DNA of 50,207 bases from a virus. Location of the stretch: positions 1-50,207 of the IMG/VR virus record IMGVR_UViG_3300035666_000033; one strand, given 5' to 3'. Below are positions 1-50,207 of this stretch, piece after piece; the stretch's first letter is position 1, and every line of letters begins with the position of its first letter. The notes under the pieces were generated by a model. It was not told the DNA's origin. It worked only from the letters and a program-made list of their open reading frames with translations, and did not search any database. The translations under genes were made by a program, and so were the position numbers.

Positions 1-1423
1 CCAAGTAGGCAGTCACCAGGCGCTGATTGCTCCCGGCTGCCGTGATGGTAGAAATAGGAGCGTCCGCCGGGCGGCCATCGCCATCGTAGAACCCGCCGTT
101 TGCCTGTTCGAAGAAGGCGGCAACCAAGGCGCTCGGGATGCTGCTGGCAAGAACTGAGTTGAGCGGCGTTTCCAGGGAGCGGACGCCGCTACTCCAGCGT
201 TTTGCACCGGTGCTGCACGACTCGCCATGCCCCATATCAACCAAGTGGGCCGACACAAGCGCCTGTTTGACGCCGCCGGCAACCACGGTTCCAAGCGGCT
301 GCTCAATACTGCTTGTCCTGGCGTCCTGACCCTTGCGCTCACCGTATCCTATGGTCACAAGGTTTGCGCCGACCAGGGCATGATGCGTCCCGCCGGCGGA
401 AATGGTTGAAAGAGGCGCCTTGATGCTGCGGCCTCCAAGATGGGCTTCGCTGGTTCCACGAAGAGGCGCGAGCGACGGCGCAACCACTGAGAAATGCCCA
501 CCCTTGACCTGGGCGCAGATCGTCCGCAGTGGCTCGTTGGCCGACATGGTGCGCTGGTTACTGGCGTTGGCGTGCTCATTCAAGAACGGCGCCAGCGCGC
601 CGGCGTCGCCAACGATGAATGGCGCGTCAGAGGTAAGGACGTGGCGCCACAACCCTTTTGCAACGCGGCGCTGGGTGTTGGTTGCCAGCGGCTTCTTGCG
701 GTCGAAGATGCTGGCCGCCTCGACGCCGAAATCAATGCACTCGGCGGCTGTCCGGTACGGGGCTATCTTGCGGGCGATCACCTCGCGCGATGTCGGGGCG
801 CCGTGCGTCTGCTCCGGCCAGTGGATCGGAAGGCCGTCGCGCCGGGCAACCATGAAGAAGCGCTTGCGGATCGTCGGGGCTCCGTTGTCGCAGGCGCGCA
901 ACTCTCGCCAATCGACCTTGTAGCCGTGCGCCTTCAGTTGCCGGATGAAGCTCTCGAAGGTCTTCCCCTTGCGCGACGGGTCAGGGTAGGCGTTCCCATC
1001 GTCGCCGACGACAAGCGGCCCCCAGGTGCGGAATTCCTCGACGTTTTCGAGCATGATGACACGCGGACGGCACAATGCAGCCCAGCGCATCGTCACCCAT
1101 GCCAGGCCGCGAATGTGCTTCGCAACCGGTGTCCCGCCCTTCGCCTTGCTGAAGTGCTTGCAGTCTGGAGAAAGCCACACCAAGCCGACCGGCTGGTTCT
1201 TCGTTACCTTGATTGGATCGACATCCCAGACGCTTTCGCACAGGTGAAGCGTGTGCGGGTGGTTGATGGCGTGCATCGCCAGGGCCTCGGGGTCATGGTT
1301 GATTGCAATATCAACCGGGCGGCCGAACGCAGCCTCAAGGCCGGTGCTCGTTCCTCCGCCGCCGGCGAAGTTGTCAATGATGAGTTCGCCGTGGAAAGGC
1401 AGGGCAAGTTGTGGGCGCATCAT
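1..1423 (-). CDS. DNA (cytosine-5-)-methyltransferase, partial (C-terminus off the window)
   Basis: The frame is open from the ATG at 1423 to the window edge, giving 474 codons and no stop. Counting from the second Met, at 1420, motif I reads DNFAGGGGTSTG (residues 16-27, AdoMet binding), the catalytic-loop motif IV is WLSPDCKHFSKAKGG with Cys87, motif VI is MLENVEEF (123-130), and a motif VIII-like RKRFFMVARR follows. It should transfer a methyl group from AdoMet to C5 of cytosine in duplex DNA. The residue before the catalytic Cys is Asp instead of the usual Pro. The start overlaps the upstream stop as ATGA, so the two genes are probably translationally coupled. No cognate endonuclease is visible, so it is probably a solitary phage enzyme protecting against host restriction. 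The target sequence cannot be read from the protein. Confidence 0.93.
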   Translation of the reverse strand, partial: MMRPQLALPFHGELIIDNFAGGGGTSTGLEAAFGRPVDIAINHDPEALAMHAINHPHTLHLCESVWDVDPIKVTKNQPVGLVWLSPDCKHFSKAKGGTPVAKHIRGLAWVTMRWAALCRPRVIMLENVEEFRTWGPLVVGDDGNAYPDPSRKGKTFESFIRQLKAHGYKVDWRELRACDNGAPTIRKRFFMVARRDGLPIHWPEQTHGAPTSREVIARKIAPYRTAAECIDFGVEAASIFDRKKPLATNTQRRVAKGLWRHVLTSDAPFIVGDAGALAPFLNEHANASNQRTMSANEPLRTICAQVKGGHFSVVAPSLAPLRGTSEAHLGGRSIKAPLSTISAGGTHHALVGANLVTIGYGERKGQDARTSSIEQPLGTVVAGGVKQALVSAHLVDMGHGESCSTGAKRWSSGVRSLETPLNSVLASSIPSALVAAFFEQANGGFYDGDGRPADAPISTITAAGSNQRLVTAYL

Positions 1424-1887
1424 GCGGCTTCCTTCAGGTTCAGGCGATCTACTTCGATCTGGATTTGCTCAGTGACGGCATGCGCCTTGGTCACTTCGAC
1501 CGGGAGCGAAACAAAGGCGCTGCGCGTCGCATCAATCACGGCGCGGCCGGCAGAAACATCGTCTTCGGTGAGCGTGATGCCGTAATCAAGCTTGCGGGCC
1601 AGCTTGCGAAGCGGCTCAAGATCGATGTCGATTCCCTGGTTGCGGCAGATGCGCTCCCAGCAGTCGGCCCAACCGTCCATTGCCGGCGCCAGCTCGCACC
1701 ATTCGTTGTAGAAATCCTTGAAGATCGGCTTCCCGCGCGACACTTCGATTTCACCGTCCGCAAGCCTGTCGAATGCGGTGTAGATGGGCTGGAACAGAAG
1801 GTAGATGCTGTCCATGCGCGGGGTGTTTTTCTTCACTTGATGACGGGCCGGACTGTATTTCCGGCGCGGCTTCTTGCTCTTTGGCAT
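1420..1887 (-). CDS. conserved phage protein, function unknown
   Basis: 155 residues from the ATG at 1887. A GGAGGG ribosome-binding site lies 4 bases upstream, which favours it over the TTG at 1899. The N-terminus is strongly basic (MPKSKKPRRK) and the rest is mostly helical, with many Trp, Asp and Glu residues. The stop overlaps the start of the cytosine methyltransferase (ATGA). It is the first gene after a terminator and may be co-regulated with the methyltransferase. I recognise no domain. A DNA-binding or accessory role is possible but not shown. Confidence 0.75.
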   Translation of the reverse strand: MPKSKKPRRKYSPARHQVKKNTPRMDSIYLLFQPIYTAFDRLADGEIEVSRGKPIFKDFYNEWCELAPAMDGWADCWERICRNQGIDIDLEPLRKLARKLDYGITLTEDDVSAGRAVIDATRSAFVSLPVEVTKAHAVTEQIQIEVDRLNLKEAA

Positions 1888-1904
1888 CGCGCCCTCCAAT
1901 GGGC

Positions 1905-1931
1905 AAAAAATCGGGGCGCTCTCGGCGCCCC
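1905..1931 (-). terminator. intrinsic terminator, leftward
   Basis: Read on the minus strand, GGGGCGC CGAGA GCGCCCC forms a perfect 7-bp GC stem followed by GATTTTTT. It lies between the 95-residue cysteine-rich gene and the 155-residue gene, so the methyltransferase pair needs read-through, antitermination or its own promoter. Confidence 0.85.
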
Positions 1932-1953
1932 TCGTTGGTTGATGTCTGCTCGG

Positions 1954-2241
1954 CTATTTCTTCGGGAATGGCACTACGTTCACCAGTTCCTTTTCAGCCC
2001 CGCCGGAGTCACGAAACTCCTTCCACAAAATCAGATGGCCAGGGCAGTAATGGACGTTCGGGGCGACTTGATAGGCATGGCTGCTGCACAGCGGAAGGTC
2101 GCAGGTCTTGCCGTCGCCAACCGGGTAATCGCATAGGTAGCCGGAACTTGCCGCGCACTTCTCGGCGGCGCAGTGCGGCCCAAGATTGCCGCACAGAAAC
2201 ATCGTCCCGCCGTCCCTTGTTCTCTCGATGTAGCAAGGCAT
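1954..2241 (-). CDS. small cysteine-rich protein, probable zinc binder
   Basis: 95 residues from the ATG at 2241, with AGGAGA eight bases upstream. Eight cysteines and several histidines are spaced as in small zinc-ribbon or treble-clef proteins, for example CGNLGPHC, KTCDLPLC and HYCPGH. The C-terminus is a short charged helix. It sits directly downstream of dut, within 15 bases, in the leftward early block. No named family is recognised. Zinc binding is inferred from cysteine spacing only. Confidence 0.75.
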   Translation of the reverse strand: MPCYIERTRDGGTMFLCGNLGPHCAAEKCAASSGYLCDYPVGDGKTCDLPLCSSHAYQVAPNVHYCPGHLILWKEFRDSGGAEKELVNVVPFPKK

Positions 2242-2255
2242 GACTGGCTCTCCTA

Positions 2256-2693
2256 TCAGGCCGCGCCGGTTCCCGTGCTGCCAAACCCGCCGGCGCCCCG
2301 CTCCGTGTCGGAAAGGTCTTCGACTTCCTGCACCTCGAAATCTGGGCACACGGTCACTACCAGTTGGGCGATTCGCTCGCCTGGCTGGATGTTGAGGGCG
2401 CCTTGGCCGTGGTGGGCGAGAATCACCTTGAGCTCGCCTCGGTAGTCGGAGTCGATGACGCCGGCGAGAACCGTTATTCCGTGCTTTGCGGCGAGGCCGG
2501 AGCGGTCTCGGATCAGCCCAACATGGCCGGGCGGAATCTCCACCGAAATACCGGTGCGAACCATCAGGGGCGTTGTCGTCTTGTGCAGGTACTCGGCTTC
2601 GAGCGCGTGCAGGTCAAACCCCGCCGCACCTTCGGTTTGGCGGCGGGGAATGATGGCTTTGGGGTTGGTCTTTTTGAATTTGAGGATTTGCAT
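2256..2693 (-). CDS. dut: dUTP diphosphatase
   Basis: Hydrolyses dUTP to dUMP and pyrophosphate, keeping uracil out of phage DNA and feeding dTMP synthesis. All five motifs of the trimeric dUTPase family are present in 145 residues: AAGFDLHA (23-30), DRSGLA (63-68), GVIDSDYRGELKV (78-90) with the catalytic Asp and Tyr, PGERIAQLVV (104-113), and the glycine-rich C-terminal arm RGAGGFGSTG (132-141). Length is normal. No strong Shine-Dalgarno sequence precedes the start. It lies in the leftward early block between the lectin-fold gene and a small cysteine-rich gene. Confidence 0.97.
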   Translation of the reverse strand: MQILKFKKTNPKAIIPRRQTEGAAGFDLHALEAEYLHKTTTPLMVRTGISVEIPPGHVGLIRDRSGLAAKHGITVLAGVIDSDYRGELKVILAHHGQGALNIQPGERIAQLVVTVCPDFEVQEVEDLSDTERGAGGFGSTGTGAA

Positions 2694-2723
2694 GATTTTG
2701 TTGGCTCTGAAAGCGTTTCGGGC

Positions 2724-2740
2724 GGCCCGCTTGGCGGGCC
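2724..2740. repeat. perfect GC hairpin downstream of the variable-type C-terminus
   Basis: GGCCCGC TTG GCGGGCC is a perfect 7-bp stem with a 3-base loop, 33 bp beyond the stop of the lectin-fold gene. No T-tract follows on either strand, so it is not an ordinary intrinsic terminator. In characterised diversity-generating retroelements a short GC hairpin or cruciform lies just downstream of the variable repeat and promotes retrohoming. The position here fits, but the link is inferred. A second small palindrome, GGTCATGTGACC on the minus strand, lies between the stop codon and this hairpin. Confidence 0.6.
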
Positions 2741-2773
2741 AGCCCGGTTACATGACACAGGTCACATGACCCA

Positions 2774-3757
2774 TTACACCTTTGCGAGGCGGCCGCCGAC
2801 GTTCGTGTACGAGTTCGACGCGGCGTTGTTGACGTTGAGACAGACCACGCCGGCGTACGCGCCGTTGCTCCAACTGCCGCCGTGGTAGGCGACAGCGTTT
2901 TCCCAGGCCCAGAAGTAGTTGCCGAAGGCCGAATCGTCACGATCATCGCGGGTCTTCTTCGCCACAAACACGGCGCCCAGGTCGAAGCCTTCGCCCTGCT
3001 TGCGGGCGCGGCGATGGAGCCAACCGCTTGCAGGCGCCTTGACGCCGGTGGAGACATATGACTTGCCGCCCTCGGCGTCCCAGATGCGGTAGCGACGCTC
3101 TTCATCCGTCTGAAGGCCATCGACCATCTGCCAGACGTTGCCCCACAGACCGACAATGCCGCGCCAGGTGGCTTGCGCGACGACCTCATCATCAACCGGG
3201 CGGGCACCGTTGCCATTGACGTAGCCATCGCCAAGGATGGACTTGGCGTCCGGCGTGCCCAGTTCGATCAGGGCGAGCGTCTGAATGGCGCCAAGGTGGT
3301 AGATGCTCCACAACTGGAATCCGTCAAACTCACCGTTGCGCGCCTCGGCGGCCTTTTGCATGGCCGGGAAGTTGATCCGCGTCAGCGGCATCTGGCCCGG
3401 CTGGGAGCCCAGCTTGTCACCGTCCGGTGTGCCCTGGTATTTGCCGACATAGAACGCCTTCAGTTGCAGGGCGTTGCGCATGAAAGCAGGGTGGGCGCTG
3501 AATCCTTCGTCGTGCTCGTCGCTGATCCAGACGGCTTTCTTGCCGACGTGCTCGCCAGACTCGATAACGCCAGAACGGTAGTAGAAGGTCGGCACGCGAA
3601 CCATGTGCTGGCCGTCGATGATTTCGTCCTGGATGCCAGCGTAGGCCGGGTGCTCGTCGAAGTAGCCCGGCGCCACGTCGATGCTGTTGCCGGCCTCGTC
3701 GATGCGCTGCCAGGGGGTGTTTTTCTTGCCGAAGATGATGCCGATGATCTTGCTCAT
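2774..3757 (-). CDS. C-type-lectin-fold (FGE-sulfatase-like) protein with DGR-type variable C-terminus
   Basis: 327 residues from the ATG at 3757, preceded by AAGGAG nine bases upstream. The N-terminal half resembles the phage and prophage family often labelled formylglycine-generating-enzyme-like (VRVPTFYYRSG, GKKAVWIS, HPAFMRNALQLKAFYVGKY). The C-terminus carries GGSWSNGAYAG followed by an Asn-rich stretch ending NVGGRLAKV, the layout of variable-repeat proteins of diversity-generating retroelements. Most variable-looking positions use AAC, TAC, CAC or AGC codons, as expected from adenine-specific mutagenesis of AAY codons. Such proteins are usually displayed ligand binders, but this gene sits in the early operon between ssb and dut. 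No reverse transcriptase or template repeat is visible in the window. Sulfatase-activating chemistry is not implied. Confidence 0.75.
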   Translation of the reverse strand: MSKIIGIIFGKKNTPWQRIDEAGNSIDVAPGYFDEHPAYAGIQDEIIDGQHMVRVPTFYYRSGVIESGEHVGKKAVWISDEHDEGFSAHPAFMRNALQLKAFYVGKYQGTPDGDKLGSQPGQMPLTRINFPAMQKAAEARNGEFDGFQLWSIYHLGAIQTLALIELGTPDAKSILGDGYVNGNGARPVDDEVVAQATWRGIVGLWGNVWQMVDGLQTDEERRYRIWDAEGGKSYVSTGVKAPASGWLHRRARKQGEGFDLGAVFVAKKTRDDRDDSAFGNYFWAWENAVAYHGGSWSNGAYAGVVCLNVNNAASNSYTNVGGRLAKV

Positions 3758-3778
3758 GTGATTCGCTCCTTGATGTCG

Positions 3779-3801
3779 AAAAAATGGCCCCAGGTGGGGC
3801 C
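3779..3801 (-). terminator. intrinsic terminator after ssb, leftward
   Basis: On the minus strand GGCCCC ACCT GGGGCC is followed by ATTTTTT. It lies 38 bases downstream of the ssb stop and just upstream of the ribosome-binding site of the lectin-fold gene, so it would cap the recombination/SSB part of the early transcript unless antiterminated. Confidence 0.85.
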
Positions 3802-3838
3802 GATACGGATACACGTTGATGACGCAGGCGTGCGCTGC

Positions 3839-4321
3839 TCAATCAAAAGGGATGTCGTCCTCGAAGTCGTCGAAGCCCCGTGATTGAGGTGCGCTTTGCC
3901 GCTGCTGCCCGCCGCCGTTGCCTTGCGGGCGCTGTTGCTGCTGCCGCTGCTGCGGTTCGCCGGAAGACTGTCCGCCGCTGGCGTCGCCACGACCGCCAAG
4001 CATGGTCATTTCATTGACCGTGATTTCCGTGGTGTAGCGGTCTTGCCCGTCCTTGTCCTGCCACTTCCGGGTTTTCAGGCTTCCCTCGATGTAGATCAGA
4101 GAGCCTTTGCGCAGGTACTGCCCGGCGATTTCGGCGAGCTTGCGGTAGAAAACGAGGCGATGCCACTCCGTTTGCTCCTTCTTCTCGCCCGTCTGCTTGT
4201 CCTTCCAGGATTCGGACGTTGCCAGGGTGGCGTTTGTTATCGCGTCACCATTCGGCATGTAGCGGGTCTCCGGGTCTTTCCCAAGGTGCCCGACCAGGAT
4301 TACTTTATTGACTGAGGCCAT
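3839..4321 (-). CDS. ssb: single-stranded DNA-binding protein
   Basis: 160 residues from the ATG at 4321. The OB-fold N-terminus begins [20 protein letters not shown] and contains [19 protein letters not shown] and the strand [15 protein letters not shown], as in bacterial SSB. A Gln/Gly-rich linker follows (about 112-148), and the acidic tip ends DDIPFD, the partner-recruiting tail found in cellular SSB. It coats single-stranded DNA in replication and recombination and probably works with RecT and the exonuclease encoded upstream. Its start overlaps the preceding gene by 17 bases. Confidence 0.97.
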
Positions 4322-4853
4322 GCTCTTCCTTTTCTTCAATCCTCATTGTTGAAAACAGCGCTTCCTTCACCGCACGTATGATGCGGGTCAGATACAGGTA
4401 GTCCGGGTTGTCCTTTTCCGGTAGCCGATACCACCACTCGTCACCCAGCAGCTTCTGCATCAAGTTGCTCTGGCTCCACGGGTCGGTAACATCGCCAACC
4501 TCGTCAATTTCATCGAACAACTCGCGCGCTTCGCTGGCGGTCAGGTCGCGTCTACGGCGGTCGCGGATAACCTCCTTGCGCAAGGTCACGATCAACCCTT
4601 CAGGATCGAACACCGAACTATTTAGGCCGCTGGCGAGGTTCTTTGCCAAGTAGTGCTCATCGCATGAACAGAAAAACTCGGCGATAGTCCTATCTCCCAT
4701 CGCACCCCAATACGACGCCCAAGCCTTTCCGTAGCACTCGATATTGATGCGCCCCTTTCGCGGCTCGATGTCCTCCAGCGCGACGCGGATAGGGTCAAGG
4801 TTCGGAACTTCGCTGATTTCAAGATGGCGAATCAGTTTCTCGGCTATCCTCAT
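4305..4853 (-). CDS. conserved phage protein, function unknown
   Basis: 182 residues from the ATG at 4853, which overlaps the preceding stop as ATGA. The protein is acidic and mainly helical, with a Trp-rich centre ([14 protein letters not shown]), a paired-Cys segment ([14 protein letters not shown]) and a basic patch ([19 protein letters not shown]). No domain is recognised. Tight coupling to the gene upstream and to ssb downstream suggests an early function in DNA metabolism or host modification, but that is inferred from position only. Confidence 0.8.
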
Positions 4854-5518
4854 AGCTGCCCGCCTTTCGCATCGTCGTACCGCTTGATGCCCCAGGCCAG
4901 CGCGTAGCAGCACCAAACGAACCGGAAGGTGTATTCAGTGAGGTCGTGCTCCCAGAAATCCTGAAAGTAGAAGTTGCCAATGTCGTTGTTGATGAAGTGG
5001 CTGAAATCGTGGGCGGCCGCCTGTTTCCGATATCCGCCTGAATCGCCATCCGCGCCAATCACCTCGGACATGACCGCATCCCACAACTCGCGGCGCTCGT
5101 CTTTGGTCGTTCGGTATGCGTTTCCGCGAATCCATCCGACAAGGTCTTCAATCACGGCGCGGCTGAACTTTTCTTCGCTGAACTCCTTGGCAGAACCTTC
5201 GTGCCGGCTACCATCCACGGACTGCAACTTTTCCGACCAATAGCCAAGGTTGATGCAAAGCTGGCGCCCATCGCGCTGCAAGTATTCCCGGTCTGTGCGG
5301 AAGAACTCGAACATGTCGTTCAGGCGAGAAAAGACGTAGCAGCCCATGTCACCGGAGTAGGCCAGGTATCCCGGCCACGTCACCAGATCGAAGTGCATGC
5401 ACCCGGTTCCCGGCTTCTTGAATCGGATGTGCCGATACACGCCGTCGTCGCGCAAAACCTCCATTTCGTGCGCGGCCACGTCCTTGAGAAAATCGGCCTC
5501 TGTATTCTCTCTAGTCAT
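4850..5518 (-). CDS. conserved phage protein, function unknown
   Basis: 222 residues with ATGA overlaps at both ends. It begins MTRENTEADFLKDVAAHEME and is rich in aromatic residues (TWPGYLAYSGDMGCYVF, FYFQDFWEHDL). The layout recalls hypothetical proteins in the early regions of many proteobacterial phages, but I know no assigned activity. It shows no transmembrane segment or nucleotide-binding motif. It is translationally coupled to its neighbours in the early operon. Confidence 0.8.
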   Translation of the reverse strand: MTRENTEADFLKDVAAHEMEVLRDDGVYRHIRFKKPGTGCMHFDLVTWPGYLAYSGDMGCYVFSRLNDMFEFFRTDREYLQRDGRQLCINLGYWSEKLQSVDGSRHEGSAKEFSEEKFSRAVIEDLVGWIRGNAYRTTKDERRELWDAVMSEVIGADGDSGGYRKQAAAHDFSHFINNDIGNFYFQDFWEHDLTEYTFRFVWCCYALAWGIKRYDDAKGGQL

Positions 5519-6537
5519 GCTGCACCGCCTTTCGGATACCCATCATGCTGCACGCCGCCCAGCAACCGTCCAGCGGCCGCCTTGCCCACCTTCACCACGG
5601 TAAGCACGTCGGCGTTTTCATCCTCTGGAAGATCGTCACCCCAGAAGCTGCCATCAGACCGGATGTGCCTCACTTCGCCCTTGACGGTGCCGAATGCACG
5701 GTTTCCGGCCGTGGCCCATTCGCCCCATTGCTTGAACAGGAAAGGCACGTCAGCCGCATCGCACTGGTCGCGTAGTTCATAGGCCCAGTCTGGATTCATC
5801 GGCCTAGCGTGCGGCCCACTCTCGCCGCCGACCACAACCCAATCGAGCATGTCGTGCAAGTGGCCGATGTTGCGGCGCATCCATGCGGCGCCGTCCTCGT
5901 ACTGGATGATGTCAAGCCACTGGCTCAGATCAACCGGCCCAAGTAGCGGCTCCATGCTCAACCAGCGAACTTTTGCGGGTATCTGCATCAGCTTCGGAAT
6001 ATCGCGGCCGGCCTCTTCCTGGTTGCATATCGTCACGCCAAGCCAGACACGATCAGCGATCATGTCGAACATCAGGCCGTCGCCGGAGCACATCCGCATG
6101 ACGTTGCCGACGCGCTTTGTCACCAGTAGCCAGTCAAGGTATGGCGTCTTGGCGATCAGGCTGAACAAGTCCATGCGCCAGGCGTCAGGAACGGCGTTGT
6201 CGAAGACATCGGCCAGCGACGCGCAAAACACCCTTGGCCGCTCGGGCTTGGCGAAGCCGGCATCAACAAGCTGGGCATCGGTGAGTCCAGGATGCGCCTC
6301 CTTGAATGCCTGCCAAGCGTTGTGCTGAATCTCGGCCTGTCGGTTCCACTTGATAGGCTTCCGCCAGTTCGCCTCGCTGCTGCGGCGCCGGTCGGCTCCC
6401 GGCCCCCACTGCACCAGGCCGCTACGCTTGGCCCAGCCCTCGGCGTAGCAGTGGTCGCAGCCAGGCCCGACCTTCTGGCAGCCAAACCAAGGGTTGAACG
6501 TGTGGTTGGCCCACTCGATTTTCGTGTTTTCTGCCAT
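5515..6537 (-). CDS. Gp37/Gp68 family (DUF5131) protein
   Basis: 340 residues from the ATG at 6537, with AAGGGGAG upstream. The N-terminus IEWANHTFNPWFGC followed by VGPGCDHCYAE is the hallmark of the phage Gp37/Gp68 family. The cysteines (Cys20, Cys27, Cys30) are spaced CX6CX2C, similar to but different from the CX3CX2C iron-sulfur loop of radical-SAM enzymes. WLLVTKR, VWLGVTICNQEEA, RWLSMEPLLGPVDL and VVVGGESGPHARPM are further family blocks. The reaction is unknown. A metal-cluster-dependent modification activity is a reasonable guess from the cysteines. The start lies 14 bases after the RdgC-like gene; the stop overlaps the next start. Confidence 0.88.
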   Translation of the reverse strand: MAENTKIEWANHTFNPWFGCQKVGPGCDHCYAEGWAKRSGLVQWGPGADRRRSSEANWRKPIKWNRQAEIQHNAWQAFKEAHPGLTDAQLVDAGFAKPERPRVFCASLADVFDNAVPDAWRMDLFSLIAKTPYLDWLLVTKRVGNVMRMCSGDGLMFDMIADRVWLGVTICNQEEAGRDIPKLMQIPAKVRWLSMEPLLGPVDLSQWLDIIQYEDGAAWMRRNIGHLHDMLDWVVVGGESGPHARPMNPDWAYELRDQCDAADVPFLFKQWGEWATAGNRAFGTVKGEVRHIRSDGSFWGDDLPEDENADVLTVVKVGKAAAGRLLGGVQHDGYPKGGAA

Positions 6538-6551
6538 GTTGCTCCCCTTGG

Positions 6552-7673
6552 CTATGCAGCCATCAGCACCTTGCGCGAGCCGGAAGAATCCATCGGGCTG
6601 ACGACGCCGAAGCGCTCCATTTGCTCGACCAGCCGGGCCGCGCGGTTGTATCCGATGCGCAAATGGCGCTGCACCAGCGAGATAGACGCCCGGCCGTTGT
6701 CGATAACGATCTGGCGGGCCTGCTCGTACAGCGGATCATCTTCGTCGCCGACGCCAGAAATCAAAGCCGCCGGCTCTTCTTCGTGTTCCTGAATTCCGCC
6801 AAACGCCTCGTTGATGGCTGCAAAGGCTTCGCGGACTGCGCCGGCGTTCAGGATGATTTCGGCGTCGTGGCGCTCTTCCTCCATCATGTCCGCCTGGGCC
6901 GGGTCGCGCTCTTCATTGACGCCGATGTGAGCGATTCGCTTCAGCACCAGCGACTGAGTGAGAACGAAAGACAGCTTGTCGGCGTGCGTCACCGCCAGTT
7001 CTGAGCATGTCCGGCCGTGCTCAACCAGCCTTCGCACCTCGTCATCGACCATGCTCTGGTTGGTGAGCCGGATTTTTCCGCCCTCCGGGTTTGTGAGAAG
7101 GGCGCGGTCGTCGATGGTGAAGAAGTCTGGCGCCTCGCCGGACTGAACCCATGACGTGAAGTGGCTTGCCGGCACGCCCTTGGTGCGCCAGCGCCGCAGC
7201 TTCGGCATTTCGTCGAAGTTGCGGATCAGGGTTCCGATGAGGTTGTCCACTTTGGTTTCGCTGGCGGCATCGATAACCATCAGGCCGGCGCTGAAATCCA
7301 GCCAGGCGCGGACGACGGTTGTTCTGATAAATGCCTTGGCGAGCAATTCCTCGGTGACGAGCTCCTTGATTTCGCGCATCTGCTTGCGCCCAGGCTTGTA
7401 GCCTTGCTGCTCTTCAATCTCTTCCGCCCGACGCTTTGCTTCAGCCTGAACGACACAGGCCGGGAGAATCTTGTCATCTTCACGCATGGCGATTGCCGCC
7501 ACGTTGTCGGCGAAGCGGATCAGGCCCTCCATGCCGGCAACCGGCGGGATAAACCCCCGGCTGCTTGCCTCGGACGCGCCGCAAGGGATGAACGGTCGCC
7601 GCGCAACGGCGGCATCAATGGTGTCCGGCGTGATGCCGGCAAAGGTCAGGATGGTTGCGTTGCGGGCGAGCAT
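6552..7673 (-). CDS. RdgC-like protein fused to an FtsK gamma domain
   Basis: 373 residues from the ATG at 7673, with AAAGGGG upstream. Residues about 20-300 follow E. coli RdgC block by block: [27 protein letters not shown], a rigid charged helix, [37 protein letters not shown] and [10 protein letters not shown]. RdgC forms a ring on duplex DNA and limits RecA access. Residues 313-373 match the FtsK gamma winged helix, including [20 protein letters not shown], which in FtsK reads KOPS sequences and touches XerD. The combination is unusual: a ring-forming DNA binder with a sequence-specific reader. It stands among RecT, exonuclease, Rad50-like and SSB genes, so a role in phage recombination or in countering host RecBCD/RecA is likely. 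Each half is recognised with confidence; the joint function is inferred. Confidence 0.92.
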
Positions 7674-7687
7674 TCTGCTATCCCCTT

Positions 7688-8260
7688 TCAGTCAATGGTT
7701 ACGGATTGGTCGGTCGGCGCGAACTTGCCTGGAATCCACGAGAGCGGCGTCCGGCATGCCTTGATCGCTTCGTTCAGTCGCTCGAAAGCCTCTTCAAGCT
7801 CTGGCGGAAGGTCGCCGTCTTCGGGTAGTTCGTCCGAGTAGTGGTCTTCCGCGTCGATCTGCCTGGCGTATTGCGGGTCGCAGATAACCAGGCGCAGCGA
7901 TTGCGGCGTGCATTCGTTATCTTCGCAATGGTTCGACAGGTCGTCGGCGTCCTGGAAGAAAGCATCGGCTGCCTGTGAGTACAGAAGGCTTTTCCCGTCC
8001 CACTCCTGGCGAGGCATCGCTTGCCATTTCTCGATTTCCTTGGCCTCGCGGCACTGGTCGCAGATCGTGTATCCGCGAACCGGTATCAGCGTCTCGCAGG
8101 CGTCACACTTGCGATGTGTGCAGCCGTCGTAGCGCGCCATGTGCTCGTCGTTTCCCCAGAATCTCCCGGAGCGAGAAACCCAGCCGGTTACTGTCTGGAT
8201 GCTCGCGGCCTCGGCGGAGTCATAGGGAACGATCTTTTCAGGCTCCTTGTTCTGGCTCAT
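7688..8260 (-). CDS. conserved phage protein with zinc-ribbon-like cysteines
   Basis: 190 residues. A cysteine/histidine cluster, [24 protein letters not shown] (given here only as a span, residues about 47-70), looks like a zinc ribbon. An acidic C-terminal half follows ([27 protein letters not shown]). The start overlaps the preceding stop as ATGA. The family occurs in other temperate phages but I know no assigned function. A nucleic-acid or protein-binding adaptor role is possible. Confidence 0.8.
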
Positions 8261-8877
8261 GCCGCCCTCGCCATTTCCGCCAGTTGGTGCAGCTTGTCAG
8301 CCGGCAAGGTGATCGACTTGGCGTGAAGGCGACGATCAAGGAAGAGAGTCACCCGGTCGCCGCCGGCATGGAACCCAGAAAGACCGGTGACGCTGAACGG
8401 CTTGCGCGGCTTGCTGGATTTTTTCTCCGGCATGGCCTTTGCCTTAGCGGCCGCAAGCTCGCGGTCAAGCCGGGTCACTTCCTCGACTGCCTCGGAGAAT
8501 TTCCGCTCAAGGCTGGCCGCCTTGTCGATGAACTCCTGGGCAATGCCTTTCTGGCGCTGGATTTCCGCCCGCAATTCGTCGGCGCTGATTTCCGGCGCTT
8601 TGGCGGGGCCAGCCTGATTGGCGGCAACTTTCGGCTTGCGCTTGTCCTTCGCGCCGACCTCGCAGGCATCGTCGAAGTCTTTGTCGGCATGCCGCCACTG
8701 GACTTCCTTGGCGCCGCCCGTCATCCTGGATCGGTGGGTAACGGCGCCGGACTTCTCAAGCTGCTTGAGGGCAACAGAGACATTCGATGCGCTGCGCCAC
8801 TTTCCTTCGGCGGCGATTTCGGCGGCTGTCATCCAGCCGGTTGCCCTGGACAGAATTTCAATCAGTTGTTCTTGCAT
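8257..8877 (-). CDS. winged-helix protein with coiled-coil middle
   Basis: 206 residues from the ATG at 8877, overlapping the preceding gene by 16 bases. Residues 1-60 look like a winged helix (QEQLIEILSRATGWMTAAEI, then SNVSVALKQLEKSGAV), the DNA-binding form seen in phage regulators. A Lys/Ala-rich linker and a charged helix (about 95-150) follow, then a compact C-terminal block (VTLFLDRRLHAKSITLPAD). It may be a DNA-binding regulator or replication accessory. The target is unknown. Confidence 0.78.
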   Translation of the reverse strand: MQEQLIEILSRATGWMTAAEIAAEGKWRSASNVSVALKQLEKSGAVTHRSRMTGGAKEVQWRHADKDFDDACEVGAKDKRKPKVAANQAGPAKAPEISADELRAEIQRQKGIAQEFIDKAASLERKFSEAVEEVTRLDRELAAAKAKAMPEKKSSKPRKPFSVTGLSGFHAGGDRVTLFLDRRLHAKSITLPADKLHQLAEMARAA

Positions 8878-9194
8878 GGTGAAATCTCGCAGACTCGGCG
8901 CCCCCAGACTTGCGTCTCGGCGCCGGTTTTGGTGTTGTGGAAGGTGTCGATCTTTCGCCATCCTGCCCGCTCAAGAACGGCTTGCTGCTTGGCGTTCGCG
9001 CCGTCACAGGTGCAGATGGCGTAGTCGTACAGGTCGCGCTTCAGTTGCGCCTCCTGTGTCGCTTTCAGCATGTGCCCGAGACCTTGGCCGCGCATCCCTT
9101 CGCTCACGAAAAGACCGTGGCAGATGGCGATTTGCGGCTGGCTCGGCACGGGCTCGATGTGGAAGGCGCCGTATGGCGTGGCGTGGCGCGTCAT
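8862..9194 (-). CDS. small GNAT-like acetyltransferase
   Basis: 110 residues from the ATG at 9194 (ATGA overlap with the ASCH gene). GLFVSEGMRGQGLGHMLK matches GNAT motif A, with the R/Q-X-X-G-X-G/A acetyl-CoA loop as RGQGLG. QQAVLERAGWRKIDTF matches the motif B end. The protein is shorter than typical GNATs, about 110 rather than 150 residues, and lacks much of the N-terminal strand region. It may be a minimal phage acetyltransferase that modifies a host or phage protein. The substrate is unknown. Confidence 0.72.
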   Translation of the reverse strand: MTRHATPYGAFHIEPVPSQPQIAICHGLFVSEGMRGQGLGHMLKATQEAQLKRDLYDYAICTCDGANAKQQAVLERAGWRKIDTFHNTKTGAETQVWGRRVCEISPCKNN

Positions 9195-9580
9195 GTCGGC
9201 CTCCCGGCGATTTCGTCTGGAACATCGAAGAAACCTAGTTGGCCTTTCCACGGCATGAACGGAAGCGGTTGCGGGTCTCGCAGCACAAAGCCATGCTTGC
9301 CGAAGAACCAAGGCGATTCGGACTCGGCTACGCAATCAACTATTTCGACAGACCCGATGATGCCGCCGCGCTGAAGCGCTTCGAACGTCGGAAACAAGAT
9401 CGCATGATTCGCGGCCATTGCCGTGTCGTAGGCGTCTTCGTACTCACCCTTGGTCATGCCCTTGGATGCGTGAATCAGGACGCGGCCACGAAAGCGCGTT
9501 GCCCAGTCTCGGTTTTCGATGTCCTTTCCGCCATGCAGGATCAGCCACGCCCAGGGCTGGCGAATGGATAGCGCCTTCAT
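9191..9580 (-). CDS. ASCH domain protein
   Basis: 129 residues. The N-terminus ALSIRQPWAWLILHGGKDIE with ENRDW, FRGRVLIHASKG and the later GIIGSVEIVDCV is the ASCH beta-barrel signature. ASCH domains bind RNA or act on modified nucleosides; some bacterial members hydrolyse N4-acetylcytidine. Here the partner is unknown. The gene is coupled by ATGA overlaps to the genes on both sides and belongs to the early block. Confidence 0.88.
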   Translation of the reverse strand: MKALSIRQPWAWLILHGGKDIENRDWATRFRGRVLIHASKGMTKGEYEDAYDTAMAANHAILFPTFEALQRGGIIGSVEIVDCVAESESPWFFGKHGFVLRDPQPLPFMPWKGQLGFFDVPDEIAGRPT

Positions 9581-10275
9581 GCGGAAACCTCGGCGCCCAT
9601 GTCGTCGTGCGGGAAGTTGGCCGTTGCCGGAACTGCGGTTGGCGCTGAGGCTTGCGCTCTGGCGATGGCTTCACCTGAGAGCTTGCTGATTCCCTTCAGG
9701 TACTCAGTTGCGGCAATCAGCAGTTCTTTTACCGCCTCTGGATCATTGGCGGCATCGCAATACTCAATCGGGCCGCCGATATTGAATCCGGCATCGCCTG
9801 TCATCTTGCTAATGGCCTGCATTGCCCTCAGCAGCATTTCGCTCCGCTGAACGAATGGCGCCGCATCGTCCTTGTGCCCACTTCCTCCGCACGCCGGGCA
9901 TGAATTTGCTTCATGCTCTGCCCAACGATCCTCGGTTTTGCCGTCGTTGATGAAGACGATGGCGCCATGATGCTCGGCATAGGACTTGCCGGCGGCCAGT
10001 GCTTTTTGAACCGCCTCGCGCAACTCGGGGCTGAACGTCGGAAATAGACCAGCGGCACGCATCGCCTTGGACTTTTCCGAAAGATCAGCGGCAAGCAACG
10101 GATATTCCTCGCGGCACGAATTTGCATAGGAACGAAGCGCCATGTAGGCATGCTTGTCGTGGCTCAGATCGAGCACGAAGTATTCGCAGCCGTGGTGCTT
10201 CCCGCCGTGCTGGTCGCTGCCGTCCGCGCGCTGCACGATGAATTTGCCGTACAGGCCCTTGGTCTTGTCGCCCAT
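9577..10275 (-). CDS. conserved phage protein, function unknown
   Basis: 232 residues. The N-terminal 65 residues (GKFIVQRADGSD, HHGCEYFVLDLSHDKHAYMA, LRSYANSCREEYPLLAADL) form a compact block seen in many temperate phages. The middle contains a CXXC element (NSCPACGGSGH), and the C-terminus is helical and low in complexity. It is probably a fusion of a small conserved domain with a phage-specific tail. Function is unknown. The stop overlaps the ASCH gene start. Confidence 0.8.
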   Translation of the reverse strand: MGDKTKGLYGKFIVQRADGSDQHGGKHHGCEYFVLDLSHDKHAYMALRSYANSCREEYPLLAADLSEKSKAMRAAGLFPTFSPELREAVQKALAAGKSYAEHHGAIVFINDGKTEDRWAEHEANSCPACGGSGHKDDAAPFVQRSEMLLRAMQAISKMTGDAGFNIGGPIEYCDAANDPEAVKELLIAATEYLKGISKLSGEAIARAQASAPTAVPATANFPHDDMGAEVSA

Positions 10276-10292
10276 TTCAAATTTCCTTCCTC

Positions 10293-10562
10293 TCAGCAGT
10301 TGCTGAAGACTTCATCGAAACGATCCTGGGTCGGCGGCTCCTTGTTGGCGCTGATAACCCAGAAGTCCGGCCGCTTCGGATCGACGTGTTTGTAGCCAGC
10401 CTCGCAGTCGTTGATGAATTCCTCGCCTTCCTCGTGCTGGCACTCCCCGCAGGGCGCCAGGTCGTTGATGTCGCAGGCGCACTCGCCTGGGAAGTAAAGG
10501 CCGCCGTAACCGCCGGCCTTCAGCTTCGCCTTTACCTCTTCGAGCTTGATACTCGTCTCCAT
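10293..10562 (-). CDS. small cysteine-rich phage protein
   Basis: 89 residues from the ATG at 10562, overlapping the Rad50-like stop as ATGA. After a short helix (IKLEEVKAKLKAGG) it has CACDINDLAPCGEC, a CXC...CXXC arrangement typical of small zinc-binding phage proteins, then an aromatic segment (KRPDFWVISAN). Function unknown. It is coupled to the recombination ATPase. Confidence 0.78.
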   Translation of the reverse strand: METSIKLEEVKAKLKAGGYGGLYFPGECACDINDLAPCGECQHEEGEEFINDCEAGYKHVDPKRPDFWVISANKEPPTQDRFDEVFSNC

Positions 10563-12397
10563 CAGGCAGCCTCCTTGTGCTGAACGATGGCGCCGCGCTC
10601 GATCCAGACGGGCAGGAACGTTGCCGGAACAGTCGGCAGGCTCTTGAAGGTGCCGAATACCAGCGCAGTGTCGATTTCGCCGGACGCTGCCAGTCCGTGG
10701 AGCCACTTCAGGAAGGCAAGTCGGTTGCCGGTGTCCATCACGTCGCAGCGGTCAATGGCGATGAAGCGCAGACCGGAGAGGTTTGCAATCGCCTCAGCAA
10801 TGGCTGCGTCGGCGCGCCACTTGGCGGACTCAGACTTGAGGCTGTAGAGGCGCCCATCCACGCGAATCTGCATTTCAGCATCGATGCTGACTTGATCCCA
10901 GCCAGTGGCCATCGACGTTGCGCGCAGTCGGTCGTTCAGCGGCTTGATGGCATCGGCCAGCATTTCACCGGGGATTCCATCTGGAGCCAGGGCGTCGGCG
11001 ATGTCAGACCACGCAAGGATGTCGCCATGAAGCGCGGCCGCTTGGTCGATGACTTCCTGATGCCGCTTTGCCTGCTCGGCAATGGCCTGGTATTTTTCGG
11101 CGTCGGCGCGCCAGCCGTTGCGCTTTTCGCTCAACTCACTGACCTTGGCCTGAATCGCCTCCAAGTCGATTGCCTCGACCTTCTCGCCATCCAGTTCAGC
11201 CAGCTTGGCGGCGGCGGCTTCAGCGGCTGCCAGGTCGCGCTTGCTGTTGGCAACGGCGCTTTGCAGCAAGGTCAGCGCGCGCTCATGCTCAGGCAAGCGC
11301 GCAACTGCCTCCGGGTCTGCCTGGTCGCCGCTCTTGAACGGCCAGCCATGCAGCTTTTTGTATTCAGCCAAATGAGCGGATGCGCGGCTGACTAGCCCTT
11401 CCGGCCACTCGATGTCATGGTGATTTTCAGCCACGACAAGGAATTCGTCTGCCACGGCGGCCAGGCCGCGCAACAGGTACTCGCCCGGTGCTTTCGGATT
11501 GACGCTTGCGGCGCCGGCCTTGGCGCGGGTTTCTTCAACCTTTGCCTCCCACTGCTTCAGTTCCGCCTCGTCGTGCGCCAGCTTTGACTTAAACCGGCCG
11601 ACGGTGCCAGCTTTTTCGGCAAGATGTTCGCGCTCGGTCTCGGCCTGCTGCCGGCGCTGCAATTCGGCACGGGCCGCGCCAAGTTCCTGCTGCGCTGCCG
11701 AAAGCTCGCGCTCAACCTCGCTGGCTTTTTGGCGCGCATTCTCCGCCCGTCCCGCCGCCTTGTCCGACTCAGGAGGGAGGGCGGCCGGCTGCCACTTGGC
11801 CGCCTTATCTTTGCCCCAGGTCTCGCCGCCAGTCACGGTCTTCCAGCTTGCCTTTTTCTCGCGCACCTTGGTTCGCGCCTCAGTCTCGGCTGCCGGGAAT
11901 CCGTTGCGCAGCAGCGGGGCGATTGCCTCAACCTTCTTGGTGTCGCAACCACGCGCAATGAGTCGGTCGCCGACGTTCTTGCTGTCGCATTGCAGCCCGG
12001 ACAGATCGAACAGGAAGGCGCGTCGGTCGTTCTCGGCCATGGCGGCGAATCGTCCTGCATCCATGACCAGTGGAAGCGCCTTCAACTGCAAGTCATTGAC
12101 CAGCGTACCGACCGTCGTAACCTTGCCGGCCGGCAATTCGAGCTCGGCGCTGTTGCCGTTTTCCAGGCGGACGATAACGCCGCCTGTCTTCGTGCCGTCG
12201 CGCACCAGGGCGTCCATGTCCTTCTTCAGCTTGACGCGAGTGCTTTCGCCGGTCAGCGCGAAGCGGATGGCTTCATGCAGCGACGACTTACCCTGTTCGT
12301 TGGCGCCGGCGATCAGGCAGATCGGCGTGCCGGCGAGGTTGATATTGATGTCGGTCAGCATCTGGAAGTTGCTGACGCCAATGGATTCGATTTTCAT
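10562..12397 (-). CDS. Rad50/SMC-like recombination ATPase
   Basis: 611 residues from the ATG at 12397, with AAAGGAC upstream. The Walker A motif GANEQGKSSL lies at residues 31-40 after the N-terminal strand that usually reads MKI-x(n)-NF. Coiled-coil arms (about 200-290 and 365-440) carry heavy Ala/Glu/Lys content. Near the C-terminus SESAKWRADAAIAEAIA resembles an ABC signature and LRFIAIDRCDVMD a Walker B with Asp-Arg in place of Asp-Glu. Such ATPases pair head to head and handle DNA ends, often with a nuclease. Here a PD-(D/E)XK nuclease and RecT lie just upstream in the operon. No Mre11/SbcD partner is visible. Confidence 0.88.
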   Translation of the reverse strand: MKIESIGVSNFQMLTDININLAGTPICLIAGANEQGKSSLHEAIRFALTGESTRVKLKKDMDALVRDGTKTGGVIVRLENGNSAELELPAGKVTTVGTLVNDLQLKALPLVMDAGRFAAMAENDRRAFLFDLSGLQCDSKNVGDRLIARGCDTKKVEAIAPLLRNGFPAAETEARTKVREKKASWKTVTGGETWGKDKAAKWQPAALPPESDKAAGRAENARQKASEVERELSAAQQELGAARAELQRRQQAETEREHLAEKAGTVGRFKSKLAHDEAELKQWEAKVEETRAKAGAASVNPKAPGEYLLRGLAAVADEFLVVAENHHDIEWPEGLVSRASAHLAEYKKLHGWPFKSGDQADPEAVARLPEHERALTLLQSAVANSKRDLAAAEAAAAKLAELDGEKVEAIDLEAIQAKVSELSEKRNGWRADAEKYQAIAEQAKRHQEVIDQAAALHGDILAWSDIADALAPDGIPGEMLADAIKPLNDRLRATSMATGWDQVSIDAEMQIRVDGRLYSLKSESAKWRADAAIAEAIANLSGLRFIAIDRCDVMDTGNRLAFLKWLHGLAASGEIDTALVFGTFKSLPTVPATFLPVWIERGAIVQHKEAA

Positions 12398-12413
12398 GTC
12401 CGTCCTTTCGTGG

Positions 12414-12935
12414 TCAGCCTTCGGATTCGGCTTCCGCCTCAATGGCCTTCAGGTAGCGTTCAGTGTCGTCGCCGGTCAGTAGAATGATTGCCCCGACCGG
12501 CTTTTCCCCTGCGGTCTCAAAAACCAGTTGCACCTTGCTGGCGCCGGCGAGAGACATGGAGCGGGTGATGGCCTTCAGCGGCATGCTTGCCAGCCGTTCA
12601 AGGTTCAAAAGGTCGGCAGCGGCGCCGTCCGGCTTGTCGATGATTTCGTACTCGCCGTTGATCCAGCCTTCCTGGTGCGACGCTTCGCTGTCTTCCGGCA
12701 GCGATGCAAGGGTCGCGTGATCCTTCACGTCGCTCCAGTTCATGTTGTTGGCGGCCCAGTCGTGAATTTCGTAGTCGTCGGACTGGAAGAGCGGGAGCGT
12801 GTCCTCGGCCAGCGAACGCTCGATGTCGCCGTCAAACTCCTTGTCGGCGTAATACTTGGCCCGGTTGCGGGCGATGATTTCTGTCGGAACGTCGTACTTG
12901 GCGCCGTCCGGCATGGTGATGCGAATAACTTGCAT
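12414..12935 (-). CDS. conserved phage protein next to RecT, function unknown
   Basis: 173 residues starting MQVIRITMPDGAKYDVPTEI. The N-terminal 60 residues are acidic and aromatic and resemble a small fold common in early phage proteins (ARNRAKYYADKEFDGDIERS). The C-terminal half is hydrophobic with beta character (KVQLVFETAGEKPVGAIILL). It lies between recT and the Rad50-like gene with short gaps, so a role in the recombination module is plausible. Confidence 0.78.
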   Translation of the reverse strand: MQVIRITMPDGAKYDVPTEIIARNRAKYYADKEFDGDIERSLAEDTLPLFQSDDYEIHDWAANNMNWSDVKDHATLASLPEDSEASHQEGWINGEYEIIDKPDGAAADLLNLERLASMPLKAITRSMSLAGASKVQLVFETAGEKPVGAIILLTGDDTERYLKAIEAEAESEG

Positions 12936-12980
12936 GGGGCTCTCCCTGGGGCGGCGCGGTGGCCGCCCGGTGGTTGTGAG

Positions 12981-14114
12981 TTAATCGACGTTGCCGAAGC
13001 CGCCGGACTCAGCGAGTTCGCGCGCTTGAATCTCGGCAAGCTCTTCTGCCGTCGGCTCCCAGTTGTCGCCGCTTCCTTGGATTTCGCCGGTTTCCTGATC
13101 GACGTTGGCCTGGGTGGCGCGCCGGGCCGGCTGCTGGCGGGCTTGGCGGGCCTCAACCGGTTCGGCCTGGCGCTTTCCTTTGCCAAGGTCGGCGGGCAGG
13201 TGCTCGGCCTCTTGGTGCTCAATCGCCGGCGGGCTGTAGCCGTCCTGCACCACGCCGCGCACGACATCCGGGTCAGCCATCGCCGACATGTCGATGACGT
13301 TGCGGTCGGCGTTGGAGTCGATTTCAGCAGCGGCCGACATCGCATCGCCGGGCATCAGTGGCAACTGCTTGGCGTGCTTCTTGATCGCCGACTTTGCGGC
13401 CATGTCGTCTTCCCACATGACCCAGGGCGTTTCGGCCAGCTTCTTTTCGGCCTTCTCGCGGTCTTTCTGGTTGTCGGCCTGCTCGACGTTGCGCATCAGG
13501 GCGTTGTAGGTCTCGCTCTTGCCGCGAATCTTCTCCACCTCGGAGAGCGGAAGCACGGTCGCCATTTCAATGCCGGATTCCAGCTTCGTGTAGCAGAACG
13601 AGCCGATCAGGCCGCCACGATCCTTGAGCGCCTTGCGGTACTTCAGGAACGACTCGGAGCCCAGCATGTGATCGAACAGGTCGCCGTCGTGGATCGCCTC
13701 GGCCTGGACGCTGGCGATGTGTGGGGAGCGGTGGGCTAGGGTGATAAAGCCACGATAGCCAATCTGGAACTGGCATTCGTAAATATCCACCCACTGGTTA
13801 TCGACCTTGGCGCGCTTCTTGTAGGGAATCAGAAACGCTTGCTGCTGGACGGTGTTCGGCTCAAGGCCAAGGGCAGCGGATGCCATGAAGGAGCCCAGGA
13901 CGCTTTGCGGATCGCACTGGGCAAGAAGCGGGGTTTTCTTCACGGCATTGATCGCCAGGCGCAGGAAGCGGTCAGGCGTCAGGAACTTGCCAGCCACGGC
14001 GCCGATACCCTTCTGGACGCGCGGGTCGTCCAGAAAGTCGAAGATTGTCTTAGGCCGGCGGGCGGTCTGTTGCTGCTGCCCCTGCTGGAGGTTGGAGAGG
14101 TTGGTGGTAGCCAT
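12981..14114 (-). CDS. recT: RecT-family single-strand annealing protein
   Basis: 377 residues from the ATG at 14114. Family blocks are clear: FLTPDRFLRLAINAVKKTP, ASAALGLEPNTVQQQAFLIP, CQFQIGYRGFITLAHRSP and WVMWEDDMAAKSAIKKHAKQ. A Gln-rich N-terminal segment (QQGQQQQ) and a disordered C-terminal tail flank the core. RecT anneals complementary single strands made by a partner exonuclease, probably the PD-(D/E)XK enzyme encoded immediately upstream. SSB and the RdgC-like protein from the same operon act on the same DNA. Confidence 0.96.
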   Translation of the reverse strand: MATTNLSNLQQGQQQQTARRPKTIFDFLDDPRVQKGIGAVAGKFLTPDRFLRLAINAVKKTPLLAQCDPQSVLGSFMASAALGLEPNTVQQQAFLIPYKKRAKVDNQWVDIYECQFQIGYRGFITLAHRSPHIASVQAEAIHDGDLFDHMLGSESFLKYRKALKDRGGLIGSFCYTKLESGIEMATVLPLSEVEKIRGKSETYNALMRNVEQADNQKDREKAEKKLAETPWVMWEDDMAAKSAIKKHAKQLPLMPGDAMSAAAEIDSNADRNVIDMSAMADPDVVRGVVQDGYSPPAIEHQEAEHLPADLGKGKRQAEPVEARQARQQPARRATQANVDQETGEIQGSGDNWEPTAEELAEIQARELAESGGFGNVD

Positions 14115-14128
14115 GTTGGGCCGTCCTT

Positions 14129-14935
14129 TCAGTTGTGGAATTTGCACTGCCCGAAGAGCGGGCAGTATTTCGGCGAGCAGGTCATGCTCTTCGGGTTGGG
14201 CGGGAACAGCCCGGCTTTCAGGTACATGCCAGCCATCTGCAACAGACCGGGCTGTTCCTCGGTGCCGACCAGAAGGCTCCGGGTGTGCGGAACCTCCTGG
14301 CTGCCGACGCCGCCGGTCTTGGTGGTTTGCAGACCGATGATTTCGGCCGTGCCGGTGATGGGCTTGCCAAGCGATTGCTCGGCCATCAGTTCATAGACGG
14401 CCAGTTGTGCGCCATCTGCCTTTGCATCGACCTTTCCGTCCTTCGTGCAACGGCGCTGCCCGCTCTTCAGGTCGCTGATCGCCAGCCCGCCCGGCGTGTC
14501 GCGCACTCGGTCGGTGGTTCCGGTCAGTTCGATGGCAATGCCGTTGCCAAGATCGACCGTCAGGCTTTCGCAGGCCGCCTCGACCGCGACGTACTCGCGG
14601 TGCGGCGCCAGTTCGACGCAGTATTTGCCGTGCAGGCGCAGCGCGATTTGTTCGGCGTCCTTGATGCTCGGGTCGTCGTCCGTCCAGACAACCTCGTCGT
14701 CGGGGTGGTGCAGCGTCTGCACCAGGGCGCCGGCTGCGTCGTCGGGGCTGATCGGCGCGCCATCAAGGCGGGCTTGGTCAAAGGCTGCCGTTCCGGCGTG
14801 GATGCTGGTGCCGATATGAGCGGCCGCACTCGACGGGGAGCGAATCCCGTCAAGGTTCTTCGCCTTCCAGCGCATGGGGCAGTCAAACAAGTCCGCCCAG
14901 CTACTGGCGCGGATTCGGTAGGTTTGTGGCGTCAT
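14129..14935 (-). CDS. PD-(D/E)XK exonuclease with iron-sulfur-type cysteines
   Basis: 268 residues from the ATG at 14935, overlapping the preceding stop (ATGA). The nuclease core shows His46 (TSIHAG), Asp142 (TGTTDRV), Asp155-X-Lys157 (ISDLKSGQ) and the QLAVYE motif (177-182), as in RecB/AddB/Cas4-type nucleases. One cysteine near the N-terminus (Cys19 in LFDCPMRW) plus three at the C-terminus (Cys253, Cys258, Cys264) match the four-cysteine staple that holds a 4Fe-4S cluster in AddB and Cas4. It probably resects DNA ends to give single strands for RecT, like the exonucleases paired with other phage annealing proteins. Confidence 0.9.
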   Translation of the reverse strand: MTPQTYRIRASSWADLFDCPMRWKAKNLDGIRSPSSAAAHIGTSIHAGTAAFDQARLDGAPISPDDAAGALVQTLHHPDDEVVWTDDDPSIKDAEQIALRLHGKYCVELAPHREYVAVEAACESLTVDLGNGIAIELTGTTDRVRDTPGGLAISDLKSGQRRCTKDGKVDAKADGAQLAVYELMAEQSLGKPITGTAEIIGLQTTKTGGVGSQEVPHTRSLLVGTEEQPGLLQMAGMYLKAGLFPPNPKSMTCSPKYCPLFGQCKFHN

Positions 14936-15375
14936 CAGTCGTCTCTCCAGTGGTGATAGTCTTCGTCGCAGTGGCGGCAGCCACGGCCACGGCAGCGATG
15001 GCAGGCATTTGCCGCCGCTTCGTCGATCTGGCGCTCGGCTTCCTGGCGAGCGGCGCGCTCCCAGTAGTCGAAAACCAGGGTTTTCAGCGCAAGGCCGGCG
15101 CCGGCGGTATTCCCGGCGGTCAGCAGCTTGCAAAGCGCCTCGATGCCGGTAACGTCGAATTCGCCCATCGCCTCGGACAGGTTGGCCGGGGTGTAGGGGC
15201 CATACTCGGAGCCGGCAAGCAGTTCCTGCGTACGCTCTTCAATGGCCTCGTCGCGCCCGCTGTCGTCTGGCGCTCGCGGGTCGTTTGGGTGTCCGCTGTA
15301 TGGCGGCCAAGTAGCCTCGTCTCCGGGGCCTGGCATGTTGGCGAAATTCACAACGTCACCTTCGCCAGTCGCCAT
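14935..15375 (-). CDS. small phage protein with DnaJ-like zinc knuckle
   Basis: 146 residues from the ATG at 15375. The N-terminal half is acidic and Pro-rich; a helix (EALCKLLTAGNTAGAGLALK) follows, and the C-terminus has CHRCRGRGCRHCDED, a CXXCXGXGCXXC zinc knuckle as in the DnaJ central domain. This arrangement occurs in many small early proteins of temperate phages. Function unknown. The start lies inside the 29-residue gene upstream. Confidence 0.8.
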   Translation of the reverse strand: MATGEGDVVNFANMPGPGDEATWPPYSGHPNDPRAPDDSGRDEAIEERTQELLAGSEYGPYTPANLSEAMGEFDVTGIEALCKLLTAGNTAGAGLALKTLVFDYWERAARQEAERQIDEAAANACHRCRGRGCRHCDEDYHHWRDD

Positions 15376-15437
15376 GCGTTGCGAACCGTGTGACCACGCT
15401 TTAGGTAGTAGAGAAAGTCGGCGATCAGCTTTCTCAT
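15348..15437 (-). CDS. 29-residue basic peptide
   Basis: The ATG at 15437 overlaps the preceding stop as ATGA, and the stop is at 15348. The peptide starts MRKLIADFLYYLKRG and continues with NAWRLAKVTL, a basic amphipathic helix. Both ends interlock with flanking genes, and an AGAGG-like element precedes the start, which supports translation. Short peptides of this type, with a YY...RAWRLA pattern, occur early in other temperate phage operons. No function is known. Confidence 0.65.
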   Translation of the reverse strand: MRKLIADFLYYLKRGHTVRNAWRLAKVTL

Positions 15438-15631
15438 GGCCTGGCCTCTGCGCTGACCTTGGCGATTCCGAAGCGCTCAATGGCGTCGATGACTGCATCG
15501 CAGGTGCTCGGGTAGAGGCCGCCGTAGCTGTGTTGCGCTCCGTCGGCGGTCTTCACCGTCACTTGGCACTTGATGAGTTTTACCGGCCGCTTGGCGGCGT
15601 CTGTCACGATCCTTGCTGGCAATGCGCTCAT
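15434..15631 (-). CDS. small conserved phage protein, first gene of the left early operon
   Basis: 65 residues from the ATG at 15631, preceded by a strong AAGGAGAG. The protein has beta-strand character (PVKLIKCQVTVKTADGAQHS) ending in a short helix (CDAVIDAIERFGIAKV). It is the first coding sequence after P_L, at the end of a leader of about 570 nt. No domain is recognised. Its position is where lambda-type phages often encode anti-host or antitermination functions, but nothing in the sequence shows either. Confidence 0.78.
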   Translation of the reverse strand: MSALPARIVTDAAKRPVKLIKCQVTVKTADGAQHSYGGLYPSTCDAVIDAIERFGIAKVSAEARP

Positions 15632-15664
15632 AGTTCTCTCCTTGCGGTGGATTCGATGCGTTGC

Positions 15665-15756
15665 TTTGGTGAGCGGGCTGCATCGGTGGGGTTGGGTGGG
15701 TTTGAAGCTGGATCAGGGAGTAAATCCAGCCTTTGGCGTGCAGCCCGCTCGCCAAA
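15665..15756. repeat. long-range inverted repeat with an alternative local hairpin
   Basis: TTTGGTGAGCGGGCTGCA (15665-15682) pairs with TGCAGCCCGCTCGCCAAA (15739-15756) over 18 bp with one mismatch, which is a G-U wobble in plus-strand RNA. Inside it GCTGGAT (15707-15713) pairs with ATCCAGC (15724-15730). The right arm can instead form its own perfect hairpin, TTTGGCG (15732-15738) with CGCCAAA (15750-15756). The two folds exclude each other, as in an RNA switch. The structure lies just upstream of the first left-operon ribosome-binding site. Confidence 0.75.
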
Positions 15757-15844
15757 ACGCCCTCATGGAAGGCGCGAGGGCCGTGCTCTCCGGCTGTCAT
15801 GGCGCTTTCGTCTCACCATTGCGGGGCTTACGTCTGCCCAACCG

Positions 15845-15867
15845 GCCCGGCCTACCGGGCGTTTTTT
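15845..15867 (+). terminator. intrinsic terminator on the plus strand inside the leader
   Basis: GCCCGG CCTA CCGGGC followed by GTTTTTT. No plus-strand gene lies upstream, so it would end an RNA antisense to the P_L leader. On the minus strand the hairpin is not followed by a T-tract. Confidence 0.7.
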
Positions 15868-15909
15868 CGGCATTGATGCGACAGGTGCGCGCGCCGACTT
15901 CCTGGCGTT

Positions 15910-15954
15910 GCCCGTCAAAACGGGCGCCGGCTCTGACCTCTTGTCTCAGCCGGC
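15910..15954 (-). repeat. tandem hairpin pair in the leader
   Basis: Read on the minus strand, GCCGGCT (15-base loop) AGCCGGC is followed with no spacer by GCCCGT TTTG ACGGGC. Two abutting stem-loops early in a phage leader are the layout of HK022 put antitermination sites, although the primary sequence here is not compared. Confidence 0.6.
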
Positions 15955-16207
15955 TGCTGGAAGGTGTTTCTTCTGTCCGTCGTTACCTGCGCCACGAGCG
16001 GATGGGCGTCTTTCGACCGAGTCTTTGGTTTCATCGCAGCCCCACGGGCCACTCCCCCAGGGAGCCTCGGATTTCGCGTGCTTTTACTTCTGCGGCACGC
16101 GCCACGGCGCAGGAGGTTGTCGCCCTTGCGGGCCTGGCCTCTATTCATCCAACAGGTTGTTAAGGAGCGGTGCGCCGCCGGGCGTTGCCTGACGTTGCGT
16201 ATTGAGC

Positions 16208-16221
16208 GTAACTATAGTTAC
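16208..16221. promoter_or_regulatory. left operator O_L1
   Basis: GTAACTATAGTTAC is a perfect 14-bp palindrome covering the -10 box of P_L. Near copies occur at the repressor/Cro divergence, so it is almost certainly a binding site of the CI-like or Cro-like protein. Confidence 0.88.
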
Positions 16222-16239
16222 TAAATAATCCGGTGTCAA
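16211..16239 (-). promoter_or_regulatory. P_L, left early promoter
   Basis: On the minus strand TTGACA (16239-16234), a 17-bp spacer and TATAGT (16216-16211) make a near-consensus sigma70 promoter. Predicted start is near 16204. The -10 box is inside O_L1 and the -35 box inside O_L2, so repressor binding would block it directly. Confidence 0.88.
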
Positions 16240-16249
16240 CTATGGTTAC
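16236..16249. promoter_or_regulatory. left operator O_L2
   Basis: TCAACTATGGTTAC matches the operator consensus except in the outer part of one half-site. It overlaps the -35 box of P_L and lies 28 bp from O_L1, start to start. Confidence 0.75.
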
Positions 16250-16259
16250 ATCGACGGGC

Positions 16260-16287
16260 AAAAAAAACCCGGCCATCTGGTCGGGTT
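16260..16287 (-). terminator. intrinsic terminator of the lysogeny operon
   Basis: On the minus strand AACCCGACC AGAT GGCCGGGTT (one A-C mismatch) runs into eight T residues. It ends transcription coming from the repressor operon before it reaches P_L. Confidence 0.88.
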
Positions 16288-16347
16288 GTTGGAATTTTGC
16301 AGCGGAAGCCGCTTCCTTAGTCGGCTCTGGTCGGGGGCGTCAATCGG

Positions 16348-17283
16348 TCACTTCCCGCCATTGGACTTGAATGTGTCCGATTCATATTTTTCGATCAGCG
16401 GTATCAGGTATGGGGAGTTCATCCCATCCTCCAGCGTCATCGCCAATTCCAGGGCGCGCTCTGCTCTGTGCTTTGTTATGCCGAGCCGCCTGGCGATCTG
16501 CGCAGGCGTGTTTCCTTCTTCCTTCAGGAATTTTGCGCGCATGGGGATCACGTAAAACTCCCAGTAGTCGCGCGCCATGTAGGCAACGTAGCTGGCGATC
16601 TTTTCCTCTGAAACAAATGGATCAAGGTCAATGAAGTCGCACATACGCTGCTTTGCTATCTTCGCTGCGAACTGCTCCCTTGGCTCCACACGGAGAGCTA
16701 CGGCGCCAAACCCATCTGCAACCGCAACGCGCGCCGCAATGTTTGCCAGCACATCGCGGTTCTCCTTTGAAAATTCTGGCTCGCCCAGTTGCTCGTCCTG
16801 GTCTGTGTATGCACCGTCCCCACTATCATCGAAGTCGATAGGGTCTGCCGGCTTAACGCAAATGCAAAGCCATGTGTTCGACTCTCCAAGGCGCACGTAG
16901 GCATCAAACCCGGTGTAAATGGCCCCATCGTCGTCGCTTGCCTCGCTGTGCACCTCAAGAACCCCGAAGCTATTGGGATCGTAGAGCTTGGAGTGGCGCC
17001 TGAAATCTGGCGTGTCAAGGTAGATAACAGTTGCGCCAGCGCCGCCAAACCTGCCTTTCACCCAGGGGATCGCTAACTCAACCTCGAACTGCGCAATTAT
17101 TTGATGCAGCGCCTTTTCTATAAGGAAGTGGAGGCGCCTTCGGTGAGCTCGAAACTCGCCATCCTGGCCGCCGGAGCCGATGCGGACGGCAAAGAGGAAT
17201 GAAAGCGCGTCGTCGTTGCTGGAAATCTCGCCTCCGCCCAGCCGCGCTACACCCATCCCTCCATTGCCGCCAATATTTAGCAT
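16348..17283 (-). CDS. unknown 311-residue protein of the lysogeny operon
   Basis: Starts at the ATG at 17283, overlapping the preceding gene by 7 bases. It is soluble and acidic. The middle has an alternating beta/acidic pattern (VIYLDTPDFRRHSKLYD, GVLEVHSEASDDDGAIY, TWLCICVKPADPIDFDDSG), and the C-terminus contains a likely helix-turn-helix (TPAQIARRLGITKHRAERAL). It is the last gene of the repressor operon, a position often taken by genes expressed in the lysogen, such as rexA or exclusion factors. I recognise no family. It may act with the secreted protein encoded just upstream. Confidence 0.8.
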   Translation of the reverse strand: MLNIGGNGGMGVARLGGGEISSNDDALSFLFAVRIGSGGQDGEFRAHRRRLHFLIEKALHQIIAQFEVELAIPWVKGRFGGAGATVIYLDTPDFRRHSKLYDPNSFGVLEVHSEASDDDGAIYTGFDAYVRLGESNTWLCICVKPADPIDFDDSGDGAYTDQDEQLGEPEFSKENRDVLANIAARVAVADGFGAVALRVEPREQFAAKIAKQRMCDFIDLDPFVSEEKIASYVAYMARDYWEFYVIPMRAKFLKEEGNTPAQIARRLGITKHRAERALELAMTLEDGMNSPYLIPLIEKYESDTFKSNGGK

Positions 17284-17630
17284 GGGTACATGGCCCTTAG
17301 CTTCATCATGATGAGCATTTCTACAATCTCTTCCTTGCTCTCGCCTGGAGACTTTGCAAGATGCTCTTTGATGGACTGCGCCGCTATCTTGTGAGCCTGC
17401 GCGGTATCGATGTCTCCCTTGTAGCAGAACAGTGGCTTTTGGCCTGTCGCGCTCAAGTACCCATTGGCGTTCAAGTACCCCTTGACCACGCCGCCAACGT
17501 ACATTTCCACGCTGGTCTTTTCCAGCTTTCCACCAGACGAAAGCTGACGGAAGTTGTCTGGACTAAGGTCTGCTATAGCAAGCGCCGGGGCGAGCGCTGC
17601 GGCAAGCGCCAGAAAACGAGTAATTTTCAT
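17277..17630 (-). CDS. secreted Rap1a/Tai-like small protein
   Basis: 117 residues with GGAG before the ATG. A clear signal peptide (MKITRFLALAAALAPALAIA) suggests cleavage near residue 20. The mature part (MYVGGVVKGYL, a single internal Cys in PLFCYKGD, helices IAAQSIKEHLAKSP and EEIVEMLIMMKLRAMYPC) resembles the Rap1a/Tai family of periplasmic immunity proteins, which end in a Cys that forms a disulfide. That family neutralises type VI effectors. In a phage lysogeny operon it could protect the lysogen or block superinfection at the periplasm. Family assignment is moderate; function is inferred. Confidence 0.72.
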   Translation of the reverse strand: MKITRFLALAAALAPALAIADLSPDNFRQLSSGGKLEKTSVEMYVGGVVKGYLNANGYLSATGQKPLFCYKGDIDTAQAHKIAAQSIKEHLAKSPGESKEEIVEMLIMMKLRAMYPC

Positions 17631-17677
17631 GCTTCTTCTCCTATAACCTCTTTCCGTTTGACCAAACCAGCGTAAGT

Positions 17678-18127
17678 TTAGGCGGCCTTGTGGCTGGCCT
17701 GCCTTTTTTCATCTGGCATGGCCTCATTGATGTCATCCAAGAGCGATTGAAGATGGCGCCCAATCGATTTATTGGCCCACTCCGGCATTGGCTCGCGCCC
17801 TCTCAAGGCAAGATCAACCAGCGCTCTGCACGCATCTGTTGCGCCAGCATATCGAACCATAAGCTCAGGAGCTTCTGATCCTGAAGCGTCGGCACCGGCG
17901 TCATGGCTCGATGCCCTTGTTGCGCGCTCGCCACGAATGAGCTCTTCGGCCGACACCCTGAACAATTCGCAGATGCTCAGAAGGCTTCCGAGCTTGAGGT
18001 TTGCGGTCTGGCCGCTTTCCCATTTCGTGACGGCAACCCGGCTCACGCCAGATGCTGTCGCAAGCTGCTGCTGCGACAGACCTCTTTGCTCTCGAAGCCT
18101 TTTAATCCGTTGTCCTAGCGTTTCCAT
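17678..18127 (-). CDS. CI-like repressor, XRE family, without a peptidase domain
   Basis: 149 residues from the ATG at 18127. The HTH spans residues 6-60 (LGQRIKRLREQRGLSQQQLA, SGVSRVAVTKWESGQ). The rest is helical, and no S24/LexA-like autocleavage domain is present; full-length lambda-type repressors have about 230 residues. Operator O_R1 abuts the start codon and no Shine-Dalgarno sequence precedes it, so the mRNA may be leaderless. It should bind the GTAAC-type operators at both ends of its operon and maintain lysogeny. Lack of a peptidase domain implies induction by another route, such as an antirepressor. Confidence 0.9.
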   Translation of the reverse strand: METLGQRIKRLREQRGLSQQQLATASGVSRVAVTKWESGQTANLKLGSLLSICELFRVSAEELIRGERATRASSHDAGADASGSEAPELMVRYAGATDACRALVDLALRGREPMPEWANKSIGRHLQSLLDDINEAMPDEKRQASHKAA

Positions 18128-18141
18128 GTAACCATCGTTAC
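18128..18141. promoter_or_regulatory. operator O_R1
   Basis: GTAACCATCGTTAC carries both operator half-sites. It lies directly against the repressor start codon, so binding here would restrict repressor transcription. Confidence 0.82.
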
Positions 18142-18151
18142 ATAGATGGGC

Positions 18152-18165
18152 AAAACTATGGTTTG
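18152..18165. promoter_or_regulatory. operator-like site O_R2, degenerate
   Basis: AAAACTATGGTTTG keeps the centre ACTATGGTT of the operator but both outer ends are changed. It lies midway between O_R1 and O_R3 at 24-bp steps and overlaps the -35 box of P_R. Confidence 0.6.
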
Positions 18166-18192
18166 CACTCTGATGGTAACTATGGTTACAAT
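18163..18192 (+). promoter_or_regulatory. P_R, right early promoter
   Basis: TTGCAC (18163-18168), an 18-bp spacer and TACAAT (18187-18192). The predicted start is near 18199-18200, at the Cro-like start codon. The -10 box overlaps O_R3. Confidence 0.65.
18176..18189. promoter_or_regulatory. operator O_R3
   Basis: GTAACTATGGTTAC, one base from a perfect palindrome, overlapping the -10 box of P_R. It differs from O_L1 by one base at the centre. Confidence 0.85.
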
Positions 18193-18199
18193 GAGCGGC

Positions 18200-18409
18200 A
18201 TGAGACATGAAGATCACTCCAAGTTGATTGACATGCTTGGTGGAACCGTAGAGGTAGCGCGGCTGTGCCAGGTGTCATCACAGGCCGTTTCCAAGTGGAG
18301 AAACGAAGGCATCCCTCATGCCCGGCTCATGTACCTGCGACTTGCTCGAAAGGATGTTTTCGAGCAGTTCGACGCAGAGTCCGGCAATCACGAGGCTGAT
18401 TCCGAATGA
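18200..18409 (+). CDS. Cro-like repressor
   Basis: 69 residues. The helix-turn-helix reads LIDMLGGTVEVARLCQVSSQ then AVSKWRNEGIPHARLMYLRL, the usual Cro/YdaS pattern in which the protein ends soon after the HTH. The ATG at 18200 coincides with the predicted transcript start, so translation is probably leaderless. The in-frame ATG at 18191 lies inside the -10 box. It is divergent from the repressor and shares the O_R region, so it should favour lytic growth by blocking repressor synthesis. Confidence 0.87.
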   Translation: MRHEDHSKLIDMLGGTVEVARLCQVSSQAVSKWRNEGIPHARLMYLRLARKDVFEQFDAESGNHEADSE

Positions 18410-18522
18410 CCATTTCCTTTTCCTCCATCGCCACTAGGCGGTTTGCGGCGCTGGGCCTTTCCGGCCTGGCGCCATTTTTTTGGCGTGAAACCAGTATCTG
18501 CTTGGCGCCGGTTCGGCGATAG
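18406..18522 (+). CDS. possible 38-residue peptide coupled to cro
   Basis: The ATG overlaps the cro stop as ATGA and the frame runs 38 codons to TAG. The peptide has a short hydrophobic stretch (FAALGLSGLAPFFW). The frame runs straight through the terminator hairpin at 18447-18481. It may be a real small gene, a leader whose translation opens the hairpin, or chance. There is no family evidence. Confidence 0.3.
   Translation: MTISFSSIATRRFAALGLSGLAPFFWRETSICLAPVRR
18447..18481 (+). terminator. tR1-like intrinsic terminator
   Basis: GGCGC and GCGCC enclose an inner GGCC/GGCC stem, followed by ATTTTTTT. It lies between cro and the CII-family gene, the position of tR1 in lambda, and would limit rightward transcription unless antiterminated. 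Confidence 0.82.
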
Positions 18523-18545
18523 GCGACTTTCGAAAGGCGTTCGTC

Positions 18546-19007
18546 ATGAGACACACAAGACCGACAAAACAGACGCACCGAGCGCTATTCCTGGCGCTAC
18601 AGGCCGATGCAAAAGAGTTCCCAGGCGGAGTAAGGGCCATCGCTGAGGTAATGGGCGTGAATGGAAACACGCTGTCGAACGGCATCAATCCCGACCATGA
18701 TGCGCCGCCACCTTCGTTTTCCGCCATCTTGGAGATAGTCGTATTGGCTCAGGCCAAGCGATCAGTGTTCGCCCTGGCGCAGCTTGTCGGTCAGGTTCCA
18801 ATGGATTTCGAGCTTGAGCATCGCTCACCGGCGGAGGCGGTCAGGCTGTTCATGATGCTTATGCACACCGTCGGCGACGTACTCGGCAAGGGTAGCGATG
18901 CCGCCAAGGACGGGCGCTTTGATGCCGACGAACGCAAGGCCCTGGAGCCTTTGCTGCTGGCGCTTATGAAGGCTACCGGCGAACTGTTGCAAGCCATTCG
19001 CGGGTAA
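18546..19007 (+). CDS. CII-family (Phage_CP76) regulator
   Basis: 153 residues with GAAAGG upstream. The N-terminal half matches the phage regulatory CII family: RALFLALQADAKEFPGGVRA, IAEVMGVNGNTLSNGINPD, and an Ala-rich helix (EIVVLAQAKRSVFALAQLVG). The C-terminal half is a helical bundle (AVRLFMMLMHTVGDVLGKG, LEPLLLALMKATGELL). It probably steers the lysis-lysogeny choice by activating repressor transcription. No direct-repeat target was identified upstream of the repressor. Confidence 0.82.
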   Translation: MRHTRPTKQTHRALFLALQADAKEFPGGVRAIAEVMGVNGNTLSNGINPDHDAPPPSFSAILEIVVLAQAKRSVFALAQLVGQVPMDFELEHRSPAEAVRLFMMLMHTVGDVLGKGSDAAKDGRFDADERKALEPLLLALMKATGELLQAIRG

Positions 19008-19011
19008 CGCC

Positions 19012-19257
19012 ATGAGCCAGTGCGACCGCCTCCTTGACCGCCTGAAGCGCGGGCCAATCACCCCGATGGAAGCCTGGAGCGAACTTGGCATTTACCGCCT
19101 TGGCGCTCGCGTTTTCGATTTGAAGGCCCAGGGCCACGAAATCGTCCGGGAACTGGTTGCGGTGAACAACCGCTTCGGGGAGGAGTGCCGGGTTGCGCGG
19201 TACAAGCTGGACGCGAAGAACAAAGAGGCGGCAATGCAAGCCACCCTGATTCAGTAG
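19012..19257 (+). CDS. small helix-turn-helix protein
   Basis: 81 residues. CDRLLDRLKRGPITPMEAWS and LGIYRLGARVFDLKAQGHEI are typical of the small winged helix-turn-helix proteins often found just before phage replication genes. It begins 4 bases after the CII-family stop. Probably DNA binding; the target is unknown. Confidence 0.82.
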   Translation: MSQCDRLLDRLKRGPITPMEAWSELGIYRLGARVFDLKAQGHEIVRELVAVNNRFGEECRVARYKLDAKNKEAAMQATLIQ

Positions 19258-19271
19258 GCGATGGAGAAAAC

Positions 19272-19388
19272 ATGAAAAACAGATCGATTGGGGGGGGCGC
19301 GTCACGCATTTATTGCGGCAAAAAGTCGCTCATGGCGTGCGCCATAGACCTTTCCGGCAATGACAGGAAGGGCGCCAGTGATGCGTGA
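19272..19388 (+). CDS. 38-residue peptide before the replication gene
   Basis: The ATG follows GGAGAAAAC and the stop overlaps the start of the O-like gene. The peptide begins MKNRSIGGGASRIYCGKKSL. Ribosome-binding site and interlocked stop support translation, but there is no family match and the length is small. Confidence 0.5.
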   Translation: MKNRSIGGGASRIYCGKKSLMACAIDLSGNDRKGASDA

Positions 19389-20265
19389 CTACTCTAAGGT
19401 TGGCCCAAAGTTCTGGATTGGAGCGACAGGCAAGCGACTGCGCGCAGCCGGCATGGAGGCGCAGATAGTCGCCATGTACCTGCTGACGAGCCCGCACGCC
19501 AACATGCTTGGCCTCTACTACTGCCCGACCATGTTCATCGCCCATGAAACTGGGCTTGGCCTAGAAGGGGCTTCAAAGGGGCTTCATAGAGCCATCGAAG
19601 CCGGATTTTGCGAGTACGACGAGGCTTCCGAAGTGGTGTGGGTAATCGAAATGGCCTCATACCAAGTTGGCGAAGCATTGAAGCCCAACGACCTACGGGT
19701 AAAAGGGGTGCAAAACGAGTATTCATCACTGCCTGAAAACCCTTATTTGGCGCGGTTTTACGAGAAATACTGCGGCGCATTTTGCATGTCTTCTTGTCGT
19801 GGAAATGGAAGCCCCTCAGAAGCCCCTTCAAAGCCCCTGTTAAGCCAAGAACAGGAACAGGAACATGAACAGGAACAGGAACAGGAAAAAGGATTGGGGG
19901 CTCCGACCGGGCAGTCCGATGCGGCCAATGCTCCGCCTACGGCTACGCCGAAACAAAAGGCATCGCCTACCGGCACTCGTTTGCCTGAAGGCTGGGTTTT
20001 GCCGAAGGCTTGGGGCGAATGGGCGCTTACCGAGCGCAACGACCTGACTGCTGATGATGTGCGCCGAGAGGCTGCCTGCTTTGCCGACTACTGGCACAGC
20101 AAGGCCGGCGCAGACGCCCGCAAGGCCGACTGGGAGGCGACTTGGCGCAACTGGATTCGCCGATCAGATGCCGGCGGGCAGGCCAAGGGCGCGCGCCCGG
20201 CAGCCAAGACTCCGCCGCGTGACAACTTCGACAACGTGAATTACGGGACTGGGGGAAGGCTATGA
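19381..20265 (+). CDS. O-like replication initiator
   Basis: 294 residues from the ATG at 19381, with GGAAGGG upstream. The N-terminal domain (RDYSKVGPKFWIGATGKRLR, VAMYLLTSPHANMLGLYYCP) is the winged-helix DnaD/O-type domain of phage initiators. A repetitive linker (EQEQEHEQEQEQEK) leads to a C-terminal block (LPKAWGEWAL, CFADYWHSKAGADARKADWE, TWRNWIRR) typical of proteins that recruit a helicase loader. Iteron-like repeats inside the gene make it a likely origin, as in lambda O. The stop overlaps the start of the DnaC-like gene. Confidence 0.87.
   Translation: MRDYSKVGPKFWIGATGKRLRAAGMEAQIVAMYLLTSPHANMLGLYYCPTMFIAHETGLGLEGASKGLHRAIEAGFCEYDEASEVVWVIEMASYQVGEALKPNDLRVKGVQNEYSSLPENPYLARFYEKYCGAFCMSSCRGNGSPSEAPSKPLLSQEQEQEHEQEQEQEKGLGAPTGQSDAANAPPTATPKQKASPTGTRLPEGWVLPKAWGEWALTERNDLTADDVRREAACFADYWHSKAGADARKADWEATWRNWIRRSDAGGQAKGARPAAKTPPRDNFDNVNYGTGGRL
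19567..19884. repeat. iteron-like repeats inside the initiator gene, candidate replication origin
   Basis: AAGCCCCT recurs at 19809, 19820 and 19831, with a partial copy at 19842, at an exact 11-bp period. The inverted form GGGGCTTCA occurs at 19567 and 19578, also 11 bp apart. Directly after the forward set, GAACAG or GAACAT is repeated six times (19849-19884). Spacing near one helical turn and both orientations are usual for initiator-binding iterons. Confidence 0.6.
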
Positions 20266-21044
20266 AGGCCATTGCTGACATCGGGCTCCATGCCGAGCCG
20301 AAAACCAAGCCCGCTGTGTGCGAAACGCACGGCGCCTACGAAAGCCCGTGCTTCATCGGCTCGATCTGGTCGAGGTGCCCGGCATGCGGCGCCGAGACGG
20401 CCGCAAAAGAACGTTCCGAGGCTGAAACGCGGGAGCGCGAGAGCCGTTTGCAGGCGTGGCAGCGCAAGATCGGCGACGCTGGAATCCCTGAGCGGTTCCG
20501 TGATCGAAGCCTGTCCGGGTTTGTCGTCAAGACCGGCGCCCAGGGCAATGCACTCGAATTCGCCAAGGGGTACGCCGATAACTTCGATGCCGCGCTGAAG
20601 ACCGGTAGAAGCGCCTTGTTCCTTGGAAAGCCCGGAACCGGCAAGACGCACCTGGCCGTCGGCATCGGCATGCAGATCATGCAGCGCGATAACCGGAGCG
20701 TGCTTTTCACGACGGTGATGCGCGCCATTCGCAGGGTCAAGGACACTTGGAGCCGTGACAGCCGCGAGAGCGAAACGGATGCCATTGCCGCCCTGGTCTT
20801 TCCCGATCTGCTGATTCTGGATGAGGTTGGCGTGCAGTTCGGCAGCGAGACCGAGAAGCTGATCCTGTTCGACGTGCTGAACGAGCGGTACGAGAAGCGC
20901 CGCCCGACGCTGATGCTGTCAAACCTTGGCCTGGATGATGTTCGCGCCTTCCTTGGCGAACGAATTTTCGACCGCCTGCGAGAGGACGGCGGCGAATCCA
21001 TGGTCTTCGACTGGGAAAGTTACCGGGGGAAGGCTGCCGCATGA
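20262..21044 (+). CDS. DnaC-like helicase loader ATPase
   Basis: 260 residues; the ATG overlaps the initiator stop. An N-terminal cysteine set (Cys20, Cys30, Cys39, Cys42) suggests a zinc module. The AAA+ core has Walker A GKPGTGKT (122-129), Walker B LLILDEVG (183-190), the sensor segment TLMLSNLGLDDV and FDRLREDGGESMVFDW. It should load the host replicative helicase at the phage origin together with the O-like protein. Typical length for this family. Confidence 0.94.
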   Translation: MKAIADIGLHAEPKTKPAVCETHGAYESPCFIGSIWSRCPACGAETAAKERSEAETRERESRLQAWQRKIGDAGIPERFRDRSLSGFVVKTGAQGNALEFAKGYADNFDAALKTGRSALFLGKPGTGKTHLAVGIGMQIMQRDNRSVLFTTVMRAIRRVKDTWSRDSRESETDAIAALVFPDLLILDEVGVQFGSETEKLILFDVLNERYEKRRPTLMLSNLGLDDVRAFLGERIFDRLREDGGESMVFDWESYRGKAAA

Positions 21045-21517
21045 CGGAGTTGGTTCTGGTCAAGACTCCAGGCGGCGCACTGGCGCCGGCGGATGAAGAA
21101 GCCCGCGCGCTGGTGGAGAAGCTGAAAGCCGGCCAAGGCGTCCGCGCCACCATCAAACGCGCCCGGAATGTGCGCTTCCACCGCAAGGCGTTCGCCCTGT
21201 TCAAGCTGGCCTTCGATGTGTGGGAGCCTGAGACGCCACAGACCTACAAGGGCGAGGTGGTATCCAAGGATTTTGACCGGTTCCGCAAGGACATGACCAT
21301 CCTGGCCGGCTTCTACAAGGCCGTCTATAACGCTCGCGGAGAAGTTCGGCTTGAGGCGGAAAGCCTGTCTTTCGCCAGCATGGCCGAGGATCGTTTCGAG
21401 AAGGTTTTCCGGGCCGTGCTGAATGTTGTTTGGAACCGAGTGCTGCGCAATGCCGGATATGAGACTGAGGCCGAGGTTGAGCGCGTTGTCGATGAGCTGA
21501 TGAGGTTCGACTCATGA
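21041..21517 (+). CDS. DUF1367 phage protein
   Basis: 158 residues, ATGA overlap with the loader gene. The block RATIKRARNVRFHRKAFALF followed by KLAFDVWEPE and VSKDFDRFRKDMTILAGFY is diagnostic for DUF1367, found next to replication genes in many temperate phages. No activity is known. It sits between the loader and a Ref-type nuclease. Confidence 0.9.
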   Translation: MTELVLVKTPGGALAPADEEARALVEKLKAGQGVRATIKRARNVRFHRKAFALFKLAFDVWEPETPQTYKGEVVSKDFDRFRKDMTILAGFYKAVYNARGEVRLEAESLSFASMAEDRFEKVFRAVLNVVWNRVLRNAGYETEAEVERVVDELMRFDS

Positions 21518-21807
21518 GCACGGCCGCCGAGAAGCGCCATATGGGCAAAGTCGCCGAGGTTGGCTGCATTCTGTGCCATCACCTTGGCCTGGGCGCCACG
21601 CCGGCCCATGTTCATCACATCCGGGAAGGGCAAGGCATGAGTCAGCGCGCCAGCAACTTCCTGACGATTCCGCTGTGCCCAGAGCATCACCAGGGCGCTT
21701 CCGGCATTCATGGCCTGGGGGCGAAGGCGTTTGAGCGCACCTATCGACTGAACGAGCTCGATCTGCTGGCACTGACCATTGAGCAACTGGGGGCGCGATG
21801 CCGGTAG
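21514..21807 (+). CDS. Ref-family RecA-dependent nuclease
   Basis: 97 residues. GCILCHHLGLGATPAHVHHI and CPEHHQGASGIHGLGAKAFE give the Cys/His zinc site and HNH-type nuclease core of the P1 Ref family, which cuts DNA at RecA-bound displacement loops. It is about half the length of P1 Ref, which has an extra N-terminal region. It probably contributes to phage recombination. Overlaps both neighbours by a few bases. Confidence 0.88.
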   Translation: MSTAAEKRHMGKVAEVGCILCHHLGLGATPAHVHHIREGQGMSQRASNFLTIPLCPEHHQGASGIHGLGAKAFERTYRLNELDLLALTIEQLGARCR

Positions 21808-22025
21808 CCGAGTCCGTCCGCTGCGTCGATTGCGACCACTTCCGCTTGAAGGACGCCAAGGACATGGCGAAGTTCGGCTTTGGCCTGTGCGCTCCGAAGA
21901 AGAACGGGCACGAATTCATGTCGGCAACCTACCCGAGGGAGTGCAAGCAATGGGTGATCGCGGCTGATGACGTGCTCGATGGCCGCAAGGCATGGCTTGA
22001 AAAGAGGGGTTCTGACCGTGAGTAA
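21798..22025 (+). CDS. small phage protein with a CXXC motif
   Basis: 75 residues, starting within the last 10 bases of the nuclease gene. SVRCVDCDHFRLKDAKDM carries CXXC, and CAPKKNGHEF with RECKQW gives two more cysteines, so a zinc-bound mini-domain is likely. Similar short proteins are common next to nuclease genes in temperate phages. Function unknown. Confidence 0.75.
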   Translation: MPVAESVRCVDCDHFRLKDAKDMAKFGFGLCAPKKNGHEFMSATYPRECKQWVIAADDVLDGRKAWLEKRGSDRE

Positions 22026-22473
22026 CGTCGTTCGATGGTCAGAAGAGCAGCTTGCAGCCCACAAGCAGCGCGCGGCGGTATCGACTCCGCCCAGGAAGGA
22101 AGAGAAGGCGCCTGATTCCATCAAGACGCAGCCGCTTCCTGTGGCCATTGGCGCCGAGCGCGACCAGGGGATGAACAAGACCGAGGCGGAATACGCCGGG
22201 ATGCTGGAAGAGCGCAAGGCGCGTCGGGAAATCGCCTGGTGGAAGTACGAGGCCATCACCTTCAAGCTGGCTGACGACACGCGCTATACACCGGACTTCG
22301 CCGTGATGTTGCCCAATGGCGAGTTCGAGATTCACGAGACAAAAGGTGGGTTCATCCGGGAGGACGGCTGGCAGAAGCTCAAGATCGCCGCCGGGATGTT
22401 CCCGTTCAGGTTCTTCCTCTGCCAGAAACTGGCGAAGAAGGATGGCGGCGGCTGGAAAATCAAGGGGGTCTAA
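22018..22473 (+). CDS. DUF1064 nuclease-fold protein
   Basis: 151 residues from a GTG at 22018, preceded by GAGGGG. After a disordered N-terminus the core reads MNKTEAEYAGML, WWKYEAITFKLADDTRYTPD and EIHETKGGFIREDGWQKLK. Glu, Pro-Asp and Glu-X-Lys are arranged as in PD-(D/E)XK nucleases, as expected for DUF1064. It may resolve or trim DNA junctions, in the place where Holliday-junction resolvases are often found. Activity is not proven for the family. Confidence 0.82.
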   Translation: MSNVVRWSEEQLAAHKQRAAVSTPPRKEEKAPDSIKTQPLPVAIGAERDQGMNKTEAEYAGMLEERKARREIAWWKYEAITFKLADDTRYTPDFAVMLPNGEFEIHETKGGFIREDGWQKLKIAAGMFPFRFFLCQKLAKKDGGGWKIKGV

Positions 22474-23090
22474 TGCCGGAGAAGAAACCTTCATCAACTC
22501 GAATCGAACAGGCGGCTGTGGTGAAAACCATCGGCGCCCGGATGAGAGAAGCCCGCGAACTGTGCAACATGTCCCAGAGCGCGGCGGCCAGACGCCTTGG
22601 GTACTCTAACCCATCGAAACTATCCAAGGTGGAGGGAGCGACCGACACCAACTCAGTGCCATTGTGGCTGATCGTTCGCGCCGCCAGCGTCTATGAGGTT
22701 TCAATCGACTACCTGTTTGGCTGCTCCGATGACTGGGAGGCCGGTTCCCGCATGACTCAGGAGCGCGAAACCTCCGCGTGGCTGTTCGATACGTGGGAAA
22801 AGGCCCGCCGGCGAGACATGGAGACCTTGCGAAAATTGCACAACAAGGTGGAGGCAATGGAAGAGGCGATTGCCACGATGCTCGCTGCTTCTGACGAGAC
22901 CGGCGCCGCCCTGGAACGGTTCATTGAGCTCAACCCTGAATTCGAGGACATGAAAGCCGGTAGCAGGCTGACCGGATCAATCGGGCGCGCTGCCGATGCC
23001 GCCAAGAACGCCAAGGCAAAGATGACGCGGTTCCGGCTTGAATGCTCCATCGCCGCCGCCGATACGAATCAACTAAGCCTGACGATTTGA
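22473..23090 (+). CDS. XRE-type regulator upstream of terminase
   Basis: 205 residues. Residues about 15-75 form an HTH (IGARMREARELCNMSQSAAA, RRLGYSNPSKLSKVEGA) followed by a dimerisation-like helix ending SIDYLFGCSDDWE. The rest is helical. It occupies the position just before the terminase genes where phages such as lambda encode the late-gene activator or antiterminator Q. A role in late gene control is inferred from position. Confidence 0.82.
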   Translation: MPEKKPSSTRIEQAAVVKTIGARMREARELCNMSQSAAARRLGYSNPSKLSKVEGATDTNSVPLWLIVRAASVYEVSIDYLFGCSDDWEAGSRMTQERETSAWLFDTWEKARRRDMETLRKLHNKVEAMEEAIATMLAASDETGAALERFIELNPEFEDMKAGSRLTGSIGRAADAAKNAKAKMTRFRLECSIAAADTNQLSLTI

Positions 23091-23104
23091 GAGAGGTATG
23101 GGGT

Positions 23105-23986
23105 ATGGCAGCAAAACCCAAACTCACGCCCGAGCAATGGGCGGACGTGCGAAAGCATTGGGAGGGCGACTCCCGTGATGGGTATTCCTGGCTGGTCGAA
23201 GAACTGAGCCTGCCGGTATCTGCGCCGGCCGTGCGCAAGGTTGCGATACGGGATGGGTGGAGCAAGGGCGCATCGAAGGCAGAAAGCAAGCACAAGGCGG
23301 CAGCGGCAAAGGCAGCGAAGGCCCGGCAGCCCAGCAAGCCAACCCAATCGAGCAAGGTTTCCAAGGTTTCTCAGGGAAACCATGCCAAGGTTTCGGAAAC
23401 CATCGAATCAGAAACCTTTAACGAGGAAGCCATAGCGGGCGAAGAGCCCGAGCGCCGATCTGTTGGGCGGCCAACATTGTTCCGTGATGAGTATGTCGAG
23501 CAGGCGTACAAGCTGTGCCTATTGGGCGCGACTGACGCGGAACTGGCTGACTTCTTCGAGGTGTGCGAGCGAACCATCAACACCTGGAAGGAAGATTACC
23601 CGGAATTTTTGCAGTCCCTAAAGGCTGGCAAGGCTTCTGCTGATGCCGCCGTGGCCGAAAGCCTGTACAAGCGCGCCCTTGGCTACTCGCACCCTGATGT
23701 GCATATCAGCAACTTCCAGGGGATGATTACCGTCACCGACATCGTGAAGCACTACCCGCCGGACACGGGCGCGGCCTTCATTTGGCTGAAGAACCGCCAG
23801 CCTCACAAGTGGAAGGACAAGGTAGAGGTGAAGGAGGACATCAACCTCAATATCTTCCCGCCCAAGGAAGTGCTCAAGGAACTGTTCGAGGCTTCGCTGA
23901 AGCGTTCGACCGAGAAGGCGGCCATGCTGACCAACCGGCGCGAGCGCCTGGGTATCGTGATCGAGGCGGGGCAGGATGTCGACTAA
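23105..23986 (+). CDS. terS: terminase small subunit
   Basis: 293 residues from the ATG at 23105. An Ala/Lys-rich, probably disordered segment (about 60-115) separates an N-terminal helix-turn-helix-like block (LTPEQWADVRKHWEGDSRDG) from the core (GRPTLFRDEYVEQAYKLCLL, GATDAELADFFEVCERTINT), which is the usual DNA-recognition HTH of small terminases. It recognises the packaging site and hands DNA to the large subunit encoded by the overlapping next gene. Confidence 0.85.
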   Translation: MAAKPKLTPEQWADVRKHWEGDSRDGYSWLVEELSLPVSAPAVRKVAIRDGWSKGASKAESKHKAAAAKAAKARQPSKPTQSSKVSKVSQGNHAKVSETIESETFNEEAIAGEEPERRSVGRPTLFRDEYVEQAYKLCLLGATDAELADFFEVCERTINTWKEDYPEFLQSLKAGKASADAAVAESLYKRALGYSHPDVHISNFQGMITVTDIVKHYPPDTGAAFIWLKNRQPHKWKDKVEVKEDINLNIFPPKEVLKELFEASLKRSTEKAAMLTNRRERLGIVIEAGQDVD

Positions 23987-25496
23987 GCCGCTGCTGCTTC
24001 CAGAAGACCCGCGCTGGCTGGAGTTTTGCAAGGAATACTCCGGCAGCGCCGAGCGTTTCGCCCGCGAGGTGCAGGGAATTGACCCGTCCGACCAGCAGGT
24101 AGAGCTTTTCACCTGCGTTTCGGCGTCACGATCCCGCACGTCAGTAGCGTCCGGGCACGGCACCGGCAAGACGACCAGCATCGCCAATATCGTGCTGTGG
24201 CATCTGCTGTGCTACCCGATGTCCGTCACGCTGCTGACAGCGAACGACATGGATCAGTTGAAGGCCACGCTCTGGAAGGAAATCGGCGTCGCCCTGGAGC
24301 GCATCCGGCGCGGCCCGCATGGATGGGTTGCGGATCATGTCGAAATCCTGGCGAACGCGACCTGCCGCATTATCGGCTTTGAACAGGTCTGGTTCGTCGA
24401 GAGCAAGACGGCAAACGAGAAGACGGCCAACAAGATGGCAGGCCGGCACGGCGAATGGCTGCTGATTATCGGAGACGAGGCTTCCACACTGCCGGACAAC
24501 GTGCTGACCACGCTCACCGGCGCCCTGACTGAGCAGCACAACCGGATGCTGCTGACCAGCCAGCCGACCCGCAATGCCGGCTTCTTCTACCGCACCCACA
24601 ACGACCTTGCCATCCAGAACGGCGGGGAATGGACGCCGCTTGTCTTCGACTCGTTCGACTCGCCTTTTGTGAGCGATGACTCCCTGCTGGAGTTGTGGAA
24701 TTCATACGACGACGACGAGCGCAACGTCCGACTGCTGGGCCGATTCCCGCAAGACTCGTCAAAGCACATGATGAGCCTGAAGGTTGCAGAGTCGATGTAC
24801 CGGCGCGGCCGGATCATCAAGGACGACGAGAATTTCGGCTGGTTTGTGCTTGGCGACATCGCATCTGGCGAGGGATTGCGCGACAAATCGGCGTGCGTAG
24901 TGGCGCGCGTGATCGGCTATGGCGACATCGGGCCTGATGCCCGGCGCGTCGAGGTGGCGGCCATTCCGGTACTGACCAACAAGATTCGCTCCAACATGTT
25001 CGCATCCACCCTGGCGGACTGCGGAGCCGATCTGAGCAACCCGACCAACGTAATCGACTCCGGCGGCCTTGGTATCAACGTCTGCCAAGACCTGGAGGAC
25101 ATGGGCAAGGTTGTGCACCGGGTCAATTGGGGCAACCCGTGTTTCAAGAAGCTGAACAAGGACAGATACCTCAATCTGCGAGCTCAAGCCATGCACCAGG
25201 CCGCGCGTGCGGCGAAGGATGGGCGCCTGTCAATTCTCACCCAGGACTACAAGAACGTGATGCTGGGTCAGTCTTCGCGCATCCCGAAGACATTCACCGA
25301 GAAGGGGCGGATTCGCGTTCCGCCGAAAGGATCAACGGAATGGGATGGCCTTGGATCGCCTGACCTTTGGGACGCCGTGTGCTTCGCCTTCCTGGAGAAC
25401 GCCAGCTACATCGTGAGCGAGAACATTGGAGGCGAGTCGGGCGGACTGACCGAATCCGTCATGGCGAAGGCCGATAGCCTGCTTGCCGACGTGTGA
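23976..25496 (+). CDS. terL: terminase large subunit
   Basis: 506 residues. The packaging ATPase has Walker A SGHGTGKTT (59-67) and Walker B WLLIIGDEAS (161-170, Asp167-Glu168), followed by the coupling motif LTSQPTRN. The C-terminal nuclease includes LGDIASGEGLRDKSACVVAR, NVIDSGGLGINVC and GSPDLWDAVCFAF, as in RNase H-like terminase nucleases. It cuts the concatemer and pumps DNA into the prohead. Start overlaps the small subunit by 11 bases. Confidence 0.95.
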   Translation: MSTKPLLLPEDPRWLEFCKEYSGSAERFAREVQGIDPSDQQVELFTCVSASRSRTSVASGHGTGKTTSIANIVLWHLLCYPMSVTLLTANDMDQLKATLWKEIGVALERIRRGPHGWVADHVEILANATCRIIGFEQVWFVESKTANEKTANKMAGRHGEWLLIIGDEASTLPDNVLTTLTGALTEQHNRMLLTSQPTRNAGFFYRTHNDLAIQNGGEWTPLVFDSFDSPFVSDDSLLELWNSYDDDERNVRLLGRFPQDSSKHMMSLKVAESMYRRGRIIKDDENFGWFVLGDIASGEGLRDKSACVVARVIGYGDIGPDARRVEVAAIPVLTNKIRSNMFASTLADCGADLSNPTNVIDSGGLGINVCQDLEDMGKVVHRVNWGNPCFKKLNKDRYLNLRAQAMHQAARAAKDGRLSILTQDYKNVMLGQSSRIPKTFTEKGRIRVPPKGSTEWDGLGSPDLWDAVCFAFLENASYIVSENIGGESGGLTESVMAKADSLLADV

Positions 25497-25497
25497 G

Positions 25498-25539
25498 GCG
25501 GAAAACAGCCCCGGATTGCTGCCAGCCGCCGCCTACCAT
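25498..25539 (+). promoter_or_regulatory. possible late regulatory element, copy A
   Basis: GCGGAAAAC (25498-25506), 27 bases, then TACCAT (25534-25539), upstream of the first head gene. The same pair, with 28 bases between, occurs at 41277-41319. A phage late promoter or processing site is possible. GGCGG and CCGCC flanks could also form a weak stem. Confidence 0.3.
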
Positions 25540-25562
25540 CGCATAAAGAAGGAGGTTTGCGC

Positions 25563-26375
25563 ATGGAAACCAAGATCATCACCTACAACCTGAAAGACCG
25601 TGGCCGCCAGTACCGTGGCAAGGAACGTAATTTCAACATTCGCTCCATTGTTTCTGCGATCAATGGCCCAGCCTGCCAGGAGCGCGTCAAGAACCGCGAC
25701 ATGCTGGGCTACTACGGCCACTGGCCGCGCATCAAATTCGGCATGGTGCCTCAAGAGGGCGGCATGGACTCCGGCCGCCCGTCGTTGGTTGAGCCGGCGC
25801 TTGTCACGACATTTCTGAAGGCGCACGACGACGGCACCATCGAGCACAAGGCGGAATTCCTTTCAACGGACTCCGGCCAGGTTGCCGCCAAGCTGTTTTC
25901 CAGCCGAGCCGGCGGATTTTCGTCGGCAATCGATCAGACGCGCCCGGAGTTCTTCGGGTTCGATTACGTTCTGGAGCCAAACTATTCCACCAACCGGGGT
26001 TACACCCTGGACGATGTGAATGGAATGACGCTTGACGACATCGAGGCGGCTGTCTACGACGAGCAGCTACGTGGCGTCATGCGCCTGCTGGATTCGGCCA
26101 ATGGCGAGCGCGAGCGCGCAAACGATGTTATCGAACGCCTGAGCGCCGAGAATGAGCACCTGTTGTCCATGCTCGCCGCCAAGGGAATCGACTCGAACGC
26201 GCTAGATTCAGTCTCTGTTCTGCCTGTCGCCGTGTCCCTGGATGCAGTGGAGCGGATCAAGCGCGATTCCTTTCTGTTCCGCACCGCCTCGCTGCCGTCG
26301 TTCATCGAGCCCCAGGAGGCGAAGGCGGACAAGCAGCCGCTATACGACCGCCTGCTGGGCAAATTTACCCGGTAA
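25563..26375 (+). CDS. putative prohead protease / head processing protein
   Basis: 270 residues from the ATG at 25563, with a consensus AGGAGG seven bases upstream. MLGYYGHWPRIKFGMVP, DGTIEHKAEFLSTDSG and SRAGGFSSAIDQ recall capsid-maturation serine proteases, in which a His precedes and a Ser follows a small beta-barrel core. The C-terminal third is helical with an abundant Glu/Arg coiled segment, which could be scaffold-like. It is the first gene after terminase. Assignment rests on pattern only. Confidence 0.5.
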   Translation: METKIITYNLKDRGRQYRGKERNFNIRSIVSAINGPACQERVKNRDMLGYYGHWPRIKFGMVPQEGGMDSGRPSLVEPALVTTFLKAHDDGTIEHKAEFLSTDSGQVAAKLFSSRAGGFSSAIDQTRPEFFGFDYVLEPNYSTNRGYTLDDVNGMTLDDIEAAVYDEQLRGVMRLLDSANGERERANDVIERLSAENEHLLSMLAAKGIDSNALDSVSVLPVAVSLDAVERIKRDSFLFRTASLPSFIEPQEAKADKQPLYDRLLGKFTR

Positions 26376-26381
26376 CTGCCA

Positions 26382-27161
26382 ATGCTCCAGCCAGTCAAAG
26401 CCGCGTTCGGCGAATACATGGGGGGCTTTTACGCCTCCATCGTGCCAACCACCAAGGCGCTGGAGGGGTACGTCACGCGCGGCCTGGCAAAGAGCGTTGT
26501 TTGGGCGCCATCCCGGATGATCGACACGGCCGAGGACATGCTTTCAAGCTGGCAGCGTAACGACACGGACAGCGCCGCAACCAAGCCGGCGAACATGCCA
26601 GTCATCATCGTTGCAATGGCCAAGGATTACACGCCGACAGGGCGAGACTTCACCCGCCAGGTAGCTGAATCTGTCATGGTCATGATTCCCGGTGATGACA
26701 AGGAGCGCGTTTTCGGTGTTCGCGCCGTCGCCGGTGACATCCGGGCGCAGATTTGCATATTCGCCCATGACGAGCCGTCCGCCCGCTCCATTGCCGCTCA
26801 GTTCCTGCTGTTCCTTGATGCCGTGCCGAATCGACGATTCACGGCGCGATACAACTTCGCCGGCGAGCCGATGGATTGGCCGGTACAGGTCGAGTCGCCG
26901 GACGCTCCGGCCATGTCAATCCAGACCGAGGCGAAGAATCTCACCATCCTCGCCATCGACATCACCCTGAAGGCCGAAATCCCGCTGTTCGACGCGCCTG
27001 CCGAGGGGCAGCCGAACGACGGCAAGGGCACGCCAGGCACAGCAGACCCGGCAGGCTATCCGCTTGTGCAGGAAATCAACGCCGAGAGCATGGAGAGCGG
27101 GGATAACGGCGGCTCCGTCGTCGTCAGGCCATACGTCGTCAATGGGGAGCGCGACCTGTGA
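26382..27161 (+). CDS. phage structural protein, possible neck or tail-completion protein
   Basis: 259 residues. The middle is beta-rich with an alternating pattern (VIIVAMAKDYTPTG, FGVRAVAGDIRAQICIFAHD, MDWPVQVESPDAPAM, NLTILAIDITLKAEIPLF) similar to neck or tail-terminator proteins. The C-terminal 50 residues are Gly/Pro-rich and likely flexible. It overlaps the next gene by GTGA. No firm family. Confidence 0.6.
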   Translation: MLQPVKAAFGEYMGGFYASIVPTTKALEGYVTRGLAKSVVWAPSRMIDTAEDMLSSWQRNDTDSAATKPANMPVIIVAMAKDYTPTGRDFTRQVAESVMVMIPGDDKERVFGVRAVAGDIRAQICIFAHDEPSARSIAAQFLLFLDAVPNRRFTARYNFAGEPMDWPVQVESPDAPAMSIQTEAKNLTILAIDITLKAEIPLFDAPAEGQPNDGKGTPGTADPAGYPLVQEINAESMESGDNGGSVVVRPYVVNGERDL

Positions 27162-27646
27162 TCCAGATTCAGGCCACCTTCACCGGTTACGGAGGCCGCC
27201 CGTGCAGCCTGTTTTCAGCCTATGACCCTGACGCCCGCGTCCTGGTTGTCGGGGCAGAAGCGGATTATCGAACTGAGCGCCGGTCTGGCTGCATCGTACT
27301 GACCAACGATCAGGACATCCCGCGCGACGAGCTCTTTACCGATGCCGACCTGATGCGCGCCATATCGGCGTTCTATTCCCTGAAGGCCGGCATCGCCGCT
27401 GATGGCAAGAGTTCGCGCATCGCGTTCGCTGACCGTGCGGCGCGAGCAAACCCGGATCAGGCCATAGAGAAAGACGGGATCGACGCCGGCGGGCCGAAAT
27501 ACCGCATTGCCGAGGGCGTCACCTGTGGGCAGATTGCCGCATTGGCGACGTGTCTACATGCAACCCGCTCCGATACGGTGGAGCGCACCGTGAAGATGGC
27601 CGAATCGTTCCGCTTCCTGACCCGTGGCGGCGTCATTACAATCTGA
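27158..27646 (+). CDS. conserved late protein, function unknown
   Basis: 162 residues from a GTG at 27158 that overlaps the preceding TGA. Beta strands at the N-terminus (IQIQATFTGYGGRPC, VLVVGAEADYRTERRSG) are followed by a helical, Ala-rich middle. Position in the head-neck cluster suggests a minor structural or connector role. Not recognised. Confidence 0.65.
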   Translation: MIQIQATFTGYGGRPCSLFSAYDPDARVLVVGAEADYRTERRSGCIVLTNDQDIPRDELFTDADLMRAISAFYSLKAGIAADGKSSRIAFADRAARANPDQAIEKDGIDAGGPKYRIAEGVTCGQIAALATCLHATRSDTVERTVKMAESFRFLTRGGVITI

Positions 27647-27657
27647 AAGGGGCTGAC

Positions 27658-27777
27658 ATGCTTGCTCATTGGTACGCCGGCGCATGGATCGAGGCGCTCA
27701 CGAAAGCGACCGTTCTTCCGCTTGATGTCGCCGCTGAATTCTGGGACACCTGGCACAAGGTATATCGTGGGAAGTGA
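27658..27777 (+). CDS. 39-residue late peptide
   Basis: The ATG follows AAAGGGG. The peptide starts MLAHWYAGAWIEALTKATVL and has an amphipathic, Trp-rich helix. It fills the space between two late genes (27646 and 27784) and has a good ribosome-binding site. No family. Confidence 0.55.
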   Translation: MLAHWYAGAWIEALTKATVLPLDVAAEFWDTWHKVYRGK

Positions 27778-27783
27778 CCGGGA

Positions 27784-28122
27784 ATGATCGAAAAAGACAC
27801 CCGAGCGGCCAAGTCCTTCTACCGGGAAGTGCGCAAGTTCGCCGAGAGCACCAAGCCCTGGGACACCACGGCAATTTTCTATGAGACAAAGCCGGATGAG
27901 GCTTTCGACCTGACGCTGGTGTCGCAGCGCGTCTATGGCCGGCGTGACGAGTTCCTTGCCGTCATGGCCGCCGCCGGGCTTGATACCGTAGATCAGCCGC
28001 TGCCACAGAAGCGCATTGTTCTGCCGAATGAAGGGCAGCTTTACGCCATCAAGCGCCGAACCGGCTTTGAGTCCATCCCAGGATACCGAGAAGACTACGC
28101 GCCCACCTGGGCCGAGGGGTAA
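27784..28122 (+). CDS. tail protein X-like (LysM-type) candidate
   Basis: 112 residues. DEAFDLTLVSQRVYGRRDEF followed by LPQKRIVLPNEGQLYAIKRR parallels tail protein X of P2-like phages: a polar start, an RxYG turn, a helix, then a strand with LP. Protein X is a small LysM-like tail component. The match is by pattern and the location among head-neck genes is unusual, so this is tentative. Confidence 0.45.
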   Translation: MIEKDTRAAKSFYREVRKFAESTKPWDTTAIFYETKPDEAFDLTLVSQRVYGRRDEFLAVMAAAGLDTVDQPLPQKRIVLPNEGQLYAIKRRTGFESIPGYREDYAPTWAEG

Positions 28123-28125
28123 CGC

Positions 28126-29226
28126 ATGGCCGATTCATGGCTTGGCAAGGTAAGGGGCCACGTCGGCGAGGCGAAAGGCCGGTTCTCAGCCGACAAGAGG
28201 CAGCGGGAAGAGGCCGAATCGTCGCCTAAATCTGTCATCCTGACCAAGAACGAGGTTCAGGGTGAGTGGGACGCAAGCCGCGTCCTGATGACCACGATAG
28301 GCGGCAAAGCAAGGCCGATAACCGCTGACGACCTGGCGACGTTCCGTCACAACATGCGCCTTGCGCAGACGAGATTCAAGGGCGGCAAGGGGATCACCGC
28401 CCGCCAAGTAATCGACATGGCCGCGTCTCAGCCGCTTCGGTACGCCGCAAGCAAGCCTGGCGATGCGGCAAGCGACATCGATAAGGCGCGTAAGGAAATC
28501 ACGACCGGAATCCCGGTTTCCGCCCAAAATGGCATGGTTCGATTCATCACCAACGCCGGCAAGGATTCGGATGTAACGCGGCACCACGTCGTTGTGATGT
28601 TCAACGCCTTCGCGGAAGCCGGACAGAAGCTGGCGGCCACCGAGGCGAAAGACAGGAAGTCGCCAAAGCAGGTAGCCAACTGGCTCAGGAAACAGAAGCT
28701 GTCATTCGACTGCGATTGCGGGCGGCATCGCTATTTCCTGCGTTATGTCGCAACTATCGGCGGATTCGCTGCTGGCCGGCAGGAGTGGGGCTATCCGAAG
28801 ATTCGCAACCCAGGGCTGAAAGGGGTTGCCTGCAAGCATGTGCTGCGCGTGATGACGGAAATAGAGTCATCGAACGCCGTGTTGCGCTTCCTTGAGAAGC
28901 ACATGGAGAAGTTGCAGGCTTCAGCCGATAGCAGCGCGAGAATTCGGGCCGCACAAAGCGAGGCGGAAGAGACGGCAGCCGCCAAAGGCGCGACCAAGAT
29001 CAAGACCAGCGAGCAGCGCAAGGCAGAGGCTGCAAAGGCTAGGGAGCGCCGTGCAGCAAAGGCGGCAGTAAAGGCGGCGCCTCGCTCGAAAGCAAAGAAG
29101 CCGGCAGCGACCAGGCGCCTTGAGGCGCAGATCGACAAAGGCGAAATCACGACGGAAGACTTGCTTGCCCAACTACGCCGACTTGGCATGACGCCTGAAA
29201 AAATCGCCGCCGCACTGAAAGGATAG
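28126..29226 (+). CDS. virion-cluster protein with a SWIM-type zinc finger
   Basis: 366 residues. Cys196-X-Cys198 (FDCDCGRHRYF) and Cys236-X-His238 (GVACKHVLRVM) give the exact CXC-X(n)-CXH pattern of SWIM zinc fingers, which bind DNA or proteins. The flanks are helical, and the C-terminal 90 residues are Lys/Ala/Arg-rich (AEAAKARERRAAKAAVKAAP), then end in a short acidic helix. It lies between late genes and could be a DNA-binding internal or head protein. No family is recognised beyond the finger. Confidence 0.72.
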   Translation: MADSWLGKVRGHVGEAKGRFSADKRQREEAESSPKSVILTKNEVQGEWDASRVLMTTIGGKARPITADDLATFRHNMRLAQTRFKGGKGITARQVIDMAASQPLRYAASKPGDAASDIDKARKEITTGIPVSAQNGMVRFITNAGKDSDVTRHHVVVMFNAFAEAGQKLAATEAKDRKSPKQVANWLRKQKLSFDCDCGRHRYFLRYVATIGGFAAGRQEWGYPKIRNPGLKGVACKHVLRVMTEIESSNAVLRFLEKHMEKLQASADSSARIRAAQSEAEETAAAKGATKIKTSEQRKAEAAKARERRAAKAAVKAAPRSKAKKPAATRRLEAQIDKGEITTEDLLAQLRRLGMTPEKIAAALKG

Positions 29227-29228
29227 GC

Positions 29229-29714
29229 ATGCTCACCAATGTACCAAGCGCCGTGAATCGCATGGCGCGCAACGTCGTAATCAACCACCCGAATACATGG
29301 GAGTGCCAGGTATTCAGGAAGCGCGTCACACGCACCGGAGGCGAGCCCGTCGGCGGCTTGCCAACGATGGGCGGGCTTGGCGTTCTGGACTCCGAGGATG
29401 AAGAGTCTGTCGAGTACGACCACCTTGGGAACGGGTACGCATTGCAGGCAGAGGCGTTCATGGCGTCGCCGATGATGGATCGCCAGGATGCGAATAACGG
29501 CAGTGGCGCCGAATTCCGCTTTCTCGTGGAGCCAGAAGAGCCGTCCGGCATGCCTGGGTTCTTCGACATCCGCAACCGAGACGTGATCTACCTCGTTCTG
29601 TCGGATGACGTGAGGCTGGCGTATGAGGTTGTTGGCACCGAGACCACCGTCAATATCCCGCCATTCGTGACGCGGTATGTGTGCAACCGGCGCGGAGACC
29701 TTGATTTGCCGTAG
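29229..29714 (+). CDS. conserved late protein, possible head completion
   Basis: 161 residues; GGATAG precedes the ATG. It is acidic with beta character (MARNVVINHPNTWECQVF, DRQDANNGSGAEFRFLVEPE, DVIYLVLSDDVRLAYEVVGT). The gene lies between the SWIM protein and the capsid gene, where connector or head-completion proteins often lie. Function is inferred from context only. Confidence 0.6.
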   Translation: MLTNVPSAVNRMARNVVINHPNTWECQVFRKRVTRTGGEPVGGLPTMGGLGVLDSEDEESVEYDHLGNGYALQAEAFMASPMMDRQDANNGSGAEFRFLVEPEEPSGMPGFFDIRNRDVIYLVLSDDVRLAYEVVGTETTVNIPPFVTRYVCNRRGDLDLP

Positions 29715-29721
29715 TCGGAGG

Positions 29722-29812
29722 CGGGGCAGCAAACCCGGAAAAAGCCCCGTTTGGTCAGTTTTCAGCCTTTCAGAATACACACAAGTCGGCTACCAGCCGG
29801 CGTTTCTTGTGT
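29722..29812 (+). promoter_or_regulatory. capsid gene 5' region with two inverted repeats
   Basis: The 125-bp gap before the capsid gene holds CGGGGC (29722-29727) and GCCCCG (29744-29749) followed by only three T, a weak terminator at best. It also holds ACACAAG (29779-29785) and CTTGTGT (29806-29812) around an inner GGCT/AGCC. Such a hairpin in the leader could stabilise capsid mRNA. Confidence 0.5.
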
Positions 29813-29839
29813 TTGAACTTTCCGAAAGGACTCACGATT

Positions 29840-31510
29840 ATGACCAAGCGCATCCACCAGGATTACTTCAAGCGCGAAACCGCCGAGGTAGCCCAGTTCG
29901 TTGATAACCTGAAGGACAATGCCGTCAAGGCTGGCACCTTCGATTCCGCCGCTGCCGCAGACTTCATTGCGACCGCGAGCAACCAGAATTCCGGCGTCAA
30001 GGTTCCCGAGACCCTGCAAGTCGTTCTGGATGAAGCCAAGGGCGATGATGCAGCACTCGTCACCCGCGCGATTCTCGATGGCGTTTCCGCCTACGAATCC
30101 CAGCACGGCATTGCAGCCCCTGCCGACGTGATCGAGCAGGCCCTGCACCTGGCCTTTGCCACCACGGACTCCGCGCGCCGCAAGTTCAGCCTGGACTCCG
30201 CAAGCTCCGCGCATCACGACGCCCTGGCATTGCAGCCGAACCGCGCCATTGTGGCAATTCTCTCCGCAATGGGCGATGCCATCCCGTTCGCCCACTACCT
30301 GCCTGCCGACATCGGTTCCAATGAGGCAGTTCTTGCCATCATGAGCCACAACGCCGGCAATACCTACGGCCGCTATGCCGAGGGCGGGCTGATGGACGGC
30401 TCCCTGTCGGGCAATACCTATGTGTCCTCGTCCCGCATCAACAAGTCGATGCCGGTTGTCGATACTGGCGCCGTCACCGGCAAGCTGACCACGATCCAGA
30501 CGACCGACGAAACCTGCGACGCCGGCGCCGCTGCCGTCAAGCTGTTGCGTGGCCGCTCCCTGGTTTATGTGAATGGCGTTCTGGCTGCCAAGGAAGTCGA
30601 TTCGACCGGTTCCGGCAACTCGCCCGTGTCCGGCAATATCACCATCGCCGGCACCAACTACGTTATCGGCGGCACCATCAACACCGATACCGGCGTCTAT
30701 GCCCTGACCACTGCGCCGGCCATGCCCGTCACTATCCCGGTCGTCGTTGAGGGCTTCATCGACTACGAGCGCGCCCCGGAACTGACCCCATCGATCATCA
30801 CGGCGGTCAATACCTACAAGCTGCACGCCAAGCCCTGGCGCGTAACCACTCACCAGACCATCGACAGCCGTACTCAGATGGCGAATGAACTGGGCCTCGA
30901 TCCGTACAGCGAGAGCGTGATTGCCATTCAGGCGCAGTTCGCCAACGAGCGTCACTACGAGGTTCTGGCTAAGGCTCGCCGCCTGGCCGCCAACAACCAA
31001 GTTGATTACGACTTCGAGTGGGCCGCACGTTCTCCGCAGATGAACCGCGCGATGCTCTGGCTTGATTTCGGCCATGTCCTGGCTGCCGCATCACAGCAGA
31101 TGGCGCTGGATACCATGAATCACGGTATCACCCATCTGTACGTCGGTAAGAACGTCGCCGCTCAGTTCATGTCGCTGCCGCGCGAGATTTTCGAGCCGTC
31201 CGGCGTCGCCGAGCGCCCCGGAATCTTCCGCATCGGCCGCCTGTTTGGCCGGTTCGAGGTCTATTACACCCCGAAGGGCATCACTGAGAGCGAAACTGCA
31301 TCGCAAATCCTGTGCGTTGGCCGCGCTACCGACGTGACGCGCAACCCGTTCATTTTGGGCGATGCCGTTCCGCCGACCGTGATCCCGCTGTCTGTTGGGG
31401 CTGACCTGAAGCAGGGCGCTGGTTTCTACGCCCGCAACTTCACGGCAGTCAATCCGCACGGCCCGTCTTCGCTGGGCTGCGCACTCATCAACATCACCAA
31501 CCTGAAGTAA
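29840..31510 (+). CDS. major capsid protein candidate
   Basis: 556 residues from the ATG at 29840 (GAAAGGA upstream). The N-terminal 90 residues are helical and could be a cleaved delta domain. The HK97-type core is suggested by AILSAMGDAIPFAHYLPADI, INKSMPVVDTGAVTGKLTTI, then a Gly/Thr/Val-rich insertion (about 245-300) and WRVTTHQTIDSRTQMANELG and the C-terminal NPFILGDAVPPTVIPLSVGA. Length is similar to the P1 and T4 capsid precursors. A strong ribosome-binding site and leader hairpin fit high expression. Not aligned to a known capsid, so fold assignment is tentative. Confidence 0.72.
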   Translation: MTKRIHQDYFKRETAEVAQFVDNLKDNAVKAGTFDSAAAADFIATASNQNSGVKVPETLQVVLDEAKGDDAALVTRAILDGVSAYESQHGIAAPADVIEQALHLAFATTDSARRKFSLDSASSAHHDALALQPNRAIVAILSAMGDAIPFAHYLPADIGSNEAVLAIMSHNAGNTYGRYAEGGLMDGSLSGNTYVSSSRINKSMPVVDTGAVTGKLTTIQTTDETCDAGAAAVKLLRGRSLVYVNGVLAAKEVDSTGSGNSPVSGNITIAGTNYVIGGTINTDTGVYALTTAPAMPVTIPVVVEGFIDYERAPELTPSIITAVNTYKLHAKPWRVTTHQTIDSRTQMANELGLDPYSESVIAIQAQFANERHYEVLAKARRLAANNQVDYDFEWAARSPQMNRAMLWLDFGHVLAAASQQMALDTMNHGITHLYVGKNVAAQFMSLPREIFEPSGVAERPGIFRIGRLFGRFEVYYTPKGITESETASQILCVGRATDVTRNPFILGDAVPPTVIPLSVGADLKQGAGFYARNFTAVNPHGPSSLGCALINITNLK

Positions 31511-31535
31511 TCGGGCTGGATAAGGAGCAACCAAC

Positions 31536-31901
31536 ATGACCCGTAAAGTCGATTTGGGCGCTCCTTCCCTCACCGGGAAGGACGCCAATGATCTGGTGGC
31601 AAAGGAGTTCGCCAAGGTCAAGTACCCGTTCAAGGTTGTGGTGACGAACCACATGCCGCGCAATGCCGTGTTCCCCGAGGTGGAAGGGCTGCATCTTCGC
31701 CACTGCGCCGACGAGGCAGGCCGTCAAAAAGAGGTCTCCATCGAAAGCGAAGACCAGTTCCAGCGCCTGGCATCCAGCATCGAGCAGATTGCCGAACTGA
31801 ATGGCTACGAACTGGCGCTGACCATCGAAGAGGTTGCGGTTGTCGCGCCCACCAAGGGCAAGACCGGCGGTGCTGCTACCACCGAAACGCAAGCTCAGTA
31901 A
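31536..31901 (+). CDS. small late protein between capsid and sheath
   Basis: 121 residues; AAGGAG precedes the ATG. Beta-rich core (YPFKVVVTNHMPRNAVFPEV, EVSIESEDQFQRLASSIEQI) with a low-complexity C-terminus (GKTGGAATTETQAQ). It may be a decoration, head-completion or tail-completion protein. No family is recognised. Confidence 0.65.
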   Translation: MTRKVDLGAPSLTGKDANDLVAKEFAKVKYPFKVVVTNHMPRNAVFPEVEGLHLRHCADEAGRQKEVSIESEDQFQRLASSIEQIAELNGYELALTIEEVAVVAPTKGKTGGAATTETQAQ

Positions 31902-31913
31902 GGGGGCTAGGCC

Positions 31914-33557
31914 ATGAGTACCGCTTTTGTGAGACAACTTGGCGCCGAATCCGGCGTGCAGCTTAATCCGCTGCGCGATAACTCCGAGATTCCGGTAGCC
32001 GACAACGCCGATCAGGTCTTCGGCATCATGATGCGGGCCACTCGTGGCCGCATCGACAAGCCTTTCAAGGTTGATCGCGGCAACGTGTTCAAGAAACTCG
32101 GCAAGGGTGAGCAGATTCGCGTCTCTGCCCTCAACGAGGCTTGGGTGCATGTTGTCGAAGCCCTGAACAATGGCGCCTATGAGGCCGTTGTCCAGCGCCT
32201 GACCACCTCCGCCGCCATCATCAAGTGGGCTGTCGCCACGGTTGATGCAGAAACCAAGGCTGTCACCTTTGCAGCATCGGAAACCGATCCCGTCGCGCCG
32301 TACCTGTTCGCCGTGAAGCACCTTGAGTGCTACAACGATGGTATCAAGCTCGAATACCGGGCAGATGAAAACAAGGTCGGCGGCGTGGCTGCGGCAAACG
32401 ACAAGCTGACACTACGCATCCGCGACAAGGATGGTGTCCTGCTTTACGAGTTCTACGGCTCTCTGAACCCGGAAGCCAAGGACGATTACGGCAACTCGGC
32501 CTACCTGCCTGACGTTGCTTTGGCACTGACTGATGCGGTCGAAATCAAAGTCGGCACCATCGGCGCCGGCGCAACGGTCGATCCCGCATCGCCGGCCTAT
32601 GGCTACGACGTGAATGGGCAAGAGAAGTGGGCGAAGTCCGCCGTCCTGGTGTGCTTCACGGAAGGTGGCACCGGCTACACCACGCAAGACTACATGGCTG
32701 CGCGTGAGAAGCTGCAATACACCCCGTTCAATTACGCCTACATTTCGTCGGGCGGAACCCAGGCGCCGGCACTTCTGGCGCAACTGGCGCAACTGGCGTT
32801 CGACACCAACCGTCAATTGCGTTTCGACATCCCTGGCAACCTGAACCCGGAAGCGGCTATCACCTTCGTTGAGCAGTTGAACATGGGCGCCAGCATGACG
32901 GCCCACCTGATGCACGCCTTCTGGTCTCCGATCAAGTCGGACGACCCAACCGGCATCAATCCGAAGGGCCATCTTGGCACGGCCACGCTGAACATCGCCT
33001 ACGCCTGCCTGCGCAACGCTCAGACCAATGCCAAGGGCTTTGCTCCGAAGAACTACGTCATCGCCGGCCGCGAGTGGCCTATCCGTCGCACTCGCATGAC
33101 CCAGGTTTATTCGCCGCGCGACCAGGAATTGAACGCCCTGGCCCGCGCCAAGATTAACCCGGTGATGTACGAGGTCTATACCGGCGGCGGCCGCTACGTC
33201 TTCCGCGACTCCCTGACTTGTGCCCTGGTTGAATCCAGCCTGAAAAAGCTGATTTCCGTGGCCGACATGTCCACAAGCATCGACGATGCCGTCACTCGTG
33301 CCGGCAAGGACATGCTGCAACTGCCGATGCAGGTAGCCGTGAAGCGCATGCAGGACTTCCTGGTCGAGCTCTTCGAGGGCGCCGAGTCTTCCGGCTGGCT
33401 GGTTCCATCCAGCGCGCCTGAAATGAACGGCAAGGCGTGGAAGTTCGACGTTCGCCCAAATGAGGTACGGCCTTACGACCGGATGGATTGCTCGTACTGG
33501 CTGCGCTACGACGGCACCGTCCGCCAGATTTTCGTCACCCAGACGCTGACTCGCTAA
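31914..33557 (+). CDS. contractile tail sheath protein
   Basis: 547 residues. The N-terminus has the sheath-like IMMRATRGRIDKPFKVDRGN and FKKLGKGEQIRVSALNEAWV. The middle has LRFDIPGNLNPEAAITFVEQ and YVIAGREWPIRRTRMTQVYS; the C-terminus has LNALARAKINPVMYEVYTGG, GRYVFRDSLTCALVES and VAVKRMQDFLVELFEGAESS. This is the order of conserved parts in myophage sheaths. It would polymerise around the tail tube and contract on infection. The annotation makes this phage a myovirus. Confidence 0.78.
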   Translation: MSTAFVRQLGAESGVQLNPLRDNSEIPVADNADQVFGIMMRATRGRIDKPFKVDRGNVFKKLGKGEQIRVSALNEAWVHVVEALNNGAYEAVVQRLTTSAAIIKWAVATVDAETKAVTFAASETDPVAPYLFAVKHLECYNDGIKLEYRADENKVGGVAAANDKLTLRIRDKDGVLLYEFYGSLNPEAKDDYGNSAYLPDVALALTDAVEIKVGTIGAGATVDPASPAYGYDVNGQEKWAKSAVLVCFTEGGTGYTTQDYMAAREKLQYTPFNYAYISSGGTQAPALLAQLAQLAFDTNRQLRFDIPGNLNPEAAITFVEQLNMGASMTAHLMHAFWSPIKSDDPTGINPKGHLGTATLNIAYACLRNAQTNAKGFAPKNYVIAGREWPIRRTRMTQVYSPRDQELNALARAKINPVMYEVYTGGGRYVFRDSLTCALVESSLKKLISVADMSTSIDDAVTRAGKDMLQLPMQVAVKRMQDFLVELFEGAESSGWLVPSSAPEMNGKAWKFDVRPNEVRPYDRMDCSYWLRYDGTVRQIFVTQTLTR

Positions 33558-33584
33558 CCCCTCCCAAAAGGAAAGGACAGAAAC

Positions 33585-34259
33585 ATGAGCATGACCGAAC
33601 TGCTGCGCGGGGCGATGAAGCGCCGCGATGCTACCAAGACCCTGGATTCCACCGGCGAAGAGCCGGCGCTCGCAGGGGCCGACAACTACACCATCGCCGA
33701 CATCACCATGTCTGCGGTATCTGCCGTCCAGCAATGGGCGGAAACCGACGATCTGGACGACGGCGAGAGCTACGCAGACCGCCTGATGGCCCTCGTGGTG
33801 GGTATTGCCGATGCCAACAAGGATGGCGACATCACCGAGGACGAACAGGGCGTGCTGGAAGTGGCACTCAATGCGGCCTGGGACTATCTGGTCAAGTGCG
33901 GCGCAACCGAAGAGGACGCCGGCGCACTGTTGAACGACTGGGACGATGAAGCCGCTGACCGCGTGCGTGATCTGGTTGCCTCTGTGCTGCCGGAAGGCGA
34001 CGACGAGGCCAGCGCCGAAATCGACAGCTTCGTTTTCAGCGAGTCCGACCAGGAGCCCGCCCTGGATGCCGTCTACAAGATGAAGATGGCAGTTCGCGGC
34101 GGCAAGAAGATGCGCATCCGTAAGCGCATTTCCGGCACGGTGCGACTCTCCGCAAAGCAGAAGCTCGCCATCCGCAAGGCACGCATGAAGAGCCATTCTG
34201 CGGGCGCGATGATGCGCCGCATGAAGTCCATGCGCATGCGCCGGAAGATGGGCATCTGA
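33585..34259 (+). CDS. EF-hand protein with a basic Met/Arg tail
   Basis: 224 residues. Residues 76-87, DANKDGDITEDE, are a perfect EF-hand loop (Asp1, Asn3, Asp5, Gly6, Ile8, Glu12), followed by helices in an acidic domain. From about 165 the sequence becomes strongly basic and Met-rich (KMRIRKRISGTVRLSAKQKL, ending MRRMKSMRMRRKMGI). An acidic Ca-binding domain joined to an Arg/Lys/Met tail could bind DNA or a membrane in a calcium-dependent way. It follows the sheath gene and is closed by a strong terminator, so expression as a late structural protein is likely. Confidence 0.8.
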   Translation: MSMTELLRGAMKRRDATKTLDSTGEEPALAGADNYTIADITMSAVSAVQQWAETDDLDDGESYADRLMALVVGIADANKDGDITEDEQGVLEVALNAAWDYLVKCGATEEDAGALLNDWDDEAADRVRDLVASVLPEGDDEASAEIDSFVFSESDQEPALDAVYKMKMAVRGGKKMRIRKRISGTVRLSAKQKLAIRKARMKSHSAGAMMRRMKSMRMRRKMGI

Positions 34260-34283
34260 CCACCCTTGCAACCTTAACCGGGG

Positions 34284-34316
34284 AAATGGCGCTGCTTCTC
34301 GGTAGCGCCATTTTTT
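34284..34316 (+). terminator. strong intrinsic terminator in the late region
   Basis: AAATGGCGCT (34284-34293), loop of 10, AGCGCCATTT (34304-34313), T-run to 34316. The perfect 10-bp stem lies 25 bp after the EF-hand gene and 4 bp before the next start codon. Confidence 0.92.
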
Positions 34317-34319
34317 GCC

Positions 34320-35111
34320 ATGACGACGAACATGCCAAGCCTTGATGCAAACACCCTTTCCTCTCTCTGGGACGGGCTGTCTCCGCACCTGATCGCCAGC
34401 TTCTACGAGGTGACGAAGACGGGAGACGACGCCTGGGGGCGGACAGGCAAGACCGACCCCAAGACCGTGCTCGCGCCGCTCACTGAGGCGAACATGGAAA
34501 TCGCGCTGAACTGGCAGAGCCCATTCGAGCAGGCCGGGCCTGAATCGAAAGCGCCGGCGCTGATGGCGATGCTGCAATCAGGGGCGTTGCAGCCAATTGT
34601 CGATTCGGTCATGGGCAAACAGAAGGAGCAAGGCGGGGCGCAGCAGAAATCGAACGATTTCCTCGCGCAGTTCGAGGGGAGAACCGGCATCACAAAGCTG
34701 AATTCAACCCAGGTGTTCAATGGCATGCCGCCGGTGAAGATTCAAGTCACGGCGCTGTTCCGGGCCTGGCGTGACTCCATGAAGGAGGTCGAGGCGCCAT
34801 TTAACAAGCTCATGGAGTGGGCTCTACCAATCGAGCTATCGAAAGACGGCTCCGTTCTGGCGCGCGCCGCCGAGACGGCAAAGGGCGACATGGGCTATGT
34901 CGAGGCTCTGATGCCTTCCAAGTCGCCTACCCGCATCGCCATGAAATACAAGGGGCGCATCTATTCGCCACTGGTGATTGAGTCCATCGGGCAGCCGATG
35001 ACTTCGCCGGTCGATAAGAACGGCCGCTACGTCGAACTGGCAATTCCAATGACCCTTTGCACGCTCACCGCCCTGGATCGAAACGACTGGGCAAGAGCGG
35101 CATCCTTGTAA
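34320..35111 (+). CDS. putative tail or baseplate assembly protein
   Basis: 263 residues, from the ATG at 34320 or the in-frame ATG at 34332. Blocks such as STQVFNGMPPVKIQVTALFR, AWRDSMKEVEAPFNKLMEWA and GRIYSPLVIESIGQPMTSPV resemble T4-type tail-tube cap or baseplate-junction proteins. It begins right after a terminator, so it may need its own promoter or read-through. Similarity is by pattern. Confidence 0.5.
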   Translation: MTTNMPSLDANTLSSLWDGLSPHLIASFYEVTKTGDDAWGRTGKTDPKTVLAPLTEANMEIALNWQSPFEQAGPESKAPALMAMLQSGALQPIVDSVMGKQKEQGGAQQKSNDFLAQFEGRTGITKLNSTQVFNGMPPVKIQVTALFRAWRDSMKEVEAPFNKLMEWALPIELSKDGSVLARAAETAKGDMGYVEALMPSKSPTRIAMKYKGRIYSPLVIESIGQPMTSPVDKNGRYVELAIPMTLCTLTALDRNDWARAASL

Positions 35112-35126
35112 CAGGAGCAAGCCATC

Positions 35127-35897
35127 ATGATCCACTTCCCCCCGCTACGCACCAGGCGCCTGACGGCACAACTGCGCGAACTGTCCATTGGCGAATCGAT
35201 TGCCATTGCCGCCATGCCGGCGCACCTCGAAGAGGCGTCATGCACGGCTTTCCTGCGACGCGCCGTTGAGACATCCAAGGGCATTGAAGACCCGGCGCAC
35301 TGGACGGTACAGGAGCGCATGCTCGCCGTCTGTCACTACCTGGCATCGACAGCAGAGGATGGCCCGGACTTCTCCCTGGGGGATGGGCGCTACTCCGATT
35401 ACCTGGACGGCGCATCCGACATCCCGACGGCGACCGCATCGGTTGAGATTGGCGAGGTCGGAGGCGATGTCTGGCACATCCGGCACCTAACAGGCGCAAT
35501 GGCCGAATCAATCGAGCGCATGACCGGCGAGGCTGAGGGAATTTCCGGCCGGCTCCACTGGTTGCTGGGCGGCATGGCGTGCCAGATGGTGCGCTCCGGC
35601 GAGAGTGTTCCAGACGCATCGGACGGCGAAGGCGCTTTTGATGAGTTCCTGGTTGGCCGAATGCGCGTGATGTCTGCCTTCCCGGAGAGCGACTTTGCCG
35701 CACTCATGACCAAGTACATGATCGGGCGCGACAAGCTGCATCACCTTTTCAGGATCGAATTCACATCGGATGGCATCGTGGCTATGCCGAAAGGAGGGGC
35801 TGCAAGCAATTTGCCGCCAGCCCGATTTCCGGCCCATACCTGCCTCTCTGGAATGGCGCGCGAGTTGGTCGGAAAACCTCACGAATCTGGCGTCTAG
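35127..35897 (+). CDS. tail assembly chaperone, upstream frame
   Basis: 256 residues ending at TAG 35897. RELSIGESIAIAAMPAHLEE, PAHWTVQERMLAVCHYLAST, DGPDFSLGDGRYSDYLDGAS and VGRMRVMSAFPESDFAALMT form a helical protein typical of tail assembly or T4 gp26-like baseplate assembly factors. Its last 33 codons overlap, in the +1 frame, a second coding segment that has protein character and continues for about 100 residues, as in G/GT chaperones. Confidence 0.7.
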   Translation: MIHFPPLRTRRLTAQLRELSIGESIAIAAMPAHLEEASCTAFLRRAVETSKGIEDPAHWTVQERMLAVCHYLASTAEDGPDFSLGDGRYSDYLDGASDIPTATASVEIGEVGGDVWHIRHLTGAMAESIERMTGEAEGISGRLHWLLGGMACQMVRSGESVPDASDGEGAFDEFLVGRMRVMSAFPESDFAALMTKYMIGRDKLHHLFRIEFTSDGIVAMPKGGAASNLPPARFPAHTCLSGMARELVGKPHESGV

Positions 35898-36105
35898 TCT
35901 CGCCCTATATTCCCACACATCATTAACCGACGCGCTGGCTATGCAGGCCAGCACGGCAAGGAAGTTCTTCGAAGGAAAGCCCTTCGAAGAGTGGAAGCGG
36001 GGAAGGGAGTCCGAGTTGAAAACACAGGCAGCCATCGTGAATCGTCTAAATGACGTGATTCGCGCATGCGGGATAGTCGCCAAGACGGTAGCGAGGTCTC
36101 GGTGA
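35796..36105 (+). CDS. probable +1 frameshift extension of the tail assembly chaperone
   Basis: The +1 frame stays open across the end of the upstream gene and continues to TGA at 36103-36105. A plausible slip site is GGG_G at 35796-35799, immediately preceded by an AGGAGG-like Shine-Dalgarno sequence. Shifting GGG to GGG by +1 leads into CTG CAA GCA. The extension includes SLTDALAMQASTARKFFEGK and PFEEWKRGRESELKTQAAIV, a pattern seen in GT-type tails. Independent initiation is less likely because the first in-frame ATG, at 35770, has no ribosome-binding site. Confidence 0.6.
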
Positions 36106-36407
36106 TGGCAGAAAAACCAATGAGACGCCTAGCCTCATGCGACGCCGAGACGGGGGGGCTTTGCCATCATGCAGAGCAGGCATCGGAAGATGCCGCCGAC
36201 TCCGCAGTCAAGAAGGTATTCGCCATTCTTGGTGTGGATATTGACCGACCGGAGAGCGTCGAGGAATTCCGGGAAGACCTTCGTTTTGGCCGGCGCCTTC
36301 GCAAGGTTGCCGACCACGGCATGCTGGCCTTCTTCGGCGTTGCCGCTGCCGCACTGGCGGCCGCCGTGTGGGCTGGGATCGTCTCCAAGATCAACGGAGG
36401 CCACTGA
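36105..36407 (+). CDS. small single-span membrane protein of the lysis cassette
   Basis: 100 residues from the ATG at 36105, overlapping the chaperone extension stop (TGATG). The N-terminal two thirds are charged and soluble (SVEEFREDLRFGRRLRKVAD). One membrane segment follows (MLAFFGVAAAALAAAVWAGI). It directly precedes the holin and may be an antiholin or holin partner. The TM boundary and position are seen; the role is inferred. Confidence 0.72.
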   Translation: MAEKPMRRLASCDAETGGLCHHAEQASEDAADSAVKKVFAILGVDIDRPESVEEFREDLRFGRRLRKVADHGMLAFFGVAAAALAAAVWAGIVSKINGGH

Positions 36408-36616
36408 TGGAGCTTCTGCCTGACTGGAAGAAGATCGCGCGCCGTGCGTGGAGTTTTCGCCTAACCATTATCGCCGCCCTTTTGTCGGGGGCGGAGGTTG
36501 TTCTTCCGCTGTTTATCGACGTGCTTCCGCGCAACCTATTCGCCTCACTGTCGTTTGTTGCTGTAGTTGGCGCCGCAGTCGCCCGCGTCGTCTCACAGCC
36601 GAGGATGCACCAATGA
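36407..36616 (+). CDS. holin candidate
   Basis: 69 residues from the ATG at 36407. MELLPDWKKIARRAWSFRLT leads into two membrane segments (TIIAALLSGAEVVLPLFI and LFASLSFVAVVGAAVARVV). The size and the MELLPDW...RRAWS start are characteristic of small phage holins annotated as DUF7940. It would set lysis timing and depolarise or perforate the inner membrane. Coupled on both sides by overlapping start and stop codons. Confidence 0.85.
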   Translation: MELLPDWKKIARRAWSFRLTIIAALLSGAEVVLPLFIDVLPRNLFASLSFVAVVGAAVARVVSQPRMHQ

Positions 36617-37104
36617 ACCGACCGCGCAACGCGCTTGCTGCGCTGACCCTATCCGCCGCTGCCCTGGTTGGCCTCGTCATGCAGGAGGGCTACACCGACC
36701 GCGCCGTCATCCCGGTCAAGGGCGATGTCCCGACAATCGGCTTTGGCACGACCGGCGGCGTCAAGATGGGCGACACGATTACACCGCCCAAGGCCCTGGC
36801 GCGCGCACTGACCGATGTGCAGAAGTTCGAGGGGGCGCTGAAGCAATGCGTCACCGTCCCGCTTCACCAACACGAGTACGACGCCTTTGTCGGCTTCTCC
36901 TACAACGTCGGCTCCGCTGCATTCTGCCGGTCTGGGATCGTCAAGAAACTGAACGCCGGCGACTACAAGGGGGCATGCGGAGAAATTCTGCGCTGGACAT
37001 ATTTCCAAGGGAAGAACTGCGCAGCGCCTGAGAATGCTCGCCTCTGCGGCGGGCTGGCAAAGCGCCGGCAGGAAGAGTACCGGCAGTGCCTTGGGGATGG
37101 CTGA
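36613..37104 (+). CDS. GH24 endolysin with N-terminal signal-anchor
   Basis: 163 residues from the ATG at 36613. The weakly hydrophobic N-terminus (ALAALTLSAAALVGLVM) fits a SAR (signal-anchor-release) domain, as in P21 endolysin. The muramidase core begins QEGYTDRAVIPVKGDVPTIG with Glu25 as the acid; Thr41 and Asp38 are near the usual threonine and aspartate positions, though Asp is not at the exact canonical spacing. YDAFVGFSYNVGSAAFCRSG is the next conserved block. It cleaves peptidoglycan after release from the membrane. Confidence 0.92.
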   Translation: MNRPRNALAALTLSAAALVGLVMQEGYTDRAVIPVKGDVPTIGFGTTGGVKMGDTITPPKALARALTDVQKFEGALKQCVTVPLHQHEYDAFVGFSYNVGSAAFCRSGIVKKLNAGDYKGACGEILRWTYFQGKNCAAPENARLCGGLAKRRQEEYRQCLGDG

Positions 37105-37486
37105 CATGTGCGCCATTTCCAGCAAGCTACGCACCGTCGAAGGCGGCCGCGTGGCGTTCTACTGCCCAGGCTGCAAGGACACTCACACGATTCGCATTGG
37201 CGACGGCGCTGGGCCTGGCTGGACTTACAACGGCAACGCCGATAATCCGACTTTCACGCCGTCCGTGCTGGTGCGAACCGGGCATTACTGCAACCCAGGC
37301 CAGCAGCCCGGTGATTGTGCCTGCGATTACCAAGAACGATACCCGGACGAAGGGCCGTGGCCTTGGCCGTGCGGCATCTGCCATTCATTTGTCACCAACG
37401 GCCAAATCCAGTTCTTGAGCGACTGCACGCACGAGCTGGCAGGCCAAACCGTACCGCTTCCCGACCTACCGGAGTCCGTGAAATGA
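37097..37486 (+). CDS. DUF6527 protein of the lysis cassette
   Basis: 129 residues from the ATG at 37097, within the end of the endolysin gene. FYCPGCKDTHTIRIG, GWTYNGNADNPTFTPSVLVR and CGICHSFVTNGQIQFLSDCT, then HELAGQTVPLPDLP, are typical of DUF6527. Cysteine pairs suggest zinc binding. The family is often mislabelled ammonia monooxygenase. No function is known. Its repeated presence in phage lysis cassettes suggests a late role. Confidence 0.88.
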   Translation: MADMCAISSKLRTVEGGRVAFYCPGCKDTHTIRIGDGAGPGWTYNGNADNPTFTPSVLVRTGHYCNPGQQPGDCACDYQERYPDEGPWPWPCGICHSFVTNGQIQFLSDCTHELAGQTVPLPDLPESVK

Positions 37487-37914
37487 GCATCGCAAGCGCA
37501 CTTATCCCAGCGCCGTACCGCTGGCTGTTATGGCTGGCGGCTATTGCTGTCATCGCCGGAGCCGGAGCATGGGGAGGCCACAAGGCCACGCAAGCCTATT
37601 ACCAGCCGAAGCTCGAGAAGCTGGAGACGCGGGCAAAGGCCGCAGAGGATCGCGCGGCTGAATTCGAGACGGCATACAACGCACTGGCCGGCGCAACGCA
37701 GCGCCAGAACGACGCCATCAACAAGCTGCGCGCCGATTCGGCAGAGCGCCAGCGCCTGGCGGACATCGCCATCGCCAAGGCAAAGGCCGAGTCAGCCACG
37801 TTCAAGAGCAAGGCAACGGCCATCATGGGTCTCAAGTTGCCGCATGGCGCAGATGAATGCACCGCTGCACGAGAAGCGTTTGACATCGAACTTAGAGAAG
37901 AGAGGGGAAGGTGA
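37483..37914 (+). CDS. Rz-like inner-membrane spanin
   Basis: 143 residues. One N-terminal membrane segment (YRWLLWLAAIAVIAGAGAWG) is followed by a long periplasmic coiled coil (LEKLETRAKAAEDRAAEFET, QRLADIAIAKAKAESATFKS), the Rz architecture. With the lipoprotein encoded next, it should bridge inner and outer membranes and fuse them after peptidoglycan is cut. Start overlaps the preceding gene. Confidence 0.9.
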   Translation: MSIASALIPAPYRWLLWLAAIAVIAGAGAWGGHKATQAYYQPKLEKLETRAKAAEDRAAEFETAYNALAGATQRQNDAINKLRADSAERQRLADIAIAKAKAESATFKSKATAIMGLKLPHGADECTAAREAFDIELREERGR

Positions 37915-37916
37915 CT

Positions 37917-38258
37917 ATGCGCATGATTGCAATCGCCGTCGTGATGGCTGTGGCGTTGTCTGGGTGTGTATCCACGGCGCCAAAGGTTCAAGAGGTTCTT
38001 GTGCCCGTGCCGGTTCCGTGCAAGGTGGCGATTCCTGATCGCCCTGCGCTTGCCGTTGATTCGCTCCCTGTCGGCTCAGGAATCTGGGAGCAGATGAAAG
38101 CCTTGCGCGCCGAGCGGAGCCAGCGCCAGGGATACGAAACCGAGCTTGAGGCGGCCGTCAAGTCCTGCCAGGAAGGCCCGGAAAACACGCCGATTGAGCC
38201 AAATGCCGTGCAATACAGTGCAGGGAAGCAACCTATCCACCGAAAGGACATGCCATGA
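37917..38258 (+). CDS. Rz1-like outer-membrane spanin lipoprotein
   Basis: 113 residues from the ATG at 37917; a GTG at 37911 is also possible. A lipoprotein signal (AIAVVMAVALSGC) with lipobox ALSGC is followed by Pro-rich VLVPVPVPCKVAIPDRPA, as in Rz1. It is longer than lambda Rz1 and is downstream of, not embedded in, the Rz-like gene. It should pair with that protein for outer-membrane disruption. The stop overlaps the tube gene start (ATGA). Confidence 0.85.
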   Translation: MRMIAIAVVMAVALSGCVSTAPKVQEVLVPVPVPCKVAIPDRPALAVDSLPVGSGIWEQMKALRAERSQRQGYETELEAAVKSCQEGPENTPIEPNAVQYSAGKQPIHRKDMP

Positions 38259-38755
38259 CCGTTTCCAATGCCGCCTACCTCAAAGGCTTTTACGACACGA
38301 CCAAGGCGCTTGGCGCCAAGGTTGTTTCCAGTGACTTCACGTTCGAAATCGAGGGCTTCGAACAGAACTACCTGCTGTGCAAGCAGGCGCCTTGGCCTGA
38401 GATTTCGCCGGCTGGTGAAATCGAAGTTCCCACGCCGATGGGCGCCAAAATGTGGCAGCCGCAGCAAGTCGAAATCGCGCAGCAGGGCCAGATTTCCATG
38501 ATGGAGACCGTTGCTGGCAGCATCGACAACATGATGGTCAGCCTGATCGCCAAGGGCGGCACGTTCAATGCCAAGATTTACGAGGGCACGCCTCAGAAGT
38601 TCCTGAAGGCCAAGCGCATCGTCGATTGCTTCATCCAGCTTGACGCGCCAGACCGCGATTGGGAGAACCGTTCCCAGATTCTGATCTTCTCCGGCACGCT
38701 GTTCTACCACTACTTCGGCGAAGTCGTTCCTGGTAACTCCGGCGACTACCGGTAA
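38255..38755 (+). CDS. tail tube protein candidate
   Basis: 166 residues. Alternating beta structure (YLLCKQAPWPEISPAGEIE, QPQQVEIAQQGQISMMETVA, FLKAKRIVDCFIQLDAPD, LIFSGTLFYHYFGEVVPGN) is like the Hcp/gp19-type tube fold of myophages. Length is normal for a tube subunit. It is the first tail gene after the lysis cassette and is followed by baseplate genes. Assignment by pattern, not alignment. Confidence 0.65.
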   Translation: MTVSNAAYLKGFYDTTKALGAKVVSSDFTFEIEGFEQNYLLCKQAPWPEISPAGEIEVPTPMGAKMWQPQQVEIAQQGQISMMETVAGSIDNMMVSLIAKGGTFNAKIYEGTPQKFLKAKRIVDCFIQLDAPDRDWENRSQILIFSGTLFYHYFGEVVPGNSGDYR

Positions 38756-39138
38756 TGGCAACTCTTTCCGCCCTGGCGGATAACTTCGCAACGAACGAGC
38801 GCCCGGCTGGCAATCTGCTGGACGGGCCTTCCGTTCTTGCTCAGGCCGTGGCTGCAACCCGTCTCTATGCCGGGTATGCAGAACTGCGCGCCCATGCGGG
38901 TGTATCGCCTGCGCCTGACGTTTCTGGCGACACTGAAATCAGCAACTCAGAATGGGCGCTGATTCGGCCGCTGTTCCTGCTGTACGTCGAACGCGAGACG
39001 GCATTGCAGCTTGAGGCTTCTCGTGGCCTTGGCATGGATGTTTTCGGGCGATCCTCAAGCGAGGTGGCGGCCGATATTCTCCAGTTCGAGGCGGAGCTAC
39101 CGCACCGGGCTTTCTTTCGCCCCATCATAACGGTGTAG
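38755..39138 (+). CDS. small tail-region protein, function unknown
   Basis: 127 residues; ATG overlaps the tube TAA. Mostly helical and acidic (GPSVLAQAVAATRLYAGYAE, LFLLYVERETALQLEASRGL, VAADILQFEAELPHRAFFRP). Similar-sized helical proteins after the tube gene act as tail initiators or chaperones, but no such link can be shown here. Confidence 0.62.
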   Translation: MATLSALADNFATNERPAGNLLDGPSVLAQAVAATRLYAGYAELRAHAGVSPAPDVSGDTEISNSEWALIRPLFLLYVERETALQLEASRGLGMDVFGRSSSEVAADILQFEAELPHRAFFRPIITV

Positions 39139-39142
39139 CAGC

Positions 39143-40042
39143 GTGATCCTGTTCCTCGCCGACGGCAAGCAGATTCGCGGCGACCTCATCAAGTCGGCCG
39201 CGCTTCGTTACGACCTGGCGCCCATACCGGTGACGCTTGAGGCTGAAATCCGCGCCGGCGACGACGACATGGAGAAGAGGCTCGCCGAGGGGCAGCTTGT
39301 TTCTGTTGGAACCGGGGATTCGCTGCGCATCGTGAAGTCGGTCAGGGCTGTTGGCCGGGCCGCTCAAGGCGAACGCGAAATGACCGCGATCCGCATCACG
39401 GCCATGCTTGATTCGTGTCACAGCGCAGCCTTTGTGCGCAGTCGGGCGATCATCAAGGAGAGCGCGGCCCTGTCCGCGATCTACCGGTCTGCCGGCGCGA
39501 CCATCAAGGCGGTTGATGCTGACTTCCCTGTTCCGCGCTTCTACTGCCCGGTCGGAGAAACACCGACGTTCCACATTGCCCGCGTATTGCAGGAAGAAGG
39601 CGGCGCAGTGCGCTGGAAGTCTGGCCGCCTGCAATTCGTCCGCCTGCCCGATCTGTTTAAGCAGAAGCCGGTTCTCGATCTTCCAAACAACGCATCAGAT
39701 GATGTTGATAGCGGGTTCCTGGAGCGCCACGAAGTGCCGTGGTTCTTTTCTCTGAACGAGACCGCAGGCTTCGTGTTCGGCAACCAAGAAAAGCCCAGGG
39801 CGGTGCGCTACGCGCCGTTCAAGGATGTCCAGCGCCTGCGCAATATGACGCGCTGCCTGGTGCATCGCAAGACATCGAAAATCGACTTTTCTGGGCAGAT
39901 TGTCGCCGGCGATCTTGTCAATTTCGTTGGCGGCGACAAGCTTTGCATCATCACGGCGGCGCACGTCTTCGAGAGCGGGACGGATGACGGCGGCGCCGGA
40001 AACACCTATACCCGGCTTTGGCTGGGAAGCCTGGAGGGGTGA
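39143..40042 (+). CDS. baseplate hub-like protein
   Basis: 299 residues from a GTG at 39143. Beta-rich domains (ILFLADGKQIRGDLIKSAAL, PIPVTLEAEIRAGDDDMEKR, LVSVGTGDSLRIVKSVRAVG) and the arrangement just before an OB-fold spike and a PAAR protein match a gp27/gpD-like hub. It would form the trimeric platform connecting tail tube and spike. Identification depends heavily on gene order. Confidence 0.6.
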   Translation: MILFLADGKQIRGDLIKSAALRYDLAPIPVTLEAEIRAGDDDMEKRLAEGQLVSVGTGDSLRIVKSVRAVGRAAQGEREMTAIRITAMLDSCHSAAFVRSRAIIKESAALSAIYRSAGATIKAVDADFPVPRFYCPVGETPTFHIARVLQEEGGAVRWKSGRLQFVRLPDLFKQKPVLDLPNNASDDVDSGFLERHEVPWFFSLNETAGFVFGNQEKPRAVRYAPFKDVQRLRNMTRCLVHRKTSKIDFSGQIVAGDLVNFVGGDKLCIITAAHVFESGTDDGGAGNTYTRLWLGSLEG

Positions 40043-40461
40043 TGGAATACGGACTCATGCCTGGGCGCTACCCTGCCATCGTCAAGACCTACAACCAGGC
40101 GCGCCGGACGTGCCGGGTTGAAATCCCAGGACTGACTGACGGCGGGGATGTGCTGCCGGAAGCTGAAATCGAATACCCGATTGGCGACAAGTCGCGCGCC
40201 GGAACCAACACCACTGAGATTGAAATTACGCCTGGCGATACCGTCTGGGTGGCGTTCATCGGCGGCGACCCGCGTTATCCGATCATCACCGGCTACCGCA
40301 ACCCGCAGGCTGGAAACTCTGCCGACTGGCGGCGCTGGCACCATGCCAACATGGAACTGCTGGCGGACGGGACGATGAGGCTTGCCGTTGGGCCGTCCGA
40401 GATAATCCTGACGCCAAGCGGCATTGTGATTAACGCCCCGAGAATAGACCTTAACCCGTAG
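40042..40461 (+). CDS. baseplate central spike, OB-fold protein
   Basis: 139 residues from the ATG at 40042, overlapping the hub stop, with GGAGGGG just upstream. YPAIVKTYNQARRTCRVEIP, then TEIEITPGDTVWVAFIGGDP and RYPIITGYRNP are typical of the gp5/gpV OB-fold. The C-terminus (ELLADGTMRLAVGPSEIIL, SGIVINAPRIDLNP) has the short repeated strands of a spike beta-helix. It pierces the outer membrane, capped by the PAAR protein encoded next. Confidence 0.82.
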   Translation: MEYGLMPGRYPAIVKTYNQARRTCRVEIPGLTDGGDVLPEAEIEYPIGDKSRAGTNTTEIEITPGDTVWVAFIGGDPRYPIITGYRNPQAGNSADWRRWHHANMELLADGTMRLAVGPSEIILTPSGIVINAPRIDLNP

Positions 40462-40463
40462 CC

Positions 40464-40754
40464 ATGCCGGCCGCACACAGACACACCGATATTTGCACTG
40501 GACACGGCTGCTACCCGAGTCGGCAGAACGCGGCTGCATCGCCGAATGTTTTTGTGAACGGGCTGGGGTGGCACCGAGTTGGAGACCATTGGCAGCCTCA
40601 TGGGTGCGGCGTGTGCGTTCCGCATGGAGGAAACCTGGCAGAGGGGAGCCCGACCGTGTTCATCAATGGCATGGCGGCCGGGCGAATCGGAGACCCTGTT
40701 GATTGCGGCTCATCCTGTCAGACGGGGAGCCCGAATGTTTTTGCCGACGGATGA
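40464..40754 (+). CDS. PAAR-repeat spike tip
   Basis: 96 residues. HRHTDICTGHGCYPSRQNAA, SPNVFVNGLGWHRVGDHWQP, SPTVFINGMAAGRIGD and GSPNVFADG are the repeated xPxVxxNGxxxxRxGD units of PAAR proteins, with His and Cys placed to hold a metal ion. It sharpens the tail spike. Next to the OB-fold spike gene, which supports the assignment. Confidence 0.93.
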   Translation: MPAAHRHTDICTGHGCYPSRQNAAASPNVFVNGLGWHRVGDHWQPHGCGVCVPHGGNLAEGSPTVFINGMAAGRIGDPVDCGSSCQTGSPNVFADG

Positions 40755-40784
40755 TTTATCCATAGCCACACCAAGGAAACCACC

Positions 40785-41276
40785 ATGAAAAACCTACTCT
40801 TCAGCTTCGAAGACCTGACGGTCAAAGACAAGGCGGCCAAGCAAGCCATCCGCTATTTCTCGCGCGCCGGCGCCAACGTCGTGCAGCAGGACATCCCGTC
40901 TGCGCTCAAGCGATCCTCCGGCGTCACTTACCGCGAAATGGCACTCACCTTTGCCGACTCGCAGACCGTCGTGCTGCGCATCAAGCAGAGCGGCGACATT
41001 TTCCAGGTGCTGCTGAACGGCAAGGTGCTGCCAATCAAGAATCAGGACGATCACGTCAAGGCTATCGCTGAGATTGTTCAGGCGATGGACGCCGGCCGCT
41101 CGAAGTTCCAGAAGATTCTTGCAGCGGCCAAGGTGAAGCCGCCCGCCGGCATCCGCACGGCAGCGCCAAAAATGGAGCAGGTTCTCACCTACAAGCGCGA
41201 CGCGCTGAAGTCGGCGATTGCCGCCGTCCGCTCCGAAATATCTGGACTGACAGCCGGGCAAATCGCCGCTGCGTAA
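40785..41276 (+). CDS. DarA-type module protein, function unknown
   Basis: 163 residues; AAGGAAACC precedes the ATG. After a charged start (LLFSFEDLTVKDKAAKQAIR) it has a beta core (GVTYREMALTFADSQTVVLR, IKQSGDIFQVLLNGKVLPIK) and a helical C-terminus. It is placed between the PAAR gene and the polyvalent protein and looks like the small proteins that accompany the P1 darA/ddr genes. Possibly an internal virion protein. Hedged on family. Confidence 0.6.
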   Translation: MKNLLFSFEDLTVKDKAAKQAIRYFSRAGANVVQQDIPSALKRSSGVTYREMALTFADSQTVVLRIKQSGDIFQVLLNGKVLPIKNQDDHVKAIAEIVQAMDAGRSKFQKILAAAKVKPPAGIRTAAPKMEQVLTYKRDALKSAIAAVRSEISGLTAGQIAAA

Positions 41277-41319
41277 GCGGAAAACCCCGCCAATCGAGCG
41301 GTTGCGCGCGGCATACCAT
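41277..41319 (+). promoter_or_regulatory. possible late regulatory element, copy B
   Basis: GCGGAAAAC (41277-41285), 28 bases, TACCAT (41314-41319), parallel to the element at 25498. It begins directly after the stop of the preceding gene and ends at the start of the polyvalent gene, which has no Shine-Dalgarno sequence. Confidence 0.3.
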
Positions 41320-44300
41320 GCCGTGCATGAGCGCCGATTCCACCTTCCTACAGATTGAGACTGCTGCCCACGGCGGCGCCTTCGGGGATAACCCGATTCC
41401 GGCGCCGACCGAGGCGCAATGCCTCTCTGGAAATTACAAGGTAGGCCGGGCCAGCATCTACGGCCTGGCCATTGCCATCGAGCAGCCGCGCGGCAGCTAC
41501 CGAACCGGGATCGATTCCAAGACCGGAAAGCGCTGGGCAAGCCGGATGGCGGCCCACTACGGCTACATCAACGGCACAAAAGGCAACGACGGCGACTGCG
41601 TTGATTGCTTCATCGGCTTCTACCCCCAATCCCAGGCGGCATTCGTCATCAACCAGAACGTCGGTGGAAAGTTCGACGAGCACAAGGTGATGCTTGCCTA
41701 CCCGGACGAAGAGTCCGCGCGGCGCGCCTACCTGGACAGTTACGAGCGCGGCTGGAATGGCCTCGCCAGCGTCGTTTCCCTCTCCGTTTCTCAACTCAAG
41801 TGGTGGCTCAAGAATGGAGACATGCGCCGGCCGCTGCGTGCTGAAAATCTCCCTCACGAAGGACTCGAAACCATGACCCGCAAAGTGCAATGGAACAGCG
41901 AAGCGCTGCCCTACGACCAGACCCTTGACCAAGTGCTGTACGAAATCCGGCGATCAGACGCTGGCGAAAGCCTGTTGCTGGACGCCGTGAGCGCCAAGGA
42001 CATCATTGAAGACGCCGACGGCGCCCTGGCGTTTGATGCGCTGGTGACGCCATACGCCAAGCTGGAGCGGAAGATGGAGGTTCTACAGGGCGTCATGGTT
42101 CGCTCTGGCGAGTCCGTCAAGCCGGTTGCCATGCAGGTTACCGATCCATTCAAGCAGCGCGGCGTCGCCAACGTGGCAGCCATTTTCGAGCTATCCGACG
42201 GTCAAACCGTTTCGATCTTCTTCCACAACCCGGACGTGACGCCGAACAAGATGGCGGCGAGTGACGAGGTTATCTCGTGGAAGTGGCTCCTGAACAAGAA
42301 GGACATCACCATCGTTGTGGCGCCCGAGCGCGGCGAAGACCTCAATGTCCGCGAAGTGGCACGCCGCATTATTCGGCTTGCCGAGAAGAACAGCCCGGCA
42401 TTCCAGCGCGCCAACACCAAGCGCGCGGAGCGTATGCAGGGAATCCAAGCGCTGAAGGATGAAATCACCACGCTGGAAACCGAATTGGCGACGGCGCAGC
42501 ATGAACTTGAAGTGGCGAAAGTGGCCGCCGAGACTGCGCCAGTCCGCACGCTGCTGACGGACGAAGAGCAGGCTGCACTTGCCAAGCGAGAGGAAGCGGC
42601 TCGCGCCATCCTCGAAGGCATGACTGAAGAGCAGATCACGCAAGTAGGCGCAAGCCCGTCGCTGGTGACGGTTGTTACTCTGAAGCTGGGCCGGTTTTCT
42701 GCCATCGACAAGATTCTTGAAAACCACCCGGATGACGTTGAAAAGGCTATTGCCTCTGTCGTACCGGAAGCCTCCGCAAGGTCTGCGCAACAGAAGGTCG
42801 ACATCACCTATCGCAACAGCGCCGACGGCCTCTTTACGTCGTTCTTCCCGGATACGCCGGAAGGTGAAAAGGCATGGAACATCATTAACGCCACGCCGGG
42901 CGCCGAGGGCGGCAAGGTGCTTGCAGCCCATGCCGAGCCAACCATTGAGCAACTGCGCAAGGCCGGCTACACCGTGGAAGAGGACACCAGCGCCCCGAGC
43001 GCCGTCGATGATGATGCCCTGCTGGCCGAACTGGCGCAGAAATCCGGCGAACAGGATGGGTCACCCGATGTGTTCTCTGTTGGCTCCGTCAAATTCCAAG
43101 CTTTCGCCGTCAAGATCAGACAAGGGAAGCAGCGCGTATGGGGCGTTCGCGTCTTGGAAAACGGCAAGGAGATGAACCCCGCTGACGGCAACGGCGCAGG
43201 TTTCAAGAGCGACACCAAGGCAAGCATGATCGAAGACATGGAGCGCAGCTATGCCGCGATAACCAAGATTGGAGACAAGGAGCAGAACGAGAACCGCTGG
43301 CGCGAGGGGTTTGGACTTCCGCCGCTTCCGACAGAAGGCGCCTCTGCTTCAAACGAACAGGCCCTGATTGACGCCTACATCAAGGCATGGGGAGAAGAGG
43401 CTGCGATGGTCAATGCCGCCGTAGCCGCCGTGAATTGGGAAGGAATCATCGACAACGCCAGCGCGACGGCTGAAATTCAGAAGCTGCAAAGCGCCGCCAA
43501 TAGCGACCGGCCGATTATCAAGGCCCGCGATGCCCTGGAGGCCGCCGGCATGAAGACATGGGATTCCCGCCTGTCTGGCGTCACCGAAACCGAGGAATTC
43601 CGGGCGCAAAGCAAGGCGATGGATGCCTACCGAGAGGCAATGGACAAGATTCAGGCCATCGCCAAGGAAAAGCTGATCGAGGCCGGCAAGGCGGAGCTTT
43701 CGGCCCTGCCAGAAGATGCCCCGCTGGAAGACGCGGCCCGCGCCATCTATCGCAAGCACGGTATCGATATGGGTCAGCGTAGCGACTGGGTTTCCCGTGT
43801 CGTTACCGCCGTCAATGAAAAGGACGCCGAGGCGCTGCGCAGCATCCTGGCCGGCGTTGGCAGCGACAGCAACAAAGCCAGCATGGAGATTTTCGAGCGG
43901 GCGGCAGGGTTCAAGCTGGCAAAGACCCAGAAGGAGCGCGCCAAACAGATCGACGAATGGGCAGGCATAACGCCCGAGAAGCGCGCCGAGATTGAGGCTG
44001 CGAAAGATGCAGCGTGGCAGGCTCGCAAGATTGAGGAAGGCGTCAAGGATGCCTGGGGCTGGCTGAAGAGTATGAAGGTGCGAGACGGCGCCGATGTGGT
44101 TGATGGTCAGCAGTACCTTTTGCGCCAGTTCGCCGAAGGATACGACGAGGCCGGCACCGGCAAGAAAGGTGCCGCCACGATCTATGGCATGAAGAATGGA
44201 AGCGCTCTCCGCTACGTCAACAACCGCAGCTTCAACGGCTTCCTGAAGGCGGCAATGGCATTTGGCGGACTGCGCAAAGCGCTTGAATCGGTCGGCGCCA

Positions 44301-46033
44301 TTGAACAGAGCGCCGATAAGGCCGCAAGCGTCGATGCTGCATACCAGTTCGCCAGCGCAACGGACGAATTCAAGGCGTGGCTCGCCGACTACCTGGACAA
44401 GCCAGAATACTCGCCGTTCGCTACGGCCAAGGCGATGGATCAGGCCGCCCAGCGCAACGGTGCCAGCGTCGATTGGGGAATGTTCTCCGGCGCGGCGCTG
44501 GATGGCGTTAGCGCTGCCGTTGCAGAGCTTGAACGCGCCCTTGACGTTGCCGCGACCAATGAGCCGATCAATCGTGTCGAGGGGAACATCGGCCAGGCCG
44601 ATCTTGAGGCCGAAGTCGCAGGGAGCATCAAGGAGGCTATCGAAATTCTGTCCGAGGCCGATTACGGCCCGAGCGAAGAGGAAATCGGCGGGCTGTTCGA
44701 GGCCGAATCAACGACACTGGACAGCGCCGACGGAGCCTATCTTGGCGTCGAAAAACAAGCCATTTCCGCAACCAAGGCATTGCTCCAGTATTTCCGCGAC
44801 TTCATCGCATCGGATTCCAAGTTTGCCAAGGTTCCAGAGTCGGCATACGGATGGACGGCGTCCGGTGAAATCATGGATAAGGACGAGGCGAAGCGCCGTC
44901 TGCGCAGCCTGATTGACATCGCCATCAACCGGAAGGCCGGCATTCCAGACCTGACGCCCGAGCAGGACAAGCGCCTGGCCGACTATGCCCACGACGCCCG
45001 CACCATCAGCGACTACCTGACCAAGCGCATTCGCCACACTGGCGCACGCAACCTGCTGCGCACGCCTGAAATGAAAGCCAAGTATCCGCATATCGACAAC
45101 CAGCCACGCGACGGCTTCGATTCCGTCTCGCTCGACGGCATTGATTCCGACGGCTATGTCGGCAAAGTCAAGAAGGGCGGGGAGGTGGTTGGGCGTATCG
45201 ACATTGGCGGCGACGGCAAGGCAATGGTGTTCGTCGGCGCGTCCGGCGACCAGCGTGTCGTATTCCCATCCGGCACGGAGGCAACCTATTCCGATGAGGA
45301 TGCAGCAGCGATGATTGACGCCCTGTTTTCCACCAAGGCAGCAAACGCGGCGCCCGAGGCGATTGAAGGCCCGGCAAAAGATCGCGCGTCCGCGCTCAAG
45401 ATGCTGACCGATACCAGCATGAACGTCTGGATGTCGGAAGGTCAGAACAAGGCCGTGATCGCCGGACTCATGGGCGAAGAATGGCAGTTCTTCGCGGACA
45501 AGATGAAAGAACTGGCCGGCGTCATCGCCGCCATGCCCAAGACCTACGACCAGGACGGAATGGGAGATTCTGCTGTAGCGCACCTCCACTACTTCAGGGG
45601 CGCTGCTGACTGGTACATCACCGAAAAGGACATGGAAGGAAAAGGCACCCAGCAGGCTTTCGGCTTGGCTGACCTGGGTTATGGCGGCGAGCTTGGCTAC
45701 ATCAGCATCGAAGAACTCATCAGCGCCGGCGTCGAGCTTGATTTCCACTTCTCGCCAAAGACCATCGGGCAGATTAAGGGCAAGGGCGAGCCCGCTACGC
45801 AGGAGGCCGCGCCAGAAGTTTCGCCCGAAGACCGGCAAAAGCAAGTAGATCAGGCGCTGTTCCAGTCCGTGATCGACGGCAACGTACCCGACATTCTTGC
45901 GCCTGAACTGGCCGACTCACTGGAGGCCGCCTATTACCGCCAGCAAACCGACCCTGCGCTTGTCAGCCTGTTCGAGCAGGCCGTGAGTGCCTACCAAAAC
46001 GCCATGATGGCCGCCACCGCTGAACTTGCATGA
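41318..46033 (+). CDS. polyvalent protein: pyrophosphatase-like, DarA-like and DUF2958 domains
   Basis: 1571 residues from the ATG at 41318; the ATG at 41327 is an alternative. Residues about 40-175 form an inorganic-pyrophosphatase-like domain (RMAAHYGYINGTKGNDGDCV, then DCFIGFYP), with Asp91, Asp93 and Asp96 in the DGDxxD position. Residues about 190-365 (KVQWNSEALPYDQTLDQVLY, FELSDGQTVSIFFHNPDVTP, REVARRIIRLAEKNSPAFQR) resemble the DarA-type defence-against-restriction domain, followed by a coiled coil. A long helical middle follows, and residues about 1415-1490 match DUF2958 (HLHYFRGAADWYITEKD, ELGYISIEELISAGVELDFH). Such multi-domain proteins in phages and conjugative elements are called polyvalent proteins and are thought to enter the host with DNA and blunt its defences. 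Confidence 0.82.
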   Translation: MPCMSADSTFLQIETAAHGGAFGDNPIPAPTEAQCLSGNYKVGRASIYGLAIAIEQPRGSYRTGIDSKTGKRWASRMAAHYGYINGTKGNDGDCVDCFIGFYPQSQAAFVINQNVGGKFDEHKVMLAYPDEESARRAYLDSYERGWNGLASVVSLSVSQLKWWLKNGDMRRPLRAENLPHEGLETMTRKVQWNSEALPYDQTLDQVLYEIRRSDAGESLLLDAVSAKDIIEDADGALAFDALVTPYAKLERKMEVLQGVMVRSGESVKPVAMQVTDPFKQRGVANVAAIFELSDGQTVSIFFHNPDVTPNKMAASDEVISWKWLLNKKDITIVVAPERGEDLNVREVARRIIRLAEKNSPAFQRANTKRAERMQGIQALKDEITTLETELATAQHELEVAKVAAETAPVRTLLTDEEQAALAKREEAARAILEGMTEEQITQVGASPSLVTVVTLKLGRFSAIDKILENHPDDVEKAIASVVPEASARSAQQKVDITYRNSADGLFTSFFPDTPEGEKAWNIINATPGAEGGKVLAAHAEPTIEQLRKAGYTVEEDTSAPSAVDDDALLAELAQKSGEQDGSPDVFSVGSVKFQAFAVKIRQGKQRVWGVRVLENGKEMNPADGNGAGFKSDTKASMIEDMERSYAAITKIGDKEQNENRWREGFGLPPLPTEGASASNEQALIDAYIKAWGEEAAMVNAAVAAVNWEGIIDNASATAEIQKLQSAANSDRPIIKARDALEAAGMKTWDSRLSGVTETEEFRAQSKAMDAYREAMDKIQAIAKEKLIEAGKAELSALPEDAPLEDAARAIYRKHGIDMGQRSDWVSRVVTAVNEKDAEALRSILAGVGSDSNKASMEIFERAAGFKLAKTQKERAKQIDEWAGITPEKRAEIEAAKDAAWQARKIEEGVKDAWGWLKSMKVRDGADVVDGQQYLLRQFAEGYDEAGTGKKGAATIYGMKNGSALRYVNNRSFNGFLKAAMAFGGLRKALESVGAIEQSADKAASVDAAYQFASATDEFKAWLADYLDKPEYSPFATAKAMDQAAQRNGASVDWGMFSGAALDGVSAAVAELERALDVAATNEPINRVEGNIGQADLEAEVAGSIKEAIEILSEADYGPSEEEIGGLFEAESTTLDSADGAYLGVEKQAISATKALLQYFRDFIASDSKFAKVPESAYGWTASGEIMDKDEAKRRLRSLIDIAINRKAGIPDLTPEQDKRLADYAHDARTISDYLTKRIRHTGARNLLRTPEMKAKYPHIDNQPRDGFDSVSLDGIDSDGYVGKVKKGGEVVGRIDIGGDGKAMVFVGASGDQRVVFPSGTEATYSDEDAAAMIDALFSTKAANAAPEAIEGPAKDRASALKMLTDTSMNVWMSEGQNKAVIAGLMGEEWQFFADKMKELAGVIAAMPKTYDQDGMGDSAVAHLHYFRGAADWYITEKDMEGKGTQQAFGLADLGYGGELGYISIEELISAGVELDFHFSPKTIGQIKGKGEPATQEAAPEVSPEDRQKQVDQALFQSVIDGNVPDILAPELADSLEAAYYRQQTDPALVSLFEQAVSAYQNAMMAATAELA

Positions 46034-46046
46034 GGAAGAACGAGAA

Positions 46047-49000
46047 ATGCTGAATCGAATCGCCTTTGATGATGCCGTCGGAAGCGGCGGGCTGCTGGCC
46101 CGCCTGAAGCTGGTCGGCGAACTTGCCAAGATCAAGGTTGGCCTGAAGGATGTCGGCGACGGCCCGCTGGCCTCCGTCAAACGCCTGAAACTGGCGTCCA
46201 GAGCCAACCAGATTCGCGTCGATCTTGGCGCCCATGCCGCCCGCGCGGAACCGGTTGCACAGCAGCAGGAAGGCAGCGAAGAGCCGCAGGCGCCGCGTAA
46301 CCAGACGGCGCAGTATTACGAATTCGACCCGAACCGCAAGCCAGCCCAGCGCAAGAAGGACAACGCGGCCGCCATGTCTCTTTTGGCGCGCATCGATTCC
46401 GGCGAGATTGATCCGTCCCGGCTGACGCCAGAGGAAAAGCTGGCGCTTGCGAAGTATTCCGGTACAGGCGGCGCACTGGTCGGAGCCGACGGCAAGAAGG
46501 GTAGCGCCTACGAGTATTACACCCCGAAGCCGATTGCCGAGGGCGTTTGGGAATTGATGTCCGAGCTTGGCTTTCAGGGCGGCAAGGTACTTGACCCGTG
46601 CGCCGGCGTTGGTATTTTCGGCGCGACGGCACCACTGAGCGCGGCCATTGATGCCGTGGAGCTCAACGAGACCTCCGGCCGCATCAATGGCTTAGTGAAT
46701 GCCGGCCCAGGCTATTCGGCTACCGTTGCCCCATTCGAGAAGGTGGCAGCCGGAACGCCGGACGAACAATACGACGCCATCGTGACCAATGTTCCGTTTG
46801 GCGGCGTCGCAGATCGAGGCGGCAACCAGTTGCACGACAACCGCTACCAGAAGGAGCCGCTGCAAAACTATTTCATTCTGCGCTCCCTGGAGAAGCTGAA
46901 GCCGGGCGGCCTGGCTGTTTTCATCACGCCGCCGCGCTGCGTCTCTGGCAAGGGCGGCAAGGAAGAGGAATTGCGCGTCAAGGCGAGCTACACGGCTGAA
47001 TTCCTTGGCGCTTATCGGCTCCCAAACTCGGTATTCGGCACGGCCAGCGCCGACACCATGACCGACGTGATCGCTTTCCGCAAGTACAGCCGCGAGACCC
47101 TGGACAAGATCGCCGAATTGCGTGAGCAGTCGCCGCAATCCCTGATCGATGCCAATGTGCAATGGCAGCCGTTCATCGAGGGCCGTTACTTCGACAGCGA
47201 AGGAAAGCGCTTCGTGCTTGGCGACTTCGTTCCGAAAGACCCGAACAAGTTCCGTGACGTGGATCGCGTCATCACCCAGGCAAGCGTCGGAGAAATCGGC
47301 AAGATGCTGAAGCGATTCCCTGATTCCCGAGTGAATTGGGACTTGCTAGGCACGGTTGAAACCACGCCGATCATTTACCGCGATGGCGATACGATCACCC
47401 AGTCCGGCCAGACGCTTCAGATGCAAGGCGGCCGCTGGGCGCCCATGATGCGCAGCGAGGAAAGCGCGGACGCCGCCGAACTGGTCTGGAAGCTGAAGAC
47501 GCCGTATTCCGCCTTTGAGAGCCGCGTCACCTGGATCGAGGCTGAAAAGTGCGTCGATTACATGATCGAGACTTCGCAATCGCTCGACATCCCGGCGTGG
47601 CTGCGCGGTGCAATGGCCGAAATCCGCCGACTGAAGGACGCCGGCGAGCGCGCACAGTTCTGGAATGCCGGGATTGTTGGAATGTCAGTAGCCCAAGTCC
47701 TGGAAGAGCGTCTTGGCGAGGAAATCGGCGTCAATTTCGCCGAGGAATATCCTGCCCTGACCGACGCCATGCAGCGCGTATCCGTGGCCGCGAAAAAGCG
47801 CCCGTCTGTGCTTGGCGGGAAGGTCAAGGAGGGGCTTGCCACAATCGGCAACCACTACCAGAAGAAAACCGGGTTCTCCGCCGTGTGGCGTGGCGATGTG
47901 CAGCAGCAGGCGCCAACCGTCGAAATCACGGCAGACTCCAGCTTCGAGGGGTTGCGCTACAAAACGAAATCCATCTGGGCCGGCATGGACGAGGCCAAGG
48001 CCATCTATGGCGATGGATTCGAGCCCTACGAAGACCCGGCCTGGTGCATTTCCCCTGACGGGAAGAGCGTCACCCGCGCCGATGACTATTACGTCGGCAA
48101 CTACGCCGACTTCCTGAAGCGCGCCGACGCCGACATCGCGGCAGCAACCGACGAGAAAATCCGGGCCAAGCTGCTGCGCCAGAAGCTGGACGCCGCCACC
48201 CGCATCGACAAGGTTGATGTGTCGAAGCTGACCTTCAACCTGTTCAGTCCTCACGTCACTCTGGAAGAGAAGGCGGAATTCCTTCGCCGTTTCGTGCATC
48301 CGTCTGCCTCTGTCATCTACGACGAGAAGACCGGTGAGAAGCGCGTTGACATCGATGTACCTGGCAGCAAGCTGACCGACCGCGAGAAGCTGCTGAATCG
48401 CATCGGCGACTACCTGAAGAACGGCACAATCACGCTTGGCGGCGCCAAACTGGGCATGGATGATGCCAAGGCGCTCCAGGAACTGCGCAAGATGGTCAAT
48501 ACCGCCAACGAGCAGTTCAACGGCTGGGTGCGCGGCAATCGCGCTATCGTGAGCCGACTGGAAAGCGTCGCATCCGACCCAGAGAAGCTGCGCTTCCGCT
48601 CTGTCAGCGACGAATCGCCGTTGCCGGTTCCTGGCCTTAACCCTGAACTCAAACTGCACGGCTACCAAAACGCATTTGTCCGCTTGCAGGGCCGCGAATT
48701 TGGCGGCGGCAACGGTGATGGCGTGGGGCTGGGAAAAACCTTCCAGGGCCTGGTTGCGGTTCAATACGCCCAGAGCATCGGCGTCAAGACCAAGACGCTC
48801 TTCGTGGTTCCCAATTCCGTGCTGTCCAACTGGCGCAAGGAGGCCATGCGCGCCTATTCTTCGACCGACGACTGCCTGTTTGTCGGCCTGCGCGAAGGCA
48901 AGGGCGGCAAGCCGGTTGTGAGCTCGTCCAACTTCGACGCCGACCTGACGGCCGTCATGGAGAACCGGCACAGCAAGATTTTCATGACCCTGGAAGCGTT

Positions 49001-50207
49001 CGAGCGCATCCGCCTGCGCGATGAGACCATCGCAGCCTATGAGCAGTTCATGCGCAAGGCCGACGCCAGCTTCGCCGAGAGCGAAGATAAGAAGGAGGAC
49101 GAGCGCGCCAAGGGCAAGCAGGCTGGGCTTCTTTCCTTCCTGTCGAACAAGAGCGGAAGCGCGCCGTACTTGGAAGACATGGGCGTCGATAGCATCGTGT
49201 TCGACGAGGCGCACGTCTTCAAGAATTCCGCCCAGACCGTCGATTTCAAGGGCGCCAAGTTCCTTTCCCTGTCTCCGGCATCGAAGCGCGGCATTGATGC
49301 ACAGGCCAAATCCTGGCTCATCCGTGGAAAGTCGGAACTGAAGGACGGCGTCCTGATGCTGACCGCCACGCCGATCACCAATAGCCCGCTGGAAATCTAC
49401 GCCATGCTGTCGCTGGCCATCGGGCATGAGCGCGTGAATGACATGTGCCTTGGCATCAAGGGCGCCGACAACTTCATGGAAATGATGTGCGCCAAGGAGA
49501 ACCAGGACGACGTGACAATGGACGGCGTAGCTCGCACCACGGACGTGTTCGTCGGCCTCAACAACGTCGGCGTGCTGCGCAAGGCGCTTTCGAGCGCCTT
49601 CACCATCCGTTCAGCAGAGGATGTCGGCGAGCAGATTGTTGTTCCTGACCGCGAAGAGAAGGCTACACCGGTGACGCTTCCCAAGGACATCGTTGATCGC
49701 CTGAAGCTCTACAAGGGCGCTTTCCGCTGGGCCATTGACGAAATCTCCGAGAAGTCGCCGAACCGTGGCGACAAGGGCGCATTCGATGAAGTCTCGCGCC
49801 ACTTCGGCGAGGAAATGGCACTGGTAGGACACCCGTTCAACCTCATCAACAAGATGACGCTGTTGATCGCCGATCCTGAGCTTGACCAGCGCGCCACCTT
49901 CTACAGCTTCATTGCCGCCCAGGCCGACAAGGCAAAGGCAGCCATTGAGCAGTTCAACGCCAAGCGGTTCAGCGAAGACCGTCCGCGCCCGTCACCAATG
50001 ACCGACGAGAGCGCCATTGTTGGCCGCAAGACCACCAAGGATGCCGCTGGCAACGAGAGCGAGCTACTGAAGATCGAGGTTCGCGCCAAGGTCATCGACG
50101 GAAACCGGGTTGCGATTGACACCATCGACCCGGACACCCAGAGCGCATTCGAGGCCATCGCCGAAAAACTTGGCCTTGACCTGGATGTCTCAGTCCCTCC
50201 GAAACTG
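46047..50207 (+). CDS. DarB-like N6-adenine methylase / SNF2 helicase, partial
   Basis: 1387 codons are present; the C-terminus lies beyond the window. The methylase domain has YEYYTPKPIAEGVWELM, motif I GGKVLDPCAGVGIFGA (about 176-191) and motif IV NVPFGG (about 247-252, an NPPY variant). The helicase domain has QNAFVRLQGREFGG, motif I GDGVGLGKTFQG (about 890-901), DEAH (about 1053-1056) and motif III MLTATPITNSP (about 1103-1113). This domain order is that of P1 DarB, a virion protein injected to protect DNA from type I restriction. It follows the DarA-type gene by 13 bases. Confidence 0.92.
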   Translation, partial: MLNRIAFDDAVGSGGLLARLKLVGELAKIKVGLKDVGDGPLASVKRLKLASRANQIRVDLGAHAARAEPVAQQQEGSEEPQAPRNQTAQYYEFDPNRKPAQRKKDNAAAMSLLARIDSGEIDPSRLTPEEKLALAKYSGTGGALVGADGKKGSAYEYYTPKPIAEGVWELMSELGFQGGKVLDPCAGVGIFGATAPLSAAIDAVELNETSGRINGLVNAGPGYSATVAPFEKVAAGTPDEQYDAIVTNVPFGGVADRGGNQLHDNRYQKEPLQNYFILRSLEKLKPGGLAVFITPPRCVSGKGGKEEELRVKASYTAEFLGAYRLPNSVFGTASADTMTDVIAFRKYSRETLDKIAELREQSPQSLIDANVQWQPFIEGRYFDSEGKRFVLGDFVPKDPNKFRDVDRVITQASVGEIGKMLKRFPDSRVNWDLLGTVETTPIIYRDGDTITQSGQTLQMQGGRWAPMMRSEESADAAELVWKLKTPYSAFESRVTWIEAEKCVDYMIETSQSLDIPAWLRGAMAEIRRLKDAGERAQFWNAGIVGMSVAQVLEERLGEEIGVNFAEEYPALTDAMQRVSVAAKKRPSVLGGKVKEGLATIGNHYQKKTGFSAVWRGDVQQQAPTVEITADSSFEGLRYKTKSIWAGMDEAKAIYGDGFEPYEDPAWCISPDGKSVTRADDYYVGNYADFLKRADADIAAATDEKIRAKLLRQKLDAATRIDKVDVSKLTFNLFSPHVTLEEKAEFLRRFVHPSASVIYDEKTGEKRVDIDVPGSKLTDREKLLNRIGDYLKNGTITLGGAKLGMDDAKALQELRKMVNTANEQFNGWVRGNRAIVSRLESVASDPEKLRFRSVSDESPLPVPGLNPELKLHGYQNAFVRLQGREFGGGNGDGVGLGKTFQGLVAVQYAQSIGVKTKTLFVVPNSVLSNWRKEAMRAYSSTDDCLFVGLREGKGGKPVVSSSNFDADLTAVMENRHSKIFMTLEAFERIRLRDETIAAYEQFMRKADASFAESEDKKEDERAKGKQAGLLSFLSNKSGSAPYLEDMGVDSIVFDEAHVFKNSAQTVDFKGAKFLSLSPASKRGIDAQAKSWLIRGKSELKDGVLMLTATPITNSPLEIYAMLSLAIGHERVNDMCLGIKGADNFMEMMCAKENQDDVTMDGVARTTDVFVGLNNVGVLRKALSSAFTIRSAEDVGEQIVVPDREEKATPVTLPKDIVDRLKLYKGAFRWAIDEISEKSPNRGDKGAFDEVSRHFGEEMALVGHPFNLINKMTLLIADPELDQRATFYSFIAAQADKAKAAIEQFNAKRFSEDRPRPSPMTDESAIVGRKTTKDAAGNESELLKIEVRAKVIDGNRVAIDTIDPDTQSAFEAIAEKLGLDLDVSVPPKL

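Follow-up and report, generated by a model that had tools for sequence, protein, structure and literature searches.

A free-standing paralogue of a phage tail-fibre tip as a remote target of a diversity-generating retroelement

Introduction

The chief use ascribed to diversity-generating retroelements (DGRs) in phages is the variation of tail proteins that mediate attachment to the host. The locus described here raises the question of whether a lectin-fold protein encoded among early genes can be such a target, and what use a phage would have for it there. The window, i.e., the whole stretch of DNA that was analyzed, is a complete virus contig of 50,207 bases (IMG/VR record IMGVR_UViG_3300035666_000033). 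A sequence-only reading had described the gene, here called t1, as an orphan DGR target, and had suggested that its product binds something inside the host or is used outside the virion.

Results and Discussion

Gene content and genomic position

The gene and its two neighbors are located as follows:
2774..3757, minus strand: t1, 327 aa, free-standing putative DGR target and paralogue of the tail-fibre tip (assigned from the ORF, start site, relatives, fold, and clade)
3839..4339, minus strand: ssb, single-strand binding protein, upstream of t1 (Pfam SSB, 2.7e-40)
2256..2693, minus strand: dut, dUTPase, downstream of t1 (Pfam dUTPase, 3.5e-35)

The ATG of t1 at 3757 is preceded by the ribosome-binding site AAGGAG, and the C-terminal end of the product reads HGGSWSNGAYAGVVCLNVNNAASNSYTNVGGRLAKV. 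The Pfam-identified neighbors confirmed that t1 lies between ssb and dut on the same strand, within a leftward block that also contains rdgC, recT, an exonuclease, and an SbcC-like gene. The rightward block encodes a terminase, tail sheath, tail tube, a PmgG-like head protein, and DarA/DarB-like antirestriction proteins. Because of this gene content the phage is classed as a P1-like myovirus; it is temperate and very probably carries a DGR. A Pfam profile search returned zero matches for t1, residues 48-325 matched a tail-protein family in PHROGs, and neither a signal peptide nor a transmembrane stretch was seen in the sequence and model.

Further observations concern other genes. RdgC is fused to a C-terminal FtsK gamma domain in two phages of the group (window 6552-7673, minus strand, and L084:11011-12330). 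A 232-aa early gene (9577-10275, minus strand) has zero Pfam matches, and its first ~70 residues match phrog_9572, annotated as "sulfatase-modifying factor". A 1571-aa protein with InPase, DarA_N, and DUF2958 parts (41318-46033, plus strand) is followed by a DarB-like methyltransferase/helicase (46026-50207, plus strand) that is interrupted by the contig end.

Prophages with t1 were found in Betaproteobacteria (Bordetella hinzii, Pigmentiphaga, Gulbenkiania, Burkholderia, Xylophilus, Pseudothauera, and others) and in Pseudomonas. At most loci, t1 was co-strand with and near rdgC, ssb, exonuclease, Erf-like, or methyltransferase genes; the exact neighbors varied, and a search across loci for a constant partner gene adjoining t1 found none. 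The neighborhoods in the window and in most relatives agree with the placement of t1 in an early block away from the tail genes, "early" being judged from neighbor genes. The phage of Gulbenkiania mobilis is Mu-like, with t1 after MuA- and MuB-like genes and the fibre, Avd, template repeat (TR), and reverse transcriptase (RT) ~30 kb off. The early map position of t1 is therefore common to two unrelated phage types, P1-like and Mu-like. In the G. mobilis prophage (L085/L140, G042:C5 about 100-139 kb) the fibre-Avd-TR-RT array lies at the opposite end from t1, and an IMG/VR contig (G007) is nearly identical to it. Four genomes (Pseudomonas antarctica, P. cichorii, Laribacter, and Tepidicella) contained a fibre target without t1, so t1 is an accessory gene. 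The distance between t1 and the cassette was about 6-7 kb in the 75,125-base relative G001 and about 30 to 60 kb in host genomes.

The missing cassette

Searches of the 50,207-base window confirmed that it holds neither an RT nor a TR, and no second copy of the variable region (VR) was found there. The window is collinear with G001 at 90-96% identity, running from G001 base 69312 down to 17119, and one end falls just short of the cassette:
1, window end: contig end, equivalent to G001:69312, ~3 kb short of the RT gene of G001 and ~4 kb short of the TR

The end of the tail region, an 855-aa fibre, a phrog_2618 gene, Avd, TR, RT, and an integrase are present in G001 and lie outside the window. 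Since the window is only part of a phage genome, the absence of a cassette from it is uninformative on the whole phage. The search beyond the window was carried out in relatives, where Avd, a TR, and a DGR-type RT occurred in the same genome as t1. The description of t1 as an orphan consequently did not hold: the orphan appearance arises because the contig ends before the cassette region, and a true orphan target was ruled out. Close phage isolates were sought at the DNA level and none was found, the matches being distant proteins only.

The two ends of the G001 contig (L001:19408-19570 and L019:10841-11003) overlap within the fibre VR, where they disagree at three positions, each of them a TR adenine. 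These mismatches are read from the sequence as a trace of VR variants within one population, and such variants are a likely reason for assembly breaks in the fibre VR.

Fold and origin of t1

The AlphaFold2 model of t1 (pLDDT 94) matched TaqVP first and then Mtd and TvpA, all of which are DGR variable proteins; a C-type-lectin fold around the VR is thus predicted for t1, as the sequence-only reading had supposed. TaqVP, from a Thermus aquaticus prophage (PDB 5vf4), was the best structural match (E 2e-14) and the best PDB sequence match, and it also has a C-terminal VR. However, it shares only 17% identity with t1 and is encoded inside its cassette.

Among viral models, the whole t1 chain matched part of long tail collar fibres. 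Nine of the 44 viral relatives were free-standing like t1, whereas nearly all others formed the last ~333 aa of ~855-aa fibre genes, most of which adjoined Avd, TR, and RT. Homology to the tip of the 855-aa tail fibre was evident at about 50% identity, whereas an anchor, a shaft, and a position beside the tail genes are lacking in t1, which at 327 aa comprises the tip only. In sequence terms, t1 is a fibre tip minus its anchor and shaft. In a tree built without the VR, 17 free-standing genes and 28 fibre tips formed two groups with full support; the split between t1 and the fibre is therefore old, with no exchange between the two bodies.

Adenine-specific variation

The comparison with TRs delimited the following region:
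2781..2883, minus strand: VR of t1, 103 nt, including the conserved 3' end GGCGGCCGCCTCGCAAA (from gapless alignment to the G001 TR and A-site differences between near-identical genes)

When t1 VRs were compared with the TR of their own genome, all mismatches fell at TR adenines in G001 (13 of 13), G002 (19 of 19), the Bordetella hinzii genome G009 (9 of 9), and Pigmentiphaga humi (15 of 15). Pooled over 13 relatives, 177 of 343 TR adenines were changed (52%) vs. 37 of 1072 other bases (3.5%). The fibre target in eight of those 13 relatives was changed at 43% of TR adenines and 2.3% of other bases. The near-identical t1 genes of L001 and L083 differed at 6 of 874 bases outside the VR; inside it, 15 of 26 TR-adenine sites differed, and only 1 of 77 other sites. 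The window's own TR lies outside the contig, and its VR was compared with the two closest TRs, both belonging to relatives: seven mismatches were found with each, of which two (G001) and one (L054) were at non-adenines. Between the VRs of the window and L001, 14 of 16 differences were at TR-adenine sites. In G006, 11 of 20 mismatches between t1 and the TR were at non-adenines, so this target may be drifting. The TR contains nine AAY codons, and no codon turns into a stop through changes at A.

The view of t1 as a DGR target is strongly supported by two findings: t1 VRs differ from the TR of the same genome chiefly at adenines, and the modeled fold matches DGR variable proteins. Homologous phages showed the adenine excess in the VR that such a target should display, and the near-identical pair showed few changes outside it; the opposite outcome, a normal substitution pattern with neither RT nor template, did not appear in the relatives. 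It might be argued that t1 is a common lectin-fold protein, rich in N at its end, that resembles a DGR target by chance, as the window itself has neither RT nor TR. This has a negligible probability, because t1 genes of 13 relatives differ from TRs specifically at adenines, as near-identical genes do from each other, and the TR comparisons ruled out a chance N-rich C-terminus. A frozen, non-diversified duplicate was likewise ruled out by the pooled adenine counts for most relatives, and is plausible for G004.

Within one phage, the match between the t1 VR and the fibre VR was not significant (p 0.058). Matched specificities within one genome were thus not established, and a common ligand for the two proteins is not required. 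The same comparison weakens the proposal that t1 acts outside the cell as a soluble product, set free at lysis or displayed by lysogens, that would block receptors or rival phages or serve as a decoy for them. Such a product would agree with the tip fold that t1 shares with the receptor-binding fibre and with its fibre-like diversification, but it would not need an early position, and t1 has no visible signal peptide or transmembrane stretch; the proposal is accordingly considered improbable.

Hairpin and upstream terminator-like site

Two further elements flank the gene:
2723..2741, minus strand: post-stop hairpin TGGCCCGC-CAA-GCGGGCCG, presumed target-recognition hairpin (from covariation and the BPP-1 precedent, PMC3240598)
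3776..3801, minus strand: intrinsic terminator-like site between ssb and t1, GGCCCCACCTGGGGCC followed by a T run (hairpin part 3801-3786)

The GC hairpin that had been noticed downstream of the stop was confirmed; it lies 32 nt 3' of the t1 stop. Its stem is kept in relatives with compensating changes in 4 of 7 pairs (covariation score 0.215 vs. 0.066 in shuffles), and a GC hairpin downstream of the stop is common to t1 and the fibre genes. Like known DGR targets, t1 therefore has a conserved VR 3' end with a hairpin after it; the loop is CRA in the t1 system, whereas the published 4-nt loop of the BPP-1 target hairpin is GRNA (PMC3240598). A role as terminator was ruled out for this hairpin, as no T run follows the stem. 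Only the window, L001, and L083 showed the terminator-like site between ssb and t1; in the window lineage, t1 may therefore need read-through or separate control.

Relatives with two cassettes

Two tandem Avd-TR-RT cassettes were found in G006 and in prophages of Pigmentiphaga sp. NML080357, Burkholderia sp. LMG 13014, P. humi, and Pseudothauera nasutitermitis. The RT of cassette 1 is a distant one, and the target of this cassette is a different tip protein; in G006, 11 of its 12 mismatches fell at A. The shaft gene of these phages, where seen, matches the 855-aa fibre over the first ~70 aa only, and free-standing lectin-fold tips are encoded next to it. The RT of cassette 2 nests among the RTs of one-cassette phages. 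A search with the cassette 2 TR in four whole bacterial genomes and G006 retrieved only the TR itself and t1, except for one 31-base chance-like match. In these five relatives, a replacement of the fibre tip together with a new DGR, the old DGR being kept for t1, would fit the sequences best. Because t1 is the only detectable target of the retained older cassette, its diversification is probably selected for itself. In G004 (L138:7299-8373), Avd2 and RT2 are 8 nt apart, and a search for the matching TR2 found none; this is likely a natural loss of the TR of the t1 cassette that would have left t1 frozen.

These relatives bear on two other explanations. A spare copy that stores VR sequence or exchanges it with the fibre gene, with no protein role of its own, would be consistent with the common VR end and hairpin, which let one TR rewrite both genes. 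However, t1 is retained where the fibre tip belongs to another family, t1 and the fibre tips are separate clades, and outside the VR the t1 genes of the window and L001 differed by 54 synonymous vs. 7 amino-acid-changing codons, indicative of purifying selection on the t1 body. A spare copy is thus very unlikely. The other explanation is that t1 serves as a second receptor-binding tip in the virion, on the fibre, collar, or baseplate, which would give the phage two independently varied specificities. The origin of t1 as a receptor-binding tip leans this way: its whole chain resembles fibre tips in sequence and fold, and the tips beside the shaft gene in two-cassette relatives are free-standing, as is Mtd in BPP-1. 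In contrast, at every locus seen t1 lay apart from the tail genes; it also lacks an anchor or shaft segment and kept a DGR of its own through the replacement of the fibre tip. A virion tip is less likely than not, though only slightly less probable than the intracellular role considered below.

Comparison with known systems

DGRs with several targets or remote targets are already known. The prototype, the BPP-1 DGR with its target Mtd, resembles the t1 system in its RT, Avd, TR, C-terminal VR on a lectin fold, post-VR hairpin, and A-specific changes. Unlike BPP-1, the t1 system has two targets, one of them remote among early genes, and some relatives have two cassettes. The DiGReF survey of 2012 described DGRs with several paralogous VRs that arose by duplication, each with its own A-changes, and distal targets at over 370 kb in Pseudogulbenkiania (PMC3521204). 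Duplicated paralogous and partly distal targets are thus shared with t1, but that survey describes no target that is an early phage gene excised from a fibre, nor one that a retained second cassette serves alone. A large DGR survey also records secondary targets (PMC8144416). Phage DGRs in which one TR serves two targets were reported in 2023 and 2024 for the tentaclins (PMC10743442) and for Faecalibacterium phages (PMC11792537). Both tentaclin targets have a lectin fold, and why both vary was unclear in that work (PMC10743442). Tentaclins have an N-terminal lectin domain with the VR followed by Ig domains, and their two targets lie within the cassette and share no sequence similarity. In contrast, t1 is the fibre tip itself, with a C-terminal VR and no Ig domain found, and is remote from the cassette. 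In the literature searched, which lacked most subscription papers, no free fibre tip with a DGR of its own was described among the early genes of a phage.

Proposed mechanism and role of t1

Taken jointly, the comparisons make it very probable that t1 is a fibre-tip paralogue that is rewritten from the TR at a distance and represents an old early-gene lineage for which a cassette can be kept. The sequence comparisons support a transfer of TR sequence, altered at adenines, into the t1 VR and, in one-cassette phages, also into the fibre VR. By analogy with the known DGR mechanism, Avd and RT would copy the TR RNA, and the cDNA would home to both targets. Closeness to the cassette is not needed; t1 and the fibre have the VR end and the downstream hairpin in common. 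Accordingly described, t1 would be a second, remote target of the phage's DGR, in one old lineage near early genes.

The t1 product may be a cytoplasmic, early-made, hypervariable binding protein. An intracellular, early role is tentatively favored over a virion tip because of the lack of a visible signal peptide, the early neighbors, and the retention of t1 after the fibre change. The earlier suggestion of a use inside the host or outside the virion gains some weight, since t1 kept its own DGR after replacement of the fibre tip. The t1 product might then bind a variable host or rival-phage molecule in the infected or lysogenic cell and act as an evolvable anti-defense or exclusion factor, although this is a guess. 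Somewhat more speculative still is the idea that a DGR, in some phages t1's own, evolves a fibre-tip-derived, early-made, non-virion cytoplasmic "antibody" against variable host-defense or competitor proteins.

The t1 lineage consists of a freed fibre tip that has long resided by early genes in both P1-like and Mu-like phages and is varied at least as strongly as the fibre. It offers a testable case of targeted hypermutation of a phage protein for a purpose that differs from adsorption or adds to it, and a t1 prophage is carried by culturable hosts. Contigs without an RT can hold live DGR targets, which cassette-centered surveys would miss.
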